Shown here: positions 1-64,000 of the stretch, piece by piece
How the letters are laid out: each line of letters starts with the position of its first letter
Position numbering within the stretch: position 1 is the stretch's first letter
Origin: Desulfonauticus sp.
GTDB taxonomy: Bacteria > Desulfobacterota > Desulfovibrionia > Desulfovibrionales > Desulfonatronovibrionaceae
NCBI GenBank assembly: GCA_030950395.1
Contig: JAUZRP010000006.1
Location: forward strand, 1 to 64,000
Length of the DNA stretch: 64,000 bases
Direction: 5' to 3'
Position numbers and translations under genes: made by a program
The notes under the pieces: model-generated
Seen by the model: only the letters and a program-made list of their open reading frames with translations
Database searches by the model: none
What the model was told of the DNA's origin: nothing

Positions 1-3000
1 TGCGACCCAGATATAGCTTGTCCAGGAGATACCTGTATTTTAGAGGGAACTTATGTCAAAGTAAAAGTTCCCAAATCACGCATAGCTGGCTTGGTGCAAC
101 GCTTAAGAAAAGAAAAACCAGAAGTCCAACCAAGACTTGGAGCATTGTTCTATAGCTCATCTATATGTAAAAAAAAGGTCTATATAGGAGACTATCCTGT
201 TACTGGACAATCTAAGGGTAATGCTGGTAATGCTGATCCTGGTAATGCTGATCATGGTAATGCTGATCCTGGTAATGCTGATCCTGATCATCCCTATACT
301 TATTTTGTCCGCTACATTAATTTTATTAGCCCTGATGGCGGTACGGCTACTGCTCCGGCCATGTGGGAAGCGTATGATTATTTTAAACAGGCAAATGATC
401 ATGATTATGAAGGTGGGAATGGTTTTCAACACAGAAATACCTATGGCCACGAACACGGACACACCTATCGGTGGAGATGGTGTAAGCATAATTGTACAGA
501 TGAATACATGGATCCCTTGTATGTGTGTGACGCACAAAAACACAATTGCCAATTTGTTCCTTGTGCCAAAAATTTTGTAATCTTAGTTTCTGATGGTCAA
601 TGGAATCGAGGTGGAGATCCTATAAATGGGACATGTACGATAGATACAGGCTATGAATATGACTCTGCAGACCCAGTAGTACCTGCTTACAAAATGCATA
701 CAGAAACACTTAGAGTAGAAGACGGGGTAAATGTGCATGTAGATAAAGTATATACTTTAGGTGTATTTTTAGGCGGCACAGGAGAGCAATCTCTAAAAAA
801 CGTAGCTATGTATGGAGCTTTTAATTTTAACAATTCTACTCAAATCTGGCCAGCTAATTTAAGTGGATATCCTACTAACACCTGTTATATGGACGACTGT
901 AGTTATTGGTTTGGATATGGAAAAGGTAGTGCTTGTACGCCATTGCCCCCTTCCAGTCCTGATTGGGATAGCAATGGAGATGGTGTTCCAGATACGTTTT
1001 TTAACGGTAAAACTGCATCTGAAATCAAAGATAGTATAATAGGATTTGTAGAAGATATTTTGAAAAAAGCTTCAGGGACATCTGCAACTGTATTAGCAGA
1101 GCGCCAAAAAGACAGTTCTTCCATTAGAAAACAGGGTACTATAATAGCCCAAGCTATCTTTTATCCTCAAAAACAATTTAAAGACAGTCACCAAACAATA
1201 GATTGGGTAGGTAATATCTTCTCCTATTGGTTTTTAAATACCAAGAAAGGTATCCAAAACATAAGAGAAGATACAGACGAAAATAAAATCTTAAATATAT
1301 CCAAAGACAACATAATAGAGTTTGAAATAAATAATCAAACTGGAGCATTAACTGTTAACGTTTTTAATAGCACCCAAAACGGCACAGCCGGCAATCTTAT
1401 TGCCACTTACACTGACCTTGAGGATATAAAAAATTTATTTAGTGTAGGTGATAAATTAAAAGAAATGAATGCAACCGACAGAAATATTTATGGAGTTGAT
1501 ATAGATAATAAAATGGTAAAATTTATAGTAGAGAATAAAGACAAATTCTCAGATTTATTTTACAAAAATGAAAATGACGTAGAAGAATGTCTTAAAAATG
1601 GAAATATAGCAGAAAATATTATAAAATATACTCGGGGAGAAGATATTGCAGGCTGTAGGAGCAGAAATACAGGAGATGGCACGTGGAAATTAGGAGATAT
1701 TGTTTCTTCTTCACCAGTAATGGTAAATTATGGAGATTATACAATAATGTTTGTAGGGGCAAATGATGGAATGCTACATGCGTTTAAAGTTGGTAAACTC
1801 AGAGCAGATGATTTAACCAAGGGAACAATAGTCAAAATATGCGAAGATAGTCAACCAGACTGCAAAACCTCCACATTGGGCAAAGAACTATGGGCCTTTA
1901 TTCCTAAAAACGTCATGCCTTACTTGAGATATCTGGCCAGCCCTGACTATGGTAAATGTCACATTTATTCTGTAGATCTCTCGCCCTATTTTGTTGATCT
2001 GGGAGATAAAAAAATTCTCATTGGAGGTATGAGGCTTGGAGGTGCTTGTTCAGACACCATAGTTCCACCAGAGGATACCTGTCCCAATCCCAATAATGAT
2101 AATAATTGCATAGGGAGATCCTCTTACTTTGCCCTGGATATTACTGATCCTACTCATCCAGAATTTTTATGGGAATTTACCAATTCAGATTTAGGCTTTA
2201 CCTATTCTGGACCTGGCGTAATAAAAGCTGTAGATGGTAATTATTATGTAGTCTTTGGCTCTGGTCCAACTTCTTATAGTGCCCAATTTGACAATAATTC
2301 GAATAATAGCTTAAAAATATTTATTCTGGATCTCTTCACTGGCACATTAAAAAGAACTATTGATACAAATATAACCAAAGCCTTTTCTGGAAAAATATTT
2401 AGCAGTGGTTATGATTTTAATAACAATGGCTATACTGATTTTCTCATCTTTGGCTATACCCGCCAGGATGGTGCTAACACAAATTATAAAGGAGGACTCA
2501 TATTTTTAGCAGGAGATGGAAGTAGTACATCTCAGCTATATCCTCTGGATAGCACCAAAGATCCTAGTCGATGGAAGGCCATAAACATAACTCAATTGGG
2601 CACAGATATCCCTCCTGTAACTGCAACCACTGTAGTGGGCAATTGTTTTAACCGCAAATACTTATACCTAGGTACCGGACGCTGGTTTAGAAAAGACGAC
2701 GATTGGGAAGTTAATCAAAACCTCTTATTTGGCATACCCTTACAACCAGATACTATAACTGCAAACAAATGGGATTATTCCAACTATAATTACATTACAA
2801 TAAAAACTAATACTGCTGATGTAACTGAAGTAAGCAATGTAGAAAATGTCTGTCTTGATAATACCCAAAGAGGTATAAGAGGCTGGTATTTGAAGTTAGA
2901 CCCTGCGAATGACTTGTACTTAAAAGAAAAGGCTATCTCCAATCCTACGGTTACAGACAAAAACGTTGTCATCTTTCCTACTATATTTCCATCAAATGAT

Positions 3001-3285
3001 CCTTGTAAATTTGGTGGTCAAACTAGGATCTGGGCTCTAAACTGTGCTACAGGTGCACCTATTGATGATGATAGTTGTCCTAATTTTAAAATAAGAGAAG
3101 ATGACCTCAATTATTTTATCCAATTATCAGGAGGAGATATACGGCATGTAAATAGACGCTCATTTACTGAAAAAAATGGTCGAGCTACTCCTAAACTAAG
3201 CGGCATAGCTCCAGAAGGAGGCGGATTCTACATGCCACCTTCCACTGGATCCACAGGAGAAATCTTGCTCTGGCTAGAAAAATAA
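1..3285 (+). CDS. pilY1: PilY1-like type IV pilus tip adhesin, 5'-truncated by window edge
   Basis: The reading frame is open from base 1, so the start lies outside the window; about 1,094 codons are visible. A von Willebrand A-like segment is suggested by FVILVSDGQWNRGG near base 575. A calcium-loop sequence DSNGDGVPD follows near 970, and a second DFNNNGYTD lies near 2,410. The C-terminal half carries the PilY1 beta-propeller signature (GDIVSSSPVMV, then FVGANDGMLHAFK near 1,700-1,790). PilY1 proteins sit at the pilus tip, act in adhesion and calcium-dependent control of retraction, and are exported with minor pilins, which is what lies downstream. Unusual is an in-frame GNADP repeat near base 226. 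Many paired cysteines fit an extracellular protein. The family call is firm; ligand and surface role are inferred. Confidence 0.9.
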   Translation, partial: CDPDIACPGDTCILEGTYVKVKVPKSRIAGLVQRLRKEKPEVQPRLGALFYSSSICKKKVYIGDYPVTGQSKGNAGNADPGNADHGNADPGNADPDHPYTYFVRYINFISPDGGTATAPAMWEAYDYFKQANDHDYEGGNGFQHRNTYGHEHGHTYRWRWCKHNCTDEYMDPLYVCDAQKHNCQFVPCAKNFVILVSDGQWNRGGDPINGTCTIDTGYEYDSADPVVPAYKMHTETLRVEDGVNVHVDKVYTLGVFLGGTGEQSLKNVAMYGAFNFNNSTQIWPANLSGYPTNTCYMDDCSYWFGYGKGSACTPLPPSSPDWDSNGDGVPDTFFNGKTASEIKDSIIGFVEDILKKASGTSATVLAERQKDSSSIRKQGTIIAQAIFYPQKQFKDSHQTIDWVGNIFSYWFLNTKKGIQNIREDTDENKILNISKDNIIEFEINNQTGALTVNVFNSTQNGTAGNLIATYTDLEDIKNLFSVGDKLKEMNATDRNIYGVDIDNKMVKFIVENKDKFSDLFYKNENDVEECLKNGNIAENIIKYTRGEDIAGCRSRNTGDGTWKLGDIVSSSPVMVNYGDYTIMFVGANDGMLHAFKVGKLRADDLTKGTIVKICEDSQPDCKTSTLGKELWAFIPKNVMPYLRYLASPDYGKCHIYSVDLSPYFVDLGDKKILIGGMRLGGACSDTIVPPEDTCPNPNNDNNCIGRSSYFALDITDPTHPEFLWEFTNSDLGFTYSGPGVIKAVDGNYYVVFGSGPTSYSAQFDNNSNNSLKIFILDLFTGTLKRTIDTNITKAFSGKIFSSGYDFNNNGYTDFLIFGYTRQDGANTNYKGGLIFLAGDGSSTSQLYPLDSTKDPSRWKAINITQLGTDIPPVTATTVVGNCFNRKYLYLGTGRWFRKDDDWEVNQNLLFGIPLQPDTITANKWDYSNYNYITIKTNTADVTEVSNVENVCLDNTQRGIRGWYLKLDPANDLYLKEKAISNPTVTDKNVVIFPTIFPSNDPCKFGGQTRIWALNCATGAPIDDDSCPNFKIREDDLNYFIQLSGGDIRHVNRRSFTEKNGRATPKLSGIAPEGGGFYMPPSTGSTGEILLWLEK
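217..285 (+). repeat. 15-bp in-frame tandem repeat (GNADP) in pilY1
   Basis: Four complete 15-bp units of the form GGTAATGCTGATCMT run from 226 to 285, preceded by a 9-bp partial unit at 217-225. The unit length is a multiple of three, so it encodes repeated Gly-Asn-Ala-Asp-Pro/His without shifting frame. Copy-number change would lengthen or shorten a surface-exposed linker. Confidence 0.95.
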
Positions 3286-3294
3286 TTATTTTAA

Positions 3295-3341
3295 CTTCAA
3301 GGTGGCAGCAAATATGCTAATCGTTTGCTGTTACCTTGAAG
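3295..3341 (+). other. Long hairpin 3' of pilY1
   Basis: CTTCAAGGT-GCAGCAAA and its complement TTTGCTG-ACCTTGAAG form a near-perfect stem of about 17 bp around an 11-nt loop, starting 9 nt after the pilY1 stop. No T-run follows, so it is not a clear intrinsic terminator. It may protect the 3' end of the transcript or act as a Rho-era processing site. It marks the boundary before the minor pilin genes. Confidence 0.7.
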
Positions 3342-3504
3342 ATTATAAAAAAATCTATAAAAAACTTTTAGACGATGCAAAAAATATGTGTTTTTTCATA
3401 CTCTAATCTATTTAAATTATTGAATAATTTTTTTTGTTAACTTTAACCTTACTATCTACAAATAGTTTTACATCTAAATTTTATACACAAACTATGTAAA
3501 AAAA

Positions 3505-3954
3505 ATGTTAAAAAAGAATTTAGGTTTTACTCTAATAGAAATTATAATTGTTATTGCTATTTTAGCAATTCTTTTAGGCATAGCCATCCCAACTTTTACC
3601 AGTTGGTTAGAAAAATATAAAATAGAAGAAGATATAAAAAAAATATCTTCTTTTTTACAAGAAGGAAAAATGCTAGCCTTTACCAGAAAACAAGACTTAA
3701 TTTTTCTATTAAACAATAAAGAAGCCTGTTTACAACAAAATTCTATAAATATAAAGTGTATCCAACTAGATACACCATTTCAAACTACTTCCATTAACAT
3801 TTATAAAAGAGGATACTTTAGTCAAGGTAGTATAGTGCCGCTAGACTTAAATAAAACAAAAAAATTAAATCCAGAATATTCGTGTATTGTGGTTTCTACT
3901 TTGAGAGTAAAAATAGGAGAAGTGAATAGTGAAGGCACGTGCGATGCAAAATAA
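3505..3954 (+). CDS. Type IV minor pilin, FimU/GspH/FimT-like
   Basis: The 149-residue protein has a class III prepilin leader MLKKNLG followed by FTLIEIIIVIAILAILLGIA. Prepilin peptidase should cut after Gly7 and methylate Phe8; Glu at +5 of the mature protein is present. The rest is a short soluble domain with two cysteines near the C-terminus. FimU/GspH-type minor pilins prime pilus assembly together with PilV, PilW and PilX, which follow in that order. The start codon has no strong ribosome binding site. The minor pilin call is firm; which subtype is judged mainly from gene order. Confidence 0.85.
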   Translation: MLKKNLGFTLIEIIIVIAILAILLGIAIPTFTSWLEKYKIEEDIKKISSFLQEGKMLAFTRKQDLIFLLNNKEACLQQNSINIKCIQLDTPFQTTSINIYKRGYFSQGSIVPLDLNKTKKLNPEYSCIVVSTLRVKIGEVNSEGTCDAK

Positions 3955-4321
3955 TCAAGGATTTAGCTTAATAGAAGTACTTGTCTCCATGTTGATCTTG
4001 GTTATTCTCTTATTAGGCACATTGGCTGCTTCTTTGACTGCTATAGATCTAACTGCTCGTAGTTATTTAAGAGATGAGGCTATAAAACTAGCTCAATCAG
4101 AACTTGAAGAATGTAGAGCAGAAAATTTTGACAATTTATTATCAACGAATTCTACAGTAAACCTTCAATTTAGAAATTCTAATTATGTTTACCGTATAGA
4201 AAGACAAGTGGTACAACAAGAAAAAAACCTGAAAAAAGTAACCATAACCGTACTCTGGAAGTATAAAGGAAAAGATTATACCTATAGTGTATCTACTCTA
4301 ATTATGCACAAAACTTCTTAG
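3944..4321 (+). CDS. pilV: Type IV minor pilin, PilV-like
   Basis: The leader MQNNQG precedes FSLIEVLVSMLILVILLLGT, a standard prepilin cleavage site with Glu+5. The body includes AQSELEECRAENFD, typical of PilV. I chose ATG 3944 because it gives a normal 6-residue leader and has GAAGG 8 nt upstream. An in-frame GTG at 3929 with AGGAG upstream would give an 11-residue leader and is also possible. The gene overlaps the end of the preceding minor pilin gene by 11 nt, indicating translational coupling in a tip-complex operon. Confidence 0.85.
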   Translation: MQNNQGFSLIEVLVSMLILVILLLGTLAASLTAIDLTARSYLRDEAIKLAQSELEECRAENFDNLLSTNSTVNLQFRNSNYVYRIERQVVQQEKNLKKVTITVLWKYKGKDYTYSVSTLIMHKTS

Positions 4322-4356
4322 AAAAATTTTGTACTTAAACTATATAGGGATTATTT

Positions 4357-5247
4357 ATGAACAACAAAGGTTTTGGTTTAATAGAATTACTTATTTCAAT
4401 GGTGATTTTGTTACTAATTTTAGGAGCTGCTTATCAAACTTTTACCAATCTCCTGACTGGATTTAAAGGAGAAAGCAAATCTATAGAATCCCTTTTAGAT
4501 AAAGCAACAGCTCTTGAATTGTTGCGCCTGGACATAGAACACGCAGGATATGGCATAGCCGACGATACCACTGACAACATAATAACTTATGATTCAGCTC
4601 ATAAAATCCTTACCTTAAGAAGCACTATGAATAATACAGACAAATCAACCATTGGTTATGCCTTAGTAGATTGTACAAACGGTACATTTAACATTGTCAA
4701 AGACGAAAGAGTAGATCCTGATAATCCCAGATTGGTTTTTATTTTACCTGAAAATAAAAAATTTGTGGCTAATAAAAACGAAGAAACCTGTCCAGGAAAT
4801 AATTTTTACCTTGTATTTCCATACGAAGACAATGCTTGTGGCTGTACAACGCAAAAATGTAGTTTAATACAATACTATTTGAGCACAACTCAATCGTTAG
4901 ATAAATGCAATCCTAATACTTTTAATTTATTACGTAAGGTAAATAATAGTAGCGGCATGCCTATTCTAAATTGCGTAGCAGACTTTCAGGTTCGTTTCGA
5001 ACTAGATTTAAACGGAGACGGAGCAGTAGATACTATTACCACTACTTTGCCAACATCCAATCAAGATTTAAGAAAAGAATTAAAAACAGTTAGGATCTAT
5101 TTATTGGCCCAAGAAGGACAAAAAGATCCTAAATTCAACTTTAATGCAAACACAACTATAGACAACGTTCACTTGCAACTTCCTTCTGATTATGTCCATT
5201 ATAGATGGAAAGTAATAAAACTGGTGGTAACACCTTTAAATTTATAA
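4357..5247 (+). CDS. pilW: Type IV minor pilin, PilW-like
   Basis: This 296-residue protein begins MNNKG followed by FGLIELLISMVILLLILGAA, a prepilin leader with Glu+5. It is the largest of the four minor pilins here, as expected for PilW/GspJ. A cysteine-rich segment (CGCTTQKC) lies around residue 168, and the C-terminal half contains FELDLNGDGAVD, a calcium-loop-like DxNxDGxxD. PilW with PilV, PilX and FimU makes the pilus-initiating tip complex that carries PilY1. Spacing to its neighbours is short on both sides, so co-transcription is likely. Confidence 0.85.
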   Translation: MNNKGFGLIELLISMVILLLILGAAYQTFTNLLTGFKGESKSIESLLDKATALELLRLDIEHAGYGIADDTTDNIITYDSAHKILTLRSTMNNTDKSTIGYALVDCTNGTFNIVKDERVDPDNPRLVFILPENKKFVANKNEETCPGNNFYLVFPYEDNACGCTTQKCSLIQYYLSTTQSLDKCNPNTFNLLRKVNNSSGMPILNCVADFQVRFELDLNGDGAVDTITTTLPTSNQDLRKELKTVRIYLLAQEGQKDPKFNFNANTTIDNVHLQLPSDYVHYRWKVIKLVVTPLNL

Positions 5248-5273
5248 CAAATAACTTTGTGGAAAAAATAAGT

Positions 5274-5684
5274 ATGAAAACAAATAACAATTCTGGCTTT
5301 GCTTTGATTAGTACTTTAATTTTGGGATTAATTGCCATGGGTTTTGTGGCAGCTTTGTTTTTGATGTTAAATTCTACTGCCTATTTTTCCACAAACCAAA
5401 AAATATACACATCTGCTCTTGAAGTCAGTAAAGGGGTTAAAAACTATATTATTACCAAATTATTAAACAATGATTTAAGGTGCAAAGACCACGATATATG
5501 CTCAAACAACGATCCCGTAGATATAAACTGGGACGTTCCTGGTTATGAGATTGAGGCTACACTTATCTCTAAGTATAAAAACATAAAAGAAGATTATACC
5601 ATCTACCTTTTTAACGTAAAAATTAGCAAAAACAATTCTGAAGATAAAGTGGACGTAGATTTTATCTATAGACTTAACTGGTAA
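5274..5684 (+). CDS. pilX: Type IV minor pilin-like protein, PilX-like
   Basis: The start at ATG 5274 gives MKTNNNSG then FALISTLILGLIAMGFVAALF, a prepilin-like leader and hydrophobic helix. The frame is open further upstream (from 5205) but that would overlap pilW and hide the leader. Position +5 is serine rather than glutamate; lack of Glu5 is known for GspK/PilX-type tip subunits. It is the last gene of the pilus cluster and ends at a strong bidirectional terminator. The call rests on position and N-terminus because the body is divergent. Confidence 0.7.
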   Translation: MKTNNNSGFALISTLILGLIAMGFVAALFLMLNSTAYFSTNQKIYTSALEVSKGVKNYIITKLLNNDLRCKDHDICSNNDPVDINWDVPGYEIEATLISKYKNIKEDYTIYLFNVKISKNNSEDKVDVDFIYRLNW

Positions 5685-5722
5685 TACTTATCACCTCTTT
5701 CTTACTCTCTAAGATACAAAAG

Positions 5723-5752
5723 AAAAAAGGCGCTCGTAAGAGCGCCTTTTTT
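5723..5752. terminator. Bidirectional intrinsic terminator (pilus operon / SRP RNA)
   Basis: GGCGCTC (5729-5735), loop GTAA and GAGCGCC (5740-5746) form a perfect 7-bp GC stem flanked by A6 on the left and T6 on the right. It can therefore end both the rightward pilus operon and the leftward SRP RNA transcript. Confidence 0.92.
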
Positions 5753-5756
5753 CTTA

Positions 5757-5843
5757 GGGAAACCAGACACCCACAGACAACTACTACCGCTGCTCCCTCT
5801 CGGGCCTGACGGGGTTCGTAGCGTCTGTGCCGTCTGGCTCCCC
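5757..5843 (-). ncRNA. ffs: Small bacterial signal recognition particle RNA (4.5S-type)
   Basis: On the minus strand the sequence GGGGAGCCAGAC pairs with GTCTGGTTTCCC at the other end, giving one long hairpin of about 87 nt. Its apex contains CGTCAGGCCCGAGAGGGAGCAGCGG, split as GTCAGG...AGCAGC internal loops closed by a GAGA (GNRA) tetraloop; this is the conserved Ffh-binding domain IV. The RNA pairs with Ffh to target membrane proteins co-translationally. It lies just downstream of tRNA-Ser and just upstream of an intrinsic terminator, an arrangement also known in other Desulfovibrionales. Ends are estimated from base pairing. Confidence 0.9.
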
Positions 5844-5855
5844 TAACTTAACAAC

Positions 5856-5949
<94 letters not shown>

Positions 5950-6040
5950 TTTGGATAAAAAAGAACAAGCACTCAATCCATCCGCCTCATGAAATATCTA
6001 TTATTAAACAATATCTTATAAAAAAGCAAGTATAAAATTC

Positions 6041-7039
6041 TTATATTACGTTTCTAGGAGATCCCTCTAAAAAGGCCTTTAAATTGTCTATAGCAATGGA
6101 TAACAACCTAGCCCTTGTTTCTCTAGCTGCCCAGGCAATGTGAGGAGTAATATGAATATTGGGGCAGGAAAATAAAAAATGATCTTGAGGTGGTGGCTCC
6201 TGGCTTAACACATCCAAACCTGCTCCAGCAATTATCTTGGAACGTAAAGCATAATCCAAAGCCTTTTCATCTATCAAATCCCCTCTTCCACAGTTAATTA
6301 GAAAGGCTGTTGACTTCATTTTACTTAAAAAATCTGCATTTACCAGATGTTTTGTCTCGGATGTTAAAGGACAATTTAAGGAAACAAAATCGCTTTGCTT
6401 TAATAATTCATCCAATTCCACAAATTTTACGTAATCAGGGGCTTTTTGAGGTCTAGTTCTGGTTTTTACTAAAACCTGCATTCCAAACGCCTGAGCTATA
6501 TGTGCTACTTCCCTGCCAATAGCTCCAAAACCAATAATCCCTATAACTTTATCTGCCAATTCTATTAAGGGATATTTCCAATAACAAAAGTCTGGACACT
6601 TGCTCCATTCATTGTTTACCACACTCAAATGATGCACATATACCCGGTTGGTAAATTCTAAAATATGAGCAAACACCATTTGAGCCACTGTTTTAGGACC
6701 ATAACCAGGCACATTGGTCACCACTATGTTATGCTTATGGCAATAATCTATATCCACCACGTTATAACCAGTAGCTAACACACCAATATATTGAACATCA
6801 GGAAGTTGTTCTAAAATAGAAGCATTTAAAATAGTTTTGTTGGTAAATAAAATAGGCGCTCCTTTTGCTCGAGAAACTACTTCTGTTTCTGGGGTGCGAT
6901 CATAAATCTGGACTTCTCCTAAAGAATACAACTCATCCCAACTCAAATCTCCAGGATTTAAAGTATATCCATCTAGGACAACTATTTTAAGATTTTTTGA
7001 GTCTATCTTTTGATTTTTTTGTTGTAAACTTACAACCAT
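6041..7039 (-). CDS. D-2-hydroxyacid dehydrogenase (glycerate dehydrogenase-like)
   Basis: This 332-residue NAD-dependent dehydrogenase of the D-isomer family has the N-terminal catalytic domain start IVVLDGYTLNPGDLSW, the Rossmann motif GFGAIGREVA, the catalytic Arg in NCGRGDLIDE, Glu in LDVLSQEPP and His in ITPHIAWAA. The opening sequence and TGYNVVDIDYC resemble glycerate/hydroxypyruvate reductases more than phosphoglycerate dehydrogenases, and there is no C-terminal ACT domain. It probably interconverts hydroxypyruvate or glyoxylate with the reduced acid; exact substrate is unproven. GAGGAG lies just upstream of the ATG, which follows a 31-codon membrane peptide gene by about 10 nt, so the two are probably co-transcribed. 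Confidence 0.88.
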   Translation of the reverse strand: MVVSLQQKNQKIDSKNLKIVVLDGYTLNPGDLSWDELYSLGEVQIYDRTPETEVVSRAKGAPILFTNKTILNASILEQLPDVQYIGVLATGYNVVDIDYCHKHNIVVTNVPGYGPKTVAQMVFAHILEFTNRVYVHHLSVVNNEWSKCPDFCYWKYPLIELADKVIGIIGFGAIGREVAHIAQAFGMQVLVKTRTRPQKAPDYVKFVELDELLKQSDFVSLNCPLTSETKHLVNADFLSKMKSTAFLINCGRGDLIDEKALDYALRSKIIAGAGLDVLSQEPPPQDHFLFSCPNIHITPHIAWAARETRARLLSIAIDNLKAFLEGSPRNVI

Positions 7040-7049
7040 TGTTCACTCC

Positions 7050-7145
7050 TCAAGTTGGAATCCCTAATTTAGGAAAAATAACTCGTACAATTACAAACCA
7101 AACAAGGACAATGCCAATTAGAACTAAATAATCATAACCCCCCAT
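7050..7145 (-). CDS. 31-residue single-span membrane peptide
   Basis: A 31-codon ORF (MGGYDYLVLIGIVLVWFVIV and then RVIFPKLGIPT) is preceded by GGAGG five bases before ATG 7145, an ideal ribosome binding site. It has one hydrophobic helix followed by a short basic C-tail ending PKLGIPT. It ends 10 nt before the hydroxyacid dehydrogenase start. I do not know its function. The strong site and clean helix argue that it is translated. Confidence 0.65.
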   Translation of the reverse strand: MGGYDYLVLIGIVLVWFVIVRVIFPKLGIPT

Positions 7146-7189
7146 GCTTCCTCCATCCTGTTAAAAATCATCCACCTATCTACAACCCC

Positions 7190-7711
7190 TCAATTTTCCA
7201 TTAACTTTCTAATATCGGTTACATCTTCTGCAGTATCTATAGCTTCAGTTATAGTTTCAAGGAGATCTATGTCTTCTATCTTTTTTATCTCTGAATAAAG
7301 CTTTAAACCCTCTATCCCAAATTTTAACTTTAATCCTATTTCTATGGCTTTTAACAACCCCTGCTGCCTACCTTGCAGCATACCCTGTTGTAGCCCCTGT
7401 TGAATGCCCTGTTGAATGCCCTGATGTAATCCCTTTTCCAGACCTATCTTTTCTGCTGTAGTTATATATGGCATCTTGCTTTCCTCCTCGTATTTTATAA
7501 TTTCTTCATGAAACTTTAAACTAATGTCTTCTGGCAAAGTTACCAAACAGTCTATAAATTTATATAACAATAATATATCTCGCTTGGAAAATCCCTTTTT
7601 ATAAAGCGCTTTGACCAACGTTATCTTCCAAAATAATCTATTATCTATCTCTTTTCTGGTCTCTATCTCCTTTAAATGGGTCATCACAACTATGGCAAAA
7701 GGGAAACGCCC
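7190..7711 (-). pseudogene. C-terminal remnant of an Rpn/PD-(D/E)XK transposase-like nuclease
   Basis: The readable frame starts abruptly at FAIVVMTHLKEIETRK and continues through MPYITTAEKIGLEKG to a Gln-Gly repeat tail (GIQQGIQQGLQQGMLQG). This matches the back half of the Rpn (recombination-promoting nuclease, YhgA-like) family as I know it; the N-terminal half with the nuclease motif is absent. Upstream the sequence turns into low-complexity intergenic repeats containing a GGGCAGA palindrome. The frame can be read from TTG 7726, but those extra codons look like repeat sequence, so the gene appears 5'-truncated. A residual product is possible but nuclease activity is not expected. Confidence 0.7.
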
Positions 7712-7749
7712 ATTCCCAATAACCAATTATAAACTACAAATCATCAAAC

Positions 7750-7785
7750 CATCACGGGCAGAGACATAGGTCTGCCCCTACGACA
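7750..7785. repeat. Dispersed palindromic repeat, copy 1 (GGGCAGA/TCTGCCC)
   Basis: CATCACGGGCAGAGACATAG followed by GTCTGCCCCTACGAC; stem GGGCAGA (7756-7762) with TCTGCCC (7771-7777). It is nearly identical to the copy at 23,926 and lies just 5' of the Rpn remnant. Confidence 0.85.
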
Positions 7786-7857
7786 ACTCCGTTCACAAGT
7801 TACAGTTCACCCCCATCTCAAACCTCTAAAACCTCATAATACCACCTAAGACTCTAC

Positions 7858-8628
7858 TTATATTCCCAAAATATTATATCCAGAATCTACAAAAATCACT
7901 TCCCCTGTAACTCCAGATCCCAAGTCAGAAGCTAAAAACAAGGCTGTTTTGGCCACATCTTCTTGAGTAACATTTCTTTTTAAAGGAGATTTTTCTTCTA
8001 TGGTTTTAAATATGGTTTTAAAACCTGAAATCCCACTAGCAGCCAAAGTTTTAATGGGACCAGCACTTATGGCATTTATACGCACTCCCCTTTCTCCCAG
8101 ATCAACTGCCAGATAACGTACGCTCGCCTCTAAAGCAGCTTTTGCTACTCCCATGACATTATAATTTTTTATCACCTTTTGAGCCCCATAATAACTTAAG
8201 GTTATGATAGAAGCACCTTCTATAAACAAAGGCTCAAAAACCTGACACAGTTTTACCAAAGAGTAGGCTGAAACATCTAAAGCCAGAGAAAACCCTTCTC
8301 TAGACGTATCTATAAATCTGCCCTTTAAATCTTCTCTTTGGGCAAAAGCCACAGAGTGAACCAAAATATCCACCTGCCCCCACTTTTCCAAAACTAATTC
8401 TTTGGCCTGCTCTATTTGCTCATCTCTAGTTACATCACAATCAAATATAAAATCACCCCCTAATTCCTGACTGAGAGGCTCAACCCTCTTTTTCAATGCC
8501 TCGCCCAAGTAATTAAAAGCCAAAGATGCCCCCTGTTCTTTAAACAATTTAGCAATGCCGTAAGCAATAGATTTATTGTTAGCCACCCCAAAGATCAGTG
8601 CTTTTTTGCCTTGTAACAACATATCCAT
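7858..8628 (-). CDS. fabI: Enoyl-[acyl-carrier-protein] reductase, NADH-type
   Basis: FabI (256 residues) performs the last step of fatty acid elongation, reducing trans-2-enoyl-ACP with NAD(P)H in the cytoplasm. The short-chain dehydrogenase fold is seen from the divergent cofactor motif GVANNKSIAYGIA near the N-terminus. The catalytic pair Tyr156 and Lys163 is in NYNVMGVAKAALE, and GPIKTLAASGI forms the substrate loop. Tyr/Lys spacing and numbering match the E. coli enzyme. It is the third gene of hisD-purC-fabI, 18 nt after purC, an order recurrent in Desulfovibrio relatives. Confidence 0.96.
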   Translation of the reverse strand: MDMLLQGKKALIFGVANNKSIAYGIAKLFKEQGASLAFNYLGEALKKRVEPLSQELGGDFIFDCDVTRDEQIEQAKELVLEKWGQVDILVHSVAFAQREDLKGRFIDTSREGFSLALDVSAYSLVKLCQVFEPLFIEGASIITLSYYGAQKVIKNYNVMGVAKAALEASVRYLAVDLGERGVRINAISAGPIKTLAASGISGFKTIFKTIEEKSPLKRNVTQEDVAKTALFLASDLGSGVTGEVIFVDSGYNILGI

Positions 8629-8646
8629 CTCCTTTTATCTTATTTT

Positions 8647-9540
8647 TTAAAACAAAACCTTACCTGTTATTAGCTCATAAGCCTGCAAATATTTTTCTTT
8701 TGTTTTTTGAATAACTTCTTGGGGCAATTTAGGTCCTGGAGCTTGTTTATCCCATCCAGAGGCACTAAGCCAATCACGTAAATATTGTTTGTCAAAACTA
8801 GGCTGAGGTTGACCTGGTTTATAAAGTTCTTTGGGCCAAAACCGAGAAGAATCTGGAGTTATCACCTCGTCAATAAGATATATTTCTTGCTCAGCAATAC
8901 CAAATTCAAACTTTGTATCTGCCAAAATAATACCCCTTTGCCAACAGTGTTGGTGAGCCTGACTGTATAAGTTAAGAGAAATGTCTTTTATAGTGTTTAA
9001 CAGCACCTCCCCTACCAGAAACTTGGCCTGAGACAAAGAAATATTTTCATCGTGTTGCCCCAAATCAGCTTTAGTAGAAGGAGTAAATAAAGGCTCTGGC
9101 AATCTGTCAGACTCTTTTAAATTGGCAGGAAGTTCAATCCCACAAATTTTACCTGTAGCTACATAATCTTTCCACCCAGATCCTGCTATATAACCTCTCA
9201 CTATACACTCCAAAGGCAAAGGCTTGGCCTTACGGACAATAACACTTCTTCCTTCTAATTCAGAAGCATATTTTTGGAGATTAGCAGGAAAATGTTTTAA
9301 CTCTGTTTCCAAAAGATGATTTTTTACTATAGACTCGAATTTTTCCATCCAAAAAAGAGTAAGCTGATTTAAAACAATACCTTTAAAAGGAATGGGATCA
9401 GGTAAAACAACATCAAAAGCACTCATTCTGTCCGTAGTAATAATTAACAATCTTTCTTCATCTATCGCATAAATATCTCTTACCTTTCCTCTAGCAACCA
9501 GCGGATATTCTTTTATGTGGGTATCTTTAACTACTTGCAT
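8647..9540 (-). CDS. purC: Phosphoribosylaminoimidazole-succinocarboxamide synthase
   Basis: SAICAR synthase (297 residues) joins CAIR and aspartate with ATP in purine synthesis. Family motifs visible include VARGKVRDIYAID near the start, LPLECIVRGYIAGSGWKDY, LPEPLFTPSTKADLGQHDENIS and LADTKFEFGI. The longer length is the yeast ADE1-like class. It lies between hisD and fabI with short gaps, so it is probably part of a three-gene transcript. Confidence 0.97.
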   Translation of the reverse strand: MQVVKDTHIKEYPLVARGKVRDIYAIDEERLLIITTDRMSAFDVVLPDPIPFKGIVLNQLTLFWMEKFESIVKNHLLETELKHFPANLQKYASELEGRSVIVRKAKPLPLECIVRGYIAGSGWKDYVATGKICGIELPANLKESDRLPEPLFTPSTKADLGQHDENISLSQAKFLVGEVLLNTIKDISLNLYSQAHQHCWQRGIILADTKFEFGIAEQEIYLIDEVITPDSSRFWPKELYKPGQPQPSFDKQYLRDWLSASGWDKQAPGPKLPQEVIQKTKEKYLQAYELITGKVLF

Positions 9541-9570
9541 TGTTCTTACCTACTGAACTTTCTTAACTTT

Positions 9571-10875
9571 TTAACTTAATCTAACTTCCACACTCCTCGC
9601 ATGAGCTTCTAATCCTTCTAATCTGGCCAAACGAGCGATCTTGGCTCCGTGTTTTTGAAGATAAGCAGAAGGGCTATAAATCAAACTGGTCTTTTTATAA
9701 AAGGTTTCTACCCCCAAAGCCTGGTTAAACCTGGCAGTTGACATAGTAGGTAATACATGATTTGGCCCGGCAAAATAGTCTCCTACAGGTTCTGGAGTAT
9801 ATTCTCCCATAAAAATAGCTCCTGCATTTCTAATAAGCCCCAAAATGTCCCAGGAATTTTCCACTAACAACTCTAAATGCTCTGGAGCAATCAAATTAAC
9901 CAACTCTATACCTTTTTCTAAACAAGACACTTCAATCAAAGCACCCCAATTGCCAAGAGATTGTAAAGCTATCTCCTTTCTGGGCAAAGATTCCACCTGA
10001 CGCTGTAACTCATCCTCCACAGCCTGCACTAAAATAGGAGATGGAGAAATTAAAATACTGGCAGCCATAGGATCATGCTCTGCCTGAGATAATAAATCTG
10101 CAGCTACAAATTTGGCCTCTGCTTCTTTATCCGCTAAAACAACTATTTCACTGGGGCCTGCTATCATATCAATCCCCACCTGACCATGAAGAATCTTTTT
10201 GGCCATAGTCACAAAAACGTTCCCAGGCCCAACAATAATATCAACTTGAGGAATACTCTCTGTACCCAAAGCAAGAGCAGCAATAGCCCACGCTGATCCT
10301 AGTTTAAAAATTTTCTTCACACCCAGCAAATGAGCAGTAGTTAGAAGATAAGGATTTAAAGTACCATCTTTACGAGGAGGAGAAACAAGGATTATCTCCT
10401 CTACTCCAGCAATCAAAGCAGGGATAGCATTCATCAATAAAGAAGAAATTAAAGGCGTCTCTCCACCCTGCCCACCAGGGATGTACAAACCTGCTCTTTG
10501 CACAGGAGTAACCAATTGTCCCAACACAGCTCCATCCTGATTGGGACAAAACCACGATTTTTCTTTTTGTTGGAGATGAAAATTAAAAATATTTTGCTTT
10601 GCTTCCTGAATAATATCTAAATCATCTTTATCTACTTTAGAAAAAGCTTCCTCCATTTCTTGCTCAGACACAACTAATAAAGATAAATCAAAATCAGGAC
10701 AGTCAAATTTTTTGGTGTATTCTAATAAAGCCAAATCCCCTTTTTGCTGAACATCTTTTATGATGTTTTTAACTGTTTCTTCCACCTCATCCTGAGCAAT
10801 ATTTCGCTTAGCCAGCCATTTTTTTATATTTTGCCAATCAGCTTCCTTTTTATAAGAAAATCTATTTACAATCAT
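9571..10875 (-). CDS. hisD: Histidinol dehydrogenase
   Basis: HisD (434 residues) oxidises L-histidinol to histidine in two NAD-linked steps and binds zinc. Motifs present include YIPGGQGGETPL, VDIIVGPGNVFVTMAKK, GPSEIVVLAD and the catalytic APEHLELL, followed by GPNHVLPT. The start ATG has TAGGAG seven bases upstream. No other his gene is in the window, so histidine synthesis genes are dispersed. A leader segment of about 22 nt is shared with trpB2 (see findings). Confidence 0.97.
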   Translation of the reverse strand: MIVNRFSYKKEADWQNIKKWLAKRNIAQDEVEETVKNIIKDVQQKGDLALLEYTKKFDCPDFDLSLLVVSEQEMEEAFSKVDKDDLDIIQEAKQNIFNFHLQQKEKSWFCPNQDGAVLGQLVTPVQRAGLYIPGGQGGETPLISSLLMNAIPALIAGVEEIILVSPPRKDGTLNPYLLTTAHLLGVKKIFKLGSAWAIAALALGTESIPQVDIIVGPGNVFVTMAKKILHGQVGIDMIAGPSEIVVLADKEAEAKFVAADLLSQAEHDPMAASILISPSPILVQAVEDELQRQVESLPRKEIALQSLGNWGALIEVSCLEKGIELVNLIAPEHLELLVENSWDILGLIRNAGAIFMGEYTPEPVGDYFAGPNHVLPTMSTARFNQALGVETFYKKTSLIYSPSAYLQKHGAKIARLARLEGLEAHARSVEVRLS

Positions 10876-10991
10876 AGCAACTCCTACGAATAATTTTAGT
10901 TATACTCTCCTTAAATCAAACCTAATTATTCTCTAATGTTAGAAAATGACATTCGTCAAGCTCAAGTCCAAAAGCTACAATTTCTAAATAC

Positions 10992-11711
10992 CTATTGCTG
11001 GCCTTTGCCCAAATAAGCGCTTTGCACTTTTGGATGATTGAGCAAGTCACTTCCTTTTCCTTCTAGAGTAACCCTGCCTGTCTCCAACACATAAGATCTA
11101 TGACATATTTTTAAAGCAGCTTTTGCGTTTTGCTCTATCAATAAAACACTTAATTTTTGAGTCTTATTTAAGGTTATAATAGTTTTTAAAATTTCTTTAG
11201 TTAAAAGAGGAGAAAGACCTAAAGAAGGCTCGTCTAACAAAAGTAACCTGGGTCTAGACATCAATGACCTACAAATAGCCACCATTTGCTGCTCTCCTCC
11301 AGACAAATTACCTGCAGGACGATAAACAAATTTTTTTAAAATAGGAAAATTCTCCAAAAGCTCTTCAAAATAAGCAGTTACCTGCTTTTTATTTCTACAG
11401 CAAGTATAGGCTCCTAGCAAAATATTATCTTTCACAGATAGATGAGAAAACAATCTTCTTCCTTCAGGGCATAAACTCAATCCTAAACTAATTCTTTTTT
11501 TAGGAGAACAAGTGGTTATGTCTTGTCCTAAAAATGCAATTGTCCCTTTTTTTACTTTATTAAGACCTATAATTGTTTTTAACAAAGTTGTTTTGCCAGC
11601 GCCATTTGCTCCAATTACAGCCACAATTTCTCCCTCACTGACCTGCAGAGAAACTGAATTTAAAATTTTTCTAAAACCATAATAAGTAGTAATTGTTTTT
11701 ACAGAAAACAT
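10992..11711 (-). CDS. livF: Branched-chain amino acid ABC transporter ATPase LivF
   Basis: The ATPase has Walker A GANGAGKTT, signature NLSGGEQQM and Walker B LLLLDEPSLGLSP. The length (239 residues) and PEGRRLFSHLSV segment identify it as LivF. I place the start at ATG 11711, with AGGTGAG five bases upstream, rather than at the upstream in-frame codon 11738. It begins 4 nt after the livM stop, so the two are translationally coupled. LivF normally works with a second ATPase, LivG, usually encoded between livM and livF. LivG is absent here and elsewhere in the window. Confidence 0.93.
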   Translation of the reverse strand: MFSVKTITTYYGFRKILNSVSLQVSEGEIVAVIGANGAGKTTLLKTIIGLNKVKKGTIAFLGQDITTCSPKKRISLGLSLCPEGRRLFSHLSVKDNILLGAYTCCRNKKQVTAYFEELLENFPILKKFVYRPAGNLSGGEQQMVAICRSLMSRPRLLLLDEPSLGLSPLLTKEILKTIITLNKTQKLSVLLIEQNAKAALKICHRSYVLETGRVTLEGKGSDLLNHPKVQSAYLGKGQQ

Positions 11712-11715
11712 TGTC

Positions 11716-12549
11716 TCACCTATTGGTCCTAAATGCACCCCACAGACCTTGCGGTCTAAAAATAAGGATCACGATTAAAAGCAGTCCATAAACCAAATTT
11801 TGATAATCTGAAAAACTCTGTAAAAACTCTGGCAATAAAAATAAGGCCATACTGCCAATAACAGGGCCCAAAACACTCCCCATACCTCCTAAAACCACCA
11901 TACACAAAATAAGAATCGACGTATGTAAGCCAAAGACATTAGGACCAATAAACGTAATATAATGAGCATAAATAGAACCCGCTGCTCCAGCAAAAAAACA
12001 AGAACAAATAAATAAAAACAATTTGTTAGGCAAAGGAGATAGTCCAAGCACTTGGGCAGTTAGTTCATTTTCTTTTATGGCCGTAAGGGTAATCCCCCAA
12101 AAATCTTTTTTTAACCAAAAAGTTAAAAACAAGCAAAGTACAATATAAAACCACACCCAACCAGCAAAGACAATAGGTGGGAAGTCAAAATTAGAAAGGC
12201 CACAAAGACCATCAGGGCCACCAGTTAGATCTAAATTCTTCAAAATAAGTTGAAAAATAATACCCAAACCTAAAGTCACCACAGCCAAATATTCGTCTTT
12301 TAACTTAAGAGCAGGAATACCTATAAAAAAAGAAACAATAGCAGAAATGCAACCAGAAATGAAAATGAGCACTCCAAAAGGAAGGTGATAATGCATAGAA
12401 AGCAAGGCAGAGCTATAAGCTCCAATACCCCAAAAAGCAGCATGGCCCAAAGATACCAACCCACCCAAACCAACAATGATATTTAAGCTAGAGGACAAGA
12501 GGACATAAACCCCTCCCAAAGTAAATAAATGAATTATATAGGCTTGCAT
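11716..12549 (-). CDS. livM: Branched-chain amino acid ABC transporter permease LivM
   Basis: The protein (277 residues) has about eight hydrophobic spans and the LivM signatures GGLVSLGHAAFWGIGAYSSA, ALKLKDEYLAVVTLGLG and VVLGGMGSVLGPVIG. It forms the inner-membrane channel with LivH for uptake of branched-chain or related amino acids. The partner livH and the binding protein livK are on the other strand at 55.1-57.1 kb. It is slightly short for LivM but looks complete. livF follows directly with no livG between. Confidence 0.93.
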   Translation of the reverse strand: MQAYIIHLFTLGGVYVLLSSSLNIIVGLGGLVSLGHAAFWGIGAYSSALLSMHYHLPFGVLIFISGCISAIVSFFIGIPALKLKDEYLAVVTLGLGIIFQLILKNLDLTGGPDGLCGLSNFDFPPIVFAGWVWFYIVLCLFLTFWLKKDFWGITLTAIKENELTAQVLGLSPLPNKLFLFICSCFFAGAAGSIYAHYITFIGPNVFGLHTSILILCMVVLGGMGSVLGPVIGSMALFLLPEFLQSFSDYQNLVYGLLLIVILIFRPQGLWGAFRTNR

Positions 12550-12610
12550 ATGTATCTAACTTAGCAAGTTTTTTTTCATCCCTCAAGGTTAAACTATTAA
12601 TGCGTTAGCT

Positions 12611-13792
12611 CTATGTATATTTCTGGATAAAATCATCATAACTAAACTTTCGTACAATTTTTACTTCATTTTCTCTTAAAATCGCTAAAGCAGGCAGATT
12701 AAGACCATTAAACCAGGTATTTTTAACAAAAGAATACAAGGCCATATCAGTAAAAACTAATTTCTGACCAATTTTTAAAGGATAATGAAAGGAATAATCT
12801 CCTATAATATCTCCGGCCAAACAGGTTATGCCGCCCAATCTGTAAGTATAGGGCAGGATAAAAGGTTCTTCGGCCCCAATTATCTGAGGTCTATAGGGCA
12901 TAGCCAAAACATCTGGCATGTGATTTTCAGCAGATGTATCCAAAATAGCTATACTAACATCATTTTCCACAATATCCACCACCTCGCTCACCAATACCCC
13001 AGCGTTTAAGACAACTGCTTCACCTGGTTCAAGATAGACCTGAAGATTATATTTTTGTTGAAGATAAATAATAAGTTCACAAAGTAAATCTTTATCATAT
13101 CCTATTCTAGTAATGTGATGTCCGCCACCCAGATTAATCCACTTTAGATAAGGCAGATATTGGCCAAAGTGATGTTCCACAGCTTTTATCACTCTGCTTA
13201 ACACATCACTATTTTGTTCACAAAGGGCATGAAAGTGAAGACCATCAAGTAACGGTATAATGTCTTGAGAAAAATGTTGGGGCAATACCCCAAACCTAGA
13301 ACTTTTTTGACAGGGATCATAAAGTTTATGTTCTATTTCTGAATACAAAGGATTTATTCTCAAACCTATTTGCAAGTGGGGATTTATGTTTTTTACTAGC
13401 TTAACAAAGGTTTTTAATTGATGAATAGAGTTAAAAATTAAAGTCGTAGAATAGGTAGCTATTTTCTCTATTTCTATTTTTTTATAGGCAGGAGAAAACG
13501 TGTGCACTTCTTTGCCAAAAAACTCTTTCCCCGCTCTCGCCTCAAACAATCCACTGGCACAGACCCCACAAAGATATTCCCTTATCACAGGAAATACATC
13601 CGGCAAAAAAAAGGCCTTTAAAGCTAAAAGAATCTTGGCTCCGGTTTTTTTTTGAATATCTAAAAGCACACGGCAATTTCTTCGAATAACCTGTTCGCTA
13701 ATTAAATAACAGGGGGTAGATACAGTATTGGTAATTGATTCAGGAAAGTCTTGCCGAACAGTTAACAGAGCATTTTTAGCCAGATCTAGCAT
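12611..13792 (-). CDS. nspC: Carboxynorspermidine/carboxyspermidine decarboxylase
   Basis: NspC (393 residues) is a PLP-dependent alanine-racemase-fold decarboxylase that removes CO2 from carboxy(nor)spermidine to give the polyamine. Markers are TPCYLISEQVIRRNC, the PLP lysine in KILLALKAFFLP, the GLHFHALCEQ segment, NLGGGHHITR and LEPGEAVVLNAG. It starts one base after the stop of the dehydrogenase gene upstream, so both steps are coupled. In organisms lacking S-adenosylmethionine decarboxylase this pair supplies spermidine from putrescine and aspartate semialdehyde. Confidence 0.94.
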   Translation of the reverse strand: MLDLAKNALLTVRQDFPESITNTVSTPCYLISEQVIRRNCRVLLDIQKKTGAKILLALKAFFLPDVFPVIREYLCGVCASGLFEARAGKEFFGKEVHTFSPAYKKIEIEKIATYSTTLIFNSIHQLKTFVKLVKNINPHLQIGLRINPLYSEIEHKLYDPCQKSSRFGVLPQHFSQDIIPLLDGLHFHALCEQNSDVLSRVIKAVEHHFGQYLPYLKWINLGGGHHITRIGYDKDLLCELIIYLQQKYNLQVYLEPGEAVVLNAGVLVSEVVDIVENDVSIAILDTSAENHMPDVLAMPYRPQIIGAEEPFILPYTYRLGGITCLAGDIIGDYSFHYPLKIGQKLVFTDMALYSFVKNTWFNGLNLPALAILRENEVKIVRKFSYDDFIQKYT

Positions 13793-13793
13793 G

Positions 13794-15011
13794 TTAATCA
13801 GGCAACTCTCCTACAAAATCCACCACGTGCCATGGCAATCCATTTTTGGCAATAAGCTCTAAAAAAGGATCTGGATCCAACTGTTCAATATTAAAAACGC
13901 CCTGACCTTTCCATGTTTGTTCCAAAACCAACCTTGCTCCAGCCATAGCTGGCACTCCAGTAGTATAAGAAACCGCCTGAGCCTCTACATCTTCATAAGC
14001 TTTGGCATGATCACAAATATTATAAATGTATTTTTGCTCTATTTTACCATTTTTCAAACCTTTAAAAACACAACCAATAACTGTCTTACCTTTATAATTC
14101 TGTCCCAAACCAGCAGGATCTGGCAAAAGTACTTTTAAAAATTTAAGAGGCACTACTTTACAACCTTCATATTCTACTTCGTCAATTCTAGTTAAACCAA
14201 CGTTTTGTAACACCTTAAGATGAGTTAAATAAGTCTCAGAAAAAGTCATCCAAAAACGAATTCTTTTTAGTCCCTTAATGTGCTTGACCAAAGACTCCAT
14301 TTCTTCGTGATACAGCAAGTAACTTTCTCTAGGACCTACTTCTGGATAATTAAAAGTAAAATGCACACAACCGTCCTCAATCACTGGTGGAGTTTCAATC
14401 CACTGCCCATCTTTCCAGTGGCGCACCACTTGAGTTACTTCGCGAATATTTATTTCTGGATTAAAATTAGTAGCAAAAGGATGGCCGTGCTCTCCTGCAT
14501 TGCAATCCAAAATATCAATAGTATGAATTTCATCAAAAAGATGTTTCTGAGCATACGCACAAAACGCATTTGTAACCCCAGGATCAAAACCACATCCTAA
14601 CACGGCCATTATACCAGCCTGTTTAAACTTATCCTGATACGCCCACTGATACTTGTATTCAAATTTTGGATTATCTTTGGGCTCATAGTTAGCTGTATCC
14701 AGATAATGCACTCCTGTGGCCACACAAGCATCCATAATGGCAAGATCTTGATAAGGCAAAGCCACATTTATTACTATTTGGGGTTCAAAATCTTTTATTA
14801 AAGCCACAAGTTCAGGGACCTTATCTGCATCCACCTGAGCTACACCAATTTCCCGACCATACTGTTCCTTAATTCTTTTAGCTATCTTCTGACACTTATC
14901 TATAGTCCTACTGGCCAATAAAATATCTTGAAAAACATCAACATTTTGAGCACACTTTCTAGTTACTACATTCCCCACTCCACCTGCTCCAATAATAAGG
15001 ACTCTGCTCAT
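13794..15011 (-). CDS. Carboxynorspermidine/carboxyspermidine dehydrogenase (saccharopine dehydrogenase family)
   Basis: This 405-residue protein starts SRVLIIGAGGVGNVVTRKCA, an NAD(P)-binding glycine motif, and shows the LYS1/saccharopine reductase family layout (YLDTANYEP, AVLGCGFDPGVTNAF). It is predicted to condense aspartate beta-semialdehyde with putrescine or diaminopropane reductively, forming the substrate for the decarboxylase that begins one base downstream. The pairing with nspC is what separates it from true lysine-pathway enzymes. Confidence 0.92.
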   Translation of the reverse strand: MSRVLIIGAGGVGNVVTRKCAQNVDVFQDILLASRTIDKCQKIAKRIKEQYGREIGVAQVDADKVPELVALIKDFEPQIVINVALPYQDLAIMDACVATGVHYLDTANYEPKDNPKFEYKYQWAYQDKFKQAGIMAVLGCGFDPGVTNAFCAYAQKHLFDEIHTIDILDCNAGEHGHPFATNFNPEINIREVTQVVRHWKDGQWIETPPVIEDGCVHFTFNYPEVGPRESYLLYHEEMESLVKHIKGLKRIRFWMTFSETYLTHLKVLQNVGLTRIDEVEYEGCKVVPLKFLKVLLPDPAGLGQNYKGKTVIGCVFKGLKNGKIEQKYIYNICDHAKAYEDVEAQAVSYTTGVPAMAGARLVLEQTWKGQGVFNIEQLDPDPFLELIAKNGLPWHVVDFVGELPD

Positions 15012-15058
15012 AGTTCCTCCTAGAAAAAATATACGTTAAATTCCCAACCTCTCTTTTC

Positions 15059-15835
15059 CTAAAACCACGCAGGATAATCTACAACTCGAAATCCAGGAAA
15101 CTTTAAACAATAATGATGTAAAAACAAAAAACTATTTTGTTTTTCTTCTGCTCCATACAAAACGTCTCCCACTATAGGGTAGCCCACAAAACTAAGATGA
15201 GCCCGAATCTGATGTCGTTTTCCTTTTAAAATTTTTACTTTTACCAGTGTACAATCTTTATCCCAGCACAAAGGATACACCCAAGTAAAACGCAAAAAAT
15301 TACTTTCTCTTTCTTTTAAGACTTTAACTTTTTTCCTTCTGGCATCATCAATTGTATAATCTATAACTACTGGTTTAGCTAACTGTCCTCTAATTTTGGC
15401 TAAATAAAACTTTTCAGTTTTTCCCTGTTCTTGATACGACTTATATTTAAATTGTCCCTCTGGAGCTAAAGCTACCAGTAAAATACCTGAAGTTAAAAAA
15501 TCTAACCTATTTAATAAAAAAACTTCTCGCCCGGGGAAAATAAAGGGTAAATAATTTTCTACATTTTGATTATCCCATCCTGTAACAGAATGAAAATTCG
15601 CAGGTTTACTTATAGCTGCAAATAAATTACTTTGCTTAAGAATTTTTATCTGAAAATCACCAAACTTACCAGATTGTTTTTTGGTCAATAAATTTACTTT
15701 ATCCTCATCTCCTAGCACATAACTGCCCTTAAAAATCACCCGACCATTAACTAATACCTTTCCTTTTTGAATAAAGGCTTTAGCCTGTCTTCTACTTAAG
15801 CCAAAATATCTGGCACAAAAAACATCTAAACGCAT
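15059..15835 (-). CDS. RluA-family rRNA/tRNA pseudouridine synthase with S4 domain
   Basis: The protein (258 residues) has an N-terminal S4 RNA-binding domain (RLDVFCARYFGLSRRQAKAF, then KVLVNGRV). The catalytic domain has LLNRLDFLTSGILLVAL, the RluA/RsuA aspartate motif RLDxxTSG, and KGKRHQIRAHL near the C-terminus. It converts uridine to pseudouridine in a structured RNA; the target cannot be told from sequence. The start has no strong ribosome binding site but begins at the S4 domain as expected. Confidence 0.88.
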   Translation of the reverse strand: MRLDVFCARYFGLSRRQAKAFIQKGKVLVNGRVIFKGSYVLGDEDKVNLLTKKQSGKFGDFQIKILKQSNLFAAISKPANFHSVTGWDNQNVENYLPFIFPGREVFLLNRLDFLTSGILLVALAPEGQFKYKSYQEQGKTEKFYLAKIRGQLAKPVVIDYTIDDARRKKVKVLKERESNFLRFTWVYPLCWDKDCTLVKVKILKGKRHQIRAHLSFVGYPIVGDVLYGAEEKQNSFLFLHHYCLKFPGFRVVDYPAWF

Positions 15836-15940
15836 AAAACCGTATTGAGTAAATAACTTCTTTTCTCCAGATCGTAAGAAGTTAAAACTAAAAAGTCAGG
15901 ACTGTTTTTAGCAACAAGCATATCTCCTTTAGATCCAAAC

Positions 15941-15973
15941 AAAAAGCCCCTGTTTTGGGGCTTTGATTTTTTA
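15941..15973. terminator. Intrinsic terminator after the CDP-alcohol transferase-like gene
   Basis: AAAGCCCC (15943-15950), TGTTTT loop and GGGGCTTT (15957-15964). On the minus strand it is followed by TTTTTG, ending the mgtE-NMO-transferase transcript. A T-run on the other side makes it potentially bidirectional. Confidence 0.85.
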
Positions 15974-15997
15974 GGGAATACGTAAAAAATAAAAATT

Positions 15998-16612
15998 TTA
16001 TTCTAACTTATTATTAACTTGCAAAGATATCTGAACCACTGAAATCAAACAAAGACCTAAAAATAAGGTCAAACCTATCCACAATATTCCATCTTTAAGA
16101 CTAAAAATCATTGTTACAATCATCCAGAAAACTAGATATACACTTCTGGCCATTCTATTCATAAAACCAGACCTACACGTAATCCCCAGCTCCTTTGCCT
16201 TTAGTTGAATATAGCCAATCAGAGCGCACAAAATAGAGGCAAACAATACACACATACCTGAGGCAAATAACCATTCTCCCTGCTCAAAAAACACCACCCA
16301 AATACCAGCAAGATAAAAACCTTCACTTAAACTACCCAAAAGAGAATTCCAAAACAGACCTTTTTTAGAGGTCAGGCCTAAATTATTGGCATAATAACCA
16401 TCCAAACTATAAGCAAATACAGACAAAGCCAAAGACAAAACACCAAGACCAAAATTAGCTCCAAAAGCAAAAGGGACTAACACTGCAAAAATAAACCCTG
16501 CAAAACTCACCTGACCAGGAGCTACCCTGTACTTTTTTAAAACAGGTAAAACAGTCTTTTCTACTACCTCAAAATAACGTTTATTTAACCAACAATTATT
16601 ACAATACTGCAT
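15998..16612 (-). CDS. CDP-alcohol phosphatidyltransferase-like membrane protein with degenerate active site
   Basis: The 204-residue protein has about six hydrophobic spans. The CDP-alcohol phosphotransferase consensus DGxxAR-x8-Gx3Dx3D is recognisable at residues 71-93, but only Asp71, Gly72, Ala75 and Gly85 match. The usual Arg is Asn76, and the last two metal-binding/catalytic aspartates are Asn89 and Gly93. The enzyme is therefore likely inactive or altered. The N-terminus has a CxxC (YCNNCW). An excellent ribosome binding site (AAAGGAGG) precedes the ATG, so the gene is expressed rather than decaying. It follows a nitronate monooxygenase gene and mgtE on the same strand. Confidence 0.72.
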   Translation of the reverse strand: MQYCNNCWLNKRYFEVVEKTVLPVLKKYRVAPGQVSFAGFIFAVLVPFAFGANFGLGVLSLALSVFAYSLDGYYANNLGLTSKKGLFWNSLLGSLSEGFYLAGIWVVFFEQGEWLFASGMCVLFASILCALIGYIQLKAKELGITCRSGFMNRMARSVYLVFWMIVTMIFSLKDGILWIGLTLFLGLCLISVVQISLQVNNKLE

Positions 16613-16662
16613 TATAACCTCCTTTTTGTTAAAAATATAAAAAACATCCTTAATTAAAAAAG

Positions 16663-17736
16663 TTAAACCTTTATTATCCCTGCAACTAACTCGTCAATCA
16701 ATGCTTTAACTGAAATAATTTTATCTACTCTATAGGCATTACTTCCTGCAAAAGCAAACCCTTTATCTAATCTACCCCGTTGGGCATTTATCAAAGCAAG
16801 AGAAATACAGTAAGGAGCTTTTTTAGGGTCACAAGTTTTTATGCAATGGTAAGGACAGGAAAATGGCGTTTTTTCCCCTTTTTCCACAGATAAAAGAAAC
16901 TCGTTTTTAATGGCTCTACCAGGTAATCCCACAGGACTTTTTATAATAACAATATCTTCTTTTCTAGCTCGAATAAATTCTTGTTTAAATTTAACATCCG
17001 CATCACATTCTTCTGTAGCTACAAACCTGGTGCCCATCTGAACCCCACTAGCTCCAAGTCTTAACATTTGGGCAATGTCTGCTCCTGTATAAACTCCTCC
17101 TGCTACAATAATTGGGATGGTTCTTCCTGCCTCATCTTCAAAAGGAGCTAAAATTTTCTTTGTCTCTATTAACAAATCCTGGATCAAAGGAGGAGCAACA
17201 AGGTCATTTTCAGAAAATCCTAAATGCCCGCCAGCCATAGGTCCTTCCAAAACAAAACCATCAGGAAGATAACCAAACCTTTTCCATTTTTTACACAAAA
17301 TTGCAGCCGCTCTGGGAGAAGAAATAATGGGCACAAGAGCTGTCTTACTGTCAGGAAATTCTTGTTTTAACTTAGGTAAATTCAAAGGCAATCCAGCACC
17401 AGAAAAGATTATGTCAACTTCAGATTCTAAAGCTCCTCTTACCAAACTCTCATAATCAGTGAGAGCCACCATAATATTTACACCAATAATTCCACCTTTT
17501 GCCAGCTCCTTAGCCTTTTTTATTTGTTCTTTTAAAACTATTAAATTGGCCTTGTGCTTGATTTTAGCGTAATCAGAACGTAAAAAACCTATGCCCGCGG
17601 CAGCCACAACTCCAATAGCTCCTTCTCTAGCTACAGCAGACGCTAAGCCAGAAAGAGAAATTCCAACTCCCATCCCTCCTTGAACAATAGGGATCGTAGC
17701 GGTATGTTCTCCTATTTTTAATTCAGGAATACTCAT
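16663..17736 (-). CDS. Nitronate monooxygenase family flavoprotein
   Basis: The TIM-barrel FMN protein shows IVQGGMGVGISLSGLA at the start, GGHLGF, IIVAGGVYTGADIAQMLRLGA and GVQMGTRFVAT. These are hallmarks of the 2-nitropropane dioxygenase/nitronate monooxygenase family, which also includes FabK enoyl reductases. A cysteine cluster CPYHCIKTCDPKKAPYC lies near residue 300. I use ATG 17736, with GGAG upstream; the frame also extends to a TTG at 17766. fabI in the window makes a FabK role less necessary. Substrate is uncertain. Confidence 0.85.
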   Translation of the reverse strand: MSIPELKIGEHTATIPIVQGGMGVGISLSGLASAVAREGAIGVVAAAGIGFLRSDYAKIKHKANLIVLKEQIKKAKELAKGGIIGVNIMVALTDYESLVRGALESEVDIIFSGAGLPLNLPKLKQEFPDSKTALVPIISSPRAAAILCKKWKRFGYLPDGFVLEGPMAGGHLGFSENDLVAPPLIQDLLIETKKILAPFEDEAGRTIPIIVAGGVYTGADIAQMLRLGASGVQMGTRFVATEECDADVKFKQEFIRARKEDIVIIKSPVGLPGRAIKNEFLLSVEKGEKTPFSCPYHCIKTCDPKKAPYCISLALINAQRGRLDKGFAFAGSNAYRVDKIISVKALIDELVAGIIKV

Positions 17737-17782
17737 TCTTGCATCTCCAAACCTAAAGTGAGACAATTCTTAAAGAAGTAAT

Positions 17783-19114
17783 CTAACGAAATAAAAACAA
17801 AGAGGCAAGACCTAAAAAAGTAAAAAAAGATCCACTATCTGTTAAAGTGGTCAGAAAAATAGTTGAAGCGTGGGCTGGATCTCGGCCCAAAGCTTTTAAG
17901 ATCAGAGGAATAGAAGCCCCTGCTACTGCTCCAAAGATCATATCCAAGACCAAAGCTACTCCCATCACCATGGCCAATTTAAAATTATGAGTCCATAGAT
18001 ATACTCCAGAATAAACTAAAACAGCTACTATCAATCCATTTACAGCTCCAACCCTTGCTTCTTTAAGCACAGCTCTCCAGAATTTTTTGGGCTGAAAAGC
18101 TTCTAAAGCAAGTTGTCTAATCATAACCGCCAAAGCTTGCTGTCCTGTATTTCCTGCTTGGTTGGCTACAATAGGCATCAACACAGCTAACACAGCCATT
18201 TGAGCAATAGTGCCTTGAAAGTGATTCACCACACTAGCAGAAATAATGGAATTAAAAACGTTTAGTATGAGCCAGGGTAAACGTTTTTTAACAGAGTATA
18301 TCCAGGGAGTGTTTAAAGTTTCATCAGAGCCAGCACCGACCATAGTCTGCATGTCTTCGCTGGCCTCTTCCTGAATAATATCAATAACATCATCAACTGT
18401 AACAATACCCAGCAATCTCATCTCATAGTCAACCACAGGTATGGCCAATAAATCGTATTTACTCAACAACCGAGCTACTTCTTCCTTATCCTGATCGTAA
18501 GTCACAAAAACAAGTTGTTGGTTTCGCTCCTGCAGTAGACTATTTAAGGTTTTAGCAGGAGGACTTAACAGCAGGTCTCTTAAAGATAACACTCCAATAA
18601 GATGTCTTTGCTCATCAACAATATAGGCATAGTACGGTATTTCAATTTCTCCAGCATTATCCCTTATAAGCTGGATAGCCTGATCTGCGGTTAAATTACG
18701 ATCCAGAACCAAAATTTCGGTGTTCATCACACCGCCAGCAGTTTCTGGATCAAATTTTAAAAGATCTTTTATCCTGACAGCATCTTCTTTTTCCAAACGT
18801 TTTAATATCTTGGCTCTAACATCAGGATCCATCTCACTTAAAATATCTGTCGCATCGTCAGGAGACATCTCTTCTAATAAATCAGCAGCCACAGCAGGAG
18901 GCAAAGTGGACATAAGCTCTACCCGCTCGTGGCGTTCCATCTCAGCAATATACTGAGCACTGACTTCCAGAGGCTGGCTTAAAATAAACGCCCTTTGTTT
19001 TTCTAAGGGCAAATCTTCCAGCCTATCTGCCACGTCAGCAGGATGGAGATTGTCCACCTGAGCAGTATTAAGAGTATTTGCTTGAGTTTTGATTTCTCTG
19101 TTCTCCTTTGACAT
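17783..19114 (-). CDS. mgtE: Magnesium transporter MgtE
   Basis: The 443-residue protein has the MgtE N-terminal superhelical domain (HPADVADRLEDLPLEK, SPDDATDILSEMDPDVRAKIL), then a CBS pair including ILVLDRNLTADQAIQLIR and IPVVDYEMRLLGIVTVDDV. The C-terminal domain has about five spans with VLMPIVANQAGNTGQQALAV, the ion pore region. MgtE is a Mg2+-gated channel: cytosolic Mg2+ bound between the N and CBS domains closes it. I chose ATG 19114; the frame is also open to a TTG at 19150. The operon continues with the nitronate monooxygenase gene. Confidence 0.95.
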   Translation of the reverse strand: MSKENREIKTQANTLNTAQVDNLHPADVADRLEDLPLEKQRAFILSQPLEVSAQYIAEMERHERVELMSTLPPAVAADLLEEMSPDDATDILSEMDPDVRAKILKRLEKEDAVRIKDLLKFDPETAGGVMNTEILVLDRNLTADQAIQLIRDNAGEIEIPYYAYIVDEQRHLIGVLSLRDLLLSPPAKTLNSLLQERNQQLVFVTYDQDKEEVARLLSKYDLLAIPVVDYEMRLLGIVTVDDVIDIIQEEASEDMQTMVGAGSDETLNTPWIYSVKKRLPWLILNVFNSIISASVVNHFQGTIAQMAVLAVLMPIVANQAGNTGQQALAVMIRQLALEAFQPKKFWRAVLKEARVGAVNGLIVAVLVYSGVYLWTHNFKLAMVMGVALVLDMIFGAVAGASIPLILKALGRDPAHASTIFLTTLTDSGSFFTFLGLASLFLFR

Positions 19115-19192
19115 GGCGCTTGACTTAAACCAAAAACTCTCTGAGGTCAAAAAATATTTTGCTTACAATTTTTTAGCCTTTAAAAACAAACC

Positions 19193-19221
19193 TTTACTTT
19201 ACATCCAAAAAGAATTATAAA
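19193..19221 (+). promoter_or_regulatory. Predicted sigma70-type promoter for the coiled-coil membrane protein gene
   Basis: TTTACT (19193-19198), a 17-nt spacer and TATAAA (19216-19221) lie 42 nt before the ATG at 19264, with a purine-rich ribosome site in between. It also separates this gene from divergent mgtE. Confidence 0.5.
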
Positions 19222-19263
19222 TAAATTAACTATAATCCCAATCAAAAAGGGGAATATATTATC

Positions 19264-19686
19264 ATGTTTAAAAAATTAGTTTTTTGTTTTATTTTCTTAA
19301 CCTTCTTTACTTCTAACGCCATAGCAGCTCAAACTGGATTTACCCAAAGAGATAGAGAACTACTCATTGAACTAAAGGTAAAAATGCAAGAAATTGACAA
19401 ACGTTTTGAGCAAATTGACAAACGTTTTGATGAGGTTAATAGTCGTTTTGAACAGATTATTAATTTTATGTGGATGTTGGTGGTTATCTTTTCTTCCATG
19501 ACTGCTGTTACCATTGGCTTTGCCATGTGGGATAGAAGATCTATGGTCAGGCCTTTTGAAGACAAAATAAAAACATTAGAGCAAGAAAAGATCTCTAAAA
19601 TATTTAAACTCATAGAAACTATGAAAATTCTGGCCAAAACAGATCCCAAAATCAAAGACGCCTTAAAACAGGCCAATTTACTATGA
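19264..19686 (+). CDS. Small exported coiled-coil membrane protein of unknown function
   Basis: The 140-residue protein has a signal peptide (LVFCFIFLTFFTSNAIAAQ). A coiled-coil heptad segment follows, with two exact IDKRFEQ/D units and a third related one (NSRFEQI), then a transmembrane helix (MWMLVVIFSSMTAVTIGFAMW) and a basic and coiled C-tail. Proteins of this shape are common hypotheticals in Desulfovibrionales and hydrogenotrophs; I recognise no enzyme domain. It is transcribed alone on the plus strand between divergent mgtE and convergent mtaB, which ends 4 nt away. Confidence 0.75.
   Translation: MFKKLVFCFIFLTFFTSNAIAAQTGFTQRDRELLIELKVKMQEIDKRFEQIDKRFDEVNSRFEQIINFMWMLVVIFSSMTAVTIGFAMWDRRSMVRPFEDKIKTLEQEKISKIFKLIETMKILAKTDPKIKDALKQANLL
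19391..19434 (+). repeat. 21-bp heptad-coding direct repeat
   Basis: ATTGACAAACGTTTTGA occurs at 19393 and again at 19414, a period of 21 bp that encodes the heptad IDKRFEQ. A recent internal duplication is likely because the DNA is identical. Confidence 0.9.
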
Positions 19687-19689
19687 TAC

Positions 19690-20961
19690 CTAAGCTTTCA
19701 CAACAAGCGATGCTTGCTTTCTCCAAGAAAAATTGTCTATTCTAAGTTCTATTGGGTTGGCTAAAACCAAACTCCTTGGAGGAACGTTCACTGGAGAAAT
19801 AAATTTTACTTTCACATAATGCTCTGTAGTTCCTGTTCTGCTATTTTCTACTATTACCTGAACAAACTTGAGTTTTAATAATTTTCTCAAAAAATCAGAT
19901 TTTTTTTGGGCAATTATTGTTCTTAAAATAAATGCCCGTTGTTTTTTGATGGTCAGGGGAACCTGATCTGCAAAGCTAGCAGCTCTGGTTAAAGGTCTTG
20001 GAGAATAAGGGAAAATGTGTCCATAGGTTAAGGGAAGCTGATGCAAAACTGTACAGGTCTCCTCAAAGTATTCATCTGTTTCTCCAGGAAAACCAACCAC
20101 TACGTCCACGCCAAGTCCAAACTCTGGCCAAATCTGGAATAAATTGTTACAAAATTCTAAAACATCTTTAGCCTGATAATGACCTCTACCCATTTTTTTT
20201 AAAACAACGTCGCTTCCACTTTGAAGAGAAATGTGCAAATGAGGACAAATAAAATCATATTTTTTTAGCGTACGAAAAGCTTTTTCGTTTAAGTCTGCAG
20301 GCTCAAGAGAGCTCAATCTCAATCTCAGAGGATACTTGTTAAAGTCAAAATTTTTGCCTAAAAAATCAATCAGATCCCAAAAGTCTATCCTAGGAGCCAA
20401 ATCCTTGCCATATTGATGCAAATTTATCCCACTCAGGGTGATTTCTTGAAAGTTTTTAGTGCCTAATCTTTTTAGCTCGTTTAGAATTTCTTCTGGTTTT
20501 CTACTAATGGGTCTGCCTCTGGTAAAAGGGACAATACAATAAGCACACTTTTGAGAACAACCATCTTGAATCTTAAGCACCGCTCTGGCGCGAAAATAAT
20601 CACTAATACCAGAAAACACGTTATTGATATTTGTATGTTGAAAAAAAGAAAATTTCTTTTCCTGAGGAACTACAGTGTTAACGCCTTTCCACAGAGCTAA
20701 CTTTTCCCCCATTACCTGACAAGCACAACCTACCAGCACTATTTTTTTTTCCGGAAAATGGGTATTTAAATAATTAACTTCTTTTTTGAGGTCAGTGATA
20801 GCTTTTTGAGTTACTGCACAGGTATTTAAAATTATTACCTCTGCTTTAGATAAAGACACAGGATGTTTATTTTGCTGAATTAAAATTTCGGTTAAGGCCT
20901 GGGTTTCATATTGATTTATTTTACATCCAAAAGTCTTTATAAAAAAGGAGTTAAAGTTCAC
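19690..20961 (-). CDS. mtaB: tRNA (t6A37) methylthiotransferase MtaB
   Basis: This radical SAM enzyme (423 residues) adds a methylthio group to t6A37 of tRNA. The N-terminal UPF0004 domain opens FFIKTFGCKINQYETQ, where TxGCKxNQYE distinguishes MtaB from MiaB and RimO. Further cluster cysteines are in LNTCAVT and VGCACQV. The radical SAM motif CSQKCAYC sits near residue 135, and a TRAM-like C-terminus follows. The start overlaps the end of mnmA by 11 nt, so both tRNA-modifying enzymes are coupled. Confidence 0.93.
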   Translation of the reverse strand: MNFNSFFIKTFGCKINQYETQALTEILIQQNKHPVSLSKAEVIILNTCAVTQKAITDLKKEVNYLNTHFPEKKIVLVGCACQVMGEKLALWKGVNTVVPQEKKFSFFQHTNINNVFSGISDYFRARAVLKIQDGCSQKCAYCIVPFTRGRPISRKPEEILNELKRLGTKNFQEITLSGINLHQYGKDLAPRIDFWDLIDFLGKNFDFNKYPLRLRLSSLEPADLNEKAFRTLKKYDFICPHLHISLQSGSDVVLKKMGRGHYQAKDVLEFCNNLFQIWPEFGLGVDVVVGFPGETDEYFEETCTVLHQLPLTYGHIFPYSPRPLTRAASFADQVPLTIKKQRAFILRTIIAQKKSDFLRKLLKLKFVQVIVENSRTGTTEHYVKVKFISPVNVPPRSLVLANPIELRIDNFSWRKQASLVVKA

Positions 20962-21994
20962 CTGTAATAATACCTCCAGCCAACACCTGTCCCTGTCTCG
21001 AATACACAGCTAAAATTTGACCCGGCGCTGGCTTTTCTTCTTTGTCTTCAAAAAGAAAACACAGAATATGTTTTTTTACCTCTTGAAGCTTTGCTTTTTT
21101 GGGAGATTGACGGTAGCGAATTTGAAGATAAATCTCTTTGGGCCAATTTTTTAGATTAACTAAAAAATTAAACTTCTCCCCCACCACACCTTTGGCCTGT
21201 AAGTATGCTTTAGGACCCACATAAAGCGTATTGCTAGAAACATCTTTTTTTAGCACGTAAAGGGGTTCTTTGTAAGCAATACTAAGCCCCCTTCTTTGTC
21301 CCAACGTATAATTCCACAATCCCTTGTGCTCCCCAATAACTGTGCCATCCAGAAGTTTTACAGGTCCTCTACTATCCAACTCCACTCCATGCTGAATTAA
21401 AAACTGTCGATAGTCATTGGGTATAAAACAAACTTCCTGACTCTCTTTTTCTATATATGGAGTTAAATCTGATTGTTCTATTTCTTGTAAAATCTGCTCC
21501 TTAATTTTGTCACCTAAAGGAAATATTAAATATTGTAATCTATCATAAGGCACCAGAGATAAAAAATAACTCTGATCTTTTCTTAGATCTTTACCTCGAA
21601 ATAATAAATACACATTTTTTTCTGTTCTTAATTGCACGTAATGGCCTGAAGCAATTTTGCTTAGACCTAGAGATAAAGCCTGCTTTAAAAGCAAACCAAA
21701 TTTTATCTTAGGATTACAAAGGGCACAGGGATTAGGCGTAAAACCATTTTTATAAGCCCAAATAAAAGGTTTGATTACCTGTTGAAAAAACTCTTCTCTT
21801 AAATCTAATCTAACTAAAGGAAAATTAAAACAGTGAGCTAACCTAACTAAGTTATTCCAAATTTTTTGTTGCTTTTCTGATTGATCCACAAATACGCCGT
21901 GAATACCAACAACCCGATATCCTCTGCTTTTTAAAGTTAATAAAGCACATAGACTATCAACTCCACCACTTAGCAAAACTCCTACTTCTTCCAT
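20951..21994 (-). CDS. mnmA: tRNA-specific 2-thiouridylase
   Basis: MnmA (347 residues) adenylates and thiolates U34 of Lys, Glu and Gln tRNAs. The PP-loop motif SGGVDS spans residues 9-14. The catalytic cysteines are Cys90 (NPCALCN) and Cys189 (SQEVCFIPND). The segments GHYVQL, RGKDLRKDQSYFL and TLGQRRGL complete the family pattern. It follows gatC-gatA and overlaps mtaB, forming a translation-quality operon. Confidence 0.96.
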   Translation of the reverse strand: MEEVGVLLSGGVDSLCALLTLKSRGYRVVGIHGVFVDQSEKQQKIWNNLVRLAHCFNFPLVRLDLREEFFQQVIKPFIWAYKNGFTPNPCALCNPKIKFGLLLKQALSLGLSKIASGHYVQLRTEKNVYLLFRGKDLRKDQSYFLSLVPYDRLQYLIFPLGDKIKEQILQEIEQSDLTPYIEKESQEVCFIPNDYRQFLIQHGVELDSRGPVKLLDGTVIGEHKGLWNYTLGQRRGLSIAYKEPLYVLKKDVSSNTLYVGPKAYLQAKGVVGEKFNFLVNLKNWPKEIYLQIRYRQSPKKAKLQEVKKHILCFLFEDKEEKPAPGQILAVYSRQGQVLAGGIITGEL

Positions 21995-22066
21995 GTATCT
22001 CTCTTAAAACAAAAAAATAAAAATACAGGAACTCACCTAAGCAACGATAACCACTAAAAGCTTAAA

Positions 22067-23536
22067 TTAAGCTATAGAAGGCAAAGGAAGCTTTTCGGTT
22101 ATCTGCTCTAATTTAAAGGCAGTATCCAAAAGTCTTTTCTCGTCTAGCCAATTGCCAATAAGCTGCACACCAACAGGTAATTTGCTGTTTTGTCCCAATC
22201 CAATGGGGATAGTAATACCTGGAAGACCAGCTAAATTTAGAGACGTAGTATAAATATCTACAAGATACATTTGAAGTGGATCTTGGGTACGTTCTCCTGC
22301 TTTAAAAGCCGTGGTTGGACTAACAGGAGCCAAAATAAAGTCACATTTGCTTAAAGCCTGATCAAAGTCATTTTTAATTAACCTTCTCACTTGAGCAGCT
22401 TTTTTATAATAGGCATCATAATATCCCGCAGATAACACATAAGTACCCAGCATAATTCTTCTTTGCACTTCATCCCCAAATCCAAGACTGCGAGAAAGCA
22501 CATACATTTCTTCTAAATTTCTAGCCTGTTTTGCTCTAAAACCATACTTGACTCCATCAAATCTTTCCAGATTGGAGGAAGCTTCTGCCATAGCCAGAAT
22601 ATAATAGGTGGCAATGGCATATTCTGTATGAGGAAGACTTATTTCCACAATTTCAGCCTTAATTTTTTGCATATCCTGAACAAATTGTTCAATACTTTGA
22701 GCTACTTCTGCATCTAAACCTTTCTCAAAATATTCTTTGGGAAGACCTATTTTTATACCTTTCAAGTCTCCAAGAGTTAAATTTAGTAAATCAGACTCTA
22801 CAGGTTGTTGAATACAGGTAGAATCTTTTGGATCTGCTCCTGCAATAACGCTCAACATTAAAGCAGCATCCTGCACTGTTTTGGTAAGAGGTCCTGCCTG
22901 ATCAAAAGAAGAGGCATAAGCAATAAGCCCAAATCTAGATACTCTCCCATAAGTGGGCTTTAGCCCAACCAGACCACAAAAAGCAGCAGGTTGTCTAATA
23001 GATCCCCCTGTATCAGAGCCAATAGCTGCAAAACATTGCCCTGCAGCCACACTAGCAGCAGATCCACCGCTAGATCCGCCAGGCACGTATTCTAAATTCC
23101 AGGGATTTTTAGTAGGACCAAAGGCAGAATTTTCTGTAGACGACCCCATGGCAAATTCGTCCATATTTTGTTTGCCCAGAATAATAGCTCCGGCCTGCTT
23201 TAACCTGACCACAACTTCGGCATCATAAGGAGGAATAAAATTTTCTAAAATTTTGGAAGCACAAGTGGTCCTAAGATCTTTGGTAGTAAATACGTCCTTT
23301 AAACCAATAGGAATACCCCAAAGAGGCTTTTCAGAATTATAACCTGCCTTATCCAAATCTTTTGCTTCTGTAAGCACTTCATCTTTATCTCTTAAAGTAA
23401 TAAAGGCATGAATGTTTGACTCTGTCTTTTCTATTTGTTCCAAACAGGACAAAACCACTTCTTGCACACTTATTTTTTTTGTAGCCAACAGTTCTTTTAT
23501 TTCAAAAATACTTTTCTGCACAAGTTCCTGCATCAT
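22067..23536 (-). CDS. gatA: Aspartyl/glutamyl-tRNA amidotransferase subunit A
   Basis: GatA (489 residues) is the amidase subunit that releases ammonia from glutamine to convert Glu-tRNA(Gln) and/or Asp-tRNA(Asn). The catalytic triad is visible as Lys80 (PIGLKDVF), cis-Ser155 (PGGSSGGSA) and Ser179 (SDTGGSIRQPA). The start has GAGG six bases upstream. gatC precedes it; gatB is not in the window, so the complex is encoded at two loci. Confidence 0.97.
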   Translation of the reverse strand: MMQELVQKSIFEIKELLATKKISVQEVVLSCLEQIEKTESNIHAFITLRDKDEVLTEAKDLDKAGYNSEKPLWGIPIGLKDVFTTKDLRTTCASKILENFIPPYDAEVVVRLKQAGAIILGKQNMDEFAMGSSTENSAFGPTKNPWNLEYVPGGSSGGSAASVAAGQCFAAIGSDTGGSIRQPAAFCGLVGLKPTYGRVSRFGLIAYASSFDQAGPLTKTVQDAALMLSVIAGADPKDSTCIQQPVESDLLNLTLGDLKGIKIGLPKEYFEKGLDAEVAQSIEQFVQDMQKIKAEIVEISLPHTEYAIATYYILAMAEASSNLERFDGVKYGFRAKQARNLEEMYVLSRSLGFGDEVQRRIMLGTYVLSAGYYDAYYKKAAQVRRLIKNDFDQALSKCDFILAPVSPTTAFKAGERTQDPLQMYLVDIYTTSLNLAGLPGITIPIGLGQNSKLPVGVQLIGNWLDEKRLLDTAFKLEQITEKLPLPSIA

Positions 23537-23563
23537 ACCATACCTCGTTTAGTTTTTAATAAT

Positions 23564-23848
23564 CTATATAATCTTAGGAACAACAAAAAAATCTTCATTA
23601 GGCTCTGGAGAATTTTTTAATATCTCTTGTTTAGAAAAATATTTCTCTACTTTATCTTCTCGCAAAATACTTTTGTTTGGACAAGGAGAATAAAGTGGTT
23701 CCACATCTTTTGTATTCAGTTCGTTTAACTTTTCCATGTAGTCAAGTATCCTGGTCAATTGTTCTTGATACAATTCTTCCTTTTTAGAAGAAAGCTCTAA
23801 CTTTGCTAATTGGGCTATTTTTTTTACTTCTTCTCTACTTAAAGACAT
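23564..23848 (-). CDS. gatC: Aspartyl/glutamyl-tRNA amidotransferase subunit C
   Basis: GatC (94 residues) is the small belt that holds GatA to GatB. The family pattern is clear: EEVKKIAQLAKLELSSKKEE at the N-terminus, then LTRILDYMEKLNELNTKDVEPLY (shown in part: LNTKDVEPLYSP). It starts the gatC-gatA-mnmA-mtaB series. Upstream is a 400-bp repeat-filled gap containing its promoter. Confidence 0.95.
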   Translation of the reverse strand: MSLSREEVKKIAQLAKLELSSKKEELYQEQLTRILDYMEKLNELNTKDVEPLYSPCPNKSILREDKVEKYFSKQEILKNSPEPNEDFFVVPKII

Positions 23849-23925
23849 CTAACACTCCTACTATTTATAAAGATTTTGATATACAATTTTTTAAATTCGA
23901 AACAAAAAACTATATCTTTCCTAAG

Positions 23926-23958
23926 CATCACGGGCAGACACATAGGTCTGCCCCTACT
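23926..23958. repeat. Dispersed palindromic repeat, copy 2 (GGGCAGAC/GTCTGCCC)
   Basis: A perfect 8-bp stem GGGCAGAC (23932-23939), loop ACATAG and GTCTGCCC (23946-23953). The flanks CATCAC and CCTAC match copy 1 at 7,750. Confidence 0.88.
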
Positions 23959-23975
23959 TGTTATTATATGTAAGA

Positions 23976-24004
23976 TTTCGGGCGAGCGCCCATCGCCCCT
24001 ACGA
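23976..24004. repeat. Related palindromic repeat (GGGCGA/TCGCCC variant)
   Basis: GGGCGA (23980-23985), GCGCCCA loop, TCGCCC (23993-23998), ending CCTACGACC like copy 1 of the GGGCAGAC family (CCTACGAC). Stem sequence differs but layout and right flank are shared, so it looks like a subfamily member. Confidence 0.65.
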
Positions 24005-24009
24005 CCAAT

Positions 24010-24260
24010 CCCTTCACCATTCACCAATCACCCTCTATCCTCATCTAAAACCTCTACAACCTCTAGAACATCTAAAACCTCTAGAACCTTCACCCATCGC
24101 CTATAGCCTTTTGCCCCTAGCCTATCACCCTTCACCTATAAACCATCCACTATCCACCATGAACTAATCACTGCTCACTGTTCACAGATCACTGATCACC
24201 CATCACCTATAGCCCATTGCCCATAGCCCATTGCCCAACCACCAATCACTAATCACCAAT
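24010..24260. repeat. Degenerate low-complexity repeat tract (TCACCAATCAC / CATAGCCCATTGCC)
   Basis: About 250 bp without a gene is built from short imperfect direct repeats: (CCTCTAGAACATCTAAAA)n, (TCACC-AATCAC)n and (CATAGCCCATTGCC)n, which is doubled exactly near 24,208-24,238. It separates gatC from the 3' end of the DUF3782 gene and just enters that gene. Similar words recur around 7,690-7,850 beside the Rpn remnant. Confidence 0.8.
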
Positions 24261-25241
24261 GATCTTCACATCCTCTGGATCAACATACGCCTCTATGCCA
24301 AGTTTACTCGCCACTTCATAGGCCTTATTTTCTATCATTGGAGAAATTACTATCTTTTTATCTACTTTTTTTCCCTCTTTTTGCTCGTAAAACCTAACTT
24401 TTCTGTCAAATATATACATATCTGCTTTACTTACTGAAGATTTTATCTCTATAATATAAAGTTTACCATTTTTTATAACCACGTCTAATTCCACTTGATC
24501 TGGATGACCAAATACTTCTCCTGCCTCGTCATACGACAGATACCTCTCTACCTTCATGCCTGTTAGTTCTGAGAGTATATCCCTTATGGCATTTCTAAAG
24601 GCCTTTTCTGAATTAAGCCCCCATCTAGCGCCCAAGGCGCCTATGGTTTTATCTATCCTCCTATCCACTCTTTTTATCTCATCTAAGGTCTGCTGCCACT
24701 TTTTGTCTGATTCTTCTTTTAACTCCCGCCACTTTCTGTCAGACTCTTCCCATTTTTTTAACGCATAATCCCATCTCTTATCTGACTCTTCTTTTAATTC
24801 TCGCCATTTTCTGTCTGACTCTTCCCACTTCTTTAACGCATAGTCCCACCTCTTATCTGACTCTTCTTTCAGCTCTCGCCACTTTCTGTCTGACTCCTCT
24901 TTTAATTCTCTCCATTTCTTGTCAGATTCTTCTTTTAATTCCCGCCACTTCTTCTCTGACTCTTCTTTTAATTCTTTCCACTTTCTGTCAGACTCAGCCC
25001 ACTTCCTTTCTGAGTCCTCTTTTAACTCTCTCCATTTTCTGTTAGACTCTCTTTTCATGTCCTGAAGTTCTGCAAGCATTTTGTCAAACTTAGACTCTGT
25101 TTCCTGCTTATTAGCAAAACTGTTCACGAGTATCTTCCACAATACATATCTCACCTCAGGATGAGCGTCTATAATACCAGGAAGTTCATCATATATTATC
25201 CTTTTTACTTTAGTATCTAAGTCTTTGGTTTGTATAATCAC
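24249..25241 (-). CDS. DUF3782-type coiled-coil protein with PD-(D/E)XK nuclease-like domain
   Basis: The protein (about 330 residues) has a short helical N-terminal domain, a central charged helix (residues about 65-210) of repeated RKWRELKEESD units, and a C-terminal domain. The C-terminal domain shows VELDVVIKNGKLYIIEIKSS, the D...ExK pattern of PD-(D/E)XK nucleases. This is the organisation of DUF3782 proteins, whose function is unknown. GGGAG sits directly before TTG 25247 but at a normal distance from GTG 25241, so I prefer the GTG start. It could be a DNA-processing or defence-type nuclease; that is inference from the fold motif only. Confidence 0.82.
   Translation of the reverse strand: MIIQTKDLDTKVKRIIYDELPGIIDAHPEVRYVLWKILVNSFANKQETESKFDKMLAELQDMKRESNRKWRELKEDSERKWAESDRKWKELKEESEKKWRELKEESDKKWRELKEESDRKWRELKEESDKRWDYALKKWEESDRKWRELKEESDKRWDYALKKWEESDRKWRELKEESDKKWQQTLDEIKRVDRRIDKTIGALGARWGLNSEKAFRNAIRDILSELTGMKVERYLSYDEAGEVFGHPDQVELDVVIKNGKLYIIEIKSSVSKADMYIFDRKVRFYEQKEGKKVDKKIVISPMIENKAYEVASKLGIEAYVDPEDVKIIGD
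24690..25052 (-). repeat. Hendecad-coding repeat array in the DUF3782 gene
   Basis: 33-bp units encode RKWRELKEESD variants (11 residues). Two copies of a 75-bp higher-order unit encode KRWDYALKKWEESD followed by RKWRELKEESD (25 residues). An 11-residue period predicts a right-handed coiled coil. Near-identical DNA between units points to recent expansion. Confidence 0.9.
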
Positions 25242-25331
25242 ATTCAACTCCCTTTGCTCTCCCGAATAAAAAAATTTTAATCAATTCTAATAGTTATGCT
25301 AAAGTACTTTTAAATCTTTTTTTGAATTATA

Positions 25332-27275
25332 TTATTTGGCCAATTTCTGCCTTTCCCTTAATCTAACTCTTCTAGCTCTTATTTTTTTTAATTTTTTAAA
25401 ATCTATCAATTCTTTATTACCTGTTAGCTTATTAAACAAAAATAAATCTTGATACGCTATCCCTTGTTTTGTCCAATGAAGAGGCGCCATGCTCCAATCA
25501 AATGTAGTTGTTTTTTGAAGCAAAGCATTAATGTTTTGTGGATTATTAACCTCATTCAATTCGGGAAAAGTAGCAAAAAATCGAACAAAATCAAAGCCAA
25601 GAGCAATCCAAAAATCGGCTTTTCCCTGTAAACTCTCCTTAAGCAAAGCTTGCAAGTGCTGAGCTGCAAAAGAAGGATTATTGTCCCACCAAGCTCCTGG
25701 ATAAAAACAAAGAGCAAAATAATTTTTTTCCAAAGGACTAAGCTGTTCTTTACTATTCCAAAGAGAAGGCCCTAAGAAATAAAGACGCGGCTCATTATAA
25801 TAAAAAAAATAAGGAACAAGCAAACGAACTCTGGAAAAACTATCTGGAATAAAAACCGCTTCAAAATCTGGTTCTGGAAAAATTTTGTTTTCTTTTAAAG
25901 CCAATTTGCTATATTTATTCAAATCTATACCAAGCAATTGGGACACTTTGCTTCCCCATATACTGGGATTATCTGGTGGATAACTAAGCAAAGCTGTTAA
26001 AGTAGCATTGCTATTGCTTGCATAATTAGCGAATAAACTGGCCATTTTGTGGCCATATTTTTCTGCAGGATAAAGGACGGCAAACTTCGATACGTTCAGT
26101 TGTTGTTTACAGGTTCTAATAAGGGCCTTTACCTGATCCCTGCTACTAGGGAAAAAACGCCAAATCTTTAGGCCTTCTTCCTTAACTTGGGGTGAAAACA
26201 CAAAAAATATTTTTTGCTCTTCCAGGTTATCCTGAAAAATTTGTTTGATTTTGACTAGTTGAATTGGCCCCCCTATAATTTGAGCTGATGTATTTTGTAG
26301 CTCTCTTTCCCACTGAGAAGAGCAGGAATTAATCACTTTCACTGTAATTTGCGCCCCTTCACTTACAAGTTGCCATTGAGCTAAACTTGCCCCTTTAAAA
26401 ATTTTCCAGCCAAAAGGGGCATAAGGTCCAGACAAAGGGAGAAGAAGCACAAATTCTCTGTTTGGAACACCAAATTGCTCTTTTAACTGTGAAACCAAGC
26501 TCTTAAATAAAGGAGATACTAAATTTTGAGTCAAACTAATTAGTTTAGAATAGTTTGAGGACCAGGTCTGAGGATTTTTTAAACTCAACGAATAAATAGA
26601 ACTAAATAAAATAACATTTTCTGGAAATTCCCTAGAAGTATTCACTTCTTCTTCAAGTCGTTTGATGTCATCTGAGGCAATTTGCTGAAGATAAGAAAAC
26701 AATTTTTCTTCTAAAACAATTTTCTCAGCATCTTTTAAATGTTGATAAACCTCTTTTAAAAAATAAACCAATCTAGAATACTTATGCTGAGAAATAAATA
26801 AATCACAACAAAGAAAAATAGCCTGCTCTTTTAATTCCCACTCCGTGTCAGGACTAAGACAAAACCGTAATAAATATTCGGAACTAATATTTTTTAATCC
26901 ACTTTGTTTTAACACTAAAATATATATCTTTTGAAACTTTGGATCCTTTTGAGACTCAGGATATAAGGCAAAAAGCTGTTCTAACACCTTTTTTACCAAA
27001 AGAAAATCTTTGCTTCTAAAGGCACTCAGAACCAACCTTTTTAGATAACCTCGTTTTTTGTCTGGAGAAAGGTGGGGATTACTTACAAGCTGTTTGTATA
27101 AAATTTTAGCCTTGACCCAATCATGCTGCTTAAAAGCTTGATCAGCTTGACTCTCTATAACAACTGGAAATGTTTTCGAAACAGTTATTGTTTTTTTAGC
27201 ACAACCACAAAAAAATAACCAAATTATACAAGCTGCTAAAATCAAATAAATTTTTTTTTGTATTTTCTTCATCAT
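25332..27275 (-). CDS. LpoA-like lipoprotein (penicillin-binding protein activator / type 1 periplasmic-binding fold)
   Basis: The 647-residue protein begins with a lipoprotein signal (ILAACIIWLFFCGC, Cys at the lipobox), so it is anchored in the outer or inner membrane facing the periplasm. Residues about 40-240 look like TPR/Sel1-type helical repeats (FKQHDWVKAKILYKQLV). The second half resembles a type 1 periplasmic-binding fold (FVLLLPLSGPYAPFGWKIFKGA, FAVLYPAEKYGHKMA). This two-part layout matches LpoA, which activates PBP1A. A ligand-binding ABC component is less likely because no transporter genes are near. Confidence 0.78.
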   Translation of the reverse strand: MMKKIQKKIYLILAACIIWLFFCGCAKKTITVSKTFPVVIESQADQAFKQHDWVKAKILYKQLVSNPHLSPDKKRGYLKRLVLSAFRSKDFLLVKKVLEQLFALYPESQKDPKFQKIYILVLKQSGLKNISSEYLLRFCLSPDTEWELKEQAIFLCCDLFISQHKYSRLVYFLKEVYQHLKDAEKIVLEEKLFSYLQQIASDDIKRLEEEVNTSREFPENVILFSSIYSLSLKNPQTWSSNYSKLISLTQNLVSPLFKSLVSQLKEQFGVPNREFVLLLPLSGPYAPFGWKIFKGASLAQWQLVSEGAQITVKVINSCSSQWERELQNTSAQIIGGPIQLVKIKQIFQDNLEEQKIFFVFSPQVKEEGLKIWRFFPSSRDQVKALIRTCKQQLNVSKFAVLYPAEKYGHKMASLFANYASNSNATLTALLSYPPDNPSIWGSKVSQLLGIDLNKYSKLALKENKIFPEPDFEAVFIPDSFSRVRLLVPYFFYYNEPRLYFLGPSLWNSKEQLSPLEKNYFALCFYPGAWWDNNPSFAAQHLQALLKESLQGKADFWIALGFDFVRFFATFPELNEVNNPQNINALLQKTTTFDWSMAPLHWTKQGIAYQDLFLFNKLTGNKELIDFKKLKKIRARRVRLRERQKLAK

Positions 27276-27385
27276 TCACAACCAAATTAAAAATGCAGTT
27301 TACTACCACACAAAAATAAAGTCCTTCCAAACTCCAGGTCAAACCACTTACAACCCAAAACTCTGCCTACCCAAAATTATCTAAA

Positions 27386-27426
27386 AAAAAAGAGGTCTGA
27401 CATCAAGTATCAGACCTCTTTTTATA
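27386..27426. terminator. Intrinsic terminator after dnaK
   Basis: AGAGGTCTGA (27391-27400) pairs with TCAGACCTCT (27410-27419), a 10-bp stem. On the minus strand it is followed by a run of nine T. A plus-strand T5 run also makes it symmetrical. Confidence 0.92.
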
Positions 27427-27490
27427 GATGTTAAAATTAACCACTGTCAAGTTAATAGGTCCTAAACGTGGTTCATTTAAAAGTATTTTT

Positions 27491-29407
27491 TTATTTTACT
27501 TCTGTATAATCAGCATCCACTACGTCGTCACCGTCATCTTTTTTGGTTTGAGTATTTTGGGTATTTGCCCCCCCAGCAGCTGCTCCTGCTCCAGCTTGTT
27601 GCTGGGATTGTTGAGCATAGAGAATCTCTGCCAACTTATGGGAAGTTTGAGCCAAAGCTTCAGAAGCCCTTTTAATAGCCTCTACATCGTCTTGCTCCAT
27701 AACTTTTTTGAGTTCTTCAATTTTATTTTCAATTTCTCCTTTTAAGGTTGGTTCTATTTTATCTCCTAAATCTCTTAAAGATTTCTCAGTGGTGTAAATA
27801 AGGGAGTCAGCCTGGTTTCTAGCTTCTATAAGAGCCTGTTTCTTTTTATCTTCTTCTGCATGGGCTTCAGCTTCTTTTATAAGCCTTTCTATTTCTTCTT
27901 CAGAAAGACCACTGGAAGGTGTAATACGGATAGACTGCTCTTTGCCCGTTCCAAGGTCTTTGGCTGAAACGTTTACAATACCGTTGGCATCAATATCAAA
28001 AGTTACTTCTATTTGAGGCACCCCTCTTGGTGCAGGTGGAATACCTGTTAATTCAAATCGTCCCAAAGACATATTGTCAGCAGCCATAGGCCTTTCACCC
28101 TGGAGTACGTGAATGGTTACAGAACTCTGGTTATCAGTTGCTGTAGTAAAAATCTGACTCTTTTTAGTAGGAATAGTGGTGTTTCTTTCTATTAATTTGG
28201 TAAATACGCCGCCTAAAGTCTCAATACCCAAAGACAAAGGTGTTACGTCTAATAAGAGCACATCTTTTACATCTCCACTTAAAATACCTCCCTGAATTGC
28301 AGCCCCCATAGCTACCACTTCGTCAGGATTTACACCCTTATGAGGCTCTTTACCAAAGAACTCAGCTACTTTTTTCTGCACTAAAGGCATTCTGGTCATA
28401 CCACCTACCAAAATTACTTCATCAATGTCTGAAGGCTGTAATCCTGCATCAGCTAAAGCTTTTTTACAGGGTTCAATACTCCTCTCCACAAGATCTTCAA
28501 CTAATTTTTCCAATTTGGCCCTGGTAAGCTTTATATTTAAGTGTTTAGGACCATTTTGATCAGCAGTAATAAAAGGCAAATTAATATCTGTTTCTAAAGA
28601 AGAAGACAGTTCTTTTTTGGCCTTTTCAGCAGCTTCTTTTAGACGCTGCAAAGCCATTTTATCCTGAGATAAGTCAATGCCATTTTCTTTTTTAAATTCA
28701 TCTACCAAATAATTTATAATTCTCTGGTCAAAATCTTCTCCTCCCAGAAAAGTATCACCATTGGTGGCTCGAACTTCAACTACTCCATCGCCAACTTCTA
28801 AAATGGAAATATCAAAAGTACCACCACCCAGGTCATACACTGCAATCTTTTCATTTTTCTTCTTATCCATTCCATAAGCCAAAGAAGCAGCTGTAGGTTC
28901 GTTTATAATACGTTTTACTTCCAAACCAGCAATACGCCCTGCGTCTTTGGTGGCCTGTCTTTGACTGTCGTTAAAATAAGCAGGTACAGTAATAACTGCT
29001 TCTGTAACTTTTTCTCCTAAAAATTCTTCCGCATCTTTTTTTAACTTTTGTAAAATCATTGCTGAAATTTCAGGCGCGCTATATTTTTTGTCTCCTATCT
29101 GGACATAAGCATCACCATTAGGACCAGGCACTATTTTATAAGGACAACGCTCTTTCCATTTTTGAATCAAAGGATCATCATACTTTCTACCCATTAATCT
29201 CTTTATAGCAAAAATAGTACGTTCAGGATTAGTAATAGCCTGTCTTTTGGCAATTTCTCCAATTAAACGTTCTTTATCTGTAAAGGCGACTACAGAAGGA
29301 GTAGTTCTACCACCCTCTGGATTGGTAATACACTTGGGATCTTTTCCTTCCATAAAATAAACACAACTATTGGTTGTTCCTAAATCTATACCTATTATCT
29401 TTCCCAT
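27491..29407 (-). CDS. dnaK: Molecular chaperone DnaK (Hsp70)
   Basis: DnaK (638 residues) opens with [20 protein letters not shown] and carries the ATPase signatures [16 protein letters not shown] and [14 protein letters not shown]. These are followed by the substrate domain ([17 protein letters not shown]) and a C-terminal tail ending [12 protein letters not shown]. It refolds proteins with GrpE as exchange factor. A strong AGGAGG precedes the ATG. Third in hrcA-grpE-dnaK; no dnaJ follows, since a terminator and an unrelated lipoprotein gene come next. Confidence 0.98.
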
Positions 29408-29480
29408 TGCTTATTCCTCCTATCTTTTAATTTGACCTACAAAAGGTAAGTCCATATTTTAAATTGTAAAGAGTTTATGC

Positions 29481-30071
29481 TTAATTTTTTTCATTTTTTG
29501 CACATTTTTTGCTTACAATAACTCTAGCAGGCCTTAACAAGCGGTCGTGCAGTTTATAGCCACGTTGATACATATGACAAACCTGACCTTCTTCCACGTC
29601 ATCTCGCTCTTCCTGTCCCATGGCCTCGTGAATATTAGGATCAAATTTTTCTCCAACCTCGCCCACAGGTTCAAGCCCATGTTTTTTTAACACATCTCTA
29701 AACATAGTGAGAGTCATTTTTACTCCCTCGGCAAGACTAGAGCATTCGTTTTGTTTATTGGCATGTTCCAGAGCTAATTCCAGATTATCCATTACTGGCA
29801 AAAGTTCCTCTAATAGTTTGCCCGTGGCAAAACGACAAAATTCCTCTTTTTCTTTGTTTAATCGTTTTTTTAAGTTTTCTCCGTCAGCTAAAGTGCGTAA
29901 AACAAGCTCTTCTTTTTCTTTTAATTGAGCACAGTTGGGACAAATTTTCTCTTTACACAGTTTCTCTAATTCTTCATCAGAAATAGAAACCTCTCGGTCC
30001 TGCTCTGTACTTTTTTGAGTATTCTCAATTGGTTCTTGATGCTGTGTTTGCTTTTCTTTTTTCTTACTCAT
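29481..30071 (-). CDS. grpE: Nucleotide exchange factor GrpE
   Basis: GrpE (196 residues) releases ADP from DnaK. The central coiled coil (ENLKKRLNKEKEEFCRFATGK) and the C-terminal beta-domain motif (GEKFDPNIHEAMGQ, GYKLHDRLLRPARVIVSK) are clear. An N-terminal CKEKICPNC segment contains a CxxC that I associate with GrpE of Desulfovibrio relatives; its role is not known to me. GGAGGGG precedes the ATG, and hrcA ends 25 nt upstream. Confidence 0.96.
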   Translation of the reverse strand: MSKKKEKQTQHQEPIENTQKSTEQDREVSISDEELEKLCKEKICPNCAQLKEKEELVLRTLADGENLKKRLNKEKEEFCRFATGKLLEELLPVMDNLELALEHANKQNECSSLAEGVKMTLTMFRDVLKKHGLEPVGEVGEKFDPNIHEAMGQEERDDVEEGQVCHMYQRGYKLHDRLLRPARVIVSKKCAKNEKN

Positions 30072-30096
30072 AACCCCTCCATCTTTTCCATTACTT

Positions 30097-31119
30097 CTAA
30101 TAAAATTCCTGAAATATTTCAGTAAGCACTCTAGATATTAAGTCAACACGTGGAATTATTTTAGGGTAATTCATCCTAGTTGGACCAATCACACTGACAA
30201 AACCATATACTTCGTTATTGATAGAATAAGGAGAGCAAATCAAACTATAATCTTGCAGACATTCTAAATCTTCCTGTCCAATAAGCACATTAAGTCCGTC
30301 AGAATCTATAGTCTTATCCAATATTTCTAATAAGCTGGACTTTTCTTCTAAAAATTTAAACAATTCTTTTAAGGCTTGAATGTCCCGTATTTGCTCTCTT
30401 TCCCATAAGTTGTTAGTCCCTTCCATAAAAAATTTACAACTATTATGTTCAAAAGTTTCCTGCACTATCTGAAAGGCTCGTTGATAAATTTGTTCCAATT
30501 TAAGTTTGGCATTTTTCAACTCTTCTAATATTTTTGTTCTAACCAAATAAAGGGGAAGTCCTTGAAATTTATCATTGAGCATATTGCTAAATTTAATAAG
30601 ATCATCTTTAGAAATATCTTTACTTACACTTATCACCTTATTCTGAACAAGACCTTCCTCTAAAACCAAAATAGAAAGAATTACACCAGACTTTAACCAT
30701 AAAAAACTGATTTGTTTCCAATGAGTAAATTTTTTTTGAGGTGTTAACACCAAACTTATTTGTCGAGACACAGAAGAAAGAATTTTACTAGCAGTACTTA
30801 AAGTTGTTTCTACATCTGGCATATTTTTTTTAAGAGAAATCATTAATTGATGTTTTTCTATAGAAGAAAAACTTAAAGATTTATAAATTTGATCAATATA
30901 AAATCGTATAGCTTTAGAAGTAGGCAATCTGCCTGCGGAAGTGTGAGGCTGCTCCAAATAACCTTTATGATCCAACTGGGCCATAACATTTCTAATGGAA
31001 GCTGAACTTAGATTTAAAGAAGATAAAGTTGAAACCTTTTGAGAACTAATGGGATTTCCTGTTTGTAAAAAATATTCTACAATGGTCAAAAGGACCTCTC
31101 TTTCTCTAGGCTTTAACAT
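30097..31119 (-). CDS. hrcA: Heat-inducible transcription repressor HrcA
   Basis: HrcA (340 residues) has an N-terminal winged helix (REREVLLTIVEYFLQTGNPI and SSASIRNVMAQLDHKGYLEQPHTSAGRLPT) and ends with the GPTRMNYPKIIP motif. It normally represses chaperone operons by binding CIRCE operators and needs GroEL to fold. It heads hrcA-grpE-dnaK, so autoregulation would be expected, but I found no CIRCE match (TTAGCACTC-N9-GAGTGCTAA) in the 360 bp upstream. Confidence 0.95.
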   Translation of the reverse strand: MLKPREREVLLTIVEYFLQTGNPISSQKVSTLSSLNLSSASIRNVMAQLDHKGYLEQPHTSAGRLPTSKAIRFYIDQIYKSLSFSSIEKHQLMISLKKNMPDVETTLSTASKILSSVSRQISLVLTPQKKFTHWKQISFLWLKSGVILSILVLEEGLVQNKVISVSKDISKDDLIKFSNMLNDKFQGLPLYLVRTKILEELKNAKLKLEQIYQRAFQIVQETFEHNSCKFFMEGTNNLWEREQIRDIQALKELFKFLEEKSSLLEILDKTIDSDGLNVLIGQEDLECLQDYSLICSPYSINNEVYGFVSVIGPTRMNYPKIIPRVDLISRVLTEIFQEFY

Positions 31120-31478
31120 AACCTAACTCCTACTTACCTTTTTTAAGTCCCGTTCAAAACGATTACCTATCTTTTATGAAAAAATCATTAACACAGGATA
31201 ATCTCCTCAAACATTTTGAAAAAAAATAAAGCCCTCCTCTAAGCATGTTACCCACTCAAAGGCCAAAAAAATTTATTCAGTCTGCCTTAACATCTAACTT
31301 TACATCTCATTTTAGGGCCTTAACCATATTTATCCTATAAAACCCAATTGGACCAATTTAACTTTTTATGTAAGAAGAGATACGTAGAGAGTCAAGTAGG
31401 ATCAAAGCCCAAAAACGAGTAGCTCCAAGATTTTTGGAATTTTTAAGAGGAGTTTATATTTTAATAAAATTAAAAAGA
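31120..31478. other. Intergenic stretch between hrcA and rfbD
   Basis: About 360 bp without a gene between the divergent-end rfbD stop and the hrcA start. It should hold the hrcA promoter on the minus strand, but no clear CIRCE or strong -35/-10 pair is visible. A weak inverted repeat CCAAAAA/TTTTTGG near 31,409-31,437 may help end the rfbBD transcript. Confidence 0.5.
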
Positions 31479-32354
31479 CTAAAAATTTACCCCTGATCCG
31501 TAAAAATTGGCATATAAATATTCTCTTAAAGCCTGAATCCATGACCTGGGTTGAATACCTGTAGTCTGAACAAATTTATTTATACTCAATACAGAATAAG
31601 CAGGTCGTTTAGCCTTTTGGGGAAAGTCTTTAGAAGAGATGGGAATTATCTGACAGGCTAAACCCAAACAATTCACTGCCTCTTGGGCAAGCTCACACCA
31701 AGAAGCCTGTCCTGCATTTACTACGTGAAAAATTCCCGTACTTTTCTTGTGCAACAGGGCCAAAGAATATCTGGCTAAATCCAAAGTATAAGTAGGTGAA
31801 CCTACCTGATCGTGCACAACATTAAGAGAAGATTTGTTTTTGGCCAGGTTTAAAATTTTACTCACAAAATTTAATTTGCCTCTGCCAAAAAGCCAGGCGG
31901 TCCTGATAATAAGCACTTCCAGATCAGGAATTTCTAATAAAACCTTTTCCCCTTCTAATTTTGTCTGTCCATAAACATTAAGAGGATGGGGTTCATCTGT
32001 ATCTTCGTAGGGAGTTTCTTTTTGGCCGTCAAATACAAAATCTGTGCTATAATGAATAAGATAAACATCCAACTCTTTACAAACATTGCCCACTATTTTG
32101 GGAAAAACTTTATTGAGCTCAAAGGCCTTTTTAGGTTCTTCTTCTGCCTTTTCCACTTGGGTATAGGCTATAGTATTAAATACAAAATCAACTTCATTAT
32201 CTTTTATATAGGAATAAAGCTCTTGAGAAGAAAAAATATTTAACTCTTCCCGAGAAGGAGCAATAACTTCCCAGCCCTCTTTTTTAAGAACTTCAACTAT
32301 ATCTTGCCCCAATAAACCAGTTTTCCCGCCCAAAACTAGTGCTTTATTTGCCAT
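31479..32354 (-). CDS. rfbD: dTDP-4-dehydrorhamnose reductase
   Basis: RmlD (291 residues) reduces dTDP-4-dehydro-L-rhamnose in the last step of dTDP-rhamnose synthesis. It opens ALVLGGKTGLLGQDIVEVL, a Rossmann motif, and has the YSTDFVFDG segment with the active-site pattern (Tyr-x3-Lys in YGQTKLEGE). Its start overlaps the end of rfbB by 11 nt. rfbA and rfbC, needed for the same pathway, are not in the window. Confidence 0.93.
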   Translation of the reverse strand: MANKALVLGGKTGLLGQDIVEVLKKEGWEVIAPSREELNIFSSQELYSYIKDNEVDFVFNTIAYTQVEKAEEEPKKAFELNKVFPKIVGNVCKELDVYLIHYSTDFVFDGQKETPYEDTDEPHPLNVYGQTKLEGEKVLLEIPDLEVLIIRTAWLFGRGKLNFVSKILNLAKNKSSLNVVHDQVGSPTYTLDLARYSLALLHKKSTGIFHVVNAGQASWCELAQEAVNCLGLACQIIPISSKDFPQKAKRPAYSVLSINKFVQTTGIQPRSWIQALREYLYANFYGSGVNF

Positions 32355-33360
32355 ACCACGTTTCCATAAAAGTTAAATATTCACCAGATTGAATTTGAGA
32401 AATCCAATCTAAATTATTTTGATACCATTTTAAAGTAATTTCCAACCCCTTTTCAAAAGAAATACGAGGAGAAAACCCAAGCTCTTTTTGGGCATATGAA
32501 AAGTCCATTGCATAACGAAAATCATGTCCAGGCCTGTCTTTTACAAAAGTAATTAACGAATGAGGCTTACCTAAAAAATCTAAAATAGCCTTTACTACTT
32601 CTATATTTTTCTTTTCTGCATTACCACCAAAATTATATATTGCACCTGGCTTGCCTCTCTGCATAGCCAAATCAATACCATAACAATGGTCCTCCACAAA
32701 AATCCAATCCCTTACATTCTCCCCCTGGCCATAGACTGGAATAGGTTCGTCTTTCATGGCTCTTAAAAACGTCAAAGGAATTAATTTTTCTGGAAACTGA
32801 AAGGGACCATAGTTGTTTGAACACCTAGTAATAATTACTGGGAAGCCATAGGTTTTAAAATAACTTCTGCACAAAAAATCTGCTCCTGCTTTAGATGCAG
32901 AATAAGGACTATTGGGAGCCAAAGGAGTACTTTCTGAAAATTTGCCCTCTTTGCCAAGAGAACCGTACACCTCATCTGTAGAAATGTGAATAAATTTTTG
33001 AATTTTTGCTTTTTTAGCACATTCCAACAAGTTTTGCGTGCCTACAACGTTGGTCTGAACAAAAGGATAGGCGTTAAAAATAGATCTATCTACATGAGAC
33101 TCTGCAGCAAAATTAACTATAACCTCTAGTTGATATTGTTCTAAAATAGCTGCTACCAGCTCCCTATTGGCAATATCTCCATGAATAAAAAAGTATTTGG
33201 AATTTTTATATTTTTTTTCTATATCCAACAAATTGGCTAAATTACCTGCATAAGTTAACTTATCCAGATTAACCACAACAAGATCTGAATAGTGCTTAAA
33301 AAGATAGTGAATAAAATTAGAGCCAATAAACCCAGCTCCACCTGTAACCAAAATACGCAT
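32344..33360 (-). CDS. rfbB: dTDP-glucose 4,6-dehydratase
   Basis: RmlB (338 residues) converts dTDP-glucose to the 4-keto-6-deoxy sugar using tightly bound NAD. Present are RILVTGGAGFIGSNFIHYLF, FAAESHVDRSI, HISTDEVYGSLG (catalytic Thr-Asp-Glu) and YSASKAGADFL (Tyr/Lys). NYGPFQFPEKLIP completes the family. The product feeds RfbD, encoded directly downstream; together they suggest a rhamnose-containing surface glycan, as do two glycosyltransferase genes elsewhere in the window. Confidence 0.96.
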   Translation of the reverse strand: MRILVTGGAGFIGSNFIHYLFKHYSDLVVVNLDKLTYAGNLANLLDIEKKYKNSKYFFIHGDIANRELVAAILEQYQLEVIVNFAAESHVDRSIFNAYPFVQTNVVGTQNLLECAKKAKIQKFIHISTDEVYGSLGKEGKFSESTPLAPNSPYSASKAGADFLCRSYFKTYGFPVIITRCSNNYGPFQFPEKLIPLTFLRAMKDEPIPVYGQGENVRDWIFVEDHCYGIDLAMQRGKPGAIYNFGGNAEKKNIEVVKAILDFLGKPHSLITFVKDRPGHDFRYAMDFSYAQKELGFSPRISFEKGLEITLKWYQNNLDWISQIQSGEYLTFMETWYGK

Positions 33361-33615
33361 AAAAACCCCTTAAGTTTTATTACTCCCTAAAATAACAAGA
33401 AATATCTCATTAACATCTTTACCCTAAATCCCCTTTTTCTAGTTAATTTTTATTTTGTCAAGACATTTTGCCAGACTATCACTAATGACACTTACAAACA
33501 TCTCCGTAACAATTTCATAACATTACAATAACAAAAAAATACTTTTACAAAAAAAATCTTGCCAGTTAGATAGCAATTTGATAAACTAGCTCAATAAAAA
33601 ATTAATAATTTAAAC

Positions 33616-33660
33616 CAATTATAATTTAATCAATTATAATTTAATCAATTATAATTTAAT
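33616..33660. repeat. Three exact tandem copies of CAATTATAATTTAAT
   Basis: Units at 33616-33630, 33631-33645 and 33646-33660 are identical 15-mers, followed by CAAAACCCC. The unit resembles the CAATTTAATCAAAAAC word conserved inside the dispersed element that starts 23 bp further on. Confidence 0.95.
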
Positions 33661-33682
33661 CAAAACCCCAAAAATAAAATTC

Positions 33683-33813
33683 AAGTGCAAAAATTATTTT
33701 AAACAATTATATACACGTTCAACGAAGAAATTTTTTGAAAAAATTTTTCCATAGTTTAAAATAGTTTAAATAAGTTACAATTTAAAAAATCAAATTTTTT
33801 GATTTTTCAGCAA
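33683..33813 (+). repeat. Dispersed TGCAAAAA element, copy A
   Basis: It starts AAGTGCAAAAATTATTTTAA and, like copy B, continues ATACACGTTCAAC; it ends AGTTACAATTT...GATTTTTCAGC. About 131 bp, the most decayed of four copies. Same orientation as the chemoreceptor gene downstream. Confidence 0.75.
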
Positions 33814-33846
33814 CATAATAATAATAATTCCTAAAAAAGATACCAT

Positions 33847-33902
33847 TTAATTTTAAAATTTAATTTTAAACTTGTTAATTTTAAAATTTAATTTTAAACT
33901 TG
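33847..33902. repeat. Two exact 28-bp direct repeats
   Basis: 33847-33874 and 33875-33902 are identical: TTAATTTTAAAATTTAATTT plus TAAACTTG. Each unit contains a self-complementary AATTTTAAAATT core. The end of the second copy supplies the first bases of the predicted -35 box. Confidence 0.95.
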
Positions 33903-33929
33903 ACCTTTTTACTTTTATTTTTTTAATAT
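33900..33929 (+). promoter_or_regulatory. Predicted sigma70-type promoter for the chemoreceptor gene
   Basis: TTGACC (33900-33905), 18-nt spacer, TAATAT (33924-33929). Transcript would start about 65 nt before the ATG, with AAGGAGG at the end of the leader. No sigma28 or sigma54 consensus is seen, unlike many motility genes. Confidence 0.55.
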
Positions 33930-34001
33930 AGAGTTATCAGCTGTGTTTTCAGCTCAAAAGTTAAACTCAGTGACATAGCTCTTGTTAAGAAGGAGGAAAA
34001 A

Positions 34002-36065
34002 ATGTTTAAAAAGTTAAAATTTACCACAAAATTATATGGGGGGATAATCTTTACCTTAATAATGGGTGTTGTCGTTCTAACTATATTCTCTCTATATCAA
34101 TCAAAAGCATACCTCACACTTTTGGGTAAAAATTCTATTGTTTCTACTCTAGATGGAGCAATAAATACCTTAAAAATGAAAAATAAACGTATAGAGATGA
34201 AAATTAAAATAGCTTTTAATGTGTTAAGCAATGAAATAGGTACAGATAAAATTTATTTAGATCCTACTCATAAAGTAAAAATTCTTTTAAAAAATACTGC
34301 TCAAGAAATTAGTATCCCAGACTTACGCCTTGGACAAAAGAGTCTAGTTAACAATTTTGATCTAGTAGATAAAGTAAAAAATTTGATTCAATCTGAAATA
34401 TCCATTTATGAATTGGCAGGAGATAAACTTATAACAGTTTCTACTACAGAAATTGCTCCTGATGGATCAAGAAATATAGGAGATTATATTAGTAACAATA
34501 CCCCTGTTTACACTCAAATAATACAGGGAAAAACTATCAAACAAATAAAACACGAAGGTAAAAATTGGAGAGATTGGTATGTAACTATGTATAAACCAAT
34601 AAAAGACATCTCTGGGAAAATAATTGGAGCTTTAGAAATAAGTGAAAAGATCTTTACTCCAAATTTTACCCGATTTTTAGAACAAACAAAAGTAGCTGGA
34701 AAAGGTTATATTTTTATTTATGATGCCTCTAAAAACAAACAAATAATAGAACATCCAAACGTAGATCTTATTGGGCAAAGTGTGTTAAAAGTAGTCTCCA
34801 ATAATTTTAAAGATGTCACAGACAAAAACATAGTAACATATAAATGGGACAATAGCATAAAATATACTTATGTGCGTTATTTTAAACCCTGGAATTGGTA
34901 CATTTGTCTGGGGATAACAGAGGCTCAATTAACTGGTAATTTGGTGAAACAGTTATTTTTGGAAAATGTTGGTCTTGGTTTAGGTATTTTATTAATAGGG
35001 ATTATTCTAGTATTTTTTATAATAAAAAACATTTCAACTCCCTTAAAGGTAATTTCTGAAATTAGCGAAAGAGTAGCAAAAGGTGATTATAGCGTCGTAG
35101 AATTTACTTATGAGGCAGATGACGCCATTGGCAAAGTGGTTAAGGCCTTTAAAAAATTGGTAGAAGAAAGTAGAGAAATGTTACAAAGTGTACGCGCTGG
35201 CACAGAGCAGGTTTATAAGTCTTCTTTAGAAGTGAATGAAATCTCAGAAAACGTAGCTAGCAATGCGTCCAATATGAACCAAAAATCAGATATTGCTACA
35301 GAGGCCATAAAAGAAGCCGTGGATAACGTGTCTTCTATTTCTGCTGCTATGGAGCAATTAACTACCAATGCCAACACCATTGCCTCTGCAGCAGAAGAAA
35401 TGAGCGTTACTATAAACGAAATAGCAAACAATACCTCTAAAGCCAAAGACATAACCCATACTGCTGTAGAAAAGTCAAAAACAGCTTCTTCCAAGATAAG
35501 CGAATTGGGTCAGGCCGCAAAAGAGATTACCTCGGTAACAGAGACTATTTCTTCTATATCTTCCCAGACCAATCTTCTGGCTCTAAACGCCACGATTGAG
35601 GCCGCAAGAGCAGGAGAGGCAGGTAAAGGTTTTGCAGTAGTGGCCAACGAGATCAAAGAGCTGGCACAGCAAACCGCCAAAGCAACAGATGAAATTAAGG
35701 AAAAGATTCAAGGAGTTCAAAAAGTTACAGACCTAACTGTTCAAGAGATAGAAGAGATCACCACAGTGATTAACGATATGAACGAAATTGTAAACACCAT
35801 AGCCACAGCCATAGAAGAGCAGTCTGTTACTACCAGAGATATTGCCGAAAATGTCACTCAGGTATCGCAAGCTATAGGTGAAAGTAATGAGAATCTATCT
35901 AGAGTTGCCAGTTCCATGAAAAACGTGGAGCAAGACGTGCAAGAGGTAAAAGGTACGGCCCAAAAACTCAGTAGTTATAGTAACACCTTGCGGGAAAATG
36001 CAAATAACTTATCTGAGTTATCAGAGCGTTTGAAAGTGCTTATTAGTAAATTTAAAATAGATTAG
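34002..36065 (+). CDS. Methyl-accepting chemotaxis protein with dCache-type sensor
   Basis: The 687-residue receptor has a first transmembrane helix at about 12-33, a large periplasmic domain (about 35-320) with Cache-type motifs ([40 protein letters not shown]), a second helix near 330-345, a HAMP domain and a cytoplasmic signalling coiled coil. The conserved tip [20 protein letters not shown] is intact, so it should couple to CheA/CheW. The ligand is unknown; Cache domains often bind amino acids or organic acids. No other chemotaxis gene is nearby. AAGGAGG lies 6 nt before the ATG. Confidence 0.94.
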
Positions 36066-36107
36066 CTAGCGTTAAAAAGCAGATAAAGAAAGTATTGACA
36101 AAACTTT

Positions 36108-36147
36108 ATACGCCCGCAAAAATACTTTTTTGCGGGCGTTTTTTTAA
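36108..36147 (+). terminator. Intrinsic terminator after the chemoreceptor gene
   Basis: CGCCCGCAAAAA (36111-36122), TACT loop and TTTTTGCGGGCG (36127-36138) followed by a run of T. A 12-bp perfect stem. Confidence 0.95.
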
Positions 36148-36291
36148 GAGATACAACTACCCAAAAATAAGCATTTGTTTTGTGTAAGTCGTTAAACTGT
36201 CACCTCTAGAATTAACAACCTTGTTACGGACTTAATCTGAATTTAACTACTCAACAAAAATTTTTACCAATAAAATTTTTAAGGATAAAAG

Positions 36292-37317
36292 ATGGATAAT
36301 CAAAATATTTTATGTTTAGATATAGGAAGCGGCACTCAGGATGTGCTGCTGTATTCAAAAGAAAGTATTCTAGAAAACTGTCCCAAATTTATTTTGCCTT
36401 CACCTGCTATGCTTTTAGCCCAAAAAATTTTCAAATTGACAGAGCAAAAACGAAACATCTATCTTTATGGTCAAAACATGGGGGGAGGTTTTAAATTTGC
36501 TCTAAAAAGACATCTCCAACAAGGGCTTAAAGTAGCTGTGCACAAAGATGCCTATTTTGCTCTTAGTGATAATCCTGAAAAAGTATTAAAATTGGGTATA
36601 GAAATAGTAAAAGAACCTCCTCAAAATTATGTGCCCTTAAAAATGGAAGATTTTTCTTGTGGATTTTGGCACTCATTTTTGCAACAACTCGATCTGAATC
36701 TTCCAGAACTTATCTTGATAGCAGCTCAAGATCATGGTTTTTTTCCTACAGAAAGCAATCGTAAAGGCAGGTTCAAATTATGGCTAGAATTTTTAAAAAA
36801 AGGAGGAGATATTTATTCTCTTCTCTACATCAATCCTCCTGAGGTAATGACCAGATTGACGGCTTTAAAACAAAGTATTGGCGTTGGATTTGTGGCAGAT
36901 ACTGGGGCCGCAGCCATGCTGGGGGCACTATTTGTAGAAAAGGTAGAAAACTTGCAAAACACTGATCCTATTTGCGTTGTCAACATAGGCAATAGCCATA
37001 CTCTTGCTTTTTTGATCTGGAAAAATAAAGTAAAAGGTATTTATGAACATCATACCCTGATGTTATCTGCCCAAACTTTATGGTCTCAGTTGCAGGATTT
37101 TATTGCGGGAAAATTAACCAACGAATACGTTTTTGAAGACAATGGTCATGGCTGTGTGCACACACAAGAAATTAACAACGTGGCTGGCATCTTTGTTCTT
37201 GGACCAAGACGCAATTTATTGCAAGAATATAACGTAGAATTTTTATGTCCTGGTGGGGATATGATGTTGGCGGGATGTTTTGGTTTGTTAAAAGCTTATT
37301 TTAACCACAAAACGTAA
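36292..37317 (+). CDS. DUF1786 protein (actin-like ATPase fold, unknown function)
   Basis: The 341-residue protein begins NILCLDIGSGTQDVLLYS, a phosphate-1-like motif of the actin/Hsp70/sugar kinase fold. VADTGAAAMLGAL, a VVNIGNSHTLAFLI segment and the C-terminal VEFLCPGGDMMLAGCFGL complete the DUF1786 pattern. Some databases label the family as pyruvate formate-lyase activating-like without experimental support that I know of; there is no radical SAM CxxxCxxC. It is followed after 18 nt by a patatin gene. Role unknown. Confidence 0.8.
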   Translation: MDNQNILCLDIGSGTQDVLLYSKESILENCPKFILPSPAMLLAQKIFKLTEQKRNIYLYGQNMGGGFKFALKRHLQQGLKVAVHKDAYFALSDNPEKVLKLGIEIVKEPPQNYVPLKMEDFSCGFWHSFLQQLDLNLPELILIAAQDHGFFPTESNRKGRFKLWLEFLKKGGDIYSLLYINPPEVMTRLTALKQSIGVGFVADTGAAAMLGALFVEKVENLQNTDPICVVNIGNSHTLAFLIWKNKVKGIYEHHTLMLSAQTLWSQLQDFIAGKLTNEYVFEDNGHGCVHTQEINNVAGIFVLGPRRNLLQEYNVEFLCPGGDMMLAGCFGLLKAYFNHKT

Positions 37318-37335
37318 AATAAAAAAGGGGACAAA

Positions 37336-38238
37336 ATGAAATTAGGTCTAGCTTTAGGAGCAGGAGCAGCCAAGGGATGGGCCCATATAGGTATTTTAAA
37401 AGGATTGGAAGAAGCAGGTCTAGAAATCGCCTGGATTGCTGGCACAAGCATTGGATCCCTGGTAGGAGCAGTGTATGCTGCAGGCAATCTGGACGCCTTT
37501 GCCCAAGACATTATCGCTATGGACTGGAAAAGGGTTGTGGCTATGATTGATTTGGTTTTACCCAGAAATGGTGTAATAGACGGGCAAAAGGTTATGAAAC
37601 TACTCCAACAATACCTACCTCAAACCATAGAAGCACTAAACATCCCCTATGCAGCAGTAGCTACAGATATATACACAGGAAAAGAAGTGGTTTTAAAATC
37701 AGGTAGTGTCTTAGAAGCAGTAAGGGCAAGCATTGCTGTGCCTACTATCTTTACGCCAGTTATAACTGAAAAATACTGTCTTGTAGATGGAGGGCTGGTA
37801 AATCCTGTACCAGTGGACGTAGTAAGGTCTCTTGGAGCAGAAAAAGTTTTGGCAGTTGATTTAATCTACGAAAGTCCTGCTAGTTTTATCAAAAATAAAG
37901 AGCAAACCTCAAAAAACAAAGATAATGACTGGCTTAATAAAATTGCCATAAAAATTAAAGAAAAATTTCCAAAAGTTGATTTATCCTTTATTGAAAGCTT
38001 TAAAAACTGGATCGCCAAAGGAGAAGATACTCCCCATCTTTTTGAAATTATGCATTCTTCTCTATCTATTATGGAACAAAGATTAACTCAAATATTGTTC
38101 GAACTCTATCCACCAGATTTTATCCTTCGCCCACCCTTGGATCACATAAAATTAAGGGATTTTCATAGAGGCAAAGAATGTATTGAGATAGGTTATAAAG
38201 AAATAAAAAAAATCTTGCCATCTATTCTGGCAAGTTAA
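37336..38238 (+). CDS. Patatin-like phospholipase (RssA-type)
   Basis: This 300-residue serine hydrolase has the oxyanion loop ALGAGAAKGWAHIGIL, the nucleophile elbow GTSIGS (Ser38) and the catalytic Asp151 in VDGGLVNPVPVDV, the standard Ser-Asp dyad. There is no signal peptide, so it is cytoplasmic or membrane-associated, like E. coli RssA. It probably hydrolyses acyl lipids. GGGG lies before the ATG. It forms a probable two-gene transcript with DUF1786. Confidence 0.9.
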   Translation: MKLGLALGAGAAKGWAHIGILKGLEEAGLEIAWIAGTSIGSLVGAVYAAGNLDAFAQDIIAMDWKRVVAMIDLVLPRNGVIDGQKVMKLLQQYLPQTIEALNIPYAAVATDIYTGKEVVLKSGSVLEAVRASIAVPTIFTPVITEKYCLVDGGLVNPVPVDVVRSLGAEKVLAVDLIYESPASFIKNKEQTSKNKDNDWLNKIAIKIKEKFPKVDLSFIESFKNWIAKGEDTPHLFEIMHSSLSIMEQRLTQILFELYPPDFILRPPLDHIKLRDFHRGKECIEIGYKEIKKILPSILAS

Positions 38239-38357
38239 GACCAAATTAAAGCCCCCACTAACTATTTAAAAATTTTTCCCTTAAAAAGCTAAAAAAGGGA
38301 ATAATATACACCTTGAGTCTTTACATGCCAGAGCTCAATAGGCATTTATTTGTGCCT

Positions 38358-39551
38358 TTAGCCAAACAAATAAGACAAAAGTGCATCTCTTTCCACTACT
38401 CCCAAAACCAGACGTTTTTTTGTAAGAACTGGAAGTCTTTTTACATTATATTCCTTCATTTTTTGAATAATAGTATGCACATCATCTTCTGGCTCTACAA
38501 AATAAAACTTTTTATGGATCAAACTTTCTAGAGAAATATCTTTTTCTTTAACAAAAAACTCTTTTATTCTGTCCCACAACCCTACACTGTCCATTTTATT
38601 TTTACTAAAAAAATAATTAATTAAATCTGAATCAAAAATAAGACCACATGCTTTTTGAGCATCATCTACACACACTGCCATTTGCAAAGGATGCTCAAGG
38701 ATTGTAGTTATAATCTTATCTACAGACGTATCCAATTCAACAATAGGCACCTCACAAGCCAAATCTTTAGCATAAACTCCTTTTATTGAAGATATATTGT
38801 CAGTATGCGGTTTTATATTTGTAAAATAAAATAATATATCCGTTTTAGATATCACTCCAACGAGTTTATTTTCTTCATCTACAACAGGAAGTCTTTTTAT
38901 TTTGTTTTTGTGTAATATTTTTGTGCATTCGTTAATTGTTGATTGTGGTCCTATAGTTACAACTTCTTTGGTCATTACCTCTTCTACACGTATATCTTGG
39001 GGTATTTCTTTTTTTATTACATTTGAAATATCTTTATTTTTAAGGTTAAAATTAATAGCAACAGAAATAAGATTTAAAATGTCTCTTCCCGTTAAAACGC
39101 CTTTAAGTTTTTTATCTATATCAATTACAGGAAGAAACTTTACTTTTTTATAACTCATAAGGGAAAGTGCATCCGAAACCAAACTTTTATAGGATATAGT
39201 CACAGGATTAGATATCATAACATCTTTTACTAAAAGAGGAAAATGTAGAGTATCTTCCAAATTTATGGTAACTATAGTTCCCTGCTGGAAAAAAATTTTT
39301 ATTTTTTGGACAAATTTAGCAATTTTTTCCTGATCATCTATGATATCTATAACAATAGGCAAATCTTCTGAAAGTCTAAGTATTTTGGTGCTGTGAATGT
39401 AAGAGTTGGCTCCAAACCCCATAATACCTCGATAAACAGTAGCTCCCAAGAGATTTTGTTCTCTAGCCAGAGAAACTATTTTCTCATATACAGGCATACC
39501 GTTTGGAAGTTGATCATTTTCGCCTAAATATATCTTTAAAAGTTGTTTCAT
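38358..39551 (-). CDS. DUF190 (PII-like) protein fused to four CBS domains
   Basis: Residues 1-105 match DUF190 (LKIYLGENDQLPNGMPVYEKIV, GATVYRGIMGFGANSYIHS), a PII-like fold. Residues about 108-397 hold four CBS motifs arranged as two Bateman modules (for example VKDVMISNPVTISYKSLVSD, VEEVMTKEVVTIGPQSTINE, LPVVDEENKLVGVISKTDIL). Such domains bind adenine nucleotides. It lies 22 nt after the fluoride channel gene fluC on the same strand, and DUF190 genes commonly accompany fluC/crcB, so it may regulate or respond with the channel. Confidence 0.88.
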   Translation of the reverse strand: MKQLLKIYLGENDQLPNGMPVYEKIVSLAREQNLLGATVYRGIMGFGANSYIHSTKILRLSEDLPIVIDIIDDQEKIAKFVQKIKIFFQQGTIVTINLEDTLHFPLLVKDVMISNPVTISYKSLVSDALSLMSYKKVKFLPVIDIDKKLKGVLTGRDILNLISVAINFNLKNKDISNVIKKEIPQDIRVEEVMTKEVVTIGPQSTINECTKILHKNKIKRLPVVDEENKLVGVISKTDILFYFTNIKPHTDNISSIKGVYAKDLACEVPIVELDTSVDKIITTILEHPLQMAVCVDDAQKACGLIFDSDLINYFFSKNKMDSVGLWDRIKEFFVKEKDISLESLIHKKFYFVEPEDDVHTIIQKMKEYNVKRLPVLTKKRLVLGVVERDALLSYLFG

Positions 39552-39573
39552 TGGTATAACCCTTCAAATTTAG

Positions 39574-39954
39574 TTAAATTAACTTAGCCAAACTATAGCC
39601 AAAATATAAACAGAAAAGTCCACAAGTTATCTCTCCAAACAAATTTAATAATCCCAAGACAAATTGACCATCCCTAAATAATTGGGCACACTCAAAAATA
39701 AAAGAAGAAAACGTAGTAAATGCTCCCATAAATCCTGTCAAAATTACTATACGCATTTCTGGAGAAATGAGTAGATTTTGCTCTGCCAATTGAAAAATAA
39801 GTCCAAACAAAAAACAACCAAAGATATTTACCAAATAAGTGCCATAAGGAAAATTATGTCCCAGTATTTTATGTACCAGACCAGACAGCCAATACCTGCT
39901 CAAGGCCCCACTACCACCAAAAAGAAAAATAAGAAATACTCTTCGTAAAGGCAT
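39574..39954 (-). CDS. crcB: Fluoride ion channel FluC (CrcB)
   Basis: The 126-residue membrane protein has four hydrophobic helices and family motifs GGSGALSRYWLSG, YGTYLVNIFGCFLFG (pore Asn) and TGFMGAFTTFSSF (Na+ site and Phe-box). FluC works as a dual-topology dimer that exports fluoride. DUF190-CBS follows. No fluoride riboswitch consensus (GGTGATGG) was seen in the 65 nt upstream. Confidence 0.94.
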   Translation of the reverse strand: MPLRRVFLIFLFGGSGALSRYWLSGLVHKILGHNFPYGTYLVNIFGCFLFGLIFQLAEQNLLISPEMRIVILTGFMGAFTTFSSFIFECAQLFRDGQFVLGLLNLFGEITCGLFCLYFGYSLAKLI

Positions 39955-40024
39955 ACTTCTTCTCCTTAAAAAGAAAATAAAAATAATATAATTTTTTGTC
40001 TAGTTTTTTTTAGTTATTAAGATC

Positions 40025-40155
40025 CAACTGCAAAAATTATTTTAAGCCCTTAAATACAAGTTCAACAACGAAAATTTTTCTCTTCTTCAATAATCTAAAC
40101 GGGTTACAACTTAACAATTTAATCAAAAACACAAATTTTAGACTTTTGCAGTCAC
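40025..40155 (+). repeat. Dispersed TGCAAAAA element, copy B
   Basis: It starts CAACTGCAAAAATTATTTTA and ends GACTTTTGCAGTCAC. The ends are inverted repeats (ACTGCAAAA/TTTTGCAGT). The 3' half has GGTTACAACTTAACAATTTA then ATCAAAAACACAAATTTTAG, matching copies C and D. It lies upstream of nadC and directly abuts a nadB fragment. Confidence 0.85.
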
Positions 40156-40228
40156 TAAGAGCAAGATCAGGTAGAAAAAGTGCTTTGGGGTAGCTCCAGT
40201 CAGGAATAGAATCTAGCAAACATTTTTT
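40156..40228 (-). pseudogene. Inverted 73-bp fragment copied from nadB
   Basis: Read on the minus strand, 40228-40156 aligns with nadB positions 43506-43578 over 73 nt with 9 mismatches (about 88% identity by hand), eight of them transitions. It translates as CLLDSIPDWSYPKALFLPDLAL against RLLDSIPDWRYPKAPSLPDPAL in nadB (aligned in part). It begins exactly where dispersed element copy B ends and lies 165 nt upstream of nadC, antisense to the nad operon. Confidence 0.9.
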
Positions 40229-40356
40229 ATTGAAATCAATCCACCAGAGCCATTGAGGCAAAAATTTTCATGTAGGCTATAATTTTTTTAACACTGCTTG
40301 CTAAAAAGCCCCTGCACAGCGTTTAGCCAACCTTAGGGAACAATTATACCCTACCG

Positions 40357-40383
40357 TTGACGATTAAAGAAAAATTATATAAT
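40357..40383 (+). promoter_or_regulatory. Possible nadCAB promoter with very short leader
   Basis: TTGACG (40357-40362) and TATAAT (40378-40383) are separated by 15 nt, shorter than ideal. A transcript from here would start within a few bases of the nadC ATG (40395). No Shine-Dalgarno sequence is seen, so leaderless initiation is possible. Confidence 0.4.
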
Positions 40384-40394
40384 CTTAACAAATT

Positions 40395-41249
40395 ATGAAC
40401 ATCTTTGCAACTCTTTACCAGAAGCATAAAAATATTATTAATGATCTTTTGCATCTAGCCATAGCAGAAGATGGTAAAGACATCACATCTATTAACTTAT
40501 TCCCTGCAAACAAACAAACTAAAGCCTACATTATAGCCAAACAAAAGGGGATAATAAGTGGTTTGCCTTTACTTCCTATCATCTTAAAACAGGCCAACAC
40601 CCATCTAGACTTAAAATTTTACTTTAAAGATGGAGATAAAATAACCCCAGGGGATAAAATTGTAGAATTAAAAGGAACTGCACGAGATATCTTATTTTTT
40701 GAACGTATTTTTTTAAACTTTCTTACTCATCTTGCAGGCATATCCACTCTCACCTCCCAATATGTTCAAAAGGCTCAGCCTTATGGGGTTACTATTTTGG
40801 ATACGAGAAAAACTTTACCAGGTCACAGAATTTTAGAAAAATATGCCGTAAAAATAGGTGGCGGACAAAATCATCGCCTTAATTTAACTGATATGATTAT
40901 GCTCAAAGATAACCACATAGATCTCTACGGCAGTATAAAAAAAGCTGTGAACTGCCTATGCACCAGTATTTCGCCCTGTCCTCCTATTGAGGTAGAATGT
41001 AGCAGCCTTGCCCAAGTTCAAGAAGCTATCTCTTCTGCAGTCCAACGCATCATGCTTGATAACATGCCCATTGACCAGATAAAAATAGCCCTTAGTCTAA
41101 TACCTAAACACATAGAAACAGAAATAAGTGGAAATATAGATTTATCTAATATAGAAAAATTTGCTGCTTTAAAACCTAATTTTATTTCTGTAGGTAAATT
41201 AACTCATTCTGCACCGGCCTTAGATCTGAGTCTTAAAATATCTAACTAA
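40395..41249 (+). CDS. nadC: Nicotinate-nucleotide pyrophosphorylase (carboxylating)
   Basis: QPRTase (284 residues) converts quinolinate and PRPP to nicotinate mononucleotide. Motifs seen are LAIAEDGKDITS, ILDTRKTLPGHRILEKYAV, GGGQNHRLNLTDMIMLKDNH, IEVECSSLAQV and RIMLDNMP. First of nadC-nadA-nadB; NadB and NadA make its substrate, so the three proteins cover aspartate to NaMN. No ribosome binding site is visible before the ATG. Confidence 0.97.
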   Translation: MNIFATLYQKHKNIINDLLHLAIAEDGKDITSINLFPANKQTKAYIIAKQKGIISGLPLLPIILKQANTHLDLKFYFKDGDKITPGDKIVELKGTARDILFFERIFLNFLTHLAGISTLTSQYVQKAQPYGVTILDTRKTLPGHRILEKYAVKIGGGQNHRLNLTDMIMLKDNHIDLYGSIKKAVNCLCTSISPCPPIEVECSSLAQVQEAISSAVQRIMLDNMPIDQIKIALSLIPKHIETEISGNIDLSNIEKFAALKPNFISVGKLTHSAPALDLSLKISN

Positions 41250-41259
41250 AGGAAATTTT

Positions 41260-42258
41260 ATGCTTTCAAAAATAGTACAATTAAAAGAAAAGTATAAAGA
41301 ACACCTTACTATCTTGGCTCATCATTACCAAGCTAAAGAAATAGTACAATTAGCTGATTTTGTAGGAGATTCTTTGGAATTAGCCAGGATTATTCCCAGT
41401 CTTCACTCTAAGTACATCATATTTGCAGGCGTTCATTTTATGGCTGAGACAACTGCTGTCCTGGCTCGTCCGAACCAGCACGTTTTTTTACCTACTCCCC
41501 ATGCTTCTTGTGTAATGGCCAATACTGCTCCTTCTCATTTAGTAGAAAAAATACTATCAGAATTAAACCAATACCAACGAGTCATACCTCTAGCTTATGT
41601 CAATTCTTCTGCCAAAGTAAAGGCAATTTGTGCTAAATACAAAGGCAGTGTATGCACTTCTGCTAATGCTTCTCAAATGCTCTTATGGGCTCTTTCTCAA
41701 GGTGATGCTGTTTTATTCTTACCAGACAAAAATCTTGGATTTAATACCGCAATAAAAATTGGATTAACTCCTAAAGAAATTTCCATCTTAAAATTAAATC
41801 AAAAAATAAATATAAAAAATAAAAAACTAATACTCTGGCCAGGACTATGTGCTGTCCATTTTAAATTTAAAATAGACCACATTCAAAAGGCAAAAAGAAA
41901 ACATCCTCAAGCTAAAATTATTGTCCATCCAGAATGCTCTCCAGAAGTTGTAACTACTAGTGATGCATCAGGCTCAACTTCTTTTATAATTAATTACGTA
42001 AAAAGTGCTCCAGCAAAAGATATTATTTACGTAGGCACAGAAGAAAATTTGGTAAAAAGACTACACGATCATTACAAACCAAAAAAAACAATACTCTCTT
42101 TATTTCCAAGCTATTGCTCGAACATGGCAAAAATAAATTTAGAAAATTTATTAACCACCTTACAAAATTTGGAAACCATTTCTCCTATAACTTTATCAAA
42201 CGAGATTTGCTCTATGGCCCAACAAACCATCCAAACTATGCTCAAGGTATGTAGCTAA
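41260..42258 (+). CDS. nadA: Quinolinate synthase A
   Basis: NadA (332 residues) condenses iminoaspartate with dihydroxyacetone phosphate using a [4Fe-4S] cluster. The opening LTILAHHYQAKEIVQLADFVGDSLELAR is characteristic (shown in pieces: AHHYQAKEIVQLADFVGDS). Cluster cysteines are in HASCVMAN, LWPGLCAVH and the C-terminal part (FPSYCSNMAKINL). An oxygen-sensitive cluster suits an anaerobe. The stop codon shares one base with the nadB start (TAATG). Confidence 0.96.
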   Translation: MLSKIVQLKEKYKEHLTILAHHYQAKEIVQLADFVGDSLELARIIPSLHSKYIIFAGVHFMAETTAVLARPNQHVFLPTPHASCVMANTAPSHLVEKILSELNQYQRVIPLAYVNSSAKVKAICAKYKGSVCTSANASQMLLWALSQGDAVLFLPDKNLGFNTAIKIGLTPKEISILKLNQKINIKNKKLILWPGLCAVHFKFKIDHIQKAKRKHPQAKIIVHPECSPEVVTTSDASGSTSFIINYVKSAPAKDIIYVGTEENLVKRLHDHYKPKKTILSLFPSYCSNMAKINLENLLTTLQNLETISPITLSNEICSMAQQTIQTMLKVCS

Positions 42259-43832
42259 TGCAACGTATTTTTACAGATATTCTTATTATAGGAAGTGGAC
42301 TTTCTGGTTTAATAACAGCTCTTACTTTATCTCACTTGCCCATTCAGATCACGGTGATTACCGAAAGCTCATCTCTTGAAGAAAGCAACTCTTCCCTGGC
42401 ACAAGGAGGTATTGTCTATAAAAATCCTAAAGATTCCCCTCGTAAACTTGAACAAGATATTTTAAATGCTGGAGCAGGACAAAATTATATAAAAGCCATA
42501 CGTATTTTATGCCAACAGGGACCACAACTAATTGAAAAAATCTTATTTAACCAATTAAATATTTCTTTTACTAAAAAAAATAACGAATATTTACTTACTC
42601 AAGAAGGAGCACATAGCCTACCTAGAATCCTTTTTTGTAATGATTATACAGGCAAATCAATAATGCAAAAATTAATCCAGGCTATACAAAAAAAAACTAA
42701 CATAAACACCTTAACTGATCATCAGGCCATTGATTTAATCACCAGTCACCATCATTCTACCCTTCTAGAATTTAAATACCAACTGACTAATAAATGTCTG
42801 GGAGCCTATGTTTTGGATAAAAAGAAAAAAATAATAAAGACCATTTTAGCCCACTATACAGTATTAGCTACAGGAGGAATAGGTCAGGTATATCTACATA
42901 CGACAAACACACTAAACAGTGTTGGTTCTGGTATTAGCATGGCTTATAGAGCCGGATGCAAAATCCTAAATGCAGAGTATGTGCAATTTCATCCTACAGC
43001 CCTATTGCACATGGGACCTCAAACCTTTTTAATATCTGAAGCAGTACGGGGAGAAGGAGCCTTTTTAGTAAATCAAAAATTAGAACCTTTTATGGCCAAA
43101 TATCATTCTTTAAAAGATCTTGCCCCAAGAGATATTGTTTCTAGAGCCATTGTAGAAGAATTAAACCAACAAGAACAAAATTACGTTTATTTAAATATCA
43201 GTAAAGTAAAAAACTTTGCTACTCGCTTTCCTACCATTTATAACACCTGCAAAAAGTTACACATACCTATAGAAAAAGAACTCATTCCTGTTGTGCCAGC
43301 AGCTCACTATTTTTGTGGAGGGATATTGGTTGATCAAGATGGAAAAACTTCCCTGCCCCATCTTTTTGCTGTAGGAGAATGCAGTTGTACTGGGGTTCAT
43401 GGAGCAAATCGTCTGGCAAGCACATCTTTACTGGAAGCTCTAGTCTGGGGCTATAGGGCTGGCCAAAAAATAGCTAAATCCATCTCCAAAAATCAAACTA
43501 TCAAAAAAAAACGTTTACTAGATTCCATTCCTGATTGGCGTTACCCCAAAGCACCTTCTCTACCTGATCCTGCTCTTATTCAACAAGATTGGATAAACAT
43601 CAAAAATACAATGTGGAATTATGTAGGTATAATGAGAACTAAAAATAGATTAAAACGTGCCTTTGAAGATTTAAATACCTTAAACAAACGTATTCATGAC
43701 TTTTATAAAGAAGTTTATCCAACATCTAAATTAATAAAGTTATATCAAGCCTGTCAAACTGCATATATTGTTACTACTGCTGCCTTAAAGAATCAATCTA
43801 GCTTAGGCTGTCATTATTATAACACTAAATAA
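42258..43832 (+). CDS. nadB: L-aspartate oxidase
   Basis: NadB (524 residues) is a flavoenzyme oxidising aspartate to iminoaspartate; in anaerobes fumarate replaces oxygen as acceptor. The FAD motif is DILIIGSGLSGLITALTLS. SSLAQGGI, AEYVQFHPTALL, ISEAVRGEGAFL, PRDIVSRAI and the GECSCTGVHGANRLASTSLLE segment define the succinate dehydrogenase/NadB family. The C-terminal helical domain follows (MWNYVGIMRTKNRLKRA). Residues near RLLDSIPDW are the source of a 73-bp inverted copy upstream of nadC. Confidence 0.96.
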   Translation: MQRIFTDILIIGSGLSGLITALTLSHLPIQITVITESSSLEESNSSLAQGGIVYKNPKDSPRKLEQDILNAGAGQNYIKAIRILCQQGPQLIEKILFNQLNISFTKKNNEYLLTQEGAHSLPRILFCNDYTGKSIMQKLIQAIQKKTNINTLTDHQAIDLITSHHHSTLLEFKYQLTNKCLGAYVLDKKKKIIKTILAHYTVLATGGIGQVYLHTTNTLNSVGSGISMAYRAGCKILNAEYVQFHPTALLHMGPQTFLISEAVRGEGAFLVNQKLEPFMAKYHSLKDLAPRDIVSRAIVEELNQQEQNYVYLNISKVKNFATRFPTIYNTCKKLHIPIEKELIPVVPAAHYFCGGILVDQDGKTSLPHLFAVGECSCTGVHGANRLASTSLLEALVWGYRAGQKIAKSISKNQTIKKKRLLDSIPDWRYPKAPSLPDPALIQQDWINIKNTMWNYVGIMRTKNRLKRAFEDLNTLNKRIHDFYKEVYPTSKLIKLYQACQTAYIVTTAALKNQSSLGCHYYNTK

Positions 43833-43892
43833 TAACAGGACAACTACAACCCAAATACAGACAAATTAAAATTTTACTCTAAACTCCAAAAA

Positions 43893-44885
43893 ATGATAAA
43901 ATCTATAACCTTTTTAACTCAAGCGGGGACAACCCTTCCCAGTGTAAGATTTAGAGTAATACCTTACGTCCAAGAATGGCAAAAAAATGGCATCCAAACT
44001 CAATACTTTCGTATTCCCAAAACAGTTTTCAAAAGAATTCCATTTTATATTTCTCTTCCTTTTAGTAACATAATCATTATCCAAAAAAAACTTTTATCTA
44101 AAATAGAACTCTCCATACTACGGACCAAAACAAAAAAGTTGTGCTTTGACTTTGATGATGCCATATGGACCAACCATCCCAGTGTAAAAGTTACGCCAAA
44201 AATTTTACAAAAAAATATAAAAAACAAACATAGATTACAAACCATAGCCCAAAAAGCAGATTTAATCATTTGTGGCAATAACTATCTTAAACAAGCTATA
44301 AAAAAAGACGCTCAAAAAATTTTGGTATTACCTACGCCTATTGATACGAAAAAATATCATCCCATCTTTCAAAGACAAAAAAGTTCTAAACTTATTGTGG
44401 GTTGGATAGGGACAAATACTAATCTTTATTTTTTAAAAAAAATCCTTCCATTTATTTTAAATATTAAAGGAATTCAACTAAAAATTATTACCAACAAAAT
44501 CACAATAGCGCTACCAGATACAATTATTTATGAAAAATGGAATGCTAAATTCGAAGTAGAGCAAATATGCTCTTTGGATATAGGCCTTATGCCTCTTACA
44601 GATGACCCATATACCCAAGGCAAATGTGGATTTAAAATCTTACAATACATGGCGTGTGGTGTGGTCCCTATAGCATCATCCATAGGATTTAACCAAGAAA
44701 TTATCAGCCATGGTCAAAATGGATTTTTAGTAAACAAAGTCTCAGAATGGCCTTATTACATTGAACTATTAAAAAATTACCAAAAAAGACAAAAAATGGC
44801 TCTAAAAGCAAGGGAAACTGTTAAAAAAAATTTTGATCTAAGCGTCTGTTCTAAAAAATTTTTACATACCCTTAATCAATTATAA
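43893..44885 (+). CDS. Glycosyltransferase (GT-B fold, family 4-like)
   Basis: The 330-residue protein has an N-terminal domain starting SITFLTQAGTTLPSVRFRVIPY, a mid-protein GWIGTNTNLYFL loop and a C-terminal nucleotide-sugar domain with YTQGKCGFKILQYMACGVVPIAS. This matches GT-B transferases (GT4 group) that use nucleotide-activated sugars for surface glycans. Acceptor and sugar are unknown; the local rfbBD genes make rhamnose a possibility but that is conjecture. The LCFDFDDAIW segment is common in this subgroup. Confidence 0.85.
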   Translation: MIKSITFLTQAGTTLPSVRFRVIPYVQEWQKNGIQTQYFRIPKTVFKRIPFYISLPFSNIIIIQKKLLSKIELSILRTKTKKLCFDFDDAIWTNHPSVKVTPKILQKNIKNKHRLQTIAQKADLIICGNNYLKQAIKKDAQKILVLPTPIDTKKYHPIFQRQKSSKLIVGWIGTNTNLYFLKKILPFILNIKGIQLKIITNKITIALPDTIIYEKWNAKFEVEQICSLDIGLMPLTDDPYTQGKCGFKILQYMACGVVPIASSIGFNQEIISHGQNGFLVNKVSEWPYYIELLKNYQKRQKMALKARETVKKNFDLSVCSKKFLHTLNQL

Positions 44886-44897
44886 CCCTAAAACATA

Positions 44898-44937
44898 AAA
44901 ACATGCTTGCAAAAATAACTTTTGCAAGCATGTTTAA
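44898..44937. terminator. Long hairpin between glycosyltransferase and trpB2 (likely terminator)
   Basis: AAACATGCTTGCAAAA (44899-44914), loop ATAAC, TTTTGCAAGCATGTTT (44920-44935): a perfect 16-bp stem at a convergent gene end. T-runs are short on both sides, so termination efficiency is uncertain. Confidence 0.75.
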
Positions 44938-44940
44938 ATA

Positions 44941-44965
44941 AACTGCAAAAAACTCTTTTGCAGCC
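44941..44965. repeat. Short hairpin with the same ends as the dispersed element
   Basis: CTGCAAAA (44943-44950), AACTC, TTTTGCAG (44956-44963). The word AACTGCAAAAA equals the terminus of the dispersed elements, as if the two ends were joined with the middle deleted. Confidence 0.6.
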
Positions 44966-44971
44966 AGTCTG

Positions 44972-46348
44972 TTATATGCCTGTTGGAAACTTTGGAAAAT
45001 GTTCCAAAACTTTTAAAGATTCTTTAATCTTTTCTTCAGGATACTCGTAATCTTGGAGTTTGCCTTCTAAAAAAGCATCGTAAGATGCCAGATCAAAATG
45101 ACCATGTCCACTAAAACAAAACACTATGACCTTTTCTTCTCCTGTTTCCTTACACTTTAAGGCCTCGTCAATGGCTCCCTTGATAGCGTGGCTAGTCTCT
45201 GGAGCAGGTATGATACCTTCTGTTTGAGCAAACAAGACCGCTGCTTCAAAACAAGGATTTTGAGGATAAGCCCTAGGTTTAACTAAACCGTCTTTTACCA
45301 CCTGACACAACAAAGGAGCATCTCCATGGTACCTAAGTCCGCCAGCATGAATAGCTGGTGGTGAAAAAGAATGTCCCAATGTATGCATCAAAAGCAATGG
45401 AGTAAGGCCGGCAGTATCTCCAAAATCGTAAGTATAAGCTCCTTTGGTTAAGGTGGGACAACTAGTTGGCTCAACACCAATAACTTCTGCTTCCAATTTT
45501 CCTTCCATTATGTCACCCACAAACGGAAAAATAAACCCAGCAAAATTACTACCTCCGCCCACACATCCGATCAAAACATCTGGCTTTTCTTCGATTAACT
45601 CTAATTGTTTTTTAGCCTCAAGACCAATGACAGTCTGGTGCAACAACACATGGTTTAAAACACTGCCAAGGGCATAATTAGTGTCTTCGTGAGTAGCAGC
45701 ATCTTCTACCGCCTCAGAGATAGCAATACCTAAACTTCCTGGAGTATCAGGGTCTTTGGCAAGAATTTCTCGACCTGATCTGGTCCTGTCGGTGGGAGAA
45801 GGAAAAACCTCTCCACCCCAAATATGCATAAGACTTTTTCTAAAAGGCTTTTGTTCGTACGATACCTTTACCATATATACAGTGCACTTCAAGTCAAACA
45901 ACTTACAGGCAAAAGACAGCGCACTCCCCCACTGTCCCGCTCCAGTTTCCGTGGATAAACGAGTAATACCTGCTTTTTTGTTATAATATGCTTGCGCCAC
46001 TGCAGTATTGGGTTTATGACTTCCTGGAGGACTAACGCTCTCATCTTTAAAATAAATACGAGCAGGCGTTTTAAGGGCTTTTTCTAAATTCCTGGCTCGT
46101 CTTAAGGGAGTTGGTCTCCATAATTTATAAATCTCTCGTACTTCTTGAGGAATTTCAATCCAAGGTTCAGGGCTCATTTCCTGCTGAATAAGACTTTCAG
46201 GGAAAATAGGCGCAAGATCCTCTGGTTTAACCGGTTCTTTGGTTTTAGGATTAAGCGCTGGCGCGGGTGGCTTAGAAAGACGTGGTATAATATTATACCA
46301 GGCATTAGGTAAATCTTTTTCTGATAACAAAACTTTTACTTCATCCAT
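44972..46348 (-). CDS. trpB: Tryptophan synthase beta chain, TrpB2-type
   Basis: The protein (458 residues) is longer than TrpB1 and has the TrpB2 N-terminal extension ([18 protein letters not shown]) and the PLP lysine at 112 in [26 protein letters not shown] and the phosphate-binding [12 protein letters not shown] follow. TrpB2 joins indole and serine and often lacks a TrpA partner, acting in indole salvage. No trpA or other trp gene is in the window. GGAGGAG lies before the ATG. Its leader shares about 22 nt with that of hisD. Confidence 0.95.
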
Positions 46349-46376
46349 ATACTCCTCCTACGAATAATTTAGCTAT

Positions 46377-46955
46377 TTATATTTAAAAGGTTTTTATATA
46401 CAATTTTTTTAAAATTGGGGACAGAGGACTACATATTTTATAAGTCTAGGAGCTTCATTAGGAGTCTCCCAAAAAAAAATATTCTATATCCCTAGTGAAA
46501 AGCCAATGTTAATGCAAGGATTAATTTTATCTGACATCTCAAAAAACTAGCCATCAGGCCAAAACACATCCTCATATAGCCCAAACTCAATACGTCCCAA
46601 ACCTCCATACTCTCCAGGCCAATATAAAATACGAAAAAATAAAAGACGCTTTCATCTTGCTAACCTTAAACATAAAAGGGCGTTATCTTAAAACAATCCT
46701 AACAGCAAATGCCTATGAACTCCTAGAATTAAATAAAAAAACACAAAATATTTGTTTCCATAAAAAGCGATTAACTAAACATAAGAAGCGATATCTAAAC
46801 AACGACAAAACATTTCCAAAAACTACACAACTGCCTTTGAAATTACAGAATAGTCTTAGTGCTCTTTTACTTAAAACTTAGTTGTTGGAACCCATTCATC
46901 CGCCTTAGATAAACAATTTTTCACCCTATTACCTTTTTTAAACTATTTTTATGTC
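46377..46955. other. Gene-poor interval between trpB2 and wtpA
   Basis: About 600 bp with no gene I can support. The trpB2 promoter should lie at its left end. An open frame of 74 codons at 46,657-46,881 has lysine-rich, low-complexity content, no ribosome site and no recognisable domain. A GGGGACAGAGGACTAC word at 46,426 recalls REP-associated sequences but has no partner here. Confidence 0.45.
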
Positions 46956-46959
46956 TAAC

Positions 46960-46988
46960 TTGACACAAATAAGTAAATAAATTATCGT
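46960..46988 (+). promoter_or_regulatory. Predicted promoter of the tungstate transporter operon
   Basis: TTGACA (46960-46965), 17-nt spacer and TATCGT (46983-46988), 69 nt before the wtpA ATG. The -35 is perfect; the -10 keeps TAT--T only. Confidence 0.5.
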
Positions 46989-46995
46989 TATAAAT

Positions 46996-47028
46996 GTGAG
47001 TGTAAAACTGACACTCTTTTGCGCTCAC
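46996..47028 (+). promoter_or_regulatory. Leader hairpin(s) upstream of wtpA
   Basis: GAGTGT (46998-47003) pairs with ACACTC (47011-47016), followed by TTTT. GTGAG (46996-47000) could instead pair with CTCAC (47024-47028). The two pairings exclude each other, which would suit a weak leader switch, but the stems are short. Confidence 0.3.
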
Positions 47029-47056
47029 GCTCCCAAAACACAATAGGAGGTCTTTT

Positions 47057-48022
47057 ATGAAACATTTAGACAAAGGAAATGGTATCTTTCTTCTGTTCCT
47101 CTTAGTAACCTTGTTGGCCTTACCCAGGGCCACTTATGCCAGGCAACACAAAGTTATTATTTTTCATGCTGGCAGTTTAAGCGTACCTTTTGCCAAGATG
47201 GAAAAAGTTTTTGAACAAAAACATCCAGACATCGACGTTATTAGAGAGGCAGCAGGAAGTAGAGCCTGTGCGAGAAAGATAACAGAGCTTGGAAAAAAAG
47301 CAGATATCATGGCCAGTGCCGATTATAAAGTAATCAGCAACTTGCTTATGCCTAATTATGCCAATTTTAATGTGCTTTTTGCCACAAATGAGATGGCCAT
47401 TGCTTATACCACTCATTCTAAATATGCTAACGAGATTAATGCTCAAAACTGGACAGATATTTTCTTAAAACCAGGAGTAAAAATAGGACATTCAAATCCC
47501 AATTTAGACCCTTGTGGCTATAGAGCGGTTTTGGTAACTAAACTTGCAGGCATTTATTATCATAAACCAAACTTTTATAACCAACTTTTAGGCTATGGAG
47601 ATTATTATACAAATGGAGAAGAAAAAAAAGATAAGATAATAGTGAGACCCAAAGAAACTGATCTCTTAGGACTTCTAGAAGCAGGTAGTATAGATTATTT
47701 GTATATTTATAAATCAGTTGCCAAACAACATCATTTAAAATACATAACCTTGCCTGCACAGGTAAATCTGGGGAGTAAAAAATATGCTGACTTCTACAAA
47801 CAAGCAACTTTCAAAATTACAGGAAAAGAGCCCGGGAAATATATAGTAAAAAAAGGTGAACCTATGATTTATGGGATTACTATTCCCACTAATAGCCCAC
47901 ACAAAAAACAAGCCAAATTATTCCTGGACTTTGTGCTTTCTAAAGAAGGACAAAAAATTATGCTCGATGCTGGTCAAGGAGTAATAAATCCACCTAAAAT
48001 TTTAGGCCAAAAAAACTTTTAA
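47057..48022 (+). CDS. wtpA: Tungstate/molybdate ABC transporter substrate-binding protein
   Basis: WtpA (321 residues) has a cleavable signal peptide (LFLLVTLLALPRATYA) and the signature segments IIFHAGSLSVPF, REAAGSRACARKITELGK, IMASADYKVI and NPNLDPCGYRAVLV. This is the archaeal-type high-affinity tungstate binder rather than ModA or TupA. It captures oxyanion in the periplasm for WtpB/WtpC. Tungsten would supply formate dehydrogenases or aldehyde:ferredoxin oxidoreductases. TAGGAGG precedes the ATG. The gene order wtpA-wtpC-wtpB is unusual compared with wtpA-wtpB-wtpC. Confidence 0.94.
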   Translation: MKHLDKGNGIFLLFLLVTLLALPRATYARQHKVIIFHAGSLSVPFAKMEKVFEQKHPDIDVIREAAGSRACARKITELGKKADIMASADYKVISNLLMPNYANFNVLFATNEMAIAYTTHSKYANEINAQNWTDIFLKPGVKIGHSNPNLDPCGYRAVLVTKLAGIYYHKPNFYNQLLGYGDYYTNGEEKKDKIIVRPKETDLLGLLEAGSIDYLYIYKSVAKQHHLKYITLPAQVNLGSKKYADFYKQATFKITGKEPGKYIVKKGEPMIYGITIPTNSPHKKQAKLFLDFVLSKEGQKIMLDAGQGVINPPKILGQKNF

Positions 48023-48033
48023 ATGATTGATAA

Positions 48034-48067
48034 AGCGTTAAGCGTTAAACATTTAACGCTTAACGCT
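48034..48067 (+). repeat. 16-bp inverted repeat between wtpA and wtpC
   Basis: AGCGTTAAGCGTTAAA (48034-48049) and TTTAACGCTTAACGCT (48052-48067) are perfectly complementary, separated by CA. Each arm is itself a tandem AGCGTTA duplicate. It fills most of the 65-nt gap between wtpA and wtpC and could set transcript stability or bind a dimeric regulator. Confidence 0.92.
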
Positions 48068-48087
48068 AATCTTTATAATTACAGTTT

Positions 48088-48801
48088 ATGTTAAAAATAG
48101 AAAATCTTTCCCTACAAAAAGGCAGTTTCAAATTACAAAATATTAATTTTGAAATCAACGAAAGAGAGTATTTTATTTTATTGGGTAAAAATGGTAGTGG
48201 CAAAACTTTACTTTTAGAATCCATTGCAGGATTTCATAAAATAAAAGGAAAAATTCTTTTAAATGAAATAGAACTCAATAATTTACCACCTCAAAAAAGA
48301 CAAATAGGTTTTGTTTATCAAGACTTTGCCTTATTTCCTAATCTTAATGTCGAAAAAAATATTAGATTTTCTGAAAGATTTAAAAAGGTAGATAAAAAAC
48401 TTTTCCAAGATATTGTAGATTTTTTAGAATTAAATAAAATTTTAACCAGAAAAATAAATAATTTAAGTGGGGGAGAGAAACAAAGAGTTGCTTTAGCTAG
48501 AGCAATTTATTCTAATCCCCAAATACTGCTTTTAGACGAACCTTTAAGTGCAATAGATCCTCTGCTTAGAGAAGAAATAATAAAAAATTTAAAAGATATT
48601 GCTCAAAAATACAAAAAAACTATTCTTCACGTTACTCACGACCTAAAAGAAGCCACTTTTTTGGGCAATAAAATTGGTTTAATGGTCAATGGACACTTAG
48701 TTAAAGTAGGCGACAAACAAAATATTTTGTCTTCCTTTAACCAAACTTACTTACAAAAAAACATTTTTGAAAGTTACTTAAAGAAAAGTAAAAACGGCTA
48801 G
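48088..48801 (+). CDS. wtpC: Tungstate/molybdate ABC transporter ATP-binding protein
   Basis: The 237-residue ATPase shows Walker A LGKNGSGKTLL, the Q-loop VYQDFALFPNL, signature NLSGGEKQRVALARA and Walker B ILLLDEPLSAIDP, with the H-loop VTHDLKEA. It lacks the C-terminal regulatory TOBE/MOP domain seen in ModC, so feedback through that domain is absent. It energises WtpB. It is separated from wtpB by a 248-bp gap holding dispersed element copy C. Confidence 0.92.
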   Translation: MLKIENLSLQKGSFKLQNINFEINEREYFILLGKNGSGKTLLLESIAGFHKIKGKILLNEIELNNLPPQKRQIGFVYQDFALFPNLNVEKNIRFSERFKKVDKKLFQDIVDFLELNKILTRKINNLSGGEKQRVALARAIYSNPQILLLDEPLSAIDPLLREEIIKNLKDIAQKYKKTILHVTHDLKEATFLGNKIGLMVNGHLVKVGDKQNILSSFNQTYLQKNIFESYLKKSKNG

Positions 48802-48826
48802 TTTTTCACATTTCAGAATTTAAGAT

Positions 48827-48939
48827 GTAAGTGCAAAAAACCAGAATTTGCGTTTCTGATTAAATTGCCAAGTTGTAACAACCTTAAATTGTTGAAAAAA
48901 TTTTCTCATTGAACTTCTGTCTATTTTTTGCAGTTGCAT
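48827..48939 (-). repeat. Dispersed TGCAAAAA element, copy C (inverted)
   Basis: On the minus strand it starts CAACTGCAAAAAATAGACAG and contains GTTGTTACAACTTGGCAATT then TAATCAGAAACGCAAATTCTGG, ending TTTTTTGCACTTAC. About 113 bp. The outer flanks extend the inverted ends (AAGATG on the left, CATCTT on the right), giving terminal inverted repeats of about 20 bp. Confidence 0.88.
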
Positions 48940-49049
48940 CTTTAAAAACTAATTGCAAAAATGTAAAGATAAAACGAATAAATTGTATTATTTCAGAATT
49001 TAACCCAAATAATTTAACTCTGAGTTTTTTAACTACATTAGGTAAAAAA

Positions 49050-49778
49050 ATGAAAAAAATATTTATTTTTTTAGGTGCTATTATAATTCTTTTTTTTGCT
49101 CTTCCCATTTTTAAACTTATTTTCAATATTTCAGCACAAACTTATTTAAAAACTCTTCAGGATAAAGAAGTTCTAAACTCCATACTCTTGACTATGAGAG
49201 TATCTTTTCTTGGTGTCTTGACTGTATTGATTCTGGGTTTACCTTTGGCTTATGTCATCGCCAGAGAAGATTTTAAGTTTAAAAGTCTAATAGAGTCCAT
49301 TATAGATATTCCTACAATGTTGCCTCATACAGCAGCTGGTATTGCCTTACTAATTACTTTTAATAATAGAAACTTTCCCATTGTAGATACAACCTTTGGC
49401 ATTATGCTAGCAATGATGTTTTTATCCGCACCATATTTAATAAATTCTGCCAAAGAAGGTTTTAGAAAAGTAGATGTAAAATTAGAAAACGTAGCCCAAT
49501 CCCTTGGAGCTTCTCCTTTACAAACCTTTTTATTAATAACTATTCCTAATGCAAGAAAAGACATTATAAACGGTATGTTAATGATGTGGGCCAGAGGACT
49601 TGGCGAATTTGGAGCTGTAGTAATTATAACCTATCATCCTATGGTGACACCCATTTTAATTTACGATAGATTTAACAGTTTTGGGCTGAAATTTTCCGCT
49701 CCTGTAGCAGCCGTAATGATAATATTTTCTATCCTAATTTTTTTAATAATAAGATATTTTAACAATAAAATTACTTAA
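49050..49778 (+). CDS. wtpB: Tungstate/molybdate ABC transporter permease
   Basis: The permease (242 residues from ATG 49050) has about six hydrophobic spans (opening KKIFIFLGAIIILFFALPIF), then MRVSFLGVLTVLILGLPLAYVIA and the EAA-loop region AQSLGASPLQTFLLITIPNARKDI (shown in part). MWARGLGEFGAVVII follows, as in molybdate/tungstate permeases. The frame is open upstream to 48909, but that part lies in dispersed element copy C and has no hydrophobic start. An AGG is the only ribosome-site hint. It is bracketed by two inverted dispersed elements (copies C and D). Confidence 0.9.
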   Translation: MKKIFIFLGAIIILFFALPIFKLIFNISAQTYLKTLQDKEVLNSILLTMRVSFLGVLTVLILGLPLAYVIAREDFKFKSLIESIIDIPTMLPHTAAGIALLITFNNRNFPIVDTTFGIMLAMMFLSAPYLINSAKEGFRKVDVKLENVAQSLGASPLQTFLLITIPNARKDIINGMLMMWARGLGEFGAVVIITYHPMVTPILIYDRFNSFGLKFSAPVAAVMIIFSILIFLIIRYFNNKIT

Positions 49779-49802
49779 ACAAATGCCCTAAAAAGTATTT
49801 AA

Positions 49803-49940
49803 CAACTGCATTTTTAAATCCTAATGCAAAAACTAATTCAATTAGTTAGACAAAAATTTAACAATAATTTTTTTAATAATTTAAATTTAGTTACAGCGTG
49901 GGAATTTAATCAAAAACGCCAATTTTGGGCTTTTGCGGCT
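49803..49940 (+). repeat. Dispersed TGCAAAAA element, copy D
   Basis: It starts CAACTGCATTTTTAAATCCT and ends with AGTTACAGCGTGGGAATTTA, ATCAAAAACGCCAATTTTGG and GCTTTTGCGGCTAC. About 138 bp, same orientation as copies A and B, opposite to C. It lies between wtpB and the DUF4870-like gene. Confidence 0.85.
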
Positions 49941-50036
49941 ACGTCTCTCTACTGACCTTATTTACTTCAATTTACCTATTTACTTTTATTCAAGAAAGAT
50001 ATACTTTTTGAAAAAAATTAAAAAGAAGAAGGATTT

Positions 50037-50408
50037 ATGTCTAACCAAAACCTAAATAATCCTCCCAAAAAAAAAGAGGAAGGTTTAGTAAAAACTGCCA
50101 AAATGATTTATTTTCTCAACCTAGTATCCCTCGTAATAGGCATAACTAGTATTGTGGCAGTAGTAATGGCTTATATCTACAAAACTGACGACAATCCACA
50201 ATGGATTAATAGTCATTTTAGATGGCAAATAAGAACATTTTGGATAGGTTTTATTGCAGGATTCATTTCTGTCTTATTATGTATTATCCTTATAGGATAT
50301 CTTTTGTTAATTGGCCTGCTTGTGTGGTGGATAATAAGAAATGTAAAAGGTCTAAAATGGCTTTCAGAGCAAAAACCTGTTGAAAACGTTACTACTTATT
50401 TCTTCTAA
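50037..50408 (+). CDS. DUF4870-like small membrane protein
   Basis: The 123-residue protein has a hydrophilic N-terminus (NQNLNNPPKKKEEG) and three predicted membrane helices. The segment NSHFRWQIRTFWIGF between helices 1 and 2 is typical of small uncharacterised DUF4870/COG3671-type membrane proteins. GAAGGA lies before the ATG. It converges with, and overlaps by 17 nt, the DMT transporter gene on the other strand. Function unknown. Confidence 0.75.
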   Translation: MSNQNLNNPPKKKEEGLVKTAKMIYFLNLVSLVIGITSIVAVVMAYIYKTDDNPQWINSHFRWQIRTFWIGFIAGFISVLLCIILIGYLLLIGLLVWWIIRNVKGLKWLSEQKPVENVTTYFF

Positions 50409-51309
50409 AAAAACAAGGCCACAGTTGGGCAGACATCATGCCCAAAAACAACAACACACATCCCCATATAGCTCTAGAGGATAATCTCTCATCCAGCAAA
50501 AAATATCCTGTTAAGACTGCAAAAGCAGATTCTAGACTTAAAATAATTGAAGCATGGGAAGGGGATGTGTGTTGTTGTGCAACTAACTGTAAAGTGTAAG
50601 CCACCCCCACAGAAACAAATCCAGCATATAAAACAGGAATAAGTCCCTGATAAATAGCTTGCCAGGATATCTCCTCCAAACAAATGGCAAATATTAAACT
50701 TAACAATCCTGTTATAAAAAATTGAACAGAAGACAAAACAATGCAATCAAATTTAGATACAAAATACCCAATAAAAATAACATGTAGAGCAAACATTATG
50801 GCACATAAAAATATTAATAAATCACCTTTGTTAATGTAAAACTCTTTATTTATAGAATTTATAGACAATAAATAAAGACCTAAAAAAGAAAAGATAACAC
50901 CGATTATAATACCAAAATCTAATCTTTGCCTTAAAAATAAATAACTAATTATAGGAACAAGGATCACATACAAACTGGTAATAAACCCTGCCTTTCCTGC
51001 AGTAGTATAAACTATACCTATTTGTTGTAAACTAGCTGCACAAAATAAAATTAATCCTAAAGTAATACAAGCAATAAAAAAATTTTTGCTATCTTTTTTT
51101 ATATATAGGCCTAACCTATTTTTTTTTAATTTAAATAAAATAAAAGGAACTAAACTTAAAGAACCTAATAAAAATCTTACGGCATTAAAGTAAAAGGGGG
51201 GCAAATAATTCATAGCAGCCCTTTGAGCCACAAACCCTGCTCCCCAAATAAATGCAGTTATTAATAACAAAAAATCTGCTTTAATGGTAGTAAAAAAGTT
51301 ATTTTTCAT
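50392..51309 (-). CDS. DMT-family (EamA) transporter
   Basis: The 305-residue protein has ten hydrophobic helices formed by two EamA repeats (LLLITAFIWGAGFVAQRAAM near the start; SHASIILSLESAFAVLTGYF in the second). Members export amino acids or other small metabolites; the substrate cannot be told from sequence. The second repeat ends LLFLGMMSAQLW. Its 3' end overlaps the end of a convergent small membrane protein gene. Confidence 0.9.
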   Translation of the reverse strand: MKNNFFTTIKADFLLLITAFIWGAGFVAQRAAMNYLPPFYFNAVRFLLGSLSLVPFILFKLKKNRLGLYIKKDSKNFFIACITLGLILFCAASLQQIGIVYTTAGKAGFITSLYVILVPIISYLFLRQRLDFGIIIGVIFSFLGLYLLSINSINKEFYINKGDLLIFLCAIMFALHVIFIGYFVSKFDCIVLSSVQFFITGLLSLIFAICLEEISWQAIYQGLIPVLYAGFVSVGVAYTLQLVAQQHTSPSHASIILSLESAFAVLTGYFLLDERLSSRAIWGCVLLFLGMMSAQLWPCFFRRNK

Positions 51310-51430
51310 AGATAGTTACCTTCAAAACACTAATCACCTCAAATGGTAAAATCTAACAATTTAAACAAATTAAAAATGTTATGCTTTTTGGCCTAATTTA
51401 ATCCTAACATAAAATTTTATTGTAGATAAA

Positions 51431-51465
51431 AATAAAAAAGCCCGCTTTAAGCGGGCTTTTGGTTG
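51431..51465. terminator. Intrinsic terminator after the RRM protein gene
   Basis: AAAAGCCCGC (51436-51445), TTTAA loop, GCGGGCTTTT (51451-51460); on the minus strand it continues into T-rich sequence. It ends the RRM gene. Confidence 0.92.
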
Positions 51466-51485
51466 TGTTTGGTTGAAAGTGAAAC

Positions 51486-51731
51486 TTAGAATTTTTTAGG
51501 ACGAGCGTGGTTGACCTTCAGATTACGGCCACCAAATTCAGTGCCGTCTAAAGCCAAAGCTTCATCACCACCACTACTCATTTCCACAAAGCCAAAGCCT
51601 CTAGACCTGCCAGTTTCCCTATCAGTAATAATTTTTACTGACGTAACTTCACCATACTGGCCAAAAAGGTCAAATAATTCTTGCTCTGTGGCCTTCCAAG
51701 GTAAATTCCCTACATACAAATTCGCAGACAT
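51486..51731 (-). CDS. RRM-type RNA-binding protein
   Basis: The protein is 81 residues from ATG 51731 (MSANLYVGNLPW), with GGAG about 10 nt upstream; the frame extends five codons further without support. It is a single RNA recognition motif with RNP2 LYVGNL and RNP1 RGFGFVEM. Bacterial RRM proteins of this type are often cold-induced or bind mRNA. The leader contains two short inverted repeats (GTTAATC/GATTAAC around 51,756 and AACTC/GAGTT) that could be autoregulatory. It is transcribed alone. Confidence 0.93.
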   Translation of the reverse strand: MSANLYVGNLPWKATEQELFDLFGQYGEVTSVKIITDRETGRSRGFGFVEMSSGGDEALALDGTEFGGRNLKVNHARPKKF

Positions 51732-51874
51732 AAAACAAAACTCCAAAAAACTAAAACGTTAATCGCTTCCCGCTGATTAACTCACCCTTTGAGTTAAAAA
51801 ACACCTACTCAGCGAAAAGTCTAAGATAGCTTTTACATGTTTTTAATTGTTTGGCAAGTTTTATTTTAAAAAAA

Positions 51875-53128
51875 TTATTTTTTTTCTCGCCAAATTCGAG
51901 CCCCAACAGCTTGTAATTTTTTTTCTATGTTTTCATAACCTCTATCTAGATGATAGACCCTATTTACTTCAGTAACACCTTCAGCGGCAAGACCTGCAAT
52001 AACCAAACTTGCACTAGCCCTTAAGTCTGAAGCCATCACAGGAGCACCTATCAACCTTGCTCCCCCTTTAATAATTGCTGTATCGCCTCTAACTTTAATA
52101 TCAGCTCCGAGCCTAATCAGCTCCATAACGTGCATAAACCTATTTTCAAAAATAGTTTCTTTTATGGTACCACTACCCTTGGCTACACACATTAAAGCCA
52201 TAAATTGAGCCTGCATATCTGTTGGAAAACCAGGATAAGGAGCAGTAATGATATCTACTGCCTGCATCTCAGTATCACCGACAACTTGAATACAATCTTT
52301 TTGCACCAAGCACTTAATCCCCATCTCTGTCAATTTGGTAATAACAGCATCTAAATTTTCCACCGGACAATTTTCTATTTTTATCTGACCTTTCGTAATA
52401 GCTGCCGCTGCCATGTAAGTGCCAGCTTCTATTCTATCGGGCATAACTTTATATTTTACCCCTTTTAACTGACTAACCCCCTCCACTTTTATCACACTGG
52501 TACCATGACCAGTAATTTTGGCTCCTGCAGCTCTGAGAAAATTGGCTAAATCTACAATTTCAGGTTCTTTAGCCACGTTTTCTAATATGGTTTCTCCTTC
52601 TGCAAGACAAGCTGCCATTAATAAATTTTCAGTTCCACCTACAGTAGGAAAGTCAAAATAAATGTGCGCTCCCTTTAATTTTTTACAACTACCCCAAACG
52701 TATCCTTGTTTTAGTTCAAAACAGGCTCCCATTTTTTGTAAGGCTTTTAGGTGCAAATCAATAGGTCTAGCGCCAATGGCGCATCCACCAGGTAAAGCCA
52801 CCTTGGCCTTGCCCAAAAGAGCCAACAAGGGCCCAAGGCATAAAATAGAAGCCCTCATAGTCCTAACCAAATCATAAGGAGCTTCCGGTTGAATAACTCT
52901 GGGAGATATTTTAATCTGGCCATTAGAAGACCTATCTACATCACAACCTAAATATTTTAACAAAGCCAAAGTAGTCTGAATATCTCTTAAGTCTGGCACG
53001 TTCAACAGCACAGTTGTCCCTGAACACATCAAAGACGCAAACAAAATAGGTAAAGAAGCATTCTTGGACCCGCTAATCCGAATACTGCCTTTTAAAGGCA
53101 CTCCACCTTCAATCACCAATTTATCCAT
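51875..53128 (-). CDS. murA: UDP-N-acetylglucosamine 1-carboxyvinyltransferase
   Basis: MurA (417 residues) transfers enolpyruvate from PEP to UDP-GlcNAc, the first committed step of peptidoglycan synthesis. The N-terminal [17 protein letters not shown], the catalytic Cys116 in [15 protein letters not shown] and the C-terminal [15 protein letters not shown] are all present. Having Cys rather than Asp at the loop predicts normal fosfomycin sensitivity at the target. It appears to be a single-gene unit divergent from paaK. Confidence 0.97.
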
Positions 53129-53276
53129 ATACCTTCACCCCTTTTTGATAAAACAACTTGACTTATTTAGCTTATATAAGGCATTTTTAATTTAGGCAAT
53201 TTTTTTAATTAACTTAACCAAAACAAATTATTAAATATTTTTAGGTTAATTTGAATAAGAATTTGTAGGAGGAAAC

Positions 53277-54581
53277 ATGCTATACGACGTGCAAATGGAA
53301 ACTCTGCCCAGAGATGAGCTTGAACAGCTCCAACTAAAAAGGCTTCAATATCTGGTGGAAAAGGTGTATTATAACGTTCCTTTTTATCGCCAAAAATTTA
53401 AGGAGCTCCGCATAAAACCAGAGCAAATCAAAACCTTAAAAGATCTTAAATATCTCCCTTTTACAGAAAAACAAGATTTAAGAAACAACTATCCCTTTGG
53501 ACTATTTGCAGTTCCTAAAGAAAACGTGGTTAGAGTGCATGCATCTTCTGGTACCACAGGCAAATCAACGGTCGTGGGCTACACCCAAAGAGACATATCT
53601 ACGTGGGCCAGTCTTATGGCCAGATCTTTTGTAGCCGCAGGAGTTACTAGAAGAGACATTATTCACAATGCCTATGGTTATGGCTTATTTACAGGGGGAC
53701 TTGGGGTCCATTACGGAGCAGAGGCACTGGGAGCAACAGTAGTGCCTGTGTCTGGTGGAGGAACCAAGCGTCAAGTTATGTTAATGAAAGATTTCGGCTC
53801 TACGGTATTGTGTTGTACACCTTCTTATAGTCTGTATCTCTACGAAACAGCCATCGCTCAAGGCATTGATATAGATAGTTTAAACCTGAAAATAGGTATT
53901 TTTGGAGCAGAGCCATGGACAGAAGAAATGCGTCTGGACATAGAAAAAAAATTCCAGATAAAAGCTCTTGATATTTATGGCTTATCAGAAATCTTAGGCC
54001 CAGGAGTAGCTATAGAATGTGAAACTACCCAACAAGGCTTACACATCTGGGAAGATCATTTTCTGATTGAAATCATTGACCCAGAAACAGGAGAAGTACT
54101 ACCACCAGGAGAAACAGGAGAACTGGTCATCACCACTTTAACCAAAGAAGCCCAACCTTTAATTCGCTACAGAACAAGAGACATCACCTCTATTATCCCT
54201 ATCCCTTGCAAGTGTGGACGTACTCATTACCGTATAGAAAGACTAAAAGGACGCAGTGACGATATGTTAATCATCCGAGGAGTAAATGTATTTCCATCTC
54301 AAATCGAAGCCATTCTTTTAGAAACCGAAGGTCTAACCCCTCATTATCAACTTATTCTAAAAAAAGAACAATCCTTAGATACACTTGAAATCCAGGTAGA
54401 AGTAAATGAAAAAATCTTTTCTGACGAGATTAAACAATTACAAAAAATAGAGCAAAAACTGGTCAAGACTATTAAAGAATTCTTAGGTATAAGCACCAAG
54501 GTCAAACTTGTAGAGCCCAAAACTATTGCTCGTTCGCAAGGAAAAGCAAAACGAATAATAGATTTACGTAATCAATCTTAA
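53277..54581 (+). CDS. paaK: Phenylacetate-CoA ligase family protein
   Basis: This adenylate-forming enzyme (434 residues) activates phenylacetate or related aryl acids with ATP and CoA. The AMP-binding motif is [52 protein letters not shown] and [20 protein letters not shown] complete the pattern. In anaerobes such ligases often act with indolepyruvate/aryl-pyruvate ferredoxin oxidoreductases in aromatic amino acid breakdown. An ACT-domain gene and liv genes follow, which fits amino acid metabolism. Confidence 0.94.
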
Positions 54582-54634
54582 ATAAAGAAGTTTCTTTTTC
54601 TCAACAAATCAATACCAAGCAATGGAGGATGAAA

Positions 54635-55066
54635 ATGAAAGTAGAGCAAATATCAGTTTTTTTAGAAAATAGGGCAGGACGCTTGGAAGAAGTTACCAAA
54701 ATTTTAGCTGAAGCAAGTATTAATATCAGAGCCCTATCCCTTGCAGACACTTCTGATTTTGGGATACTCAGACTTATCGTTACAGACATAGAAAAAGCCC
54801 AACAAGTACTCAAAGATAAGGGATTTACTGTAGGAAAAACCAATGTTGTAGCAGTAGAAGTAACAGATAAACCTGGAGGACTACACAATATTTTATCTAT
54901 TTTAAGTCAAAATAACATTAACGTAGAATATATGTACGCCTTTGTCCAACAAAGTGGCAATAATGCTGTGCTAATTTTTAGATTCGACAAAACAGATGAT
55001 GCCATCGAAGTTTTAAATAAAAACAATATTAAAACAATACCGGGAAAAGAATTGTATAATCTATAA
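54635..55066 (+). CDS. Tandem ACT-domain protein
   Basis: The protein (143 residues) carries two ACT domains ([39 protein letters not shown]). ACT domains bind amino acids and regulate enzymes. GGAGG at 54624-54628 is adjacent to ATG 54629 but ideally placed for ATG 54635, so I choose 54635. It lies 54 nt after paaK and is followed by livK. A sensor for the branched-chain or aromatic amino acids handled by the neighbours is a reasonable inference. Confidence 0.9.
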
Positions 55067-55145
55067 CTTTTATAAACATAAAATTAAACAACAACGTAGT
55101 AAGATATCAAAATTAAATAATTAAAGGATTAAAAGGAGGAAAAAA

Positions 55146-56288
55146 GTGAAAAGATATTTATCTATATCTTTATTGCTATTATTGTGTTTATTAACTATAT
55201 CCTGTTCTCAAAACAAAAAAGAAAAGGCAAATACTCTCAAAATAGGAGCAATCTTACGTTTATCCAAAGGAGCATCTGATGGGATCCCTGCCAAATATGG
55301 AATCGAAATTGCCGTAGCAGAAATTAATCAACATGGTGGAATAAATGGCAAAAAAGTTAAAGTTATTTTTTACGACAGTAAAGATGATTCCACTACAGCA
55401 GTTAATGCTGCCCAAAAACTTATTACAGTAGATAAAGTTCAAGCCATTATAGGGCCTATGATGAGTGGAAACGTACTGGCTGTAGCTCCTATTTGTAATA
55501 AAAGCAAAGTAGTTTTACTAACTCCTACAGGGACATCTCCAAAGATTTCTACTGCTGGGCCTTATGTATTTCGGATATGCAGTCGTATAGATGTGCAAGC
55601 TAAGGCTTTAGTAAAAAAAGCTATTGCCTTAACAGGTAAGACTAATCCAACTGTAGCCATTATTTACAGTAACGAACCTTATGGTAAAGGATGTAAAAAT
55701 TTATTTTTAAAATTTTTACAAAAAAACAATATTACTCCTGTCGCTATTGAGTCTTTTCAACGAGGAGATAAAGATTTTCAAGCCCAATTGACCAAATTAA
55801 TACCTTCCAATCCAGATATCCTTTTTATACCTGGTTATCTTCAAGAAACAGCTCCGCTGATAGTGCAGGCCAGACAAATGGGCCTTACAGGATTGAGTGT
55901 TGGTGGTTTTGGAGATATTGCCCCTCAATACATTACCCTGGCCAAACAAGCAGCAGAGGGACATTTAGTGGCAGGAGAATACGATCCTGACTACGCCACT
56001 CAGTTAAATAAAAAATTTGTCCGCCTTTACAAACAAAAGTTGGCTCAAAACCCAGATGCACCAAACAACATAATGTTTGCGGCTCTTACTTATGATGGAG
56101 TAAGAATGATTGCAGATGCCTTTAAACATGGAGCAAACACTGGAGAAGAGGTAAAAAACTTTTTAATTAAACTCAAAAACTTTGATGGAGTGACAGGAAG
56201 ACTTAGTTTTGATCAAAATGGGGACGTTCAAAAAGGAGGAGTTTATTTGTTTCAGGTAAAAAATGGAAAATATGTGAAAATAAACTAA
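55146..56288 (+). CDS. livK: Branched-chain amino acid ABC transporter substrate-binding lipoprotein
   Basis: The protein is 380 residues, starting at GTG 55146 with GGAGG upstream. A lipoprotein signal (LLLLCLLTISC) is followed by a LivK/type 1 periplasmic-binding domain (LKIGAILRLSKGASDGIPAK, GIEIAVAEINQHGGINGKKV, AIIGPMMSGNVLAVAPI). It presents amino acid to LivH/LivM. livH starts 2 nt after its stop. The matching LivM and LivF are about 43 kb away on the other strand. Confidence 0.94.
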   Translation: MKRYLSISLLLLLCLLTISCSQNKKEKANTLKIGAILRLSKGASDGIPAKYGIEIAVAEINQHGGINGKKVKVIFYDSKDDSTTAVNAAQKLITVDKVQAIIGPMMSGNVLAVAPICNKSKVVLLTPTGTSPKISTAGPYVFRICSRIDVQAKALVKKAIALTGKTNPTVAIIYSNEPYGKGCKNLFLKFLQKNNITPVAIESFQRGDKDFQAQLTKLIPSNPDILFIPGYLQETAPLIVQARQMGLTGLSVGGFGDIAPQYITLAKQAAEGHLVAGEYDPDYATQLNKKFVRLYKQKLAQNPDAPNNIMFAALTYDGVRMIADAFKHGANTGEEVKNFLIKLKNFDGVTGRLSFDQNGDVQKGGVYLFQVKNGKYVKIN

Positions 56289-56289
56289 T

Positions 56290-57144
56290 ATGTTTGGACA
56301 ACAAATCATAAATGGCCTTATCAGCGGTTCTTCGTATGCTCTAGTGGCCCTGGGTTATACTCTTATTTATGGGGTATTAGGACTTATCAATTTAGCCCAG
56401 GGCGAATTATATATGGCAGGAGCTTTTGGTTTATGGATAGGCGCAACTATCCTCAAACTACCTCTCATAGGAGCTATTGTTACTGGTTTACTAACTGCTG
56501 GTTTAGTTGGTCTTGGTATGGAAAAATTCGTATTTCGTCCCCTAGAAAACCGTCACCCCCTCATCCCTATGTTAGCTGCTATTGGCTTATCCATTGCCCT
56601 TCAATCATTTGCTTTATTGCTCTTTGGACCAGAGGAAAAACCTTTTCCTTTTACCATAGATAATACCATATACACCATTTTGGAACTAAAAATTTCTACT
56701 GTCCAAATATTGATTATCCTTTCTTCTATTCTTATTTTGATTTTTTTATTTTGGTATCTAAAATACTCCAAATGGGGAAAAGCCCTTTTAGCAGTGTCTA
56801 TGGATAGAGAGGCAGCTATTATCATTGGCATAGAGCCTCATTTTTGCACTAGCCAAGCATTTTTTATTAGTGGGGTCTTAAGCGGTATAGCAGGAATATT
56901 AATGGCAATATATTACAATACTACTTACCCTTACATGGGAGTACTACCAGGGCTAAAAGGTTTTTGCGCAGCTGTATTGGGTGGAGCAGGATCTATTATG
57001 GGAGCAATCCTAGGCGGTATTATACTTGGTATTGCAGAAAATTTAGGAGCAGCTTATATATCTTCTGGGTTTAAAGATGGATTTGCCTTTGCTATCCTAA
57101 TTTTTATCCTCTTAGTAAAACCTCAAGGCATATTTGGTAAATAA
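56290..57144 (+). CDS. livH: Branched-chain amino acid ABC transporter permease LivH
   Basis: The 284-residue permease has about eight spans, with ALVALGYTLIYGVLGLINLAQG near the start (in part: TLIYGVLGLINLAQGEL) and AAVLGGAGSIMGAILGG near the end, both standard LivH signatures. It directly follows livK. The next gene is a glycosyltransferase starting on the base after its stop, whereas livM would be expected there. Confidence 0.95.
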   Translation: MFGQQIINGLISGSSYALVALGYTLIYGVLGLINLAQGELYMAGAFGLWIGATILKLPLIGAIVTGLLTAGLVGLGMEKFVFRPLENRHPLIPMLAAIGLSIALQSFALLLFGPEEKPFPFTIDNTIYTILELKISTVQILIILSSILILIFLFWYLKYSKWGKALLAVSMDREAAIIIGIEPHFCTSQAFFISGVLSGIAGILMAIYYNTTYPYMGVLPGLKGFCAAVLGGAGSIMGAILGGIILGIAENLGAAYISSGFKDGFAFAILIFILLVKPQGIFGK

Positions 57145-58764
57145 ATGAAAACAATCTGGGGCACTCTAGATCCTTTTATCGAAAAAGGCGAAATCCTGGG
57201 CAGAACAGTAGCCAATGCCAACTTTTTAACAACTCTCTTAAGCAAAAATCCATTTTCAGAATATCACTTTTTTCTCGCTTCCAATCCTCTTAAAACCACC
57301 TTAAAACAATTTATCCAAGAAAATTTTCCTCATCTAACAGATAAAATTAAAATATTTCCTATGTTTAAACTCTATCAACAACTAGCTACAACGCGCTACT
57401 ACTGTTTTCACTTATCAGACTGTATTAACTACTTTGTAGAATTAACTTCACTAAGAAACTTCATCGCCAAAAACATCTTTCCCATAACAGGAGTAACCCA
57501 TAGCCTTAGCTATAAACAATTTGTTTATGCTTACTTTTCTCACCTCTGGTCTGATTGGACCCAAACAGAAACAATAATTGCCACATCCAGAGTAGGTAAA
57601 AAAGTCTTAAAAAATTTTTACCACCACCTAAAATCTCAATATCATCTACCTTCTGAATTTACTCCTCCCCAAATAAGCCATATCCCTTTAGGTATTTCTG
57701 ACGATTATTACCAAACCCAAGACAAATCTTACTTAAGAAAGAAATATAATCTATCTTTAAAAGACGTTATTTGTATTTACGTAGGAAGAATAGCCTATGA
57801 CTCTAAGATGGATCTAATCCCTGTGCTTAGAGCACTTGGAGAGGTTAAAAAACTTACCTCCCAACCCATTACTTTTATTATTGCAGGTTATTTAAATAAA
57901 AACCAAAAAATTGCCTCTTTATTGCAAAATTTAGCTAAAAACGTAAATATTAATTTGTTAATTTTTCCTAATATTGATGATTCTACAAAAATAGACTTAA
58001 TGCAAGCTAGCGATATATTTTTATCTCTAGTAGATAATTTACAGGAAACTTTTGGTATATCTATTTTAGAGGCCAAAGCTAGTAAACTTGCAGTAATTGC
58101 TTCTGAATTTAACGGCTATAAAGAACTAATTGACAACAATAAAGACGGTTTCCTAATTCCAACTTTCTTTCCAGCAGAAAATAAATTTCTTGCTGAATTT
58201 TCAAATTTTCTTTTTTTAAATCAAATCCATTTACTTACTGCCCAACAGACTTTTTTTGATTTTGACTCTCTTGTAAAAACGCTTTTAAAACTGATAGAGC
58301 ATAAACAACTTAGGACCAAAGTAGGAGAACTAGCTTTTCAAAACGTGCAAAAATTTAGATGGAACAATATTATAAACAAATATTTAAATCTATGGGAAAC
58401 TCTAAATTATACTGCAGTCAACTTAAATAAAAAAAGACCTAAACTGCCTCAACATCCTTTTAATTTTGATTTTTTTAAAATATTTTACCATTATCCAACC
58501 CAAACTTTAGATCCAAAAACCAAGGTAAAAACATCAAAAATAGGAGAAAGCATCCTCCAGGGAAAAGAATTTCCTGTAGTTTACGCTTTTATAGAAAATT
58601 TTATAGACTTAGACAAAACACACTACATTTTGAACCACTTTTTAAAGACCAATACCTTAGAAAGTCTTATTTCATCTTCTAAGGGACTTATCTCCAGAGA
58701 AAAATTAATTATAACTACTTTCTGGCTCTTAAAAAACGGCTATTTAACTGTAATAAAAACATAA
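57145..58764 (+). CDS. Glycosyltransferase (GT-B, family 4-like) with C-terminal extension
   Basis: The protein (539 residues) starts on the base after the livH stop. It has an N-terminal acceptor domain, then a nucleotide-sugar domain with ICIYVGRIAYDSKMDLIPVL and the EX7E pattern ETFGISILEAKASKLAVIAS (Glu pair). A roughly 140-residue C-terminal tail follows with no domain I know. Placement directly behind livH is odd functionally and suggests a rearrangement that cut the liv operon. Sugar and acceptor are unknown. Confidence 0.82.
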   Translation: MKTIWGTLDPFIEKGEILGRTVANANFLTTLLSKNPFSEYHFFLASNPLKTTLKQFIQENFPHLTDKIKIFPMFKLYQQLATTRYYCFHLSDCINYFVELTSLRNFIAKNIFPITGVTHSLSYKQFVYAYFSHLWSDWTQTETIIATSRVGKKVLKNFYHHLKSQYHLPSEFTPPQISHIPLGISDDYYQTQDKSYLRKKYNLSLKDVICIYVGRIAYDSKMDLIPVLRALGEVKKLTSQPITFIIAGYLNKNQKIASLLQNLAKNVNINLLIFPNIDDSTKIDLMQASDIFLSLVDNLQETFGISILEAKASKLAVIASEFNGYKELIDNNKDGFLIPTFFPAENKFLAEFSNFLFLNQIHLLTAQQTFFDFDSLVKTLLKLIEHKQLRTKVGELAFQNVQKFRWNNIINKYLNLWETLNYTAVNLNKKRPKLPQHPFNFDFFKIFYHYPTQTLDPKTKVKTSKIGESILQGKEFPVVYAFIENFIDLDKTHYILNHFLKTNTLESLISSSKGLISREKLIITTFWLLKNGYLTVIKT

Positions 58765-58794
58765 AAAATTATTACTAATTTTTTATTTTAGATT

Positions 58795-59679
58795 ATGCAA
58801 CAAAAAACAGCATCTATATTCTCAAGTCTAGTCAACAAACTTATAATCCTCGTTATAGTCATAAGCTGCATAAATCTTATTTTGCAAACCGAACCGTCGC
58901 TTGCAAAAACTTATTTATTTTTATTTAAAGCAATAGAAATAACGGCATCTATTATCTTTGCGCTGGAATATATTTTTCGTCTCACTTACATCTGGAAACA
59001 AAACTATCCTCACAATCACTGGCAAAAGAGTTTGCGCTATATTTTTTCTTTTTTAGGCATAGCAGATCTAATGTCTTTTCTCCCTTCTTTTTGTTCTCTA
59101 TTGATTTCCATAAATTTAAACATCTTAATTGCCCTACAGCTAGTAAGATTATTTAAATTAACTCGCTATTCCTCTGCTTTTAACTTATTAAAAGACGTAT
59201 TAAAAGACGAAGCAGAATCACTAATGGTCTCAATAGTAATAATGTTTATTCTGGTTATGTTTGCTTCAGTAGGCATATACGTATGTGAACACAACGTCCA
59301 ACCAGATGTTTTTGGCTCTATTCCAAGAGCGATGTGGTGGGCAATCGTTACCCTCACCACTGTTGGTTATGGAGATGTAACTCCAATTACACCTCAAGGC
59401 AAAATTTTTGCTACCCTAATTACTATTGCAGGAGTAGGACTGGTATCTTTACCTGCAGGTATTATTGCCTCTGGATTTACAGAGCAACTTCGACTTAGAA
59501 GAGAACAATTTGCTTTAGAAGTAGAAGAATTAATGGAAGATGGAGTTCTATCTCAAGAAGACATTTCCAAATTGGAGCAAGATAGAAAACGCTTAGGCTT
59601 AGATGAAGAAAAAGCTAATTTAATTATCTCTCAACTAAAACATAAAGAACACATCCAAAAGAAAACCAAAAGGAAATAA
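58795..59679 (+). CDS. Voltage-gated-type potassium channel
   Basis: The 294-residue protein has six predicted helices. An S4-like segment (LQLVRLFKLTRYSS) carries four spaced basic residues. The pore helix and selectivity filter TLTTVGYGDVTP (TVGYGD at 189-194) are intact, identifying K+ selectivity. A cytoplasmic coiled coil with EELMEDGVLSQEDI closes the protein. It is the last gene on the plus strand before the glutamate synthase cluster. Confidence 0.92.
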   Translation: MQQKTASIFSSLVNKLIILVIVISCINLILQTEPSLAKTYLFLFKAIEITASIIFALEYIFRLTYIWKQNYPHNHWQKSLRYIFSFLGIADLMSFLPSFCSLLISINLNILIALQLVRLFKLTRYSSAFNLLKDVLKDEAESLMVSIVIMFILVMFASVGIYVCEHNVQPDVFGSIPRAMWWAIVTLTTVGYGDVTPITPQGKIFATLITIAGVGLVSLPAGIIASGFTEQLRLRREQFALEVEELMEDGVLSQEDISKLEQDRKRLGLDEEKANLIISQLKHKEHIQKKTKRK

Positions 59680-59963
59680 AGCGCCCCTTGAAGACTGAAC
59701 ATGATGAAAAAGAAGAGATTTTAAAAGTCATATAAGGTTTATAATAGCGTTAACCTCTAAGTGTTAAGGGGATAGACCATAAGGTCATGGCCAACTCAAC
59801 AAATAAGATCCTTTCAAAAACAGCCCTTCCAAGCATGGGGAAATGTTTGATTTAATTGAGTAGTGAACTGGGAAGGGATAGCAGGCAGACCTAGGGGTCT
59901 GCCCGTTATATTTTGCAGATCGTTTTAAGCAAAATATTGTACTGTTATCCTAACCTTTAGGTG
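59680..59963. other. Intergenic region with paired hairpin motifs between K+ channel and glutamate synthase genes
   Basis: A convergent gap of about 280 bp with no gene. It holds a TTAACCTCTAAGTGTTAAG hairpin (59750-59768), GACC-ATAA-GGTC near 59,776, the third GGGCAGACC palindrome (59884-59903) and CTAACCTTTAGGTGTTAGT (59950-59968), which matches the first at 14 of 19 positions. Confidence 0.6.
59881..59904. repeat. Dispersed palindromic repeat, copy 3 (inverted, GGCAGACC/GGTCTGCC)
   Basis: GGCAGACC (59884-59891), TAGG, GGTCTGCC (59896-59903). On the minus strand it reads ACGGGCAGACCCCTAGGTCT then GCC, matching the CGGGCAGACACATAGGTCTG core of the copies at 7,750 and 23,926. Confidence 0.75.
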
Positions 59964-60716
59964 TTAGTTAGGCACGTATAAATTGCCATAAGGACGATGA
60001 GATTTGGGGCGAATACGAATAAACCTGGCATCCATTATTTCTTCTGCATCTAGTCCCAATTCTGAAGCAAAATTGGAAACGTATTTATGAATTAAGACGC
60101 TATCTTGCTCGTCTATTTCTTCTACTTTTAAGTTAAAGGAAAGCTGTGTATCTGGAACACCATCTCTAATATAAATAATCCCACCATGAATACCAGTAGC
60201 TAGACTTCTGCCTGTAATAGGAGCGATCTTATCTTGACTAAACATCCCCAATACTATTAAAATACCTCCTGCCATATATTCACCTAGAAAATCTCCAGCC
60301 TTACCGCCAATAACTATCACAGGTAATTTATCCTGATAGGCCTTCATATGAATACCTACTCTATATCCTACATCACCCCGCACATAAATCTCTCCTCCAC
60401 GCATAGCATATCCTAACACATCTCCTGCCATGCCAGTCACCACGATCTTGCCCGCGTCCATAGTATTGCCAAGTCCATCTTGAGCATTACCTTCTATTCT
60501 CAAATAAGGTCCACGCATAAACGCGGCCGTATCCTGACCCGCAACCCCTTTAATTAAAAAGTTATAATCCCCTTCCAGCCCCGTAGCAATATAACGTTGA
60601 CCACTAACGTTTAATAATTCAAAATCTGTATATCCTTTTTGAATAAATTTTCTAATCTGTTGATTTAACTCTTTATAATAAATCCCTTTGGCATCAATAA
60701 CTATTTTTTTAGTCAT
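59964..60716 (-). CDS. Glutamate synthase domain 3 protein (GXGXG domain, separate polypeptide)
   Basis: The 250-residue protein corresponds to the C-terminal beta-helix domain of GltB. The repeated glycine pattern appears as IRIEGNAQDGLGNTMDAGKI, MAGDVLGYAMRGGEIYVRGD and GGKAGDFLGEYMAGGILIVLG (in part). It is structural, packing against the FMN barrel. It is the last gene of the cluster, after the amidotransferase. In most bacteria it is fused into a single large GltB; separate genes are typical of archaeal-type enzymes. Confidence 0.9.
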   Translation of the reverse strand: MTKKIVIDAKGIYYKELNQQIRKFIQKGYTDFELLNVSGQRYIATGLEGDYNFLIKGVAGQDTAAFMRGPYLRIEGNAQDGLGNTMDAGKIVVTGMAGDVLGYAMRGGEIYVRGDVGYRVGIHMKAYQDKLPVIVIGGKAGDFLGEYMAGGILIVLGMFSQDKIAPITGRSLATGIHGGIIYIRDGVPDTQLSFNLKVEEIDEQDSVLIHKYVSNFASELGLDAEEIMDARFIRIRPKSHRPYGNLYVPN

Positions 60717-60731
60717 AGATGTATCCTTTTT

Positions 60732-61868
60732 TTATGGTTTTAATTCTATTATTACTGGCTCTCCAGCCTTTGGAGCCCACAATTTATCAGGATCAGGACA
60801 AACACTTCTGATGGAGCAATCTTCACTAGCCATAAAAACATCATGGTCCTTTTCAGCTACAATCAAAGGTCGTAATTTAATTCTATCGTTTAATCCAACC
60901 AATCCCTCGTGATTGGCAAATAAAATGGCAAAAGGTCCATTTAACATGCCTGAGCCATAAACCATTCTAAGTGCAGTATAAGCTTGTTTTTCCTCTTCTT
61001 CCATTCTATCTATCTCATCCCAGAAAGGAGGAGCAAAAATTTTACAGGTCATTTTTTTACTCAAACCATGTTTTCTAATAAATAAATCCAGCAGATAGGC
61101 TACTACTTCTGTATCTGTCATTAAGGTGCATTCATAATTATGCTCTGCTAAATAACGTTTGTTAATGCCATAAGAAGATATTTCACCATTATGGACAATA
61201 GACCAATCTAACAAACAAAAAGGATGAGCTCCCCCCCACCATCCTGGCGTATTGGTAGGAAAACGATTATGAGCTGTCCAGATGTACGCTTTATATTCGT
61301 CTAACTTAAAAAACTCGCCTATCTCTTCGGGAAAACCAACGCCCTTAAAAGCCCCCATGTTTTTTCCACTAGAAAATATATATGCTCCAGGAATTTGCTT
61401 ATTCACCAACATAACCACAGCCACTACATAATCATAATCGTCCAGATTAGACCAAGTAGACCTATTTTCTTTTATAGTGACAAAAATCCTCCACAAAACT
61501 GGAGCATTGATAATATTTACAGTAGATCTGGTGGGAATGGGCTCAGAAAGGTGCACGTCAAAATATTTCTTTATAAGTTCTTCTGCGCAACTTAAGGCAT
61601 CTTTATCGTCACACATTAAATGTAATGCATACTTATCACTTAATTCAGGATAAATACCATAAGCGGCAAAACCTCCGCCCAATCCATTCCCCCGATCGTG
61701 TTGTACGGCTATAGCTGTTACTGGCACACTACCTGAAATTAATTTCTTTTCCTTATTTATTACCCCAAACAACCCACAACCAGAAATATCTTTTTCGCGC
61801 ATATAATCTTTCTGGCCAAAAACCTTTTCTTTGTATTCTCTAATAGAAAAAACTCTACTACCTAACAT
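60732..61868 (-). CDS. Class II glutamine amidotransferase subunit of split glutamate synthase
   Basis: The 378-residue protein has the catalytic Cys of a class II amidotransferase in DISGCGLFGVI near residue 31, so a short propeptide would need removal, as in other members of this split family. RFPTNTPGWWGGAHPFCLLDWSIVHNGEIS is diagnostic (shown in part: WSIVHNGEISSYG). It releases ammonia from glutamine and channels it to the FMN domain. It lies between the flavin oxidoreductase and GXGXG genes. Confidence 0.92.
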   Translation of the reverse strand: MLGSRVFSIREYKEKVFGQKDYMREKDISGCGLFGVINKEKKLISGSVPVTAIAVQHDRGNGLGGGFAAYGIYPELSDKYALHLMCDDKDALSCAEELIKKYFDVHLSEPIPTRSTVNIINAPVLWRIFVTIKENRSTWSNLDDYDYVVAVVMLVNKQIPGAYIFSSGKNMGAFKGVGFPEEIGEFFKLDEYKAYIWTAHNRFPTNTPGWWGGAHPFCLLDWSIVHNGEISSYGINKRYLAEHNYECTLMTDTEVVAYLLDLFIRKHGLSKKMTCKIFAPPFWDEIDRMEEEEKQAYTALRMVYGSGMLNGPFAILFANHEGLVGLNDRIKLRPLIVAEKDHDVFMASEDCSIRSVCPDPDKLWAPKAGEPVIIELKP

Positions 61869-61910
61869 CTACTGCCCCTTTACATAATTTAACAAAAATA
61901 TCAGATATAT

Positions 61911-63194
61911 CTACCTTATACGTGCATCTTTGTTCCAAAACTGTTGAAAGACCTCTTCTGGCCAATCTAAATACGTTGCTTTGTTTTGTTTTAGATTATT
62001 CTTTAAGTTTAGATCTTTGACAGGAATTTGAAAACGAATATATCCTGCATAGCGTCCGGCCATATCTATATCTCCAACCAAAACACAACCCACCAGATAA
62101 TCACCTTTAAAAACGAGCTTTCTATAAACTTCTCTTTCCTCATCTACCATCATCTCTATTTGAAAACCCTTTCCTTCTGGGGGATTAACCAAACCTATAG
62201 AAATAGTTGGCAACCCATAAAAACCTATGGAATTCATAGGTAGCCCACCTTCGTATTCACGTTTGGCCCCTGCCATGTTCTGACCAGCAGCATAACCTTG
62301 AGCATAGGCATTAGGCCAAATAGGTATTACTCTATTATCGTTAATTAGTTTGTCCCAGGCCTCTGCCACATCCCCTGCAGCAAAAATATCATCCTTGCTT
62401 GTAGTTAAAAATTTATCTACCAAAATTCCCCTATTTATTTCTAAACCTGCTTTTTGAGCCAATTCTATATTGGGCACCACCCCTATAGCCACAATTACTG
62501 CATCTACTTCTAAGTAGGTTCCATTTTCTAAAAACACACCCTTCACTTTACCTGCATCATCTCTTTGGATCTCTTTTACTGTAGTGCCACAAAAAATGGA
62601 CAAACCAACAGAGGTTAATCTGTTGGCAACTATTTTTCCAGCCACCTCATCAAAAGCAGAGCTTAATACCCTTGGAGCAAGTTCAACAATACTTACCTTA
62701 ACTCCTCTATCAAACAAACTCTCTGCTGCCTTTAAACCAATCAATCCGCCTCCAATTACTACTACCTTTTTCAATTTGGGGCAGACAGCATCTAATTGTT
62801 TAGCATGATTTAAAGTAGTAAAAAAATAAATTCCATCTCCTTCCAACCCTTTTATAGGAGGACAAAAAGGAGTTCCACCCGTAGCTATTAGCAATTTATC
62901 ATAAGACACTTCTTGTTTATCTTTCACTACGATTTTTTTCTCTTCAGGCAAAATTTCAATCACTTTGCTCCCAAGCATAGTTTGCACATTGTTTTTTGAA
63001 TAAAAATCAGAAGAACGTAAGGCCAAACGTTCATCTCCCACTTTCCCTGCTAGAAAATAAGAGATAAGAGGTCGTCCGTAAGTAAGAAAACCTTCTTCAC
63101 TAATAACCAAAATCTCACTCTGTTTATCTATTTTGCGGATCCCTTCTATGGCTCCTATAGAACTAACTCCATTGCCAATAATTACATATTTCAT
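61911..63194 (-). CDS. FAD-dependent pyridine nucleotide oxidoreductase of the glutamate synthase cluster
   Basis: The protein is 427 residues from ATG 63194, with GAGGA about 8 nt upstream; the frame reaches 63224 but would overlap the ferredoxin gene. FAD motif YVIIGNGVSSIGAIEGIR, NAD(P) motif VVVIGGGLIGLKAAESL and the second FAD motif (ILVDKFLTTSKDDIFAAGDV, in part) identify a nitrite reductase/NADH-rubredoxin reductase-like oxidoreductase. Its place suggests it passes electrons from NAD(P)H through the ferredoxin to glutamate synthase. Confidence 0.9.
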   Translation of the reverse strand: MKYVIIGNGVSSIGAIEGIRKIDKQSEILVISEEGFLTYGRPLISYFLAGKVGDERLALRSSDFYSKNNVQTMLGSKVIEILPEEKKIVVKDKQEVSYDKLLIATGGTPFCPPIKGLEGDGIYFFTTLNHAKQLDAVCPKLKKVVVIGGGLIGLKAAESLFDRGVKVSIVELAPRVLSSAFDEVAGKIVANRLTSVGLSIFCGTTVKEIQRDDAGKVKGVFLENGTYLEVDAVIVAIGVVPNIELAQKAGLEINRGILVDKFLTTSKDDIFAAGDVAEAWDKLINDNRVIPIWPNAYAQGYAAGQNMAGAKREYEGGLPMNSIGFYGLPTISIGLVNPPEGKGFQIEMMVDEEREVYRKLVFKGDYLVGCVLVGDIDMAGRYAGYIRFQIPVKDLNLKNNLKQNKATYLDWPEEVFQQFWNKDARIR

Positions 63195-63210
63195 AGGTTC
63201 ATCCTCAAAA

Positions 63211-63651
63211 TTATTTTTCCTCAAAAGTTAAGGCTTGGTTAGGACAACTACTTACACAGGCAGGAACGCTTCTGTCAGGGCATAAATCGCATTTGACAAT
63301 TTTTTCTTTTATAGGATGTCTTTTTATGGACCCAAAAGGACAGGCCATAAGACAAGACCAACACCCCACACACTGGTCTTCGTCATAAGTTACCCTGCCT
63401 GTTTCTGGGTCTTTTTGCAGCGCGCCAGAAATACAAGCCCGAACACAATAAGGATCTTCACAATGCCGACAAGTTAAAGACGCCGTAATATACCCCTTTT
63501 CTTCTACCCTATTTCTGGGCAAAAGACCAGAAGCAACTTCATCTCTATAAGCCAAGATTAAATCTTTGCTTTGTGAATGCTCTGTAAGACAGGCAAGTTC
63601 ACAAAGCCTGCAGCCAATACAAAATTCTGGATTAATAAAGACTCGCTTCAT
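63211..63651 (-). CDS. Polyferredoxin (4Fe-4S dicluster type) of the glutamate synthase cluster
   Basis: The 146-residue protein carries four cysteine groups: CIGCRLCELAC, CRHCEDPYCVRAC, CVGCWSCLMAC and CDLCPDRSVPACVSSC. These are enough for about four [4Fe-4S] clusters, like HycB/DmsB electron-transfer subunits. It is placed between the FMN domain gene and the flavin oxidoreductase gene, so an electron relay within the complex is likely. Confidence 0.92.
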   Translation of the reverse strand: MKRVFINPEFCIGCRLCELACLTEHSQSKDLILAYRDEVASGLLPRNRVEEKGYITASLTCRHCEDPYCVRACISGALQKDPETGRVTYDEDQCVGCWSCLMACPFGSIKRHPIKEKIVKCDLCPDRSVPACVSSCPNQALTFEEK

Positions 63652-63657
63652 TATATA

Positions 63658-64000
63658 TTACCTTCCTGCAGGTTTTATTTTTAAAATATCTAACTCTATT
63701 TCACTTAATCCCACTGCTCTAAGCTTTTCTCTATTGCCTCGCAAACTTTCAATAGAATTTAGTCCCATTCCTCCAAGCATTTCTTCTATCTCGTGTCCCC
63801 AAGATCGAACCAAATTGACCAACTTTCGCTTGGCAATTTCTGGATTTTGTCTTCTGGCCAAAGCAGGCACATTAGTGGCTATGCCCCAAGGACATTTGCC
63901 AGTATAACACCTTTGACACATAGTACAACCAACAGCCACCAAAACAGCAGAGCCAATATACACGGCATCAGCACCCAAAGCTATAGCTTTCACCACATCG
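63658..64000 (-). CDS. gltB: Glutamate synthase FMN-binding domain (alpha 2), 3' part; truncated by window edge
   Basis: The frame is open to the right edge, with 113 C-terminal residues visible. DVVKAIALGADAVYIGSA is the end of the FMN barrel (phosphate-binding loop), and GCTMCQRCYTGKCPWGIA is the cysteine cluster of the [3Fe-4S] site. This is the catalytic domain that reduces 2-oxoglutarate plus ammonia to glutamate. It is the most upstream visible gene of the cluster. Confidence 0.88.
   Translation of the reverse strand, partial: DVVKAIALGADAVYIGSAVLVAVGCTMCQRCYTGKCPWGIATNVPALARRQNPEIAKRKLVNLVRSWGHEIEEMLGGMGLNSIESLRGNREKLRAVGLSEIELDILKIKPAGR

Follow-up and report, generated by a model that had tools for sequence, protein, structure and literature searches.

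The spacer between crcB and nadC contains a short, decayed, inverted copy of a stretch of nadB, a gene that remains intact 3.3 kb away; this piece is very probably a neutral gene scrap, copied into the junction that joins the crcB-CBS region to nadC. Positions are those of the window, i.e. the whole 64,000-nucleotide stretch of DNA analysed; the features discussed are collected in Table 1.

Table 1. Features of the crcB-nadC junction and related sites (window positions)
Feature	Position	Strand	Basis
mgtE-type gene	17783..19150	-	direct divergent nadC neighbour in three relatives
CBS-domain protein gene and crcB	38358..39954	-	adjoins nadC here, in no relative examined
MITE-like dispersed element, copy B	about 40018..40155	+	85% identity to family consensus over 40019-40155; ends compared with other copies
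Element copies in the window	33675-33816, 40008-40166 (copy B site), 48814-48953, 49807-49949		many more at loci L079-L107
Decayed piece of nadB (codons ~416-441), inverted	40156..40233 (core 40156-40228)	-	64/73 in core; 87% over 78 nt, E = 3.9e-21
Junction spacer between the piece and the nadC promoter region, origin unassigned	40234..40355	.	search with 40140-40400: nadB the sole own-genome match at E <= 0.001
Retained putative nadC promoter region (TTGACG, then TATAAT-like sequence), directly upstream of nadC	40357..40394	+	promoter role predicted
nadC-nadA-nadB operon	40395..43832	+	ORFs; same order in G001, G002, G005 and G007
Source segment inside intact nadB (L-aspartate oxidase gene)	43501..43578	+	direct comparison and genome search

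The original prediction had described a 73-bp inverted nadB match of about 64 identical positions, with transitions at eight of the nine differences. Both counts were reproduced: direct comparison of 40228-40156 (minus strand) with nadB 43506-43578 gave 64 identities in 73 positions, the similarity stopping abruptly on both sides, and re-examination again found eight transitions. A search of the 2.2-Mb genome extended the match to 40156-40233/43501-43578 (87% identity over 78 nt, E = 3.9e-21), and the similarity was confirmed as real and far beyond chance. When the whole assembly was searched with the segment 40140-40400, nadB was the single match at E <= 0.001 besides the segment itself. Within the window, the piece and its nadB counterpart form the best and longest inverted repeat. 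The nadB ORF (42258-43832) is intact, its product being 70% and 63% identical to the NadB proteins of G001 and G002 (same genus), and a NadB query against genome contigs returned distant homologues only. Nucleotides 43501-43578 of nadB are thus an identifiable template, within the same genome, for the inserted sequence. Compared over this stretch with the nadB genes of G001 and G002, the piece is nearest to that of its own genome; the other two are far more different here, which rules out a relative's nadB as donor for the genomes examined. An origin by inversion with staggered breaks was also ruled out, since nadB is intact, and an assembly artefact is unlikely given that the two nadB copies differ at 12% of positions and the element copies by ~15-25%. 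A small minus-strand ORF with a TTG start (40037-40261) contains the piece and lies half within the element.

The differences between the piece and nadB have the character of decay. Five of the nine are C to T changes, and two replace proline by leucine at positions where the proline is conserved in both G001 and G002, as would be expected of a sequence decaying free of constraint. The pattern is consistent with drift and shows no trace of selection on either pairing or coding, although it comprises just nine differences.

The gene order around nadC places the piece at a site of rearrangement. An mgtE-type gene is the direct divergent upstream neighbour of nadC in G001, G002 and G005 (the latter of the same family), whereas here the two genes are split by 21 kb, mgtE still being oriented away from nadC. 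The interval that now separates them is a composite, with the stretch at 20.2-38.2 kb largely colinear with contig C3 of G001 and the CBS and crcB genes (38.4-39.9 kb) matching its contig C1. In both G001 and G002 crcB and the CBS gene lie together, but on a contig other than that of nadC (C1 and C64, respectively). In G001, crcB comes after a trxB-like gene, a close homologue of which was not found in the present genome (best match 33%). The shifted mgtE and the composite interval together indicate that the crcB-nadC spacer is a junction that, of the genomes compared, this lineage alone has; judged by gene order, it is a lineage-specific rearrangement junction joining two unrelated regions. 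The order of features at the junction is a truncated ~140-bp element, the nadB piece and the retained putative nadC promoter. Microhomology is not visible on the element side, and the A-rich opposite end has been blurred by mutation. Comparison of the locus in relatives, which the original prediction had proposed as a check on a regulatory role, went against that role: the piece is absent upstream of nadC in all five examined (G001, G002, G005, G006 and G007).

The element that borders the piece belongs to a family of ~140-bp, non-coding, multicopy sequences with terminal inverted repeats (AAGATCCAACTGCAAAA/TTTTGCAGTTACGTCTT), features that define MITEs, and the family looks like one. A profile (HMM) search returned 73 matches in ~565 kb of the genome, a sample of targeted stretches chosen around known copies. 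A query with the consensus detected no copy in G001 or G002; in G008, a member of another genus, it gave nothing beyond partial, weak matches. The element appears to be mobile: in locus L086 (14040-14300), on another contig, a copy splits a sequence that was left whole in a paralogous empty site at 46358-46430 of the window. Comparison of these two sites also makes a short T-rich target duplication likely. Copy B ends in TTTTGCAGTCAC and is followed directly by the nadB piece, while other copies end in TTTTGCAGTTACGTCTT; its 3' terminal inverted repeat lacks the last ~5 bp exactly where the piece starts. The piece had been said to start exactly at the end of copy B, and the two do adjoin, but that end is not intact. 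Copy B is 85% identical to the element consensus and the piece 87% identical to nadB, values compatible with a similar age for both.

The original prediction had offered as an alternative that the piece was a gene scrap captured when the element moved. The description as a scrap stands; capture found no specific support. A MITE-like element that picked up neighbouring gene pieces on transposition, of which the piece would be one example, would account for the exact adjoining of piece and copy B, and the apparent mobility of the family agrees with it. However, a captured piece would be expected to be enclosed by intact terminal inverted repeats. The nadB piece lies outside copy B, no second repeat of that kind was seen on its far side, and the right end of copy B is truncated. 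Moreover, when the 150-bp flanks of all element matches were compared with all of the ~565 kb sampled, copy B alone of the 73 adjoined a fragment of a neighbouring gene; all remaining flank matches were repeats or were short and AT-rich. Capture is accordingly held to be improbable; a rearrangement junction accounts better for the site. Other spacers of this genome also contain fragments of coding sequence, mostly from chemoreceptor (MCP) genes (L093 1416-1530 and L094 5237-5497), one of which shares 84% identity with the 3' end of an MCP gene of the window (35947-36064). None lies beside an element, so the genome has gene scraps elsewhere, and a link between gene scraps and the element family is unsupported.

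The original prediction had also offered a regulatory reading: if transcription entered from upstream of the predicted nadC promoter, the leader RNA would be complementary to the nadB part of its own mRNA, with long-range pairing or antisense control of nadB as the outcome. In the wider form considered here, plus-strand RNA over the piece, whether part of a long nadCAB transcript (in cis) or independent of it, would pair with the nadB coding region and lower its translation or stability. A duplex of the two segments has a computed energy of -96.3 kcal/mol, so that pairing would be feasible if such an RNA existed. Seven of the nine differences, however, disrupt pairing with nadB mRNA (the other two being G-U compatible), and with the piece lacking in the five relatives neither conserved pairing nor compensatory change was found. 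Transcription is also hard to place. The TTGACG (putative -35) sequence of nadC, at ~40358, lies ~130 bp downstream of the end of the piece core (40228), and the same motif occurs at a comparable short distance upstream of nadC in G000, G001, G002 and G005; an alternative promoter candidate, TATAAT at ~40278, is downstream of the piece too. A promoter scan of 39900-40500, which would miss the TTGACG site on account of its 15-nt spacer, returned no plus-strand promoter-like site, and the genes upstream (crcB and CBS) lie on the minus strand, pointing away from nadC. With the predicted promoter downstream, no plus-strand site upstream and minus-strand neighbours, the piece is not expected to be part of the nadC mRNA. 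Leader or antisense control of nadB is accordingly unsupported and considered highly improbable. A literature search for antisense or leader control of nadB or nadC yielded no title or abstract on the subject, and an Rfam search of the leader gave nothing at the gathering score; a weak PreQ1 match was rejected, being on the opposite strand and scoring 19.4 bits where the cut-off is 39. That the piece was co-opted later, transcription from near the element reading through it to produce an RNA that pairs with nadB mRNA as a lineage-specific antisense regulator, is considered less probable still. The scarcely credible possibility was also weighed that the inverted pair 40156-40233/43501-43578 acts as a recombination switch that flips nadC, nadA and the 5' part of nadB. 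Its orientation and the 3.3-kb separation would suit such a switch, but there are nine mismatches, the longest identical run is 13 nt, and the end of nadB would be replaced on flipping. A 13-nt identical run is short for homologous recombination.

The reading favoured here is that a nadB stretch was copied as filler during repair. As a broken end or a stalled fork was being repaired close to the end of copy B, the 3' end under synthesis would have switched to a nearby nadB strand as its template; ~75 nt of nadB (the 73-78-nt stretch) would then have been copied in inverted orientation, and the copied end joined to the nadC side, with the element losing its last ~5 bp. The copy would since have drifted free of constraint. 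Template switching is the mechanism we infer from this arrangement. The piece and the join probably stem from one event, a link that is positional, so that the piece may be earlier or later than the join; its lack of function is suggested by its divergence and its absence elsewhere.

These features are reminiscent of events described in Escherichia coli, where novel junctions can carry inserted nearby sequence, template switches can be inverted and repeats occur at breakpoints (PMC3161906). As in that long-distance template switching/MMBIR, nearby sequence is found in inverted orientation at a novel junction and, like the REP sequences of E. coli, a repetitive element is present at the breakpoint (PMC3161906). 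The present case differs in that the piece is old and diverged, with no clear microhomology left, in that the inverted segment spans 73-78 nt rather than kilobases, and in that the event is deduced from gene order rather than observed (PMC3161906). The piece also resembles the pseudogene fragments and gene remnants found in the intergenic DNA of prokaryotes (surveyed in PMC522871) in being a short decaying coding copy in a spacer; unlike those, it is only 73-78 nt long and its source gene is intact 3.3 kb away. The neighbouring element is similar to the Tn3-derived TIMEs (PMC4133298) and to the MITEs of Pseudomonas syringae (PMC3189936) in being short, non-coding and multicopy with terminal inverted repeats; the nadB piece, however, is not inside the element. 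The piece looks like debris of repair and not like an RNA regulator, and is of little importance in itself. It is, however, a clean example of what seems to be an antisense leader but is better accounted for as breakpoint debris beside a dispersed repeat. Were it transcribed, it would show a repair accident creating an antisense regulator at once.

Some further sequences were noted in the window. An imperfect palindrome (TAGGGAACAATTATACCCTA, 40335-40354), which might be an operator, lies just 5' of the nadC TTGACG and has a counterpart in G002 (AGGGATTCTTTCCCT). Another family of dispersed non-coding repeats (GCATCACGGGCAGA...CATAGGTCTGCCCCTAC and relatives) occurs at 7712-7812 and 23907-24260, and also in L079, L086, L087, L099, L102 and L107. 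The ORF at 24249-25247 contains in-frame repeats of 33 and 75 nt (24696-25073; WRELKEESDRK-type).
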